Source: a virus. From it: DNA of 30,986 nucleotides. The notes below the pieces were generated by a model. That model had not been told where the DNA came from. It did not search any database and saw only the letters and a list, made by a program, of their open reading frames with translations. The DNA is taken from the IMG/VR virus record IMGVR_UViG_3300034631_000006, positions 1 through 30,986 of that record. One strand, given 5' to 3'. Within the stretch, counting starts at the first letter, position 1, and every line of letters begins with the position of its first letter. Below, in pieces: positions 1-30,986 of this stretch. The position numbers and the translations under genes were made by a program.

Positions 1-131
1 CCGGAATGGTCGATGAACTCGCGCCATTGCGCTTCGGTGATCTCGACGGCGTCGGGCGGGATCACGTCGTGGATATCTTCGGAGTAGAAGGCCAGCGGGA
101 TCCCCGCGTCATCGATGACCATGTGCTTCAT
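1..131 (-). CDS. Tail fibre assembly-like protein, 3' end cut by window
   Basis: Partial gene entering from its ATG at 131; only the first 43 codons are inside the window. It starts one base after the TGA of the tail-fibre gene (TGA-A-ATG), so it is translated directly behind it. The visible protein is acidic, with Y18-S-E-D near the start and an E-A-Q-W segment near the cut end. This resembles the beginning of small phage tail-fibre assembly or chaperone proteins, whose genes usually follow the fibre gene. The assignment rests mainly on position; the sequence seen is too short to prove a family. Confidence 0.55.
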   Translation of the reverse strand, partial: MKHMVIDDAGIPLAFYSEDIHDVIPPDAVEITEAQWREFIDHS

Positions 132-132
132 T

Positions 133-948
133 TCAGTATCCTACCGCGAGCCACGTGATCGGGTATTCATAGTTGACGGAAGTAACCGAGCCGCCTTGGA
201 TCACCCTCTTTCGGATCACGAACTGCGAGGCGGTTACCTGCGTCGCTGCAACACCAATGAAGGCATCACCCGCCATCCCATCGAAGTTGGTGCAGGCGAC
301 AACGCTCAGACAGGCATTCGGAAAAGCGATCGGGAATGTCTGCACATAATCAGCCGGCGTTTGCGCCGACATGCCCCACTGCAGGAAGAGACCGTTCGGG
401 AACCGCTGGTAGCCATTCGCTGTGTTGGATGCGGCGGCCACCCAGTCGCCCCAGAAATTGCCGAGGTCGGACGTGTCGACGGTCAGGCCGAGATTGTTGG
501 TCTTCCAGCCGACCTTGACGGTACTGCCGCCCTGCCCGACGCCGGTGCCCTGCTGGACCGGCACGTAGCCGAGTGGCGCAGCCGCCCCCAGCGTGGCGCG
601 CGCCGCCGCAGCATCGGCGTCATCGAAGAGCTGCCGCGCGAATGGGCTGATCTCCGACATGGCCGCGACGAACTGGGCCAGCCGCTCGTTGGCCGCTATC
701 GCCGACGCCGCGCCCGCGTTGCCCAGCGAGATCGCGTAGGGCGCCGTCACGGACCCGTGCGGCCATGGGTAGGCCAGCGTCAGCGAATTGTTGCTGTTGA
801 CCGACGCGATCGGGATGCTGAAGCCCTGCAGCGAGAACTCGCCGCCATTGACGACGCCGATCGACCAGGCGGTGCCCGTGCCGGTGACGATGGCGCTGCC
901 GTTCGTCACCGTCGCGGTGCCGATCGCGTAGAAGGGTTGCACCGCCAT
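133..948 (-). CDS. Tail fibre / receptor-binding protein, gp53-like C-terminus
   Basis: 271 residues, ATG at 948 preceded by AGGAG nine bases upstream. The N-terminus (about residues 1-75) is a small beta-rich attachment domain rich in T, G and V. A central helical stretch follows (about 80-118, with N-E-R-L-A and A-A-A-A-R-A-T-L-G). The C-terminal half has the pattern NGLFLQWG, then a region alternating Phe-Pro with Gly and Asn, which is typical of the gp53-like C-terminal domain of phage tail fibres. It should be a trimeric distal fibre that contacts the host surface. It is followed by a fibre-assembly-like gene and preceded by small tip proteins. Confidence 0.8.
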   Translation of the reverse strand: MAVQPFYAIGTATVTNGSAIVTGTGTAWSIGVVNGGEFSLQGFSIPIASVNSNNSLTLAYPWPHGSVTAPYAISLGNAGAASAIAANERLAQFVAAMSEISPFARQLFDDADAAAARATLGAAAPLGYVPVQQGTGVGQGGSTVKVGWKTNNLGLTVDTSDLGNFWGDWVAAASNTANGYQRFPNGLFLQWGMSAQTPADYVQTFPIAFPNACLSVVACTNFDGMAGDAFIGVAATQVTASQFVIRKRVIQGGSVTSVNYEYPITWLAVGY

Positions 949-983
949 GGGGCCGCGCTCCTGTCATGTTGCGAGTTGGTAGG

Positions 984-1340
984 TCAGCCGCCGTGGGCGG
1001 CGATGATGCTGTCGAGTTCGGCGGGAGACTTGGCCGCGGCAATCTCCGCCTGTGCGTCCTGCCGCTCAGCCTCTAGGGCACCGATCTGCGATGCCTGCCG
1101 CTTTGCCCGGATCATCACCTGCTCGGCCAGGGTCTTCTCCGTCACGCCGCGGCGCTTCGCCTCCGGTGCCAGCAGGAGCGAGGTGGCGCCGCTCTCGATG
1201 ACGAGATGTGCCTCGGCGATCTTGCGAGCGTGGATTGCCTGCATGGGGCCGAGGATCGCCGCGTAGCGCTCCGCAAAGACCGCATCGAGCTTCGCCTGCG
1301 CCACGGCCCGGAACGCCGCCATGTCCTTGGTCATCTTCAT
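984..1340 (-). CDS. Small helical tail-region protein, unknown function
   Basis: 118 residues if started at the ATG at 1340, which forms an ATGA overlap with the stop of the preceding gene. An upstream in-frame start at 1379 lies inside that gene and is less likely. The protein is Ala-, Glu- and Lys-rich and predicted almost entirely helical (K-M-T-K-D-M-A-A-F-R at the start, E-A-E-R-Q-D-A-Q-A-E-I-A-A-A-K near the end), with coiled-coil character and no membrane segment. Position between tip proteins and the fibre suggests a structural or chaperone role. I do not recognise the family. Confidence 0.7.
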   Translation of the reverse strand: MKMTKDMAAFRAVAQAKLDAVFAERYAAILGPMQAIHARKIAEAHLVIESGATSLLLAPEAKRRGVTEKTLAEQVMIRAKRQASQIGALEAERQDAQAEIAAAKSPAELDSIIAAHGG

Positions 1341-1747
1341 GTCGCGACGATCTCCACCAACCAGGGCAGGTACGGCCACTGGTCGACCGCGACCCGGTAC
1401 GTCGCCGCCACGTCGGCGGTGAGCGTTAGCGTCCCTCCCTTGCGCTCGACCGGCTGCCCGTCGACCATGACGGTGCAGGGCTTCGGCAGGCCGCTGATGA
1501 CCGCCTTGTCCTTGCCGTCGGCGCGGATTTCGGCGGTGGAAACCGATGCCGCTAGCGCGGGGCGCAGCGCCAGCTCGCCCTCGACGACGTGGTGCAGGCC
1601 GAACAGTTCGTGGAGGTTGCCGTTCTGCTTGAAGTCGACGTCGGCGTAGAGGACGCCTCGCTCGTCCAGTGCGGCGAGGGATTCCGGATCGACGATCCCG
1701 GAGAGCGTCTGGACGATCTTGCCCTCTGCGGTGTGAATGACGATCAT
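1337..1747 (-). CDS. Hypothetical tail-tip/baseplate protein
   Basis: 136 residues from ATG 1747 (MIVIHTAEGK); ATGA overlaps at both ends couple it to its neighbours. An N-terminal extension to 1948 would lie inside the preceding gene and is a shadow. The sequence is beta-rich: an early segment with G-K-I-V-Q-T-L-S-G, then an Ig-like C-terminal half (about 80-130) with V-M-V-D-G-Q-P-V-E and L-T-L-T-A-D-V. That C-terminal pattern is often seen in small carbohydrate-binding or fibre-associated tail proteins. No specific function is claimed. Confidence 0.7.
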   Translation of the reverse strand: MIVIHTAEGKIVQTLSGIVDPESLAALDERGVLYADVDFKQNGNLHELFGLHHVVEGELALRPALAASVSTAEIRADGKDKAVISGLPKPCTVMVDGQPVERKGGTLTLTADVAATYRVAVDQWPYLPWLVEIVAT

Positions 1748-2133
1748 ACCCCCGTTCTCCTGTAGCAGAAGTAGTGAAAGGCGATGTCGAAGGCGACCTT
1801 CACGCGAAGCGCGATGTGCGAGCCGTCCGGCGCGACGAACGCCGAGAAGTAGACCGGGTACTCGTTCTCCGCCCCCGTGCTGGTCCTGTCGTGCCACACG
1901 AAGTAGATCGGCACCCCCGTCCCCGCTGGTAGCGCGAAGGCGTGCCATGTCGCGACGTACTGGTTCGCGTCGTTCTTCGGGGAGGCCGGCACGATCTTGC
2001 TGCCCTTCAGCCCTCCGCCCTGCCCGTAGAAGGTCGAGGAGAAGACGAGGTGCGCCGGGTCGCTGCTCCAGGCCTCGTGGCCGTGCTTCGAGACCCTGAA
2101 ATACTCAGGCGTCGCGTGAACGCGCAGGCTCAT
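1744..2133 (-). CDS. Small tail-tip protein, third of three related genes
   Basis: 129 residues, ATG at 2133 within an ATGA overlap. The N-terminus has a short signature shared with the two genes before it: a Y/L-x-x-S-K/R-x-G-x-D/E-A stretch (here F-R-V-S-K-H-G-H-E-A), about 10 residues, then F-S/D-S. The remainder is beta-rich and aromatic, with W-H-A-F-A-L-P and F-V-W-H-D. Similar small proteins are encoded after the central tip gene in many alphaproteobacterial siphophages (from memory; not searched). The likely role is a structural decoration or adhesion component of the tail tip. Confidence 0.7.
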   Translation of the reverse strand: MSLRVHATPEYFRVSKHGHEAWSSDPAHLVFSSTFYGQGGGLKGSKIVPASPKNDANQYVATWHAFALPAGTGVPIYFVWHDRTSTGAENEYPVYFSAFVAPDGSHIALRVKVAFDIAFHYFCYRRTGV

Positions 2134-2630
2134 GCGTAGGGCACTCCATAGACATAGGCCGTGTGGGTCGGGGTGTAGTCGACGCTGCTGAGTGCGAGCA
2201 GAGTGATGGTGAGTTCGGAAGAGACCGAGCTGCTCGTGACATCGACGACGAGCCGTCCCAGCTCCACCATGCTGTGGGACCCTCTAAAGATCTCCGTCCC
2301 CCCGTTGAACGAGGCGTTGTATGTCATCAGGACGAGCGGAACGAAGGGTAGTGCGTAGGGAAAGCTGACGGTGGCGAAGGTTTTGACCGAATAGGTCATC
2401 GTTCCTCCTCCACCCCACTCCTCATAGCCCCGAGGCATATTCGGGGTTGCGGCGTGTGTAGTCTGGACCGTCGTCTCGTAGGGCATCACGAACAAGGGCT
2501 GGAGCTGCTGCCTGTTGGTGTCGAATAGCAGCGGCGCGTTCGGATCGTCGACGCTATGGCCTTGCGGAGCGACCCGCAGGCCGTATGCGCCGTCGAGTGC
2601 GTGACGACCGAGGGAGACTCGCTTGGACAT
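2130..2630 (-). CDS. Small tail-tip protein, second of three related genes
   Basis: 166 residues. ATG at 2630 abuts the TAG of the previous gene, and the stop overlaps the next start as ATGA. It begins M-S-K-R-V-S-L-G, nearly the start of the preceding gene (M-T-R-R-V-Y-L-G), followed by Y-G-L-R-V-A-P-Q-G-H and L-L-F-D-T-N, the shared signature of this trio. The rest is Thr-, Tyr- and Phe-rich beta structure with no catalytic motif. It is probably a tail-tip decoration or adhesin subunit. Confidence 0.7.
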   Translation of the reverse strand: MSKRVSLGRHALDGAYGLRVAPQGHSVDDPNAPLLFDTNRQQLQPLFVMPYETTVQTTHAATPNMPRGYEEWGGGGTMTYSVKTFATVSFPYALPFVPLVLMTYNASFNGGTEIFRGSHSMVELGRLVVDVTSSSVSSELTITLLALSSVDYTPTHTAYVYGVPYA

Positions 2631-3095
2631 CTAGACGGCTCCGAGCAGGACGAACTTGTACGCGGGCGCTCGGAACCGGGTGTAGTACGTCGAGACCGGA
2701 TGGTTCACGCCACTCAGACGACCGCGATACAGGATCCTCGGGGTCGAGACGGTGAATGCGTTCTGGAAAAACACCGGGATGATGCTCGTCCACTGCCGTG
2801 CCGTCCCGGTGTATTCCATCATCAGCAGGATCATATAGGCGTACGAGCTGGGGATAGACTGTGTCAGAGCGAAGGAGACGGGGTCGCTCCAGCTGGTGAA
2901 CTGGTTGAACGTAGTGTCGCTGGGGGAAACGAACGGCGGCGCTGGATCGGAGAAGGTCCCCTCCCCGAGGATCATCCCCGCGAACGGCCAGCTGCTGTCG
3001 AACGCCTTGCCGACCTCCGGCATCCCCGGGTAGGCATCGTAGCCGGCGCGGCTGATGAGGAGGCCACCCTCCCCGAGATAGACCCGCCTAGTCAT
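2631..3095 (-). CDS. Small tail-tip protein, first of three related genes
   Basis: 154 residues. ATG at 3095 overlaps the end of the central tip gene by 8 bases. Begins M-T-R-R-V-Y-L-G, then L-L-I-S-R-A-G-Y-D-A-Y and A-F-D-S-S-W, matching the other two members in the same order. The middle is rich in F, W, S and P, ending in beta-strands. Overlap with the central tip gene suggests co-translation and a role in the same structure. No specific ligand can be inferred. Confidence 0.7.
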   Translation of the reverse strand: MTRRVYLGEGGLLISRAGYDAYPGMPEVGKAFDSSWPFAGMILGEGTFSDPAPPFVSPSDTTFNQFTSWSDPVSFALTQSIPSSYAYMILLMMEYTGTARQWTSIIPVFFQNAFTVSTPRILYRGRLSGVNHPVSTYYTRFRAPAYKFVLLGAV

Positions 3096-5760
3096 AGATC
3101 TCGATCGTCCCGCCCGAGCCGTTGATGAACATCTTGCCGTTGTCGGATTGGAGCTGCTGGAACCGGGCCAGGGCGAGCTTCACCACGCCGCCCTGGATCA
3201 CGAACGGGTAGGTCGACGTGCTGCCGTCCGTCACGATGAAGCGGTCGGTTCGCATGACGATGGTCGAGGATGTCGGCGTCGTGTCGATGTAGATGCCGGT
3301 GTCCTTGAACGTGTCCCCCGCACTGGCCTTGGCGAGGATGGCGATCCGCGAGAAGGATCCGTCACCGGCGACGGCGGAGGCGTAGAAGGCGATCAGGCCG
3401 GACGCGGAGAGATCGGCGACCGTCGACGTGACACCGGTGAGTGCCTGGCTGTTGGCAGCGACCTGCCCGTTGATGCTCGTGACGGTGCCGCTGAGGTCCG
3501 AAAGCGCCTGCGCCTGCCCGTTCACCTGTGACTGGGTCGTGCCGAGACTTGCCGTGACCGCGGTGATCGCCTGGCTGTTGGCGGAAGTCTCTCCGCCCAG
3601 GCTCGTCACGCTCCCCTGCAGCGACGTGATGGCCTGGCCCTGCCCGCTCACTTCGCCGGAAACGTCGGTAAGGCGCACCTCCACCCCGTCGGTGCGCCGG
3701 GCGAGCGCTTCGGTCTCGCTGGCCCACGTCGTGCGCTGCTCGATGATTGCCGCCGATGCGCTGGCCGCCTCGCTCTGCTGCACGACGTTCGTCGTGGCGA
3801 TAGTGGCCGCCAGTCCCTCGAGCAGCGTTTCGAAGCGGCCGAAGCTCTCGGGTCCGAAGCGCAGCACCTCCTGGATATCCCCCTGCAGGTCGGCAAGCTC
3901 GGCCGCGAGGTCCTCGCGCAGCGTGGTGACGATCTGCGAGGGCGAGAAGAACGTCGCCCGCGGCGGGTTCGTCACCACCGTCCCCTGCAGCGTGTAGGAG
4001 GTATTGGCGACGAGACCCTCGACCACGACGCCGGTGACGAGCGCCTTGTCGAACGTCGCCTGGATGCGCCGGCTCGGGTCGTCGCTCTTCCAGTACTCCA
4101 CCACGACGGCATCGACCGTCACGTCGTCGATCGCATCCCACTGCACGGTGATCGCCGGCAGCGCCCTTCCCGCAGCATTGGTGACCTGGCTGGCATAGGC
4201 CGTGAAGCCCTGCAGCGTCGAAAGGCGCACCGGGCCAGCCGGGGCGACGCGGGCCGGGCGCTCGGCAATGACCACCGCGCTGTCGTAGATGCCGTTGCCG
4301 ACCTCATCCAGCGTCAGCGTCACGTTCCGGGCGCCGTTGGCGTTCAGCGCGCCGAGGGAGCGGCCCACCACCTGATAGGTCCGCGTGCCGTAGCGCGCGC
4401 TGGCGACGGATATCCAGTCGCCGGGCTCCAGCACGATCCAGCGCGGCCGCACCGTGACCGTCTCGGATGCCTGGTAGCGAGACCGGCGCAGTGCCGCCTC
4501 GGCGAGGTCCGAGGCCTGGCTGTCGATGAACACGGCCCCGAAATTGAGCGCCTGCGCGTGCCGCTCCCGATCGGCGGCAAGCGCCTCCGGCGAGGAGCGC
4601 GGCTCGTAGGACGTCGCCGACCAGAGATCCGCAGGCGAGTTGAACGTGCCGTAGACGGTATTGACCAGATCCGAGCGCGAACGCTTGGCCCGAAACTGCC
4701 GCGGCGACCCGACGATCACGTCGTCATCGGTGAGTGTCGCGACCACCGGCTGGTTGGCCCCGACGATCGGATGGTCGCCGTCGACCAGGTAGAACAGGCC
4801 GCCGCTGCAGGCCTCGAGGACCGGGGCGAGATTGTCGGAGTGCGACACGCCGTCCGATGTGGAGAACAACGCTCCTGCCCTGTAGCGGTACGGCCGGGTC
4901 GGCGTGCTCTCGTCGCACACATTGGCGGCCGGCATCCATGGCGCGACGGGAAGGTCCACCGCCGGCACGCCCTTCCCGACGAGCAGCTGTCCGTTGGCGA
5001 AGAAGCCGCGCTCGTAATTATAGGCCTGGACGATCGGGTTCTCCGAATACTCCCATGTCGCGATGTCATTCCAGCGATGGGGACCCGAGCCGCCGGCGGT
5101 CGTGTCCTTGCGAGGATCGTAGAGCGGCGCGCCCTCGAACTCGAATAGGAGCTGCGGGACGCTCGCCATGTCCTCGTCCTGGAACATCGCGCTGACGACG
5201 ACGAAGGCGGTCCCCCTGCCGACGTGATCCGCCGTCCAGCGCCCCGAGGGATTGGATGACCCGGCCAGCCCGTTCTCGCCGAACTCGACCGCCTGCAGCG
5301 CACTGTGGCGGCCGTCATAGACCCGGATGCGGAGCAGGTCTGAGTCGGCGGGATAGCCGGAGACCAGCGCGCCGCGCGTGTTGGTGTCGGCCCAGTTGAT
5401 CGTGCGCCACTCGCCGTTCACCGCGACCCGGGTCAGCGCCGTGATCGGGAAGTCGGACAGCACGAAAACCTTCTGCAGATACTTGTTCGATGAGCCGTAG
5501 GTGTTCGTGTAGACGTCGTGACCCGCGACGGCGACGAGCCCGACCGCGATCTCGCGCGGCCGATCGCCACCGTACTGGACCGACAGCTTCGTGCCGCTGA
5601 CCGTCTCGGCCCGATCGGGCTTGCCCCGCAGCGCGTTGACGGCGAAGTTGAGCCCGATGCCGAGCAGCGCTTGACCGACGACGCCGAGCCCGCCGACGAA
5701 AGACGCAATGCCGGCGATGGCGGAGCCGATGGCCGCGATAGCTGGTGCGATGAATGGCAT
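3088..5760 (-). CDS. Central tail-tip / host-specificity protein (gpJ-like)
   Basis: 890 residues, in the position of lambda gpJ. Visible order: a hydrophobic Gly/Ala-rich N-terminus (about 5-45); a large tail-hub region with YGGDRPR near 65 and the N-Y-E-R-G-F and A-A-N-V-C-D-E stretches around 250-285; a fibronectin type III-like domain (roughly 530-615, Q-W-D-A to L-Q-G-T); a helical stalk (about 620-700); a repetitive trimeric coiled-coil-like region (about 695-770) where S-L-x-G-x-V-T-S and A-N-S-Q-A alternate; and a C-terminal beta domain of DUF1983 type ending D-N-G-K-M to I-E-I-Y-D. It forms the tip that contacts the host and triggers DNA ejection. Its last residues are echoed by the 35-residue gene at 6178. 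Confidence 0.85.
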   Translation of the reverse strand: MPFIAPAIAAIGSAIAGIASFVGGLGVVGQALLGIGLNFAVNALRGKPDRAETVSGTKLSVQYGGDRPREIAVGLVAVAGHDVYTNTYGSSNKYLQKVFVLSDFPITALTRVAVNGEWRTINWADTNTRGALVSGYPADSDLLRIRVYDGRHSALQAVEFGENGLAGSSNPSGRWTADHVGRGTAFVVVSAMFQDEDMASVPQLLFEFEGAPLYDPRKDTTAGGSGPHRWNDIATWEYSENPIVQAYNYERGFFANGQLLVGKGVPAVDLPVAPWMPAANVCDESTPTRPYRYRAGALFSTSDGVSHSDNLAPVLEACSGGLFYLVDGDHPIVGANQPVVATLTDDDVIVGSPRQFRAKRSRSDLVNTVYGTFNSPADLWSATSYEPRSSPEALAADRERHAQALNFGAVFIDSQASDLAEAALRRSRYQASETVTVRPRWIVLEPGDWISVASARYGTRTYQVVGRSLGALNANGARNVTLTLDEVGNGIYDSAVVIAERPARVAPAGPVRLSTLQGFTAYASQVTNAAGRALPAITVQWDAIDDVTVDAVVVEYWKSDDPSRRIQATFDKALVTGVVVEGLVANTSYTLQGTVVTNPPRATFFSPSQIVTTLREDLAAELADLQGDIQEVLRFGPESFGRFETLLEGLAATIATTNVVQQSEAASASAAIIEQRTTWASETEALARRTDGVEVRLTDVSGEVSGQGQAITSLQGSVTSLGGETSANSQAITAVTASLGTTQSQVNGQAQALSDLSGTVTSINGQVAANSQALTGVTSTVADLSASGLIAFYASAVAGDGSFSRIAILAKASAGDTFKDTGIYIDTTPTSSTIVMRTDRFIVTDGSTSTYPFVIQGGVVKLALARFQQLQSDNGKMFINGSGGTIEIYD

Positions 5761-5763
5761 GGA

Positions 5764-6168
5764 TTATCCGACCCGGAAGGCTTGGCTGAGCGCCGTGATA
5801 GGCTCGTAGCCGATGCCCTGCTCTGTCTTGACCGCCACACCGAAGGAGGTGACGACCGCGGCCCCGACCTTGCCGTCGCGCTCGATCGTCCCGACGTCGC
5901 CGCGCTGCGCCATCGCCGGCGCGATTGCCTCATAGGCGGAGGCGAACAGGTCGCCGATATCGCTGAAGCCGGCCTTGAGCAGCTTCTTCGCCGCGCCGGC
6001 CTCGCTCTTGTAGCCGCGGAAACTCTTGAACGGCAGCTTGCCGGTGATCGCCTCGATGCAGTCGGTGGCGAGGTAGCCGCAATCCGAGATGCCCCACGCG
6101 AAGGGCAGCACCGTGTGCTTCTCGATGGCGCGGACCAGCGCCTCTTCCCAGCCGGGGACGCGGGTCAT
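5764..6168 (-). CDS. DUF6950-type tail-tip protein (NlpC/P60-like position)
   Basis: 134 residues, ATG at 6168, nine bases after the stop of the 35-residue gene. The motif P-F-A-W-G-I-S-D-C-G at about 22-31, followed by D-C-I-E-A-I-T-G, matches the F-x-W-G-x-x-D-C signature of the DUF6950 family. That family occupies the place of the NlpC/P60 cell-wall peptidase (lambda gpK-like) in many proteobacterial phages. The Cys could be a nucleophile, but no convincing His partner is visible and activity is unproven. It lies directly before the central tip gene. Confidence 0.7.
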   Translation of the reverse strand: MTRVPGWEEALVRAIEKHTVLPFAWGISDCGYLATDCIEAITGKLPFKSFRGYKSEAGAAKKLLKAGFSDIGDLFASAYEAIAPAMAQRGDVGTIERDGKVGAAVVTSFGVAVKTEQGIGYEPITALSQAFRVG

Positions 6169-6177
6169 TTCGGTGCC

Positions 6178-6285
6178 TCAGTCATAGATTTCGATGCTGC
6201 CGCGCCGGGCTATCATCTTGCCGTTGTCGCTGCGTACGGACCAATTACGGCGCCAGGGCAGGTTTCGGAGGAGCCAGCGGATCAT
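6178..6285 (-). CDS. 35-residue coupled peptide echoing the tip-protein C-terminus
   Basis: Too short for routine calling. ATG at 6285 overlaps the TGA of the upstream gene as ATGA; the TGA at 6178 is nine bases before the next start, so it fits the chain of coupled genes. The N-terminal half is basic and Trp-rich (I-R-W-L-L-R-N-L-P-W-R-R). The C-terminal half, S-D-N-G-K-M ... S-I-E-I-Y-D, repeats the end of the central tip protein, and the DNA around both stops is visibly similar. It may be a duplicated C-terminal module or an assembly peptide. Real translation is likely from context but unproven. Confidence 0.55.
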   Translation of the reverse strand: MIRWLLRNLPWRRNWSVRSDNGKMIARRGSIEIYD

Positions 6286-6500
6286 TGGTCGCTCCCCGCC
6301 TTCTGTAGGCGCAGACCGCCGTTCACAGCGACGATCTCGACAGCGAAGCCGCCTGGCTGTGTGAGGAGGACGCGCGCCCCTTCACGACCGCCTTCAACAG
6401 CGGTCAGGTAGAGGGGGCCAGCGGTACCCTTGCGCTCCGGATCGGGAAGATCCTGGGTACGTACTTCACCGTGCTCGATGGCCGTCATTCGATCGCTCAT
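6282..6500 (-). CDS. Small hypothetical tail-operon protein
   Basis: 72 residues, ATG at 6500 preceded by AAGGA seven to eight bases upstream. The stop overlaps the next small gene (ATGA). Composition is mixed, with a beta-rich C-terminal half (R-V-L-L-T-Q-P-G-G-F-A-V-E-I-V-A-V). There are no cysteines, membrane segment or catalytic motif. It lies between the DUF2163-type and DUF6950-type tip genes, so a minor tail or assembly role is the simplest reading. Family not recognised. Confidence 0.65.
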   Translation of the reverse strand: MSDRMTAIEHGEVRTQDLPDPERKGTAGPLYLTAVEGGREGARVLLTQPGGFAVEIVAVNGGLRLQKAGSDQ

Positions 6501-6519
6501 AGCTTTTCCTTAACCGTCT

Positions 6520-7143
6520 TCACGTCAGCTTCGGCAGCAATGGGTGGGGCCCGTACGCTGCGCCGGATTGGTTCGGCTTGTCGCGGCCCCAGAATATCTC
6601 CTGCTTGCCGGCGACCTCGGCATGCTCGTAGAAGCGATCCCCCGGCCAGATCGACTGCTGGTCGGCGGTCGACCGTACGCGAAAGCCCGGCTTCACGTTG
6701 TCGAGCGCTCTGCTTTCGCACTGGATCACCAGCGCCGACTGCTCGCCCGCTTCGTGCGTGACCGTATCGACGAGGCCGCGATAGACGGGCTCGACGAACA
6801 GCAGCGCGCCCGTGTCGGGATGGAAGTACGCATCCGAGATCGTAACGGGCCGCTGGTGGTAGTCTTCGGCCTCGATCGTCGCGAGCACTTCCGGCGTCAG
6901 GCCATCGTCCGGCGCTTCTGCCAGCCGCAGCGTCAGCCCAACCGCCTCGGCCCCGTAGCTGCCCTGGATGTCGGAGACCTCGATGACGCCACCTGGCAGA
7001 TAGGTCAGGCCCTCGAAGACGAACGGCGCCGACCCGTTCCAGAAGCCATAGATGCCGGTCCCGAAATCGAAGCGCATCATGCCGCGGATCACCGCCCGGC
7101 CCGCGTCGAGCAGCGCCAGTGTCTCGGCATTGAGCGACCTCAT
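6520..7143 (-). CDS. DUF2163 / BR0599-type minor tail protein
   Basis: 207 residues, ATG at 7143 in an ATGA overlap. The N-terminal part (about 20-150) is a beta-sandwich region with F-D-F-G-T-G and F-W-N-G. The C-terminal part carries C-E-S-R-A-L-D-N and R-V-R-S-T-A-D-Q-Q-S-I-W-P-G-D, the characteristic pattern of the phage BR0599/DUF2163 family. These proteins correspond to the hub module of gene transfer agents and rhizobial siphophages, placed between the distal tail protein and the peptidase-like gene, as here. The expected role is a baseplate hub component. Confidence 0.8.
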   Translation of the reverse strand: MRSLNAETLALLDAGRAVIRGMMRFDFGTGIYGFWNGSAPFVFEGLTYLPGGVIEVSDIQGSYGAEAVGLTLRLAEAPDDGLTPEVLATIEAEDYHQRPVTISDAYFHPDTGALLFVEPVYRGLVDTVTHEAGEQSALVIQCESRALDNVKPGFRVRSTADQQSIWPGDRFYEHAEVAGKQEIFWGRDKPNQSGAAYGPHPLLPKLT

Positions 7144-7754
7144 GTGCGGGTCTCCATCAGATCGAACGAGACCTGTCTGAGCGACAGACTGCCCGACTTC
7201 TGGAACGACCCCGCCACCGGGCGCATCAGCAGCTCTGTAATGTCGAACCGCACCTGCGCCCCTGCGAAGGCCGACCCCGGCGGGAAGGCCGGCTCGAACT
7301 CGATCGTCCGTGTGGTGCCCGATCCGGCCGTGTCAGTGATTTGGGCCAGGTGGTAGACGCCGTTGTAGAACAGCACATAGTCGCCGGCGCCGATGATCAG
7401 CCCGGCATCGAGCCCCGTCGCCGAGATGGTGTTCGCGCTGAGGATGGAGGCGACCTCACCGATGGTCTGCGCCGGCCCAAGGTTACGGAAATGCGCCTTC
7501 GGCCCGGGCCAGCATGGATGCCGGAACCGCACCGTCCTGAGACCCTCCCGCAGCGAGCGCCACCACGCCTCCACCGACATGAACTCCGTCCGGCGCAGCG
7601 GCTTCGTCTGCAGGGTAACGACCCAGACCGGGTCGGCGAACTCCACCACGTTCGTCAGCCGGCTGCCGGAGCGCGACTGGGAGACGGAGCGCCCCAGCCG
7701 CAGGTCGATCTCCGTCCAGGCAACGTCCGGGATGGCGCGGGGGAATGTCGTCAC
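7140..7754 (-). CDS. Distal tail-type minor tail protein
   Basis: 204 residues. ATG at 7754 overlaps the tape-measure stop (ATGA), and its own stop overlaps the DUF2163-type gene. The N-terminal half is beta-rich with the W-V-V-T-L-Q-T-K-P-L segment, followed by an aromatic loop (V-E-A-W-W-R-S-L-R). The gene immediately downstream of the tape measure in siphophages normally encodes the distal tail protein that caps the tube. The call is mostly positional with a compatible fold pattern. Confidence 0.65.
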   Translation of the reverse strand: MTTFPRAIPDVAWTEIDLRLGRSVSQSRSGSRLTNVVEFADPVWVVTLQTKPLRRTEFMSVEAWWRSLREGLRTVRFRHPCWPGPKAHFRNLGPAQTIGEVASILSANTISATGLDAGLIIGAGDYVLFYNGVYHLAQITDTAGSGTTRTIEFEPAFPPGSAFAGAQVRFDITELLMRPVAGSFQKSGSLSLRQVSFDLMETRT

Positions 7755-9760
7755 CGTGTCTGCCCCCGCCTTCTTGCCTCGCGCTGCGCGTTCGCGTGAT
7801 TGTCGGCGGCGGTCTTCACCGATACCTTGATGATGTCGCCGGAGCGCGTCCGGATCTGCTGGTCCGCGATGTCCGCGATGAGACCCGCGTCGGTGCGCAG
7901 GTTGAGCTCGATCACCTGCCCGCCGGTGCCCATCTTCGCGCCCTTGGGGATGACGACCTCGCCACGCTGGAGGATCGCCGGGACTTCGCCGGGACGGATG
8001 CCGGCAATGCCGCCGCTGTGGTAGCGCGGCGCCCCCGCGAAGACCGAAGACGAGACCGCGCGGCCGTGGCCGTAGCCATCCCGACCGGCCACGCCACCCT
8101 GGTGGAGGATGCCGGGGATGATGGCGCCGCCGAGTAGGCCGCCTTTCCCACCGCCCCCAATGCCACCGCCCCCGAAGAGGCCGTCGAGGGCCATGTCGAG
8201 CAACCGGTCCGCAACGCGGCTGAGCGCATTTTCCAGCATGTCGGCTGCACTGGCGCCCGACTGGAGGTCCGAGATCATGCCGCTGAGCACGTCCCGGCTG
8301 AGATCGTTGATCTCCTCTTGCTGAGCGGCGAGGCGTTCCATCGCCGTCTCTTCCTGCTCGATCGCCGTGATGAGTTCCGCTATTCGCGCCTTCTGCTCGC
8401 CAGTCGCGGCGGCTCCGGCACGGCGCAGCGCGTCCGATATCTGACGCTGCTCGTTCGTCATGCCGATCTGCGAGCGTTCGTGCTCAAGATCGCTGATCAA
8501 CTCGCGAACGGCTTCGGCTTCGCGCTCGGCAGCCCTAATCGCCTTTTCGCGCTCGCTGGCGCCCTTGCGTCCACCGCCGCCACCCGGTTTTGAAGGAGCT
8601 TCGTAATCCGCTATTGTGATCGGCTTGACCGTCCGAGAGAGACGCCCGCCCTTGCCGCTCGCGACAGAGGCCTCTGGAATTCCTGTCCCCGTAGTGTCGG
8701 CGAAAAGGTCCGCTATCCGCTGGTCACCACCGCCGGGAGGCGTCATGCTCCGCAGATTGTCCATCATCGCTCGGTGCCGCTGAAGCCAGTCAGGCAGTCC
8801 CGCCATTTGGCCGAGGGCGCGGGAGGCGCTCAGGATGCTTCCAACGACATTTTGCGCGGCCTCCCCGACACTCTCCAGCCCCGTGACAATCGGGCCGAAA
8901 TCCATCGTGGCGATCGTGTCGGAAAGCGTTTCCAGCGCCTGCGATATCTTCTCGCTGGCGTCGGTGCCCTCGTTCAGTCGCCCCGCGGCGTCCTGAAGGA
9001 CGTTCTGGAGCCGGACGAACGATTGCGAGACGGTCGCCTCTGCACCCGCCAGCCGCTCGTCGAGGATGCTGGATCCGGCCTCGATGCCCCGGAAGAAGGC
9101 CTGCGACGAAAGCCTGCCGTCCAGCATGATCTGTCGCAGCGTGGCGACCGACCCGCCGGCTTCCTTGATGCCCGCCGCCGCGGCCTGGAGGATCGTCGGC
9201 GCCCCTTCGAGGATCGAGGTGAACTCTTCGGCCCTAACCACCCCGCTGCCCATTGCCTGCGACAACTGCAGCAGCGCTCCAGATGCTTCCGCCGCGCTGG
9301 TGCCGCCCGCTCGGAGCGCCATGGCGATCGTCTCGGAGAACTGCACCAGCTCGTCGGAGGTGACGTTCAGTTCCTTCTGGTTGATCGCCAACCGGCTGTA
9401 GAGCTGCACGAGGCTTTCGATCGGCGCCGCATTGCGCTGCGCCGCCGCGAACAGGTCGTCATAGACCTTCGCCAGCGCGGCGCCTTCCAGCCCTGTCGTC
9501 TTCAGCGCGTTCTGAACGCGGATGGAACTGTCGATCAGCTGCTGCGCGCTTCGCAGCGTCACGGCGCCGGCGAACGCCGCGGCGAGGGACGTGGCCGCGA
9601 GATTGGCGGAGCGCCCGACACTGGTACTCAACGCCGCAAAATGCCGATCCATGACGCGCGTCGTTCGCTGGGTATCGCCTTCCAGCCGCTTCAGGGCTCG
9701 GCGAATTTGCGCGGTGTCGGCGCTTATGGATAGAACTAGGTCTTCGACGTCGCCAGCCAT
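7751..9760 (-). CDS. Tail tape measure protein
   Basis: 669 residues, the longest tail gene except the central tip. It starts M-A-G-D-V-E-D-L-V-L-S-I, then a long helical Ala-, Gln- and Glu-rich body (about 20-330) with a lambda-type tape-measure region (F-R-G-I-E-A-G-S-S-I near 225). A charged coiled coil spans about 400-475 (A-S-E-R-E-K-A-I-R-A-A-E-R-E-A-E). The Gly-rich segment near 530-550 is often the membrane-active part. It sets tail length and assists DNA entry. At 669 residues it predicts a fairly short tail. The start at 9760 is 12 bp from a divergent gene. Confidence 0.88.
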   Translation of the reverse strand: MAGDVEDLVLSISADTAQIRRALKRLEGDTQRTTRVMDRHFAALSTSVGRSANLAATSLAAAFAGAVTLRSAQQLIDSSIRVQNALKTTGLEGAALAKVYDDLFAAAQRNAAPIESLVQLYSRLAINQKELNVTSDELVQFSETIAMALRAGGTSAAEASGALLQLSQAMGSGVVRAEEFTSILEGAPTILQAAAAGIKEAGGSVATLRQIMLDGRLSSQAFFRGIEAGSSILDERLAGAEATVSQSFVRLQNVLQDAAGRLNEGTDASEKISQALETLSDTIATMDFGPIVTGLESVGEAAQNVVGSILSASRALGQMAGLPDWLQRHRAMMDNLRSMTPPGGGDQRIADLFADTTGTGIPEASVASGKGGRLSRTVKPITIADYEAPSKPGGGGGRKGASEREKAIRAAEREAEAVRELISDLEHERSQIGMTNEQRQISDALRRAGAAATGEQKARIAELITAIEQEETAMERLAAQQEEINDLSRDVLSGMISDLQSGASAADMLENALSRVADRLLDMALDGLFGGGGIGGGGKGGLLGGAIIPGILHQGGVAGRDGYGHGRAVSSSVFAGAPRYHSGGIAGIRPGEVPAILQRGEVVIPKGAKMGTGGQVIELNLRTDAGLIADIADQQIRTRSGDIIKVSVKTAADNHANAQREARRRGQTR

Positions 9761-9772
9761 GTAGGAGCCTCG

Positions 9773-10261
9773 GTGCGGATCTGGATTGTTCTAGCGCTGG
9801 CGCTCGCGCCAACTTTCGCGTTCGCTTGGGAAGTAATCGAAGGGAAATCGGCCTTCGACGACAGCCCGACTGTCGCTGCGATCAAAGAAGCCGAAGCTAC
9901 CTATACGAATAGGTATGGCCGTTCCGGGCGCGCCAACCTGCAGATCGTCTGCGAAGAAAACCGGACAGCGCTCGCTTTGGTGCTTCCTGAACTGTACACG
10001 TCAGACAATGGGAACCTCGGCCGAGTGACCTTCCGCGTCGATGCAGCCTCGTCCTTTGAGGAAGGCGCAATCTCCGCCAACGATCACGGTTCTTTGGCTT
10101 TGCTCGGCGGAGACGCCATTCGCACGATACGGAAGATGCTGGGTGGAGAGAAACTCCTTGTCCGCTTGCTGACCGTCAATGAATCGGCAAAGACGATCGA
10201 ATTCTCCGTCTCTGGAATAGACGAGGCCGTCTCCCCCGTGCGGGAAGCGTGCGGCTGGTAG
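9773..10261 (+). CDS. Secreted TagO/VasI-like protein, + strand cargo gene
   Basis: 162 residues from GTG at 9773, with AGGAG six bases upstream. A clear signal peptide (M-R-I-W-I-V then L-A-L-A-L-A-P-T-F-A-F-A, cleavage about residue 18) is followed by D-D-S-P-T-V near 30, one central Cys in I-V-C-E-E-N-R, F-R-V-D-A-A, and a C-terminal E-A-C-G-W. These features, with two cysteines for a disulfide, match the VasI/TagO periplasmic accessory family of type VI secretion. It sits alone on the + strand inside the tail operon, so it looks like lysogen-expressed cargo. An effect on the host envelope is inference; the family call is by eye. Confidence 0.6.
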   Translation: MRIWIVLALALAPTFAFAWEVIEGKSAFDDSPTVAAIKEAEATYTNRYGRSGRANLQIVCEENRTALALVLPELYTSDNGNLGRVTFRVDAASSFEEGAISANDHGSLALLGGDAIRTIRKMLGGEKLLVRLLTVNESAKTIEFSVSGIDEAVSPVREACGW

Positions 10262-10265
10262 CTCG

Positions 10266-10834
10266 CTAAGGCATCTGGAGCCAGTCCCAGAGATCGTCGA
10301 CTTCCTGAGACGACAGTTCCTTGCCCGCGTCCGGGTCGTGCGCCTGCCTGTAGCCCTCGACCGCGGCGAGGAACTGCCAGACGCTCATCTGCCCGATTTC
10401 CTGCGGCGTGAAGCCTAGGACGGCGCCCGTTCCGTAGATGGCGGCAAATCGGAGTTTTCCGTTGGGGAGCGGGGCTTCTCCCCCTCCTGACTTGCCGCCT
10501 CGGCTTTTTTTCCGACTTCCTCCTCCGGCGCCCCGACGACGCCGGCGATCATGATCTTCTGCGCGAGCGCCAGACTTTCATGCGGAGGACGACCCTCGAC
10601 ATACTCGCGGACCAGCTTCAGCGCCTCGACTGGTGTCATGCCGCCGCCGATCAGCCCGTAACGGATGACCTCGCGGATATCCTCGAGCCGCCACCGGCCC
10701 GACGCGAGCCGGTCCAGCACGACGTAGGGGCCTGCGTCGCACGCCTCCTGGATCTTCTCCAGTTGAGCCCATGCGAGGCGGAAGTGGTGGTCCCCATCTC
10801 CGAAAGGCTCCGTGAGCGAAGCGTCCCGGCTCAT
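10266..10834 (-). CDS. Tail assembly chaperone, -1 frameshift fusion (gpGT-like)
   Basis: Predicted 189-residue product: the first 110 residues are those of the gene ending at 10415, then ribosomes slip back one base on A-AAA-AAA and continue for 79 residues to a TAG at 10266. The -1 frame is open throughout and encodes a good domain (F-T-P-Q-E-I-G-Q-M-S-V-W-Q-F-L, then V-D-D-L-W-D-W-L-Q), absent from every other reading. Long and short forms both bind the tape measure during tail assembly in lambda-type phages. The length arithmetic closes exactly (569 bases). Without the frameshift this stretch would be an unexplained coding gap. Confidence 0.8.
10415..10834 (-). CDS. Tail assembly chaperone, short form (gpG-like)
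   Basis: 139 residues, ATG at 10834 overlapping the tail-tube stop by one base (TAATG). The N-terminal domain (about 15-95) has a helical pattern with L-A-S-G-R-W-R-L-E-D-I-R-E-V-I-R and L-I-G-G-G-M-T-P, typical of GTA TAC/DUF3356-type tail chaperones. The last 29 residues after the slippery site are low-complexity (E-G-E-K-P-R-S-P). This is the abundant in-frame product; the fusion is the minor one. Confidence 0.85.
   Translation of the reverse strand: MSRDASLTEPFGDGDHHFRLAWAQLEKIQEACDAGPYVVLDRLASGRWRLEDIREVIRYGLIGGGMTPVEALKLVREYVEGRPPHESLALAQKIMIAGVVGAPEEEVGKKAEAASQEGEKPRSPTENSDLPPSTERAPS
10464..10511 (-). promoter_or_regulatory. Programmed -1 frameshift site with downstream hairpin
   Basis: On the - strand the codons GGA-AAA-AAA-GCC contain the heptamer A-AAA-AAA in the right phase (run at 10505-10511). 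A perfect 6-bp hairpin GGGGAG/CTCCCC with an 8-base loop lies at 10464-10483, 21 bases downstream. That is farther than the usual 5-9 bases, so its stimulatory role is uncertain. Confidence 0.75.
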
Positions 10835-11274
10835 TACGGCGTGACCGTGCGGACCATCGGCCCAGACGACTGCATCGTGAGATTAGCGGTTGCGCGACCG
10901 CCGTTCTCCGCAGCGAAGGTGAATGTTCCGACCTGCATGTTCCCGGTCCAGGTCACGGTCTTGGTCGGAAACTCAAGTTCGATTTTGGCAGGAACGGCAT
11001 CGACATTTTCCAGAGCGTCCAGCCAGGTCTCAATCGATTCCTCCGCCAAGACGCCCTCACCGTCGACTGACATCGACTTCGATACACCATCGCGCAGAAG
11101 CCACGACACCGCGTCAGGATCGTCGCAGTCGACGCCTTGGAACTCGTTGAGGGACTTTTCGAGGGTGACGGACCTCGAAGTCATGCCGCAAGGGGCGGCA
11201 TAGACCATCGGGTCGCCGCCGTCGCCGAGCATAACTCGAACCTTCCCAGACTTGATCGTGGTAGCGACCGCCAT
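10834..11274 (-). CDS. Major tail tube protein
   Basis: 146 residues from ATG 11274 (MAVATTIKSG), preceded by GGAG eight bases upstream. An extension to 11304 lacks support and would run into the terminator hairpin. The product is a beta-rich tail-tube protein: an acidic G-D-G-G-D-P loop, L-E-K-S-L-N-E-F central segment and a C-terminal beta-barrel pattern ending T-M-Q-S-S-G-P-M. Position directly before the frameshifted chaperone and tape measure is diagnostic of the tube subunit. It is preceded by a transcription terminator-like hairpin. Confidence 0.82.
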   Translation of the reverse strand: MAVATTIKSGKVRVMLGDGGDPMVYAAPCGMTSRSVTLEKSLNEFQGVDCDDPDAVSWLLRDGVSKSMSVDGEGVLAEESIETWLDALENVDAVPAKIELEFPTKTVTWTGNMQVGTFTFAAENGGRATANLTMQSSGPMVRTVTP

Positions 11275-11289
11275 TTTGGATTCTCCATG

Positions 11290-11313
11290 AAAAAGGCCGC
11301 CCAAAGGACGGCC
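11290..11313 (-). terminator. Intrinsic terminator between HNH and tail tube genes
   Basis: On the - strand: GGCCGTCC-TTT-GGGCGGCC followed by five T. The 8-bp stem is fully paired with one G-T wobble. It lies 24 bases after the HNH stop and 16 before the tail-tube start, so it would end or attenuate transcription from the HNH side. Confidence 0.7.
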
Positions 11314-11337
11314 CGCTTGTCGATATTGGTGTTCAGG

Positions 11338-12315
11338 TCACAGTAAGAAGATACGCTTTGCGCTCTTCTCTCTGTTGAGATGCGCCCATAAGGGCCGCAA
11401 GTTCAAAATATCCCAGCATTCCTTGAAGGTGGGGTCTTCGGCTGTCTCATAGGAGAACATCGAACGGGGTCGAACGTGGTCGATTTCCCACCGCCCGATG
11501 TTTTCCCAATTCATGCCCTTAACAAACTGTCGCTCAAGGTGACGAACTAGATCGTCCAGCGTATAGCCGACCAAAGCCTCCCACGACCGGCCAGCTTTGC
11601 CACCCCTAAGCGCCATCTGGATCGACGCTTTCATCCTGCCGTCCACCCGGTTCTTTGGCTTCTGGCGACGCTGCCTATCCCACTCTCTTCGCAACTCTCG
11701 CTGGCCGGGGCGTGAGGCCCTTTCCCGTGACTTCCGGTTGATCTCTTCGCGGTTCGCTTCGTTGTATCGTCGAGACTGTGCCAAGAGCTTGTGCGGGTGC
11801 CTCTCTGCGTAGCGGCGATAGCGAGCCTTAGCCTCTTCACGGTCGCGCTTGCGCGGTGGTCGACCTGCCTCGTACTTCCGGTTAGCAACCCGATGGGCTT
11901 CCCGTTTCGACTGCTCCCGGCATGGCTCGCAGAATTTGCGTGAGCCGCTAGTCCGCTCCGTAGGTTGTCCGCATCCCGTGCAAGGAAATTGCTCGCCTAA
12001 GACGGCATCCCCGCGATCTCGCCTTATCCGGGCCTCTCGCGCCGTGTTCTTGAGCCTCTTCACCGCCAGCCGGCACGCGGGGCACCGATGGTGCTTTGTG
12101 TCCTCGCTCAGCGCCACGCTGCACTCTAGGCAATGCGATGGGCGGGCCGCCTTACCGTCTGCCTCGGCCTTTTGTCTGCGACGCAGCCTGTTGGCCTCAA
12201 GCCGCGCCTGATACTGACAGTCGCTGCAGCGCTTCTGGGTCGGACGGGATCGCTGAAAGGATGTTCCGCACTGTTGGCATGATGCACAAGGCGCGGGTAT
12301 AGATTCATGAGCCAT
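11338..12315 (-). CDS. Zinc-ribbon HNH endonuclease (homing type) inserted in tail operon
   Basis: 325 residues from ATG 12315, with GGAG seven bases upstream. The 343-residue version starting at 12369 lacks a site and would read through the leader hairpin. Three zinc ribbons come first: C13/C16/C30/C33, C62/C65/C78/C81 and C112/C115/C129/C132. A long Arg/Lys-rich region (about 140-225) follows, then an HNH-like domain with G-R-W-E-I-D-H-V-R-P at about 274-283 and conserved N-L-R-P-L-W near the C-terminus. It is a free-standing nuclease of the phage homing-endonuclease type, not a structural gene, wedged between tail completion and tail tube genes. No intein or intron is visible. Confidence 0.82.
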   Translation of the reverse strand: MAHESIPAPCASCQQCGTSFQRSRPTQKRCSDCQYQARLEANRLRRRQKAEADGKAARPSHCLECSVALSEDTKHHRCPACRLAVKRLKNTAREARIRRDRGDAVLGEQFPCTGCGQPTERTSGSRKFCEPCREQSKREAHRVANRKYEAGRPPRKRDREEAKARYRRYAERHPHKLLAQSRRYNEANREEINRKSRERASRPGQRELRREWDRQRRQKPKNRVDGRMKASIQMALRGGKAGRSWEALVGYTLDDLVRHLERQFVKGMNWENIGRWEIDHVRPRSMFSYETAEDPTFKECWDILNLRPLWAHLNREKSAKRIFLL

Positions 12316-12346
12316 TCGTGATCTCCACTCGATCGCGTTTCGGTCA

Positions 12347-12380
12347 GGGCCGTTCGGGTGTCTCACCACCTGTTCGGCCC
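12347..12380. promoter_or_regulatory. Two-part hairpin in HNH 5' leader
   Basis: GGGCCG (12347-12352) pairs with CGGCCC (12375-12380), and GGTG (12357-12360) with CACC (12367-12370), separated by a symmetric 4x4 internal loop. On the + strand it is followed by TTTTT at 12383-12387, terminator-like for leftward antisense. On the - strand it lies in the 70-base leader of the HNH gene and could restrict its expression. Confidence 0.5.
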
Positions 12381-12386
12381 GTCTTT

Positions 12387-12800
12387 TTATACCCCTTCCG
12401 GCTGCTCGACAAAAGCTTCAAAAGTCAAAACCGCATGGCTCGTGAGCCCGTCTTGATCGCGAAAAACCCGCGTCTGGCGATGGCGGAAATAGACGAGGGC
12501 GTTGTCGGTCAGGGTGAAGTCGTGGTCGTGCAGCGCGGCCCGGACCGCGTCGCTAACCCGCTTCACTTCCGGAAAGCCCACTGCCCGCGACCAGCAGTCG
12601 ATCTGCAGGCTGATGTCGAAACCGTTCCGGCAGTTCGTGTCTTCCGTCAGCTCGTCGGTCGGGCCGAAGCTCACATACGGGAAAGCCGCCGAGGCCGGGA
12701 CCTGGTCGTAGACCCGGCCGTCGATCAGAGCCGTGACCGCAGGCACGACCTTGAGGCGCGCCAGGATGGCGCTCTGCAGCTCCAGGGAAGGTGATGTCAT
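12387..12800 (-). CDS. Tail completion protein (DUF3168-type)
   Basis: 137 residues, ATG at 12800 overlapping the HK97 gp10-type stop (ATGA). The pattern M-T-S-P-S-L-E-L-Q, P-Y-V-S-F-G-P, C-R-N-G-F-D-I-S-L-Q-I-D, W-S-R and K-R-V-S-D-A-V-R-A-A-L is typical of DUF3168 head-tail/tail completion proteins. It should act at the head-to-tail junction or tail terminator. In an uninterrupted operon the tail tube gene would come next; here the HNH gene separates them. Confidence 0.8.
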   Translation of the reverse strand: MTSPSLELQSAILARLKVVPAVTALIDGRVYDQVPASAAFPYVSFGPTDELTEDTNCRNGFDISLQIDCWSRAVGFPEVKRVSDAVRAALHDHDFTLTDNALVYFRHRQTRVFRDQDGLTSHAVLTFEAFVEQPEGV

Positions 12801-13210
12801 CGCCTGGCCTTCCGAACGGCCTTGTTGACGGCGCCGGCCACCTTGCGGCGGATGCGCTTCCTGTTGGCGCGATAGGTCGGGAAGATGTGTGGTCGCGCGC
12901 TCATCTTGACCGTGCCGAACTCGAGGAAGCGCCAGATGAACTCGGCGAAGATGCCGGTCGCGTTCGGGTCTTTCGTCTGCCCGACACCGACCAGGGCTCG
13001 TCCCGCCGGCCGGCTGGAAAGCTTCACCCCGACGATGCTGGCCCGGTAATCGCCAGTCTCGCCGAGGGGCGCAACGTTCTCGATCGCGCTCGCCAACTCC
13101 TGTGCTACCTCGATCTGGGCATCTGCAACTTGCTGCTCGGCCTCCGGCACGAGCTTGCGCAGGCGGCGCATGACAGCGTCACGACCGCGGAGCTCGGCCT
13201 TGATCCTCAC
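12797..13210 (-). CDS. HK97 gp10-like head-tail protein
   Basis: 137 residues from GTG 13210, overlapping the upstream TGA as GTGA. The ORF extends to 13324 but that part lies in the preceding gene. The body has A-P-x-G-E-T-G-D-Y-R-A-S-I near 47, W-R-F-L-E-F-G-T-V near 94, and A-R-P-H-I-F-P-T, the family signature (L-E-F-G-T ... P-F-L-x-P) of HK97 gp10 tail-component proteins. It is very basic at the C-terminus. Acts in joining the tail to the connector. Confidence 0.82.
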   Translation of the reverse strand: MRIKAELRGRDAVMRRLRKLVPEAEQQVADAQIEVAQELASAIENVAPLGETGDYRASIVGVKLSSRPAGRALVGVGQTKDPNATGIFAEFIWRFLEFGTVKMSARPHIFPTYRANRKRIRRKVAGAVNKAVRKARR

Positions 13211-13569
13211 GCCGCCACACCGCTTTCGACCTGGAGATAGACCCAGCCGGGATCGGTCACAGGATCGACGGCGTCGATCGCGTAGAGCGTCTGGACGCCC
13301 TTGTTCGTGCTCTTCATGCGCCACCCAGGAGTGATCATTCGGGTGTTCGCGGAGGCCCGCACGTAGACGTGCAGCACCTGGCGTCCCTCCAGACGCGCCG
13401 CGATGACCGCCTCGGATCCACCGCCCGGCCGGAATGCGGCATGCACCGAGAACCGGTCCTCGAAACCCCCGCTGACCTCGTTGCCAAATCCGTCGTCGAC
13501 GCCTCCGCGCGACTGGAATGTGACCCGGTGCCGAAGCTCCTGCGCGACGGGCTTACTCCGCGGTGCCAT
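13207..13569 (-). CDS. Head closure / head-tail adaptor protein
   Basis: 120 residues from ATG 13569 (MAPRSKPVAQ). A GTG at 13608 in the same frame is buried in the previous gene. The segment R-H-R-V-T-F-Q-S-R-G near the start and F-S-V-H-A-A-F-R-P-G-G-G-S-E near 45 match phage head-tail joining proteins (SPP1 gp16/HK97 type): beta-barrel, no catalytic motif. The stop overlaps the next start (GTGA). It shares 17 bases with the small gene upstream. Confidence 0.78.
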   Translation of the reverse strand: MAPRSKPVAQELRHRVTFQSRGGVDDGFGNEVSGGFEDRFSVHAAFRPGGGSEAVIAARLEGRQVLHVYVRASANTRMITPGWRMKSTNKGVQTLYAIDAVDPVTDPGWVYLQVESGVAA

Positions 13570-13732
13570 CGGCCGGCTTCCGCTGGTCGTCGCCCTCGGT
13601 CGCGGCACCGGCCTTCACGGCTGCATCCGCGCACTCACGGCGCACCGTGTGCTCGCCGCCGGCCTTGTACGCGATCGTCGTCTGGGGCGTCGGCTTCCAG
13701 TCGAAGTCGCGGATGAACTGCACGCGGGCCAT
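13553..13732 (-). CDS. Small head-region protein, 59 residues
   Basis: ATG at 13732 with a GGAG five bases upstream. Protein starts M-A-R-V-Q-F-I-R-D-F-D-W-K-P and contains T-I-A-Y-K-A-G-G-E-H-T-V-R-R-E-C-A-D. The codon use matches the operon and it closes the space between the connector and closure genes. The pattern is recurrent between head connector genes of alphaproteobacterial phages (memory, not searched), where it is uncharacterised. Confidence 0.72.
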   Translation of the reverse strand: MARVQFIRDFDWKPTPQTTIAYKAGGEHTVRRECADAAVKAGAATEGDDQRKPADGTAE

Positions 13733-13741
13733 CGGTGTCTC

Positions 13742-14077
13742 CTATGCGAGCGTCGGCCGCCGCAGCATGCTCAACATGCCGACGATCGGGTTCTTGGGAT
13801 CGGAGGAGGCCAGACCCGACAGCAGGTCCATCTGGTCGGGATCGTACATGGCCTGCACCGCGATCAGGACCGCTTGGCGCACGGCCCGGGGCGCGGTCTC
13901 TTCGGTCCAGGTCTCGTTGGCATTGTCCTTCAGGTATCGCAGCACGGCCTCTTGAGCGGCCTTGATGTAGGCCTTGATCACGTCGTCATCTTCATGCGGC
14001 AGCACTTCGCCGGCGCCGTCGTATTCCGCGATCCGAAGTGCCTGCTTCACGAAGGCGGTCGAGATAAGCTGATTCAT
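13742..14077 (-). CDS. Head-tail connector protein (HK97 gp6-like)
   Basis: 111 residues, ATG at 14077 one base from the stop of the collagen-like gene. The sequence V-L-P-H-E-D-D-D-V-I-K-A-Y-I-K-A-A-Q-E-A and P-R-A-V-R-Q-A-V-L-I-A-V-Q-A-M-Y are classic for gp6-type connectors: a short helix bundle with a conserved acidic D-D-x-V/I-x-x-Y-I. It should dock beneath the portal ring. All catalytic motifs are absent. Confidence 0.82.
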   Translation of the reverse strand: MNQLISTAFVKQALRIAEYDGAGEVLPHEDDDVIKAYIKAAQEAVLRYLKDNANETWTEETAPRAVRQAVLIAVQAMYDPDQMDLLSGLASSDPKNPIVGMLSMLRRPTLA

Positions 14078-14078
14078 G

Positions 14079-14843
14079 TCAGTTCGCCTTCGCCGGAACG
14101 CCGACGTGCAGCGGCTGTTTCGGCCCGCTGGAGACCACAGGCGCTCTCTTGCCGTCGCGACCGCGCTTCACAGCCAGACGCCAGCCTCGGCCGCTGTCGG
14201 GCTTCTCTGCCGTCTTTTCCTGCGCGATCCAGAATGAGCCGGCCCAGGTCACTCCATCACCGGGCTCGTACTCGGATCCATCCTTGAAGACGCCCTTGTC
14301 GATGACGACCGGCAGCGTGAACGGGAACTCCTTGACCTGCTCGCCTCGAGCGAAGCGGAAGGTGAAACCGCGCACGCCGTCATGGACGACCTCCAGATCG
14401 TCGAAGCCGAGGCCGTCGGCACCGTCGCGGCCATCCTTGCCGTCACTGCCACGTAGGCCCTCGGCCCCGTCCTTGCCGACGACCGGGCCAAGATCACGAG
14501 TGGTGCCGTCCGTCAGCGTTACGACAAGTCTGCCTTCCCGATCGATCAGCGCGCCGGCGAGGCCAATGCCATCCTTGCCGTCGATGCCCTTTTCACCGGG
14601 CGCCCCATCCTTTCCATCGATGCCGGCAGATCCGTCCTTGCCGTCGACGCCGTCCCGGCCCAGAGCGCCGTCGGCACCGTTGAGCCCGTCCTTGCCATCG
14701 GCACCAGCTTCACCCTTCTCCCCCCGCTCCGGCGCACGCTTCTCGAGCGCATCGATGCGGGAGATGAGGGGCTTCATCGCGCCGGCCACGTGCCGCTTCA
14801 CGATCTCCACCATCTCGGAGCCGAAGGCCTTGCCATCAAACAT
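14079..14843 (-). CDS. Collagen-like head-module protein with C-terminal binding domain
   Basis: 254 residues, ATG at 14843 sharing one base with the portal stop (TGATG). An N-terminal helix (about 1-38) leads into Gly-x-y repeats in two blocks: about 40-92 (G-E-K-G-E-A-G-A-D-G-K-D-G) and 119-146 (G-K-D-G-A-E-G-L-R-G). The C-terminal part (about 150-235) has P-G-D-G-V-T-W-A-G-S-F-W-I-A and G-W-R-L-A-V-K-R-G, resembling carbohydrate-binding module 5/12 folds. It should form a trimeric triple-helical fibre. Lying between portal and connector genes, it is more likely a head fibre or decoration than a tail fibre. Confidence 0.78.
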   Translation of the reverse strand: MFDGKAFGSEMVEIVKRHVAGAMKPLISRIDALEKRAPERGEKGEAGADGKDGLNGADGALGRDGVDGKDGSAGIDGKDGAPGEKGIDGKDGIGLAGALIDREGRLVVTLTDGTTRDLGPVVGKDGAEGLRGSDGKDGRDGADGLGFDDLEVVHDGVRGFTFRFARGEQVKEFPFTLPVVIDKGVFKDGSEYEPGDGVTWAGSFWIAQEKTAEKPDSGRGWRLAVKRGRDGKRAPVVSSGPKQPLHVGVPAKAN

Positions 14844-16186
14844 CAGGAAAGCCCTTTGTGCATCTCGATCAGCGCGGCGGCGGCCTGCGCTTCCATGGCA
14901 TTGTCGTTGGCGGCGGGATCGGCAGGAGGTGGGGGCGGGTTTTCAACCAGGTCGATCAGCTGCGCGTCGCGCGCCTCGATCGCTGCAAGCGAGTGATCCT
15001 GTTGCTGCAGGTAGATCGTCCCGCCGCCAGTGATCTTGTCGAGGCCGATCATCTGGCGTTGCTCATCGAGCGTCGCCATGCCCTTGGCCTTGGCCGCGAC
15101 GTCGTACTGCGTGGCCGTGTCCATCCGCAGGAGTTCGCGGGTATCGAACATCGCGCCGATCGACACGCCGTCCATCCCGAGCCCCTCGTCGAGGCAGAGC
15201 TCAATCGCCTCGATGAGCGACTGCAGGCAGGAGCTGTAGTACTCCATGTTGCCGGCCTGAATGTTCGCCGAGGAAGGCGGCGTGCCCATGCCGATCTTGT
15301 ATGGCGGCACGTGATAGGTCGAGCAGACGACATCCGCCGACCATTTCAGCTGCTCGATGAGCTGGCTGTCCACCGCCTTCGCCGCGAGCGCGGTATAGGA
15401 CAAGCCGCCGCCGACGACAGCGATCTTTCCGCGGTTCTTCCCGCCGAAGTTCTCGTCGAAATAGTCCTTCAGCTTCTTCGCGTCGGGCTCGTCGATCTCG
15501 TTCGTCGCGGAGAGGATGCCGCCGGGCTGCGACCCGTTCTGGAAGAACAGCGTGGAGTTGTTCTGGATCGCGAGGCCCTGCATCGCTGCGAGGCCGCTGG
15601 CGAAGATCGGCGACGTGCCGACCAGCGGATGGAACAGGCAGTTGAACCGGTCGTGGATGATCTCACGAGCCGGGACCATGATCGTCTCGGGCAGGCCGGA
15701 AAGCTGATCCGTGCGCAGCTCGTAGAAGAGCGAGCCGTCGGCGGCGATTAGCGGCACGACGAGGTCGGGATCGAGAACATAGAGCCGCACCACCACGCCG
15801 CGCCCGTCGCGCTGCTTCAGGACGTAGGTGTTGCCCTTCTGGAGCTTGGACAGCACCCAGCTCTCGAAGAACTGGATCCGGTTCTGGAAATGGTTCGGCT
15901 TGCGCAGCACGGGCGAATAGGCCGGGTTGGTCGTCTCCTTCCAGACATCGTTCCCCTGATGCCGGACGAGCTTGACCGGCAGCTTGGAGATGTCGGAGGC
16001 GATCAGCGTGCGGCAGGCGAAGTCCGCGTGGTTCGACAGGACGCTGTCGTATTTGACCTCGACGTTCTGCTGCCAGGCGCCGCCGAAGCTTTCGAGGATC
16101 GTGTGCCAGGAGCCGCGGCGCGGCATGACCGGCGCCGGCGAGACCGCCTTCTGGCGCCGCGTAATGTCGAGCCCAAGAACGCGCAT
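14843..16186 (-). CDS. Portal protein (HK97 family)
   Basis: 447 residues, ATG at 16186. The helix-rich portal signature is spread over the body: L-P-V-K-L-V, R-P-N-H-F-Q-N-R-I-Q-F, L-Q-K-G-N-T-Y-V-L, L-x-P-x-L-V, R-E-I-I-H, and G-T-S-P-I-F-A-S-G near 205. The conserved Y-H-V-P-P-Y-K-I-G and N-I-Q-A-G-N-M-E-Y-Y lie near 300-325. It forms the ring through which terminase pumps DNA. Neighbours (small protein, then collagen-like gene) are coupled in the same operon. Confidence 0.9.
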   Translation of the reverse strand: MRVLGLDITRRQKAVSPAPVMPRRGSWHTILESFGGAWQQNVEVKYDSVLSNHADFACRTLIASDISKLPVKLVRHQGNDVWKETTNPAYSPVLRKPNHFQNRIQFFESWVLSKLQKGNTYVLKQRDGRGVVVRLYVLDPDLVVPLIAADGSLFYELRTDQLSGLPETIMVPAREIIHDRFNCLFHPLVGTSPIFASGLAAMQGLAIQNNSTLFFQNGSQPGGILSATNEIDEPDAKKLKDYFDENFGGKNRGKIAVVGGGLSYTALAAKAVDSQLIEQLKWSADVVCSTYHVPPYKIGMGTPPSSANIQAGNMEYYSSCLQSLIEAIELCLDEGLGMDGVSIGAMFDTRELLRMDTATQYDVAAKAKGMATLDEQRQMIGLDKITGGGTIYLQQQDHSLAAIEARDAQLIDLVENPPPPPADPAANDNAMEAQAAAALIEMHKGLS

Positions 16187-16188
16187 GA

Positions 16189-16464
16189 TCAGCCCTTCGC
16201 CTCAGCGATCTTCGCGTTCAGTTCGTCGATCGACCAACCGTGGAACGGCCGCTTGCCTACTGCCTCCTGATAGGCGGCGCGGGCGGCGGTGAGATCGTCG
16301 CCGGCATCGTGCTTTGGCGAACCGCCCCTGCGGCCATCGCCATCATGATCGAGCGGATCGGCGGCGATCAGATCGCGCCGGCCATACCCGAGCTTGCCGA
16401 GGATGGTGGCGAAGCGGGGATCTCGGGCACGAAGGGCGCGCGTCATATAGGACTGGCTTTTCAT
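16189..16464 (-). CDS. Small head-region protein with C-terminal GKRPFHGW motif
   Basis: 91 residues from ATG 16464, preceded by AGGAG seven bases upstream; the 125-residue version reaching 16566 lacks a site. The N-terminal part is basic (T-R-A-L-R-A-R-D-P-R). The C-terminal part, A-Y-Q-E-A-V-G-K-R-P-F-H-G-W-S, has a short helix-extended motif seen in many phage head proteins (G-K-x-P-F-x-G-W). Position between capsid and portal suggests an accessory head protein. Function unknown. Confidence 0.7.
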   Translation of the reverse strand: MKSQSYMTRALRARDPRFATILGKLGYGRRDLIAADPLDHDGDGRRGGSPKHDAGDDLTAARAAYQEAVGKRPFHGWSIDELNAKIAEAKG

Positions 16465-16484
16465 GATGCTCTCCTTCGGTTCAT

Positions 16485-16509
16485 GGGAAGGGCGAGCCGA
16501 AGCCCGCCC
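16485..16509 (-). terminator. UUCG-loop hairpin after the capsid gene
   Basis: On the - strand GGGCGGGC-TTCG-GCTCGCCC (16490-16509) is a fully paired 8-bp stem with one wobble and a stable TTCG loop, followed by TTCCC (16485-16489). It lies 20 bases after the capsid stop and just before the next ribosome binding site. Weak T-tract: a partial terminator or 3' end stabiliser for capsid mRNA. Confidence 0.65.
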
Positions 16510-16528
16510 CTCGTGATGAGCCGAACGA

Positions 16529-18544
16529 TCAGACCGCGGGCTCGACGGGAGCGCCCCACGTCGCACCCGTAAGGATGGCGACTGCCGAAGGCCGACGACG
16601 TGCCCAGTTGATGAACCGCTCGACCCGGAAGGCGACCGAGTTCGTCTGGAACATCGACACCAGCGAGGTTGCGCCGGTCGGGGTGTCGGAGTTGTGCGTC
16701 GGGTTGTCGGCCATCTCGAGCGATGCTTCGCGGGACATGTCGACCTGGATGCCGCCCTCGTCAGCGAGGTAGATGTCGCTGGCGTTGGCGAGCACGACCG
16801 TGCCGGCCGGGATGTAATCCGACACGACAGCAGGCATTCCCGCGAACGTGCCGCCGGTCATCGAGATGCCCGGGAACTCGGCCTGGCCGAGCGGGTTGGT
16901 CATCATCGACAGGGCGAGCGCCGTCGTCGAACCCATGGTCCACACACCCGTCGTCGGGGCATTCTGCGCCGCGATGAAGGTGGCCATGAGAGCCCGGATG
17001 TCGGCACGGATGGCGTCCGCATCACCACCCGACGACGCGACCGGGGTCAGGCCGTTGGTGATGGATGCAGGCGAGACGCCAGCAACCGCGGCCTTTGCCG
17101 GGTTGATGAAGTCGATATCCAGACGTGCCGCGATTGCGGCGGCGAGGCTGTCGCGAAGCAGCGCTTCGGCCGCCGGCGAAGACCGGCGCAGAAGCTCTTC
17201 GGTCACAACCGCGATGTTCGCCACCTTGAAGATGTCGAGGATATTGCGCTCGTAGCCGAAGCTGGTGAGGGGCTTCGCCTTGCCTTCGCCGACCCAGTAG
17301 CCCTCGCCACCTTCCGTCTGCCCGACGAGGGGCACGTTGAAGGGCACGTTGCGGAGTCCAGGAACGCCGTTATTGCCGAACCGGCCGAGGATCGTGCGCG
17401 GACGCAGGAACTCGACGAAATCGGCGATGACGTCGGTACCCTCGCCGACGAGGGCGCCGGCCCAGTTGCCTTCTGCCGTGGTACCCGCAGGAACCGCAGC
17501 CTTGCTGACGATGCCGAAGACGGCGGAGTTTTCTCCGTAGAGCTCCTTGGCAACGGTGCGTACGCTTTCACCGTCCAGCTTCGCCAAGGCCTTCACCTTG
17601 GCGAGACGGGCAAAGCCGATGCCCTTTTCGAGGTCGGGGGCCTTGATCACCACGCCGGAACGAGCAGCCGTGCCGTCCGCACCGGTCTTGATCTGGTTGG
17701 CGACGACCGGCTTCGCGGCGCCGGCCTGGGCCTTCTCCAGATTGCGGAGGCGCTTCAGGTCACCGTCGATGGCTTCGACTTCGTCGGCCAAGGCATCGAA
17801 CTCTTCCTGTTCGGATTCGTCCGTCGACCGGCCTTCGTCCATGCTCTTCTGCATGACTTCGGCCATACGGGCCGACTTGGCCTGGCGGGATGCTTCGAGA
17901 GCAGCGATCTGCTCAGCGATGGTCTTCATATCGGTGGCCTCCTTTGGCCTCAGGTTCACTGGCTTGTGGGTTTTCCCCGAGGCGCCGGGGGCTGGCTTCG
18001 TCGCGGGACGCTCGATAGTGCCGGTCGCGGCCGGAGCGTTCGCGTCGAACTGTTTGATGACCGCGACACCCGCCGCGTCCATGTTCTTGATGCTGGTCAT
18101 GACGGCTTCGGGCTGGGCGGGGATCGTCACCGCCGAGAGCTCGAAGACCTCGGATTTGATGAAGCGGATCCCGCCCTCGTCGAGGAAGGCATATTCGACG
18201 GCGCGGAAGCCGATCGACACGGCGCGCACCAGCCCGATCTTGATGGACTGCCAGGCCTCGTCGATCCGATCCTTCAGCTTGCCGTCCTCGGTGATCGTCG
18301 GGATCTCCGCCTCGAAGGTGATGCCGGCCTTGGTCGGCTTGTCGAACTTGACGGTCCCGATCGGCTGATGCGCGTCGTGCTGCCAAAGGAACGCCATCGG
18401 GTTCGTGAACTTGACGCCGAGCGGCTCGACGATGTCGCCGACACGATCGACCGCCGGCGTCGTCGCGATGCCGCGGATGATGCGCTTCTCCTCGTCGACC
18501 GATTTGATGGTGAGCGACGAGTAGGCGCGGCGCGTCACGGTCAT
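16529..18544 (-). CDS. Fused prohead protease - scaffold - major capsid protein
   Basis: 671 residues, ATG at 18544 with AAGGAGG six to seven bases upstream. Residues about 1-165 are an HK97-type (S78) prohead protease: L-W-Q-H-D-A-H-Q-P-I-G with His56/His59, and A-V-S-I-G-F with Ser110. A Pro/Ala/Thr linker (170-205) leads to a coiled-coil delta/scaffold region (about 206-270, M-K-T-I-A-E-Q-I-A-A-L-E), then the capsid domain (about 290-650) with V-P-A-G-T-T and a C-terminal V-A-F-R-V-E-R. No stop codon separates the parts. An optimal internal start (17929) would also give a free 466-residue capsid precursor. Confidence 0.88.
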   Translation of the reverse strand: MTVTRRAYSSLTIKSVDEEKRIIRGIATTPAVDRVGDIVEPLGVKFTNPMAFLWQHDAHQPIGTVKFDKPTKAGITFEAEIPTITEDGKLKDRIDEAWQSIKIGLVRAVSIGFRAVEYAFLDEGGIRFIKSEVFELSAVTIPAQPEAVMTSIKNMDAAGVAVIKQFDANAPAATGTIERPATKPAPGASGKTHKPVNLRPKEATDMKTIAEQIAALEASRQAKSARMAEVMQKSMDEGRSTDESEQEEFDALADEVEAIDGDLKRLRNLEKAQAGAAKPVVANQIKTGADGTAARSGVVIKAPDLEKGIGFARLAKVKALAKLDGESVRTVAKELYGENSAVFGIVSKAAVPAGTTAEGNWAGALVGEGTDVIADFVEFLRPRTILGRFGNNGVPGLRNVPFNVPLVGQTEGGEGYWVGEGKAKPLTSFGYERNILDIFKVANIAVVTEELLRRSSPAAEALLRDSLAAAIAARLDIDFINPAKAAVAGVSPASITNGLTPVASSGGDADAIRADIRALMATFIAAQNAPTTGVWTMGSTTALALSMMTNPLGQAEFPGISMTGGTFAGMPAVVSDYIPAGTVVLANASDIYLADEGGIQVDMSREASLEMADNPTHNSDTPTGATSLVSMFQTNSVAFRVERFINWARRRPSAVAILTGATWGAPVEPAV
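17929..17945 (-). promoter_or_regulatory. Internal ribosome binding site and ATG for free capsid protein
   Basis: Within the fusion gene, AAAGGAGG (17938-17945) lies 8 bases before an in-frame ATG at 17929 (MKTIAEQIAA), better than most starts in the operon. The ATG falls exactly where the delta domain of a normally separate capsid gene would begin, so a second translation product is likely. Confidence 0.75.
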
Positions 18545-18577
18545 GACGACCTCCTTGATGTTCGAAATGTCAGGATG

Positions 18578-20278
18578 TCAGCCGATGATCAGGACCTGCG
18601 CCTTGCGCTTCCTGTAGGCTTCCGGGTTGCGGCTCATCAGCTTCGCCGCGTTCAGCATGGCGATGAACGGGTCGATCTTGGCCTTGCCCGACACCTGCTT
18701 CGTGATGGCGCGGGCCGAGCCCTTCAGCACCACCTTCGCGTTCTCGACGGACCAGCGCATGACGGCCAGGCCGGCATGCTTCAGCGTGCCGTCGGCCAGC
18801 TTGCGCTCGGTGCCGATGATCGCATCGTTCAGAAAGCCGCCCTGCCCGATTCCGGTGATCGTGCCGCCGTTGGCGTCGGTGTCGAACTTCGCAGCGATCA
18901 GCCCGTCGACGAGAGCCGGCAAGCCGAGCTTGTCGCAGCCGGTGCCCTCTTTCTCGGGAAGCAGCCCCGCGTCGCGGATCCGGCAGCACAAGGCGACGAC
19001 TTCCTCGATGTCCTGCGTCGGCTTCTGGCAGAACACCAGTTCATCGTCCTTGGCGAAGTCGCGCAGCTGCTCGGCAATCTCCTTGCGGCGCTTCAGCACG
19101 ATCGGATGGGCCCAGGCCTTCGACCAGAGCAGCCAGTGCCGGGTGCCCTTCTCGCGCCCGATGACCGCGAAGCCTAGAAGATCGTCGAGGCCGCCACCGT
19201 CGATCCCGATCGTCGCGACCTCGCAGCGCTCGATCAGCGATTCCATCGTCAGGCCGGGCTCGACCGCCCCCATCCAGTATTCGGCCCCGGGCCACCGGTC
19301 GCGCCGGTTGCGCATGCCGATCTCGACGTTCAGGTGCTTGGCGAGGAACGTCTGGAGGTCTTCACCCTCATCGCCCTGCCCCGCCATGTTGGACTTCAGC
19401 TTGCGCTCGAGCCAGTCCTGCCGCACCGACCGCCCGAGGTTCGGGTTCGTGATGCGGAAGTTCGCCGGCGCCAGGTGCTCGTCTTCCTCGATCATCTCCG
19501 GCGGGAACTCGTAGAGCACGGGCAGGCTGCGCGGATCCTCGATCAGGCCGTCCCGCACGTCGCGGAAGTAGGCGAGCTTCTCCTTGAACACCCCAGCCGG
19601 CGGCTCGTCGCTCTGCGTCGTCAGGTAGATCGTGAACCCCTCGGGGCGCGAGACCAGACCGCCGGTCGCCTCCTGCAGCATCGCGCCGGCGCCATCGCGC
19701 TTGCCGAATAGCCAGAGCTCGTCGACCAGGATGAACGCCGCCTTCTTGCCGCCGACCGTTTCGGAATCGGCCGCCACGATCTTGAGCTTGGCGTTGGTCC
19801 GCCGATGCGTGATCGTCCGGACGTTCTCCTGGACATGCAGCAGGTCCGAAAGCTCCGGATCCGCGAACACCATGTCGCGCGCCGGCTCGTAGGAGTTCTT
19901 CGCGATCTCAATCGTCGGCGCCAGGATCAGCAGTTCGGCCGAGAGCCGCCAATTGCGGATCAACGCGGTGAGCATGATCCCTGCGGCGATCGTCGACTTC
20001 GTGTTTTTCTTCGAGATGAGGAGGAAGAACTCCTCGATCAGCCGCTCGGCCGTCGAGTGATCGTAGGCGCCGAAGATGGCGCGCACGAAGTCGAACACCC
20101 ACTCGTCGCAGCACTCGCCGAAGGTGGGGCTGCCGGCGATATCGACGACGCGCAGCGACTTGAAGACCGCCAGCGCCGCCTCGGCCTCGTCGGGAAACAG
20201 CGGATCGAACGGGATCAGCGAGCGGCCTTCGACAATCCTGGCCTTCCAATCGAGGCAGGCCGTCGACCACTGCGTCAC
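18578..20278 (-). CDS. terL: Terminase large subunit
   Basis: 566 residues from GTG 20278, which overlaps the small terminase stop (GTGA). ATPase part: Walker A-like [11 protein letters not shown] at 86-96, Walker B A-F-I-L-V-D-E at 181-187 and T-T-Q-S-D (220-224) coupling motif. The nuclease part has G-I-D-G-G-G-L-D-D near 358-366 and a late acidic N-D-A-I segment. It packages DNA through the portal. It is followed by the capsid gene with a short gap and preceded by TerS, the standard HK97-like order. Confidence 0.92.
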
Positions 20279-20709
20279 TTATTGCTCACGACCAGCTTCG
20301 GCGCGGCCGGCGTTGCGAAACGACCCTGCACGTTCTCCGCCGCGATCTGGCGCTCTTCCTTCTTGCCGCGCTTCGGTTCCGGCTTCTCGCGGCCCTTGAC
20401 CGCCTCTGACGCTGCGGTGACCCTGCCCATCTCCTCGAGCTTCTTGATCGCTGCGACGTTGCCGCCGCGCGCCGCGGTGAACATCAGGCCGATGACCTCC
20501 TTGCGGCGTTGGGCGTGGCCGTCCGCCAGCTCATCGGCAAAGTGCTTGCGCAGCGTGTCCGGATCGATGTTCAGCGCCCGGGCGATCGTCGCGTCGCTCT
20601 CGCCGCAGAACTTCATCTCCTCGACCGTCTTCCGGTTCTCGATCGTCGGCCGATACGGCGGCCGGCCTCGGGGCGCAGCACGTTTCCGCGTCTTTGGTTT
20701 TTCGGTCAT
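20275..20709 (-). CDS. terS: Terminase small subunit
   Basis: 144 residues from ATG 20709; a longer frame to 20892 runs into the candidate cos region and the divergent gene. The protein opens with a basic tail ([15 protein letters not shown]), then a helix-turn-helix ([17 protein letters not shown] and T-L-R-K-H-F), typical of DNA-recognition subunits, and a basic C-terminal tail. Ribosome binding site is weak (GAAAGC). It should bind the nearby cos sequence and hand DNA to TerL. Confidence 0.82.
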
Positions 20710-20835
20710 GGTGCTGCTTTCAGTCCAAAATTCCGGGTCTGGCAGAAAAAAATGCGCGAATGTGGGGGACGCGGGTCTAGCGGCGAGGCGGGATTTGATC
20801 TTCAACACACCCCCCCTTTCGACGTCGATGCTCTG
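20710..20835. other. Candidate cos / packaging region between divergent genes
   Basis: 126 bp with no gene, between the TerS start (- strand) and the divergent + strand start at 20836. It holds an A-run (20747-20753), a G-run TGTGGGGG (20761-20768), then ACGCGGG and a C-run near 20810-20817. HK97-like phages carry cos between an HNH gene and terS. The exact cut site cannot be seen. Confidence 0.4.
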
Positions 20836-21684
20836 ATGGCCTACGGAACCTGCAAGCTGACGAAATCGACCGGGAAGCTCGTCCGATCGCACCTACTTCC
20901 CAAGGCGCTGACAAAGACACCGGAACCCGGGCTCGCACGCGCCGAAGGGTTCGACCTCGGCCGACCGGTCAGGCGCTTCGATGGATGGTACGACTCCGGC
21001 ATTGTGACCCGTAAGGGCGAGGACATCCTGTCCCGCTATGACGACTTCGCTATCAAGGAGCTTCGGAGACTCAAGCTGGTATGGAGCGGCTGGCAGGATC
21101 CCGGGGAACTTGATGGCATCGATCTGTTGCAGCCTGACGGCTCTGCCGGGTTGGGGAGGCTTGCCGCGCCAGGCGCGAAGCGGCTGCGCCTCTTCTTCCT
21201 CTCTCTGCTCTGGCGAGCAGCTGTTACAGATCTCGTCGGCTACCGGGTTCCCATGGATGGGGATCGCCTAGAAGAGCTGACCCGCATGGTCGCCGAGGGA
21301 GACCCGGAACCGCTTTCCTTTTTTCCCGTAACTCTGACCCAGTTGACGACGAAGGGACCCTGGCACAACGCGGGGCCTCGTCTGTTGACCAAGAAGTACC
21401 CGTCTGAGGAACCTAATGCTGATGTTGATGTAGATTTTTATCGTTTCTACCTCGAGGGGCTCATCGCCCACATCGATGACGACCGAACCGATGCCATCGC
21501 CTCCCGTTTCGGGAGTTACGCCCTTGGGAGCGGAGAAGAGATCATTGCTTTGACGCGACCATATGAGGGGTCGCACCAAGCCGAATGGCTGGAAGTCCTC
21601 ATGCTAAACAGTCTCGAAAACCACGCGGATGTGGTGAACCGCATCTTTCGTATGGATCGAGAAGTTAGTACCAGACGCCCTTGA
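20836..21684 (+). CDS. Unknown + strand accessory protein with SHLLPKA motif
   Basis: 282 residues from ATG 20836; longer readings extend into terS and are not supported. The N-terminus reads G-T-C-K-L-T, then V-R-S-H-L-L-P-K-A-L-T, recalling HNH/treble-clef proteins that carry a C-x-x and S-H-I-I-P motif. W-Y-D-S-G-I-V-T and G-E-D-I-L-S-R-Y-D-D follow. The middle is helical and the last part acidic (A-D-V-D-V-D-F-Y). Codon use is less GC-biased (GAT GTT GAT GTA) than in neighbours. Its orientation opposes the operon and its end overlaps the HNH gene by 20 bp. Cargo, perhaps defence or exclusion, is inference; I know of no assigned function. Confidence 0.68.
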   Translation: MAYGTCKLTKSTGKLVRSHLLPKALTKTPEPGLARAEGFDLGRPVRRFDGWYDSGIVTRKGEDILSRYDDFAIKELRRLKLVWSGWQDPGELDGIDLLQPDGSAGLGRLAAPGAKRLRLFFLSLLWRAAVTDLVGYRVPMDGDRLEELTRMVAEGDPEPLSFFPVTLTQLTTKGPWHNAGPRLLTKKYPSEEPNADVDVDFYRFYLEGLIAHIDDDRTDAIASRFGSYALGSGEEIIALTRPYEGSHQAEWLEVLMLNSLENHADVVNRIFRMDREVSTRRP

Positions 21685-22042
21685 TGGCGCTCTGCTCGGC
21701 CTTCTGCTTCACGCTGTCGTGGTAGGCCTTGCTCACGGTCTCGATGTTGTCCTCGTCCCAGAACAGGACCGGGTCGCCGCGGTGCGGGATCTTGTGATCA
21801 GCCACGGCGCTGTTCGGCGCCGGGTACTTGCCCGTCACCAGCACGCCGGTCTTCTGGCAGGTGTAGAGGTCGCGCTTCAGGACCCTCGCTCGCAGCTTCT
21901 GCCAGCGCGCGGTCTTGTACCAGGCGCGCCATGCGTCCGATGCGTCCCGCTGCCGACCGCGTTCCCGCTCGTCTGCCGGGCTGGCGCCCATGCGGTGGCC
22001 GAGGCCGCCGAGGCGAGGCTTGACCGTGGCGAGCTTAGCCAT
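21665..22042 (-). CDS. HNH endonuclease (HK97 gp74-like packaging nuclease)
   Basis: 125 residues, ATG at 22042. Arg-rich N-terminus (about 25-50) then W-Q-K-L-R-A-R-V-L-K-R-D and C-Q-K-T-G-V, V-A-D-H-K-I-P-H-R-G (His near 83 and 87) and D-N-I-E-T-V near 98, the HNH pattern found beside terminase genes of cos phages, where it helps terminase cut. Only one clear Cys remains, so its zinc site looks reduced. It precedes TerS across the candidate cos, although a + strand gene now separates them. Confidence 0.85.
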   Translation of the reverse strand: MAKLATVKPRLGGLGHRMGASPADERERGRQRDASDAWRAWYKTARWQKLRARVLKRDLYTCQKTGVLVTGKYPAPNSAVADHKIPHRGDPVLFWDEDNIETVSKAYHDSVKQKAEQSAIKGVWY

Positions 22043-22127
22043 ACGCTGGCACTACCGTCACCACGCTCTTGATGCTGCGCTTGGCACGAGCATCGGCGAG
22101 CAGGCGGCGGTGGGCTTCACACGAACT
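22035..22127 (-). pseudogene. Truncated 3' remnant of a gene upstream of HNH
   Basis: On the - strand an open frame of 30 codons ends in TAA inside the HNH start (stop at 22035), reading C-E-A-H-R-R-L-L-A-D-A-R-A-K-R-S-I-K-S-V and ending V-P-A-Y-G. The sequence is convincing and in operon codon use, but no start codon lies in it and the frame is closed at 22128. It looks like the last third of a small gene cut by the arrival of the + strand gene at 22175. Confidence 0.45.
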
Positions 22128-22174
22128 TCAAGGCATGTGCACCTAACCTTAGTGTGCATGAAGGATTCGCGCGT

Positions 22175-22834
22175 ATGGCCAATCAGATAGTGCTTGACCG
22201 ACTGATCAGCATTCAGCGGCAGTTGATGGCCATACATGATGGCAATGCCGCGATGTCGGCGAGCTCAAGGGGTACAGAGCGCGAGACCTTCATAGGCGGT
22301 TTCCTTTCAAAGGTCCTTCCGCCGGTGTTCCGCTTTGGGAGCGGAGATGCAACTGACGCGAACGGCAACAGAAGCGGACAGCTGGACGTAGTCATCGAAT
22401 ATCCATTCGGGCCTTCGCTTCCTGCCGTGGGGCAAGATGCCATCCGATTGTACCTGGCTGAGACGGTAGCTGCAGTTGTCGAGGTGAAGTCAGATATATC
22501 CGGCCAATGGCAAGAAGCGTTGGCTACCGCTCAAAAGCTAGCAAAGCTCTCAAGACGTTTCCGCGTGACTATGAGCATGGGGCCACCACCGACACACGCC
22601 GTGCCGCTTTTTGCGGTCGGCTATCGCGGATGGAAGACAATAGAGACGCTACAGGAGAAGCTGCAGGAGAACCCCGAAGTCCGCGGAATTCTTGTCCTTC
22701 AGCACCAGTTGTTTGTCGGCGGAGGGGTTATAGCGAGAGGCCCCGCCGCCCTCTGGGCGTTCATTTGCGTCCTTCATGAATCGACCAACTCACTAGCATC
22801 GGCCTCAACCGATCCTCTCGCTTATGTCGAATAA
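22175..22834 (+). CDS. DUF6602-like (PD-(D/E)XK-fold) protein, + strand cargo
   Basis: 219 residues from ATG 22175 (MANQIVLDRL), with AAGGA nine bases upstream; a GTG at 22154 is the only alternative. Helical start, R-E-T-F-I-G-G-F-L-S-K-V-L-P near 35, then F-G-S-G-D-A-T-D, S-G-Q-L-D-V-V-I near 72 and A-A-V-V-E-V-K-S-D near 101. The D ... E-V-K spacing is the PD-(D/E)XK nuclease core, matching the DUF6602 family. It stands alone against the operon, in AT-richer sequence, so it looks acquired. A role in exclusion or DNA processing is inference. Confidence 0.72.
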   Translation: MANQIVLDRLISIQRQLMAIHDGNAAMSASSRGTERETFIGGFLSKVLPPVFRFGSGDATDANGNRSGQLDVVIEYPFGPSLPAVGQDAIRLYLAETVAAVVEVKSDISGQWQEALATAQKLAKLSRRFRVTMSMGPPPTHAVPLFAVGYRGWKTIETLQEKLQENPEVRGILVLQHQLFVGGGVIARGPAALWAFICVLHESTNSLASASTDPLAYVE

Positions 22835-22850
22835 TTCGAGCTCTCACCGC

Positions 22851-22879
22851 CTTGCGCTCGGCCATCTGCCGACGGCAAG
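22851..22879. terminator. Hairpin between convergent genes
   Basis: CTTGC-gc-TCGGC / GCCGA-cg-GCAAG around the loop CATCT forms a 5+5 bp stem with a 2x2 mismatch. It stands just after the + strand gene and before the end of the - strand operon gene at 22918. No T-run, so termination is weakly supported. Confidence 0.4.
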
Positions 22880-22917
22880 TCGTGATGCTCTCACAGACTA
22901 GAAGTCCAAGCGAAGCG

Positions 22918-23571
22918 TCAGCAGCGATCGACTTGCGCGCTCCGCTCTCTGCGGGATCGCTCCGCGGCCCAGCGCTGGATGCGCCGGATCGTGGCCCCTC
23001 TGTCGGGATGCTCCGGCAGGTCTGCCGGCTTTGCATCCTCTGCCCGTTCAAAGGGCGCAGATTTCCGAGGTAACGCTTCGGGTATGACTTCTGCCGACAT
23101 TTCGGACACCGCGCAATCGGCCGCATCAAGCCTCAATCTCGTGTTGCGGTTCAGGTCGTTCGCGATCCGCTGGCACAGAAGGTCTACGCGGCGCCGGAAT
23201 ATTCTCTCGGGCCAGCCGTTTTTCTCGCACCAGATGCCGATCCGGGCGTGCGGCGACGTCTTCAGCCAGGCGTAGTCCCGCAGGAGCTTCCGATCCGCCT
23301 CCTCGGGTAATGCCGCGATCCAGCCCATGACCTCCTCCATCCGAGCGATCTCGGCCGCGGTGGCGCGCCGGCGGAAGGTGCGGGAGTTGCCGTAGTCCGA
23401 TGGCGTCTCCGGCCACCAGCCCGAGCGACCAGCGGCACCGGCGACGTACGGCAGCAATGCCGTCGTTTCCCGGGCCTCGATGATCCGGTCTCGCACCGCC
23501 CTGGCGTCCCATGCGGCGTAGGAGCCCGTCGAAGGATCCCGTTGGAGTTCTGCCCTGCTGGCTCTCGTCAT
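22918..23571 (-). CDS. DUF6362-type early phage protein
   Basis: 217 residues from ATG 23571, in an ATGA overlap with the preceding stop. Extended frame to 24108 is a shadow. Contains W-W-P-E-T-P-S-D-Y-G-N-S near 50, I-A-R-M-E-E-V-M-G-W-I near 75, and W-C-E-K-N-G-W-P-E-R-I-F near 112, followed by R-R-R-V-D-L-L-C-Q-R-I-A: the DUF6362 pattern of a small helical, possibly DNA-binding protein. It is the last gene of the - strand early operon before the + strand insertion. Function unknown. Confidence 0.75.
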   Translation of the reverse strand: MTRASRAELQRDPSTGSYAAWDARAVRDRIIEARETTALLPYVAGAAGRSGWWPETPSDYGNSRTFRRRATAAEIARMEEVMGWIAALPEEADRKLLRDYAWLKTSPHARIGIWCEKNGWPERIFRRRVDLLCQRIANDLNRNTRLRLDAADCAVSEMSAEVIPEALPRKSAPFERAEDAKPADLPEHPDRGATIRRIQRWAAERSRRERSAQVDRC

Positions 23572-24026
23572 GCCGCTTCCTCTGTTCGTTCTCGCATCCA
23601 GTCCTCGTCCGCGCCGGTGTCGACCAGCGCCAGCGTCAGCAGCGTCAGCATGGTCTGCGACACGGGCCCGGCCTTCATTGCCTTGGCTCGTCGGCGCAGC
23701 GCGCCGAGATCGATTTCGCGAAGGATGGCCGGGCCCTCCTCGGCAAGCTGCGGATGTCGGCGCAGGAGCTCGCTGACAGCCGTCAGGGTGGCGCCGTACA
23801 GTTCCGCTGCATTGCCTTCCCGATTGCGCCGTCGGCCGCGCTCGTCGCCGAGGATGACGTCCAGCACGCGGCCGACGTGCTCCTCGCCGTGCTTGTCCAT
23901 CAACCGGCGCAGCGTCTTGCGCGCGTAGGTGGTCCTCTCGCGAGAAGCGGCCGGGGAGTGATCCCGACCGCTCTTGAGGGTGATTCCGCGCTCGCGGGCG
24001 ACGGCCCACAGACTGCCTCGGCTCAA
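23568..24026 (-). CDS. Helical early-operon protein, unknown function
   Basis: 152 residues if started at the TTG at 24026, which overlaps the preceding TGA (TTGA) and has GAGGAG seven bases upstream. The ATG at 24059 would overlap the previous gene by 37 bases. The body has a basic first segment, T-T-Y-A-R-K-T-L-R-R-L-M-D-K-H-G near 40, a run of helices with several Arg clusters, and L-T-L-L-T-L-A-L-V near the end. No zinc or nuclease motif. The coupling to DUF6362 suggests a shared early function. Confidence 0.68.
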   Translation of the reverse strand: MSRGSLWAVARERGITLKSGRDHSPAASRERTTYARKTLRRLMDKHGEEHVGRVLDVILGDERGRRRNREGNAAELYGATLTAVSELLRRHPQLAEEGPAILREIDLGALRRRAKAMKAGPVSQTMLTLLTLALVDTGADEDWMRERTEEAA

Positions 24027-24250
24027 TGGGCGTCTCCTCGATTGCGCCGTGCCCTCCACTCATCGACGCCCAGGGCCCGGCGCGCGGCGCGCTCGTCGAC
24101 ATCGTCATCGGCCACAGACGCCTTGGCCTTCGGCCGCCAGTCGCGAAGGTCGACCTCGATCTTGCCGTCGGCGCGACGCCCGTTCTTGTCGCGCTTGAAG
24201 TCGGTGGGCGGGCTCACCGCCCGGCCTGGAAGCGAGAGCGTCGGCTTCAT
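24023..24250 (-). CDS. Small basic hypothetical protein
   Basis: 75 residues, ATG at 24250 overlapping the RNase H stop as ATGA, and overlapping the next start as TTGA. Very rich in Arg, Lys and Asp (K-R-D-K-N-G-R-R-A-D-G-K-I-E-V-D near 20-34, E-R-A-A-R-R-A-L near 53) with no hydrophobic core, so probably partly disordered. No family recognised; accepted because it is coupled at both ends. Confidence 0.6.
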   Translation of the reverse strand: MKPTLSLPGRAVSPPTDFKRDKNGRRADGKIEVDLRDWRPKAKASVADDDVDERAARRALGVDEWRARRNRGDAH

Positions 24251-25080
24251 GCGAACGTCCTCCCGTCCGCAGCGTCATGGATCCGGGAGGCATAACCCAA
24301 GGAATTGCGCTCTCGCTCAGCGTCGAGGACTCGCTCGAGGGCGATGTCGCGCCCCATCGCCGCCAGTTCATCGGCGCGCTCGTTGCCGGCGGTGCCGACG
24401 TGTCCCCTCACCCACTCCAGGGTGATCGGCACCAGGGTCAGAGCCTCGTCGAGATCCCGCCACAGATCGGCGTTCGCCAGCTCCTTCTCGACGCCGCGGC
24501 GCCATCCCTTCTTCTTCCAGCCGTGCCGCCAGTCGTTGCAGCCCTTCACGACATACTGGCTGTCGCAGAGCAGGCGGACCGGCTCGACGACACCGCGCTC
24601 CGCGAACCACCGGAGCGCCATCAGCGTGCCGGTGATCTCCATGATGTTGTTCGTCACGTCGGCCGCGCCGCCGTGCTCGGCGTGGATTTCGACACCATCG
24701 CGGTAGACGACGAAGCCCCAGCCGCCCACGCCCGGGTTCGGCTCGCAGCCGCCGTCGCAGAAGATGACGAGGCCAGTATCGAGGTTCGTTGCGGAGGTGG
24801 CCGGTGTTCGGTCGCGTGGTGGCTTCGATCCCTTGCTGCGCTTGGATTTCGAGGCGGCCGGACTGCCTGAGGAGCTAGGCGCCGCCGCCGCGGTCTTGTC
24901 CATGCGCCGCAGCAGCGTGAAGCACGACGCACCCTTCGGCGGGAACTTGAACCGCGTGCCGAGCAGCTGCTGAGCCATGAACGCCGCCTGACGCTCGGAC
25001 TTGAAGGCCGTGACGTCGGCGCCGAGGCTGACGAGCTTGCTGCGGAGCGCGACAAGCGATTGAGGAAGCTGGTAGGTCAT
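24247..25080 (-). CDS. rnhA: RNase HI with N-terminal extension
   Basis: 277 residues from ATG 25080 (ATGA with ParB-like stop). Residues about 1-62 are an unrelated helical domain; a Ser/Lys/Pro/Ala linker (65-100) connects it to an RNase HI domain with the DEDD catalytic set: F-C-D-G-G (Asp109), N-N-I-M-E-I (Glu148), L-C-D-S-Q-Y (Asp173) and R-A-D-E-L (Asp237). It also has the basic W-K-K-K-G-W-R-R substrate handle near 188-195. It degrades RNA in RNA-DNA hybrids and could remove replication primers or R-loops. The N-terminal domain may set targeting. Unusually complete for a phage. Confidence 0.88.
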   Translation of the reverse strand: MTYQLPQSLVALRSKLVSLGADVTAFKSERQAAFMAQQLLGTRFKFPPKGASCFTLLRRMDKTAAAAPSSSGSPAASKSKRSKGSKPPRDRTPATSATNLDTGLVIFCDGGCEPNPGVGGWGFVVYRDGVEIHAEHGGAADVTNNIMEITGTLMALRWFAERGVVEPVRLLCDSQYVVKGCNDWRHGWKKKGWRRGVEKELANADLWRDLDEALTLVPITLEWVRGHVGTAGNERADELAAMGRDIALERVLDAERERNSLGYASRIHDAADGRTFA

Positions 25081-25856
25081 GCCGCCTTCCTCCGCTTCCT
25101 GCACCGCTGGAACCAGGTCGATGCGAGCCCCTTCCATGCCGGGCAGCCGTGGGTCGCCGCAAACCGCTTCGCCTCGGCGTCGGCCGCAGTGCCCATCGCG
25201 AGGATCGTCGCCGTGAGGTCTTCACCCTCGATGACGCCGCAGAACTCCTCTGCGGTCATCAGGTGCTCCACCGCCTTGATGTGCGTCGCGGTGATCGGCG
25301 CCAGCTCGGCCTTGGCGAGTATCTCGAGGAGCTGCCGGGCCCGCATGGCGCCGCGCCGGCCGATCATGGCCTGTATGGCAGCGACGGCGATGCAGTCACC
25401 CGGCTTGTAGACCTGCGGGTGCTTCGGGATCCTGATGCCGGCGCGGTCGCACACCTGGCGCACCGTCTCCGCATCCTCATCGCCGGTAGCGAGATGCGCG
25501 AAGAACAGCTCGAGCGCGCTGGTGTTCTTTCGCTCCGCGTTGATGCCGACGAAGCTTGCCGCCTCCTCGGCCACCCCGTCGGCCGTGATGATCACCGCAG
25601 GCACGACTGTGACGCTGGGGTGCAGTTGCGCGGCGCGCGCGCGGTGCTGGCCGTCGATGATGCTGAATCGTCCACCTTCCTTGGGAGCGACGACGAGGGC
25701 GCCGAACCGGTCCCAGCGGAAGCCTTCGGCGATCTTCGCCACGCGCTTTTCGTCCTCCGGCCGCTGGTACAGCGCGTCGACGTCGAGAAGGCTGACATCG
25801 AGCCAGTCGAGGACCGGCACCTCGCCCGGGTCTGGTATGTTGGTCGAAGCGGTCAT
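25077..25856 (-). CDS. ParB-like nuclease-domain protein
   Basis: 259 residues, ATG at 25856 in an ATGA overlap. Opens with the ParB/Srx pattern: L-L-D-V-D-A-L-Y-Q-R-P near 23-33, G-F-R-W-D-R-F-G, then S-I-I-D-G-Q-H-R-A-R-A-A near 65-76, which includes the conserved G-Q-H-R. A helical C-terminal domain follows with H-L-M-T-A-E-E and a Cys-rich, very basic tail. Phage members bind or nick DNA; whether this one cuts is unknown. Coupled to RNase HI, it belongs to the replication/early module. Confidence 0.8.
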   Translation of the reverse strand: MTASTNIPDPGEVPVLDWLDVSLLDVDALYQRPEDEKRVAKIAEGFRWDRFGALVVAPKEGGRFSIIDGQHRARAAQLHPSVTVVPAVIITADGVAEEAASFVGINAERKNTSALELFFAHLATGDEDAETVRQVCDRAGIRIPKHPQVYKPGDCIAVAAIQAMIGRRGAMRARQLLEILAKAELAPITATHIKAVEHLMTAEEFCGVIEGEDLTATILAMGTAADAEAKRFAATHGCPAWKGLASTWFQRCRKRRKAA

Positions 25857-26284
25857 GCGTCCCTCCCGAAGATGTGCGGCAGCGTGCGGTGGATCTTGGC
25901 CAGCGCATCAGCGCGGATCTTACGGGCGAAGTCGGCCATGACGCGCGCCGTCTCTTCCTCGATCGCGCGATCGGCCGCGACCCCGATGCCGAAGAGCTTG
26001 TCGCGCAATGCGACGATCTCGCCCTCCGTTGATGCCGCCGCGACCACTTGATCGCGGAAGCGGCGGCCGGGATGCCCGTCGAGGACCGTGAAGGTCTTCG
26101 GCATGACGCGCTTGACCTGGAGGATGTCGAACAGGTCGGACGGCCGGCTGAAGGTCCAGCCCGATCCCTCGTAAACGAGAAGCTCCACCGCCTTGCGCAG
26201 TTCGCCGCTGCCCGGGAAGGGACCGCAGCCATCCGTGTACGCCAGCACCCACTGGCCGGCTTCGATGTGCACGAGCGAGTTCAT
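25853..26284 (-). CDS. Hypothetical early protein
   Basis: 143 residues, ATG at 26284, with the ATGA overlaps on both sides. The first half is beta-leaning (G-Q-W-V-L-A-Y-T-D-G-C-G near 10-21; Y-E-G-S-G-W-T-F), the second helical and charged (R-D-K-L-F-G-I-G-V-A-A-D-R). No enzyme motif is visible. Nothing beyond its placement between the small QLDLF gene and the ParB-like gene points to a role. Confidence 0.65.
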   Translation of the reverse strand: MNSLVHIEAGQWVLAYTDGCGPFPGSGELRKAVELLVYEGSGWTFSRPSDLFDILQVKRVMPKTFTVLDGHPGRRFRDQVVAAASTEGEIVALRDKLFGIGVAADRAIEEETARVMADFARKIRADALAKIHRTLPHIFGRDA

Positions 26285-26442
26285 GCGATCCTCCGTATTT
26301 CGGTGATAACCCCGTCACCCTTTGGCCGCGGGATCCGATACGCAGTTTCCATCGCTGCCTTGCGGATCAGCGCCGGCAGTGCGTCGATCACGTTCGACGG
26401 TCGAGCCGCAGCCCAGGAGAACAGATCAAGCTGCTCGGCCAT
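26281..26442 (-). CDS. Small QLDLF-motif protein
   Basis: 53 residues from ATG 26442, with GGAGG six bases upstream, overlapping the end of the replication gene by 17 bases. Starts M-A-E-Q-L-D-L-F-S-W. A Q-L-x-L-F peptide is the known clamp-binding (beta sliding clamp) signature. Here it stands at the N-terminus of a tiny basic protein encoded right after the initiator, so a link to the host clamp is possible. This is inference from the motif only. Confidence 0.6.
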   Translation of the reverse strand: MAEQLDLFSWAAARPSNVIDALPALIRKAAMETAYRIPRPKGDGVITEIRRIA

Positions 26443-27202
26443 TGCGAACCTCCGTCTTCCACTCGGCAATATCGCAGGGGAACAACGCTTCTCGGATCAG
26501 CCGCTGCAGGGCCGTCTCCATCCGATGCGCAGGAACGCCCATCTGGACGAGGAACTTGCGGTTCTCCTCCAGCGACGGCTTCGGCTCGAACGCGAATTCC
26601 TGTTCGTCGAAAGCCTCGCGCGTGAGCACTAACCTTTCATCGTCGGAGCGGATCTTGTTTTGTCCTGATCCTAGGTCCTGGTCCTTTTCCTGATCCTTCT
26701 CCTGGTCCTTATCCTTCTCCTTGCTTCGAAGGGCCTCCGAAGCCCCTTCGAAGCCCCTTCCCAACAAGTGCTCGAAATTCTCCAAACAGAGCGCATCACG
26801 AAGGTTGAATGGCTCCCGGTATCGAGCATAAAAGTCCAGCGTTATCTGGCAGATAGGTAGCTGAGCGAGCTGCTTGGCGACGGCCTGAACCCGGTTGTCT
26901 TTCGGGCTCAGTCGAGGCGCTACCTGCGAGAACGCCATCTCGTGCACCCAAACGATCTCGTTCTCCTCGTCATAGGAGGCCAGACCCCCCTCTATGACCC
27001 TTCGAAGCCCCTTCGAAGCCCCTTCGAAGGGGATACCCAAATCGATCGACAGGTATTGCAGATCGAGCGCGTAGATGCCGATCATCGTCGAGTGCGGACT
27101 AGTCGTCAGATGGTAGTAGACGGCGATCGCAACCGGGTCGCCGCGGAGCTTCTTTATGTCCGTCTGCCAAACGACAGGTGGAATAGCGGCGAACGATCTC
27201 AC
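26426..27202 (-). CDS. Replication initiator-like protein (phage O-like)
   Basis: 258 residues from GTG 27202, AGGAG six bases upstream. The N-terminal part (1-100) is a winged-helix pattern: V-W-Q-T-D-I-K-K-L, Y-Y-H-L-T-T, L-S-I-D-L-G-I and I-W-V-H-E-M-A, seen in phage replisome organisers. A charged low-complexity run (K-D-K-D-Q-E-K-D-Q-E-K-D near 160-172) separates it from a helical C-terminus with no helicase or primase motif. The gene holds two arrays of an 11-bp TTCGAA repeat and a purine tract, as lambda O holds its origin. Function by position and pattern, not proven. Confidence 0.68.
   Translation of the reverse strand: MRSFAAIPPVVWQTDIKKLRGDPVAIAVYYHLTTSPHSTMIGIYALDLQYLSIDLGIPFEGASKGLRRVIEGGLASYDEENEIVWVHEMAFSQVAPRLSPKDNRVQAVAKQLAQLPICQITLDFYARYREPFNLRDALCLENFEHLLGRGFEGASEALRSKEKDKDQEKDQEKDQDLGSGQNKIRSDDERLVLTREAFDEQEFAFEPKPSLEENRKFLVQMGVPAHRMETALQRLIREALFPCDIAEWKTEVRNGRAA
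26655..26723 (-). other. Strand-biased purine tract beside repeat array
   Basis: About 69 bases that are nearly all pyrimidine on the + strand (purine on the - strand), made of imperfect 12-base units such as GGATCAGGAAAA. It encodes the K-D-Q-E repeats. It directly adjoins the inner TTCGAA array, as the easily melted tract does in the lambda origin. Confidence 0.55.
26725..26760. repeat. 11-bp repeat array, inner (candidate origin iterons)
   Basis: Units spaced exactly 11 bp start at 26725 (TTCGAAGGGCC), 26736 (TCCGAAGCCCC) and 26747 (TTCGAAGCCCC), with a decayed fourth at 26758 (TTCCC). They lie inside the replication gene and encode G-F-E-G-A-S-E-A-L-R. The phase is shared with the outer array. 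Confidence 0.72.
27001..27033. repeat. 11-bp repeat array, outer (candidate origin iterons)
   Basis: Three units, TTCGAAGCCCC, start at 27001, 27012 and 27023 with an exact 11-bp step; the last ends GGGG instead. They encode P-F-E-G-A-S-K-G-L-R-R in the initiator gene. Same unit as the inner array 254 bp away. Confidence 0.75.
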
Positions 27203-27230
27203 ATCGATCTCCTTCTGATCTGGGCGCCGC

Positions 27231-27530
27231 TCATGCGCTACCCTCCTCGTCCGGCATCAAGTACGCGCGTCGCTTGCACCCGCGGATGATCTCCAGGTGG
27301 AAGAACTGCGCTGCGACGTCGGTATCGTGCTCGCTGGCTCCATCCTTGAGGCAGAAGGCCCGGAACTCGTCGACCGCCGCTTTGACGACCCCTTCGGAAA
27401 CCTGTTCGAAGTCGGGATCGTCGGCGAGGACGATCGTCTGCTTGAACACCTCCTCGGCTACGCGGTCGGCTACTGCGCGGATCAAACCCCCGACCTGTTC
27501 GCATTCTTGCTCGTGGGAAAGCTTGCTCAC
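27231..27530 (-). CDS. Small hypothetical early protein
   Basis: 99 residues from GTG 27530, overlapping the preceding TGA as GTGA; a 120-residue reading to 27593 is less likely. Mostly helical and acidic, with V-F-K-Q-T-I-V-L-A-D-D-P-D-F near 30 and a basic C-terminal stretch (I-R-G-C-K-R-R-A-Y-L). Directly upstream of the initiator gene. No family recognised. Confidence 0.62.
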   Translation of the reverse strand: MSKLSHEQECEQVGGLIRAVADRVAEEVFKQTIVLADDPDFEQVSEGVVKAAVDEFRAFCLKDGASEHDTDVAAQFFHLEIIRGCKRRAYLMPDEEGSA

Positions 27531-27769
27531 TGGCCGCCCTCCTCGATCTTGCGGACGATGGCAGGCTCGATCACGTCGCGCAGGAGCCACCAATTTCCCG
27601 AGCGCTTGCCGCGCCCCTCGACGGTTTCCGACCGGACAAGCCAGCCATCGAGGAATTGTGCCTGCGGCTCCGGCACGGGATCGAGATAGACGCGGGTGCC
27701 GTCGGTGACCTCGTAGAGGCCGGGCCCGTCGTAGCGGCCGGTCGCCGCGGTGTCGGTGATCGTGCTCAT
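27527..27769 (-). CDS. Small hypothetical early protein, WW/Tyr-rich
   Basis: 80 residues, ATG at 27769 in an ATGA overlap. Beta-leaning: G-R-Y-D-G-P-G-L-Y-E-V-T-D-G-T, then a Trp pair (G-N-W-W-L-L-R-D). No cysteine or hydrophobic signal. Coupled at both ends to the other early genes; no function can be assigned. Confidence 0.62.
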   Translation of the reverse strand: MSTITDTAATGRYDGPGLYEVTDGTRVYLDPVPEPQAQFLDGWLVRSETVEGRGKRSGNWWLLRDVIEPAIVRKIEEGGQ

Positions 27770-28293
27770 GCCGAAGCCCGCCCCTCGAGGAAGACCGTCA
27801 CCGCCGTCAGGACGTTCTTGATCAACTCGGGATCATGGCCGTAGCCGCAGACGAGACGGATCGCCTCGATCGCGCCGGCATTGGTCGTCGGAACTGGAGG
27901 CGCTGAGCAGAGGCGCTCATAGGAGGCGCGCCACGTCGCGGTCGCCAGCGCCTCGTTCTGTTCGTCCGGCAGATCGCTCGAAGCTCCATAGGCGGCGATC
28001 CCTTCCCGGTACTGCCTGACGAGCGCCAACATCGGATCCTGTGCCGGCTCCGCATATTCTGCGAGAACGGCCGCGTTCCAGCCGTTCGACCATGCGGTAG
28101 CGACCGCGCCGGAGGCCGCGTAGTTCTCGCCGATCAGGTGGATGAACGCGGCCTTCTGTTCATCGGAGAGAACATGCCCCTCCTCGCCCAAGGTCAGTTG
28201 GCAGAGGCACTGAAGCGCGTTGGCATGATCCAGCGCCTCGAAGATTGGGCCCTCGACTTCGAACATTGCATCTCGGTACGTGGCGCCGGTCAT
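27766..28293 (-). CDS. Hypothetical helical early protein
   Basis: 175 residues, ATG at 28293 with ATGA overlaps at both ends. Helix-rich, with two Cys (L-Q-C-L-C-Q near 28), D-P-M-L-A-L-V-R-Q-Y-R-E-G near 87-98 and a helical C-terminus. The D-P-x-L-x-L-V-x-x-Y pattern recurs in uncharacterised alphaproteobacterial proteins (memory). No enzyme motif; role unknown. Confidence 0.65.
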   Translation of the reverse strand: MTGATYRDAMFEVEGPIFEALDHANALQCLCQLTLGEEGHVLSDEQKAAFIHLIGENYAASGAVATAWSNGWNAAVLAEYAEPAQDPMLALVRQYREGIAAYGASSDLPDEQNEALATATWRASYERLCSAPPVPTTNAGAIEAIRLVCGYGHDPELIKNVLTAVTVFLEGRASA

Positions 28294-28595
28294 GACGCCC
28301 TCCGCCGGCTGAACGCGAACGTGTTGGCGTCATCCCAGGCGAGGTGAGCCGCCTCGCATAGCGCCTGCGCTTGGTAGATCGCGAAAGTAAGAGCCTCGGC
28401 TTGGTTGTGCGGGATGACGAGACTGCGCTGCCCGAGCACCTCCTCGTAGCCGGCGTGCTCGATCAGCTGACTTACGACCCTCGCCATGTTCAGCGCGTCG
28501 CAGAGCGGCGACTCGAGCTGGTTAATGGCATCGATGATCGCGTCGGGATCGGCTGGCGCGCTCGCGCCGGTGGTGTTATCTTGCTGCCTGTTCAC
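28290..28595 (-). CDS. Hypothetical early protein
   Basis: 101 residues from GTG 28595, with GAGGAG six bases upstream. An ATG at 28682 (in frame, sharing bases with the previous TGA as TGATG) would add 29 low-complexity residues read through a strong hairpin, so I prefer the GTG. The body is helical (D-A-I-I-D-A-I-N-Q-L near 20; L-C-D-A-L-N-M-A-R-V-V near 33; a C-terminal Arg-rich end). No known family. Confidence 0.6.
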   Translation of the reverse strand: MNRQQDNTTGASAPADPDAIIDAINQLESPLCDALNMARVVSQLIEHAGYEEVLGQRSLVIPHNQAEALTFAIYQAQALCEAAHLAWDDANTFAFSRRRAS

Positions 28596-28630
28596 AGCGT
28601 TCTCCTCTCGGGGATTGTTGGAACCATGGT

Positions 28631-28655
28631 CCGGGGAGGTTGCCGCCTCCGCCGG
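28631..28655. promoter_or_regulatory. Stable hairpin between two early genes
   Basis: CCGG-GGAGG-TTGCCG-CCTCC-g-CCGG on the + strand is a 9-bp stem with one bulge, followed on that strand by GCCTTTTGCTTTCT. It could end rightward (+) transcripts or act as a leader structure for the - strand gene starting at 28595. Confidence 0.5.
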
Positions 28656-28681
28656 GCCTTTTGCTTTCTGAGCCGCCGCCA

Positions 28682-28873
28682 TCACGCCGCGGGCTCCATG
28701 AAGAAGGCGACGAGCCTGCTGCGCTCGATCACCCACCGGCCGCCGACCTTGCGGGCTGGCAGCTCTCCGGTATTGCAGAGATGGAAAGTCACGCGCGGGG
28801 TCCGCCCGATGATGTTCGCGATCGCTTCCACACCCCAGACGAGATCAAGTGTCCCGCTGTCATCCTTGGTCAT
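28682..28873 (-). CDS. Small HTH/excisionase-like DNA-binding protein
   Basis: 63 residues, ATG at 28873. Pattern V-W-G-V-E-A-I-A-N-I-I-G-R-T-P-R-V-T-F-H-L-C-N-T-G near 12-36, then L-P-A-R-K-V-G-G-R-W-V-I near 38-49: the winged helix of AlpA/excisionase-type proteins. First gene of the leftward early operon, opposite the integrase operon, so Cro-like or Xis-like roles both fit. The three-site operator lies just upstream. Confidence 0.72.
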   Translation of the reverse strand: MTKDDSGTLDLVWGVEAIANIIGRTPRVTFHLCNTGELPARKVGGRWVIERSRLVAFFMEPAA

Positions 28874-28894
28874 TTCTTGGTAACCTTTCGCCTG

Positions 28895-28958
28895 TAAGAC
28901 GGTGATAGGGGTACTACGGTCTTAGGATTGACGTCAAGCGTCACCTAAGACAGTGCTA
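28895..28958. promoter_or_regulatory. Three-copy operator in the lysogeny switch
   Basis: Three 13-bp sites with consensus TAAGACnGTrnTA: 28895-28907 (+), 28912-28924 (-) and 28946-28958 (+). The inner two overlap a perfect inverted repeat GTCTTAGG/CCTAAGAC (28919-28926, 28944-28951). Between them lies TTGACGTCAA (28928-28937). Probably bound by the ribbon-helix-helix protein at 28982 or by the HTH protein at 28682. Confidence 0.7.
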
Positions 28959-28981
28959 TGTCAATTTCGAAGGGGTGAGGA

Positions 28982-29410
28982 ATGGCGAAGGCAGGTCGCG
29001 GTGCCGATCAGTACATGGTCCGCTTTCCGCGGGGACTTCGCGACCGCGTGAAGGCAGCGGCGGCGAGCAACGGCCGTTCGATGAACGAGGAGATTGTCCG
29101 GCTCCTGGAGCGGACCTATCCCGAGCCATGGCCTCTCGACGTCCGACTTCACGAGTTGAGCGTTCTAATGGGGGCCCTTCGGAAGGTGCGGGGACACGAG
29201 CGAGCCCTCGACGCGATCACGGGCAGCATTCTGGAAACCGCGGAGGCTATAGCAGCGGGCCATGTTCCGGAGATCGATGAGGAGACGAGGAATAAGGTCC
29301 GTGAGGAGCTTGAGGCGTGGCATCGAGCTAGAGCGGAGAAGGAACAGGACCGTTACGAATCGTTCGACTATCCTCGCGGCGATCTTGATGACGAGAGCGA
29401 CAACGCTTGA
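28982..29410 (+). CDS. Arc-type ribbon-helix-helix DNA-binding regulator
   Basis: 142 residues, ATG at 28982, with a GAGG site upstream. The N-terminal 45 residues are an Arc-like RHH domain: Q-Y-M-V-R-F-P-R-G-L-R-D-R-V-K (10-24) and S-M-N-E-E-I-V-R-L-L-E-R (33-44). An elongated helical, charged C-terminal region follows. Coupled to the integrase by a TTGA overlap. Given the operator next door and no CI/LexA-like gene in the window, it is the best candidate for the lysogeny repressor. Inference. Confidence 0.8.
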   Translation: MAKAGRGADQYMVRFPRGLRDRVKAAAASNGRSMNEEIVRLLERTYPEPWPLDVRLHELSVLMGALRKVRGHERALDAITGSILETAEAIAAGHVPEIDEETRNKVREELEAWHRARAEKEQDRYESFDYPRGDLDDESDNA

Positions 29411-30603
29411 GCGTCCGTAAGCGCACGTGGACGACGCCGAAGGGCGAGGCCAAGACGGCCTGGGTCGTTGATTATGTCGACGGCACCGGCAAGCGGCGGC
29501 TGAAATCCTTCAAGTTGAAGAAGGCTGCTGACGCCTTCGCTGCCACGGCGCACGTCGAGGTGCGGGACGGCACGCACACCGCCGATCGTGCGAGCGCAAC
29601 CGTCGCCGAAGCGGGCAAGTTCTGGATCACCAGCGGCGTCGCGGCCGGGCTCGAGCGAGCGACGATCAAGGATTACGAGGCGCAGCTTCGGCTTCACATC
29701 GTCCCGTTCATCGGTGCGGCCCGGCTGTCCACGCTATCGATCGCCAAGGTGCGGGCATTCGAGGACGAGCTGCGCAACGCGGGTCGGTCGCCAGCCATGA
29801 CGAAGAAGGTGCTGGTCACGCTCGGCTCGCTCATCGCAGATGCGCAGGAGCGCGGCCTCGTCTCCCGCAACATCGTCAGGGACATGAAGGCGCGGCGAGG
29901 ATCCGGTGAAACTCGGCAGATGCAGCGCCACAGAGGCCGTCTGAAGATCGGCGCGGACATTCCAACCGTTGCGGACGTCAAGTCGCTTTTGGGGGCTGTG
30001 TCGGGACGCTGGCGGCCCCTGGTCCTAGTAGCGACCTTCTGCGGGCTCCGAGCCTCTGAGCTACGCGGCCTGCGCTGGAGCGACGTAGACTTCGACAAGC
30101 GAGAGGTGCGGGTCCATCAGCGCGCTGATCGCTTCAACGACATCGGCAGTCCGAAGTCGATCTCGGGCGAGCGCGTCGTGCCAGCGCCACCGATGGTGAT
30201 CAATGCGCTGCGGGAATGGAAGCTGGCTGCCCCACCGTCCGATCTGGATCTCGTCTTCGCCAACGGATCGGGGAAGGTCGAGACGCTCGGGAACATCCTG
30301 CGTCGCGGTCTACACCCGGCATGGATCGCGGCGGGTGTAGTCGTGGACACCGGCGAGGTCGACGCCAAGGGCAAGCCTGTCCTGGTGCCGCGCTACACCG
30401 GCATGCACTGCCTGCGGCATTGGTTCGCCTCGTGGTGCGTGAACCGGAAGGAGGATGGCGGGCTCGCGCTTTCACCGAAGATTGTTCAGGAGCGCATGGG
30501 GCACTCGACTATCGCGATGACCATGGACACCTATGGGCACCTCTTCCCGAGGGCGGACGATGCCGACGAGATGGCGGCCGCTGAGCGGGCCTTCCTTGCG
30601 TGA
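29407..30603 (+). CDS. int: Tyrosine-family integrase
   Basis: 398 residues from a TTG at 29407 (TTGA overlap with the RHH gene). The N-terminal arm-binding region (1-60) precedes a SAM-like core-binding domain (65-165). The catalytic domain holds R215 (G-L-R-A-S-E-L), K250, H334 and R337 (M-H-C-L-R-H-W), H366 (M-G-H-S) and nucleophile Y376 (D-T-Y-G-H). All active residues are present, so it is likely functional. It ends 66 bases from the tRNA-Arg fragment, as expected for an attR-side integrase. Confidence 0.92.
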   Translation: MSVRKRTWTTPKGEAKTAWVVDYVDGTGKRRLKSFKLKKAADAFAATAHVEVRDGTHTADRASATVAEAGKFWITSGVAAGLERATIKDYEAQLRLHIVPFIGAARLSTLSIAKVRAFEDELRNAGRSPAMTKKVLVTLGSLIADAQERGLVSRNIVRDMKARRGSGETRQMQRHRGRLKIGADIPTVADVKSLLGAVSGRWRPLVLVATFCGLRASELRGLRWSDVDFDKREVRVHQRADRFNDIGSPKSISGERVVPAPPMVINALREWKLAAPPSDLDLVFANGSGKVETLGNILRRGLHPAWIAAGVVVDTGEVDAKGKPVLVPRYTGMHCLRHWFASWCVNRKEDGGLALSPKIVQERMGHSTIAMTMDTYGHLFPRADDADEMAAAERAFLA

Positions 30604-30610
30604 CAAACCA

Positions 30611-30631
30611 ACGCGACATGCACGCGACATG
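30611..30631 (+). repeat. Tandem 10-bp direct repeats beside integrase
   Basis: ACGCGACATG occurs twice with an 11-bp step (30611-30620 and 30622-30631), between integrase and att. They could be arm-type binding sites for the integrase or excisionase. Function inferred from position. Confidence 0.55.
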
Positions 30632-30641
30632 AAGGCGCTAA

Positions 30642-30658
30642 CCCCTGTCATGAAGGGG
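30642..30658. terminator. Short inverted repeat after integrase
   Basis: CCCCT-gtcatga-AGGGG (30642-30658): a 5-bp stem with a 7-base loop, 39 bases after the integrase stop, with no T-run. Either a weak terminator for int or part of the attachment region. Confidence 0.35.
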
Positions 30659-30669
30659 ATTGTAGCCGG

Positions 30670-30714
30670 TTCCTAATCTGAGGGTCACTGGTTCAAATCC
30701 AGTCGGGATCACCA
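30670..30714 (+). other. attR: 3' fragment of tRNA-Arg(CCT)
   Basis: Reads as the 3' half of a tRNA: anticodon loop TTCCTAA (30670-30676; anticodon CCT), 3' stem TCTGA, variable loop, T-arm ACTGG-TTCAAAT-CCAGT, acceptor strand CGGGATC, discriminator A and encoded CCA (30712-30714). The expected 5' half is absent: the sequence to the left does not pair. So this is a tRNA-derived attachment remnant, with the complete gene at attL, left of the window. Confidence 0.8.
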
Positions 30715-30986
30715 TTTTCTTCGCGCCTTCGTCGTGAATGAGCGCCGGGGGGACCCAACGGGACCAGCATGGCCCGTGAGGCCGACCCCGGGGCCGAAAC
30801 GACGCAAACTGTTGCGCCCGACCTCTGGCAAACGCGTCACAAAGCTGACATAGAGAAGCCGATCAGGCATCGAATCTGCGGGTTAGCGGATCTCCGAATG
30901 CGCGATCGCTGATCCGGCGTCCCCCGATCATGCGGGCGGTGCAGCGCGTAGATCGGCCGACGCGACTCGGCGTCAAGCGCCTCACC
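30715..30986. other. Presumed host DNA right of attR, no gene assigned
   Basis: 272 bases after the attachment remnant. Short open readings are present on the - strand near 30840-30986 but I recognise no family and cannot assign them. Likely host flank. Confidence 0.5.

Follow-up and report, generated by a model that had tools for sequence, protein, structure and literature searches.

The window analysed here is the complete 30,986-base virus record IMGVR_UViG_3300034631_000006, and its gene content is that of a temperate tailed phage. Terminase, portal, capsid and tail proteins are encoded on the minus strand, and an integrase gene is found at the right-hand end. The sole initiator-like gene recognised in it is an open frame of 258 amino acids with a GTG start, at 26426-27202 on the minus strand. 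Its product matches PHROG 25210 (E = 1.1e-42) and PHROG 1701, a 'DnaD-like helicase loader' (E = 1.4e-30), in both cases over the N-terminal domain and linker, which bears out the initiator-like character proposed in a sequence-only reading of this DNA. No Pfam family was found for the protein at E 0.01 or for the proteins of its relatives at 0.1, PDB sequence searches returned nothing meaningful, and the window proteins scanned included none recognisable as a helicase, primase or DnaC-like protein. At two to three genes' distance downstream of the initiator gene are genes for a ParB-like protein and an RNase H (25077-25856 and 24247-25137). The cumulative GC-skew minimum falls at 27649, close to the initiator gene, and was left out as evidence because gene orientation alone could produce such a minimum.

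Arrays, hexamer tract and recognition helix

The initiator gene contains two arrays of an 11-bp unit with the core AAGGGGCTT, and the exact 11-bp step described earlier was confirmed in the window sequence. The unit is a near-palindromic AAG-SSS-CTT, in which S is all G or all C, that is, 9 bp on an 11-bp step. The outer array (array A; 26997-27035, minus strand) holds exact copies of AAGGGGCTT at 27016-27024 and 27005-27013 with half units on both flanks, and reads AAGGGGCTTCG AAGGGGCTTCG between these half units on the gene strand. The inner array (array B; 26727-26759, minus strand) has AAGGGGCTT at 26751-26759 and 26740-26748 and, still on the 11-bp step, a third unit with the core in the opposite orientation, GAGGCCCTT at 26729-26737; it reads AAGGGGCTTCG AAGGGGCTTCG GAGGCCCTTCG AAGC on the gene strand and corresponds to the start of the protein linker, about 440 bp from the start codon. 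The separation of 254 bp given previously holds as the offset of equivalent units (26746 to 27000), whereas the arrays themselves stand about 240 bp apart. Among 5000 synonymous shuffles of the window gene, none reached the four exact units or the two exact 11-bp pairs observed (mean, 0.08 units), and CTTCGAAGSSS with one mismatch permitted matched 26 times in the window against 9.5 expected; chance repeats are rejected by both the shuffling and the pattern counts. A lone TTTCGAAGGGG site is also present at 28965-28975, just ahead of an Arc-like regulator gene (28982-29410).

Beside array B, at 26655-26723 on the minus strand, runs a weakly paired hexamer tract, (AGGANN)n, which encodes the linker stretch KEKDKDQEKDQE and whose hexamers read, in order, AGGAGA, AGGATA, AGGACC, AGGAGA, AGGATC, AGGAAA, AGGACC, AGGACC and onwards. 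The earlier description of a 69-base purine tract adjoining the inner array was right about the strand bias, as 78% of the coding strand is purine and the most purine-biased 69-mers in the window start within 4 bases of the tract; however, the tract is not purely purine, and what is conserved is a hexamer repeat rather than generic purine. Its GC content is 48% compared with 58% for the gene, an AT-richness that is only relative, the phage being GC-rich. By nearest-neighbour stability, only 0.09% of the 69-bp windows in the stretch are weaker.

An AlphaFold model of the protein (mean pLDDT 79.7, and above 90 over most of residues 20-130) comprises a winged-helix N-terminal domain, a low-confidence disordered linker, which is encoded by array B together with the hexamer tract, and a small helical C-terminal domain. 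DSSP on the model assigns a strand at 43-45, helices at 48-55 and 59-71 and wing strands at 75-78 and 83-86, all with pLDDT of 96-98. By its position in the modelled fold, helix 59-71 is the recognition helix; its codons (26990-27028, minus strand) coincide with array A, the exact units of which encode residues 60-66. Foldseek with the model retrieved generic winged helices only (best E = 0.035). Comparison with PDB chains likewise returned winged helices generally, among them RepA chains (4pql, 4pt7, 5kbj and 4pta, over residues 1-88), whose Z scores of 7.3-7.8 over 85-86 residues were no higher than those of unrelated winged helices.

Conservation at the DNA level in two initiator families

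Relatives at 35-45% identity in annotated phages of Klebsiella, Acinetobacter and Escherichia carry the units at the same two places. A unit-pattern scan of viral contigs yielded at least 120 loci, and two initiator families account for 113 of the 120 viral loci listed. Because this set had been selected on the repeat, relatives were also sampled by protein alone, and units with at most one mismatch were found at both sites in all 60 distinct relatives so sampled. A pair of array B units was found in 142 of 152 distinct relatives, while array A is degenerate or missing in 35 of 142. The repeats persist while the protein diverges to about 30% identity or to undetectable similarity, and hence the comparison with relatives on which the earlier reading had staked its proposal came out in its favour.

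The codons point the same way. Relative codon entropy at family-conserved residues was 0.14 in array A compared with 0.86 outside it in 50 relatives, and 0.13 compared with 0.75 in the protein-sampled subset plus the window. The genes of those 50 relatives, a set partly chosen by the repeat, held 177 exact units and 69 pairs, as opposed to 5.8 and 0.05 in their synonymous shuffles. Among relatives, array B can run in either orientation and fall in any of the three codon frames, and so encodes six peptides (EGASKGL, RGFEGAS, KGLIRGF, APSKPLR, SPLQAPS and KPLQSPL); reversal of the second array in L004 and in L005, the latter being phage PhiR5_2 with recorded host MG1655, turns EGASKGL into EAPSEPL-like peptides. 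The F-E-G-A-S peptide previously regarded as imposed by the repeats is thus present in the window protein but is one of six that the repeat can impose. Across array B units overall, conservation is 89-99% at the nine positions of the core, and the two positions of the spacer are nearly random. Judged by these sequence comparisons, selection at the arrays acts on the DNA and not on the peptide.

The unit pairs are also confined to the gene, with 328 of 333 pairs in 1.69 Mb of loci lying inside the initiator gene, three of the remaining five just upstream of its start and two in one truncated copy; on account of this confinement, a dispersed repeat or general regulatory site was rejected. Several individual loci show variations. 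In the initiator gene of L096, array B is expanded from nucleotide 421 onwards to eight or more units, so copy number may grow. An extra pair lies directly upstream of the gene start at L337:5494-5513, L065:5784, L092:4579 and L149:3962, and is possibly an operator or an additional origin array. L075 has two arrays with opposed half units (3291-3310 and 3726-3745) outside long open frames and with no recognised family gene, and Shewanella genomes carry tandem head-to-tail ladders of about six to eleven copies of the 11-bp unit (L302:1680-1808, L349:6033-6096 and L307:2478-2585) with no recognised initiator gene within the 8-kb locus.

The hexamer tract is conserved as well, at a nearly constant distance from array B, though it is absent from a few members. 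Self-identity of the relatives' tracts is 0.59-0.62 at a shift of 6 and 0.54-0.60 at a shift of 12, compared with 0.26-0.39 at the other shifts tested (3-9). Most proteobacterial relatives have (AGGAAC)n or (AGGAGC)n. Of the genes with a phased RGW trinucleotide, 119 have it in codon frame 2, 20 in frame 0 and 3 in frame 1, so that the tract is conserved across codon frames as QEQE, GTGT or GNGN linkers; in L137, for instance, AAGCCAGGAACAGGAAC DNA is translated as KPGTGTGT instead of SQEQEQE. Since a linker may profit from low complexity, selection at the DNA level is less certain for the tract than for the arrays.

Many of the remaining loci with the unit belong to a second initiator family, whose proteins start with MAKRFTDTxKW. 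Array B was found in 47 of 47 distinct protein-sampled members, a sample drawn narrowly from around a single query. Most of the family have array A at codons 16-26 and not in the recognition helix, and some members have no array A; the tracts are (AGGATA)n/(TGGTTA)n or (GGTAAT)n. Profile comparison of the two families gave no link (3% probability), and the models of both share the same winged-helix topology. A more distant survey by DNA pattern, in one genome per species, returned 116 stretches, 75 of which hold the pair in one of the two families. The record titles name Pseudomonadota (Acinetobacter, Proteus, Rhizobium, Caballeronia), Clostridium and Dysgonomonas, and metagenome bins labelled Nitrospira or Elusimicrobia, which may be misassigned, also carry the pattern. 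A close copy annotated as hypothetical or DNA-binding protein is present in 464 of 5,426 complete E. coli genomes, and the E. coli copy examined lies upstream of an ATP-binding protein gene. In annotated relatives, DnaC-like or primase-helicase genes follow the initiator gene, some copies of which are annotated 'DNA replication protein O'.

A candidate intragenic origin and its alternatives

Given that the repeats are kept where the protein has changed beyond recognition, the gene is most probably also the start site of phage replication. We put the probability at about 80% that it serves as both initiator and origin, in an intragenic arrangement like that of lambda O, where the initiator would bind both arrays and open the tract. 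The winged-helix domain of the gene product would bind the AAG-SSS-CTT units, and because these are stepped by 11 bp, we propose that bound copies stack on one face of the helix. Array B and the bound protein would then assemble into a nucleoprotein core and open the weak hexamer tract next to it, whereupon the exposed strand and the helical C-terminal domain could recruit the helicase. Many relatives encode a DnaC-like loader or a primase-helicase directly downstream that might serve helicase entry; in the window phage, host proteins would presumably do so. Array A, about 240 bp upstream, may be an accessory site acting through looping to array B, cooperative loading or self-limiting bridging. 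We infer each of these elements, namely binding by the gene's own product, tract opening, the start of replication and the role of array A.

On sequence alone, an origin is indistinguishable from an operator bound by the same protein. The arrays might accordingly be operators through which the protein regulates transcription of its own gene while replication starts elsewhere, and both the near-palindromic units, which suit a repressor, and the further array abutting the gene start in L065, L092, L149 and L337, where an operator would be expected, fit such a role. We nevertheless consider it unlikely, as upstream copies are rare, both conserved arrays lie inside the coding sequence, with array B some 440 bp from the start codon, and the arrays are followed, at a distance that hardly varies, by a conserved weak tract for which an operator has no need. 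Recognition of the unit by a conserved host factor rather than by a phage protein seems very improbable. A shared host protein would simply explain the identical unit in two families unlinked by profile, but the unit is confined to the initiator gene, the hosts are labelled with several phyla, and the two winged-helix folds, which share one topology, could just as well reflect distant homology with a single conserved specificity.

It is harder still to credit that the protein needs EGASKGL and QEQEQE and that the DNA repeat merely follows. EGASKGL does lie within a highly conserved helix, and QE, KD and GN linkers are typical of flexible linkers. Against this, array B in both orientations and all three frames gives six unrelated peptides, the codons of array A are frozen while codons are free at equally conserved residues elsewhere, and (AGGAAC)n is translated as either QEQE or GTGT. 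For the arrays, selection at the peptide level was rejected on codon entropy and the six-frame occurrence.

An origin within the initiator gene is a known arrangement. The O proteins of lambda and Stx phages bind in-gene iterons beside an AT-rich tract, and two iterons plus this tract are enough for unwinding (PMC7466680). In those origins, too, the iterons lie midway along the initiator gene, where they encode the interdomain region and adjoin an easily melted tract; they form one array of 4-6 copies, and its expansion lengthens the O protein (PMC7466680). The suggested likeness to lambda O therefore stands for the layout, as DNA-conserved in-gene direct repeats adjoin a tract of predicted low stability, but not for the sequence family, since there was no match to the Pfam phage replication O family. 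Here, in contrast to lambda, a second array lies in the codons of the DNA-binding domain, the inner array may face either way, the tract is a hexamer repeat, and the unit is 9 bp on an 11-bp step.

In-gene iterons also occur in Gram-positive RepA_N plasmids. RepA_N initiators (pSK41, pTZ2162, PLE) combine a winged-helix N-terminal domain resembling DnaD with semi-palindromic iterons (PMC7145576), both of which resemble the present system, and RepA chains align with model residues 1-88. However, neither the window protein nor its relatives had a RepA_N Pfam match, the RepA_N iterons converge on a poly-A tract whereas the units here converge on a GGG/CCC core, and the PLE iterons are non-coding. 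A further likeness is to the DnaA boxes and DnaA-trios of bacterial oriC, where an array of double-strand binding sites is followed by a strand-biased tract of short period (PMC6669920), although the DnaA-trio is a repeat of the trinucleotide 3'-GAT-5' and the tract here has a period of 6, not 3. The strand opposite the AGGA hexamers is a repeated TCCT, which fits the single-strand TnnT motif of the DnaD recognition element (PMC10201434); we keep this match as a lead only, because tracts of the MV and GN types break TnnT. Compared with either element, the consensus differs and the tract lies inside coding sequence.

Implications for temperate phages

In-gene iteron origins are already known. 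In the open-access literature, which was the scope of our search, we found no description of the unit or the layout, and the 11-mer appeared only by chance in unrelated papers. As far as that literature shows, the novelty lies in the unit, in its occurrence across families and frames, in the overlap of one array with the recognition-helix codons and in a hexamer tract that is independent of frame. More tentatively, and at rather less than even odds, AAGSSSCTT iterons and a hexamer loading tract might constitute one origin module shared by winged-helix initiators of phages in many phyla and better conserved than the proteins reading it, with the hexamers as a single-strand loading track analogous to, but distinct from, the DnaA-trios. 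In one large group the array would encode the very helix that reads it, so that helix and site could not change independently.

The signature of the unit would locate, to within some dozens of bases, the probable origin in a very large group of temperate phages, among them E. coli prophages whose gene is called hypothetical or DNA-binding protein. It also provides an unusually clean case of a DNA function overriding the peptide, as one element uses all six reading frames of a gene. Should array A prove to be bound, the DNA target of the recognition helix would also encode that helix, and this would account for a specificity that appears fixed although the remainder of the protein drifts. In addition, the hexamer tract bears on whether short-period single-strand tracks open origins generally.

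Follow-up and report, generated by a model that had tools for sequence, protein, structure and literature searches.

The 108-bp gap between two divergent genes of a viral DNA fragment most likely governs the lysogeny of a prophage, whose host is most likely an alphaproteobacterium. (Here, the window is the full 30,986-base virus record, which lacks its left end and has one apparent prophage end.) Three 13-bp dyads in the gap are very probably bound by the product of the rightward gene, an Arc-family ribbon-helix-helix (RHH) protein. The best reading, to which we assign a probability of about 0.78, is a switch in the style of phage P2, in which an operon for repressor and integrase faces a cox-like gene. 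The repressor would be the Arc/Mnt-type RHH protein, acting as the primary lysogeny repressor in place of one of the lambda type. The parts, Arc/Mnt operators and the P2 C-int/Cox layout, are already known; their combination was not found in the literature searched.

Genes flanking the gap

The gap separates a leftward HTH_17 gene (28682-28873, minus strand; start at 28873) from a rightward RHH gene (28982-29410, plus strand; start at 28982). The preliminary description had named an Arc-type RHH protein and a small HTH protein as neighbors, and profile searches agree. The 142-residue RHH protein, with contact strand DQYMVRFP, matches Pfam Arc (PF03869; E 2.3e-12; 47 bits against a cut-off of 20.4). 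Its best solved relatives by phmmer are AmrZ, Arc, and Mnt chains, with AmrZ (3qoq) closest (E 2.7e-6). The AlphaFold model of this protein (pLDDT 74.6) contains helices only; because the strand is not formed in the monomer, the model was not used for a fold search.

The leftward early operon begins with the gene for the 63-residue HTH_17 protein (Pfam HTH_17, E 2.6e-6), which has the look of a winged helix of the excisionase/Cox type. Its AlphaFold2 model (pLDDT 82.5) matches the RdfS excisionase (Z 6.9), Pukovnik Xis (5.8), and P2 Cox (4lhf; 5.6). Further matches are the Xis proteins of Tn916 and lambda; every Z is below 8, which denotes a common shared fold only. The protein would act at sequences other than the 13-bp sites. 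Its profile matched none of the sequences of solved structures, and no relatives were found among 50,697 cultured phage records.

Downstream of the RHH gene is a tyrosine integrase gene (29407-30603, plus strand; Phage_integrase, E 1.6e-13), whose TTG start codon overlaps the stop codon of the RHH gene; cotranscription of the two genes is therefore likely. Beyond it, a sequence resembling the 3' half of a tRNA, followed by flanking DNA (30661-30712, plus strand), is a likely attachment-site remnant; ARAGORN found no complete tRNA.

Three dyads and a palindrome

The motif TAAGACnGTrnTA matches the window exactly three times, always inside the gap, where dinucleotide shuffles lead one to expect 0.00 matches; allowing two mismatches adds a single match in the window, which is chance level. 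Site 1 (TAAGACGGTGATA, 28895-28907) and site 3 (TAAGACAGTGCTA, 28946-28958) match on the plus strand, and site 2 (TACTACGGTCTTA, 28912-28924; reverse strand TAAGACCGTAGTA) on the minus strand. All three fit TAnnAC-N-GTnnTA; every 13-mer is a dyad in its own right, centered on an N (TAnnACnGTnnTA). The three sites of the preliminary description stand, but their assignment as two forward and one reverse accordingly carries little meaning; for the same reason, a reading of the sites as oriented direct or inverted repeats was rejected. The spacing from site 1 to site 2 is 17 and is conserved; that from site 2 to site 3 is 34 in the window and 34-37 in most related loci.

Two further elements had been described. 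The 8-bp perfect inverted repeat is present (GTCTTAGG, 28919-28926; CCTAAGAC, 28944-28951) and arises from sites 2 and 3 together with their flanks. The 10-bp palindrome, TTGACGTCAA (28928-28937), also is present, between sites 2 and 3, but is better read as the -35 boxes, overlapping and back to back, of two putative divergent promoters than as an operator. Of 40 related loci, 28 have a TTG..CAA-type element in the interval from site 2 to site 3. With assumed spacers of 17 bp, one -10 region would lie at the margin of site 2 and the other within site 3. A sigma-70 consensus scan of the region revealed no canonical full promoter and nothing above chance.

A family of related loci

With the RHH and HTH_17 proteins as queries, searches yielded 40 nonredundant divergent RHH/HTH_17 pairs. 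Each gap was searched for its best three 13-bp central-N dyads, without use of the contact residues, and compared with Markov nulls. The triple-dyad score reached at least 30 in 87.5% of the gaps versus 0.75% of the nulls, with the proviso that the automatic search took one spurious member in a few loci (L006, L067, L072, and L140); read by eye, the L006 gap has a clean third site. At its own threshold, every locus has three sites (L140 has four, all in the gap) and none elsewhere in its examined DNA. The closest relative, a prophage of Consotaella salsifontis whose RHH protein is 62% identical, keeps TAAGACGGTCGTA, TACTACCGTATTA, and TAAGACAGTGCTA at spacings of 17 and 34.

The RHH/HTH_17 module thus is present in dozens of prophages, many of them from alphaproteobacteria, and the suggestion of an uncommon immunity design falls. 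We somewhat favor the broader view that these loci represent an unrecognized and widespread immunity class of alphaproteobacterial prophages, in which the RHH protein would be the only primary repressor and would have an excisionase-like HTH_17 protein as its partner; it would have diversified into many immunity groups whose operators may be predicted from a few amino-terminal residues.

Among 50 loci fetched through the HTH_17 protein alone, 38 have a divergent Arc-type RHH gene, and in seven others the neighbor resembles another RHH type, as judged by reading its sequence. In L122, L134, and L142, and in L124, L139, L153, and L163, other RHH-like proteins (CopG-like TLTIRLD, or the RRVYVLP type) replace the Arc gene upstream of HTH_17. 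Loci with these non-Arc neighbors showed triple dyads at null level only, and those with DLHFRLRIP variants of Arc (L120, L129, and L158) showed no clean triple.

A proposed switch in the style of P2

In the proposed switch, the RHH protein would bind the three dyads, each made of two 6-bp halves around a central N; binding most likely involves pairs of dimers that insert a DQYMVR β-ribbon. Sites 1 and 2 would cover the predicted leftward early promoter, which drives the HTH_17 gene and the early operon, and site 3 would cover the putative -10 region of the rightward RHH-int promoter. During lysogeny, the RHH protein would silence the early operon and also adjust its own production. A drop in RHH activity would allow synthesis of the HTH_17 protein, which, like P2 Cox or Pf XisF4, would be expected to promote excision and oppose the lysogenic promoter.

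In P2, repressor and int are read together, with a divergent cox-like gene opposite. The likeness to this C/Cox switch (also that of phage 186) lies in the arrangement: RHH gene and integrase gene are directly adjacent on one strand, facing the cox-like gene, in 33 of the 40 loci, and several others end at a contig edge. The differences are that the repressor candidate is an RHH protein rather than an HTH C protein, and that there are three dyad operators. P2 Cox itself serves both as excisionase and as repressor of the repressor-gene promoter (PMC7379572).

RHH proteins have been tied to lysogeny in other viruses. PflM (Mnt-domain/DUF5447) of Pf phages, encoded beside xisF, maintains lysogeny, and its deletion results in complete prophage excision (PMC11112994). 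The pairing of a Mnt-type gene with an excisionase gene resembles the module described here. In Pf, however, both genes lie on one strand, a separate repressor gene is divergent, and the phage is filamentous; a search of Pf phage PfAC08 for three dyads found no three-site cluster. F55 of SSV1 is an RHH protein that maintains the lysogenic or carrier state (PMC9608457), but the virus is archaeal, the protein has 55 residues, and its 11-nt site (ATAGATAGAGT) occurs at several promoters.

Primary or secondary repressor

The alternative that fares best accepts binding of the RHH protein to the sites but confines its role to the integrase/excisionase pair or to a secondary circuit like immI of P22; primary immunity would come from a CI-type repressor encoded in the unsequenced left part. 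We consider this unlikely. The preliminary description saw no lambda CI- or LexA-like repressor in the window, and indeed the record contains neither a Peptidase_S24 nor an HTH_3 domain, a result that, with the left end missing, holds for this stretch only. (A reading of the sites as LexA or CI operators was rejected, as no such protein was found.) Related records extend this result: S24 above cut-off is absent from 41 of 44 virus records bearing the Arc module, and the three exceptions all are contigs of at least 78 kb that may hold other DNA. The 45-kb L013 contig, which by ORF reading runs from integrase through terminase and tail genes to endolysin, has neither S24 nor HTH_3, and the S24 genes of the Consotaella genome are on contigs other than that of the prophage. 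Conversely, L009 has the HTH_17 gene and lacks the RHH gene, and it encodes a 273-residue frame with sub-cut-off S24 and weak HTH_3 matches. In addition, one record (G015) has a single sub-threshold S24 match, and some HTH_3 match occurs in 10 of 25 records.

Arc and Mnt of P22 illustrate the secondary role: they act in a secondary region around the antirepressor gene, beside the primary C2 repressor. The window protein shares with them membership of the Arc family, 13-bp 6-N-6 dyads with the geometry of Arc/Mnt/AmrZ operators, and probable contact through the amino-terminal arm and alternate β-strand residues. Unlike in P22, though, its gene is joined to the integrase gene, has three sites, and faces an excisionase-like gene rather than an antirepressor gene; the immI feature of an antirepressor under an RHH pair is absent from the locus, whose flanking genes are HTH_17 and integrase.

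The cultured Paracoccus phage vB_PyeM_Pyei1 speaks for a secondary role. This phage has an S24 CI repressor (PMC6536676). Its genome (L171, 2687-3384) also contains a divergent pair of Arc genes that has three operators of the TAGCGA type and adjoins a Rha/KilAC antirepressor gene; this immI-like region is unusually placed, within the cluster of tail genes. Such a cluster thus can serve secondary immunity, as does immI of P22. Pf phages likewise keep a separate repressor, Pf4r, beside PflM. Because of Pyei1 and the missing left end, the RHH protein as primary repressor is held with less confidence than its binding to the sites.

Two relatives found through tail proteins (L165 and L166) extend 6-8 kb further into the missing left part and contain no A1-type RHH gene, and so do not settle the switch of the window phage. 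The L013 contig (L173-L175) combines P2-like tail genes with an early region that it shares with the window phage. The tail genes of the latter look different: exchange of early and late modules has taken place.

Which protein reads the sites

Far less probable is that the 13-bp sites are repeats of the arm or Cox type, close to the integrase gene, to which the Xis/Cox-like HTH_17 protein binds. The excisionase-class winged helix of this protein lends the idea some appeal, since members of the class bind to repeats and control divergent promoters (PMC7379572, PMC11963761). Covariation across the family rejects it. Operator distance follows distance in the RHH β-strand (Mantel r 0.34, p 0.0002; partial 0.36), a correlation that linkage between operator and strand codons might inflate, yet none is seen at RHH residue 11 or with HTH_17, whose gene start is equally near. 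With the HTH_17 protein as a whole, r is 0.02 (p 0.31), and with the rest of the RHH protein, -0.05. In a scan by column (p ≤ 0.005), only RHH residues 4-10 and 12 are associated with the operator: the amino-terminal arm and the outward-facing residues of the β-strand. No association is seen at the inward-facing residue 11, in either helix, or in any of the 41 HTH_17 columns. Likewise, L020 and L013 have HTH_17 cores that are 93% identical but differ in strand and in operator (TATCCA versus TAAGAC). Finally, direct repeats are the usual binding sites of excisionases, whereas these sites are dyads. Of the two-protein switch originally proposed, the RHH protein remains as the likely binder; a role for the HTH protein at the 13-bp sites does not, since the sites track the RHH strand.

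A reading of the three sites as repeats that arose by chance, or as elements of promoters with no repressor, is scarcely credible: the de novo three-dyad score of the window alone is moderately unusual, with 5 of 300 nulls reaching it, but the cluster is decisive because it is conserved in relatives such as the Consotaella prophage, with the position and spacing of all three sites kept in L004, L013, and L125, and because 40 loci show column-specific covariation.

Strand and operator pairs

These comparisons strongly support the view that operator sequence depends on the RHH contact residues, and that specificity can be read from a few amino acids. The main set contains at least nine half-site classes: TAaGAC, TAGCAC, TAGCGA/TAGTGA, CAGCAC, AATyAC, TATCCA/TACCCA, TGGCTA, GTGCAA, and CACCAA. 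Strand QYM[VL]R goes with TAaGAC; QFMxR with TAGCAC or TAGCGA; EQAMIR with CAGCAC; QFPLR with AATyAC; QYLLR and QFQLR with TATCCA; QYQLR with TACCCA; KYVxR with TGGCTA; ERFQxR with GTGCAA; and xxTLRLP with CACCAA.

The KYVxR subgroup connects this set to a solved complex. AmrZ, the closest solved relative, reads GGC-N5-GCC through strand residues K18, V20, and R22 (PMC3325190), and KYVxR strands pair with TGGCTAnTAGCCA, in agreement with both its K-V-R strand and its site. AmrZ differs in being a host regulator of Pseudomonas virulence genes rather than a phage switch.

Held-out loci add further pairs. Pyei1 p53 (DQFMLRLP) has three TAGCGA-type sites; the P22-like Mnt gene of Salmonella phage P6 has GACCACGGTGGTC just upstream; and APFGLRM proteins are accompanied by CTACAG three times. 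CTACAG and AACCAC are half-site classes additional to the main set.

The paired strands and operators are the most useful product of the analysis. They form a natural data set for the β-ribbon recognition code known originally from Arc, Mnt, and AmrZ. The RHH module also predicts homo- and heteroimmunity groups from sequence.

Other features of the window

Two arrays of an 11-bp unit (CTTCGAAGCCC / CCCTTCGAAGC), at 26724-26760 and 26998-27029, lie inside a DnaD-like replication gene (26426-27202, minus strand); they resemble the iterons of an origin embedded in a replication gene, of which lambda O is an example. Two rightward ORFs (20844-21684 and 22154-22834), for a DUF6602 protein and a possible second cargo gene, run against their leftward neighbors. 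They sit between the early and late genes, resembling accessory or defense cargo.
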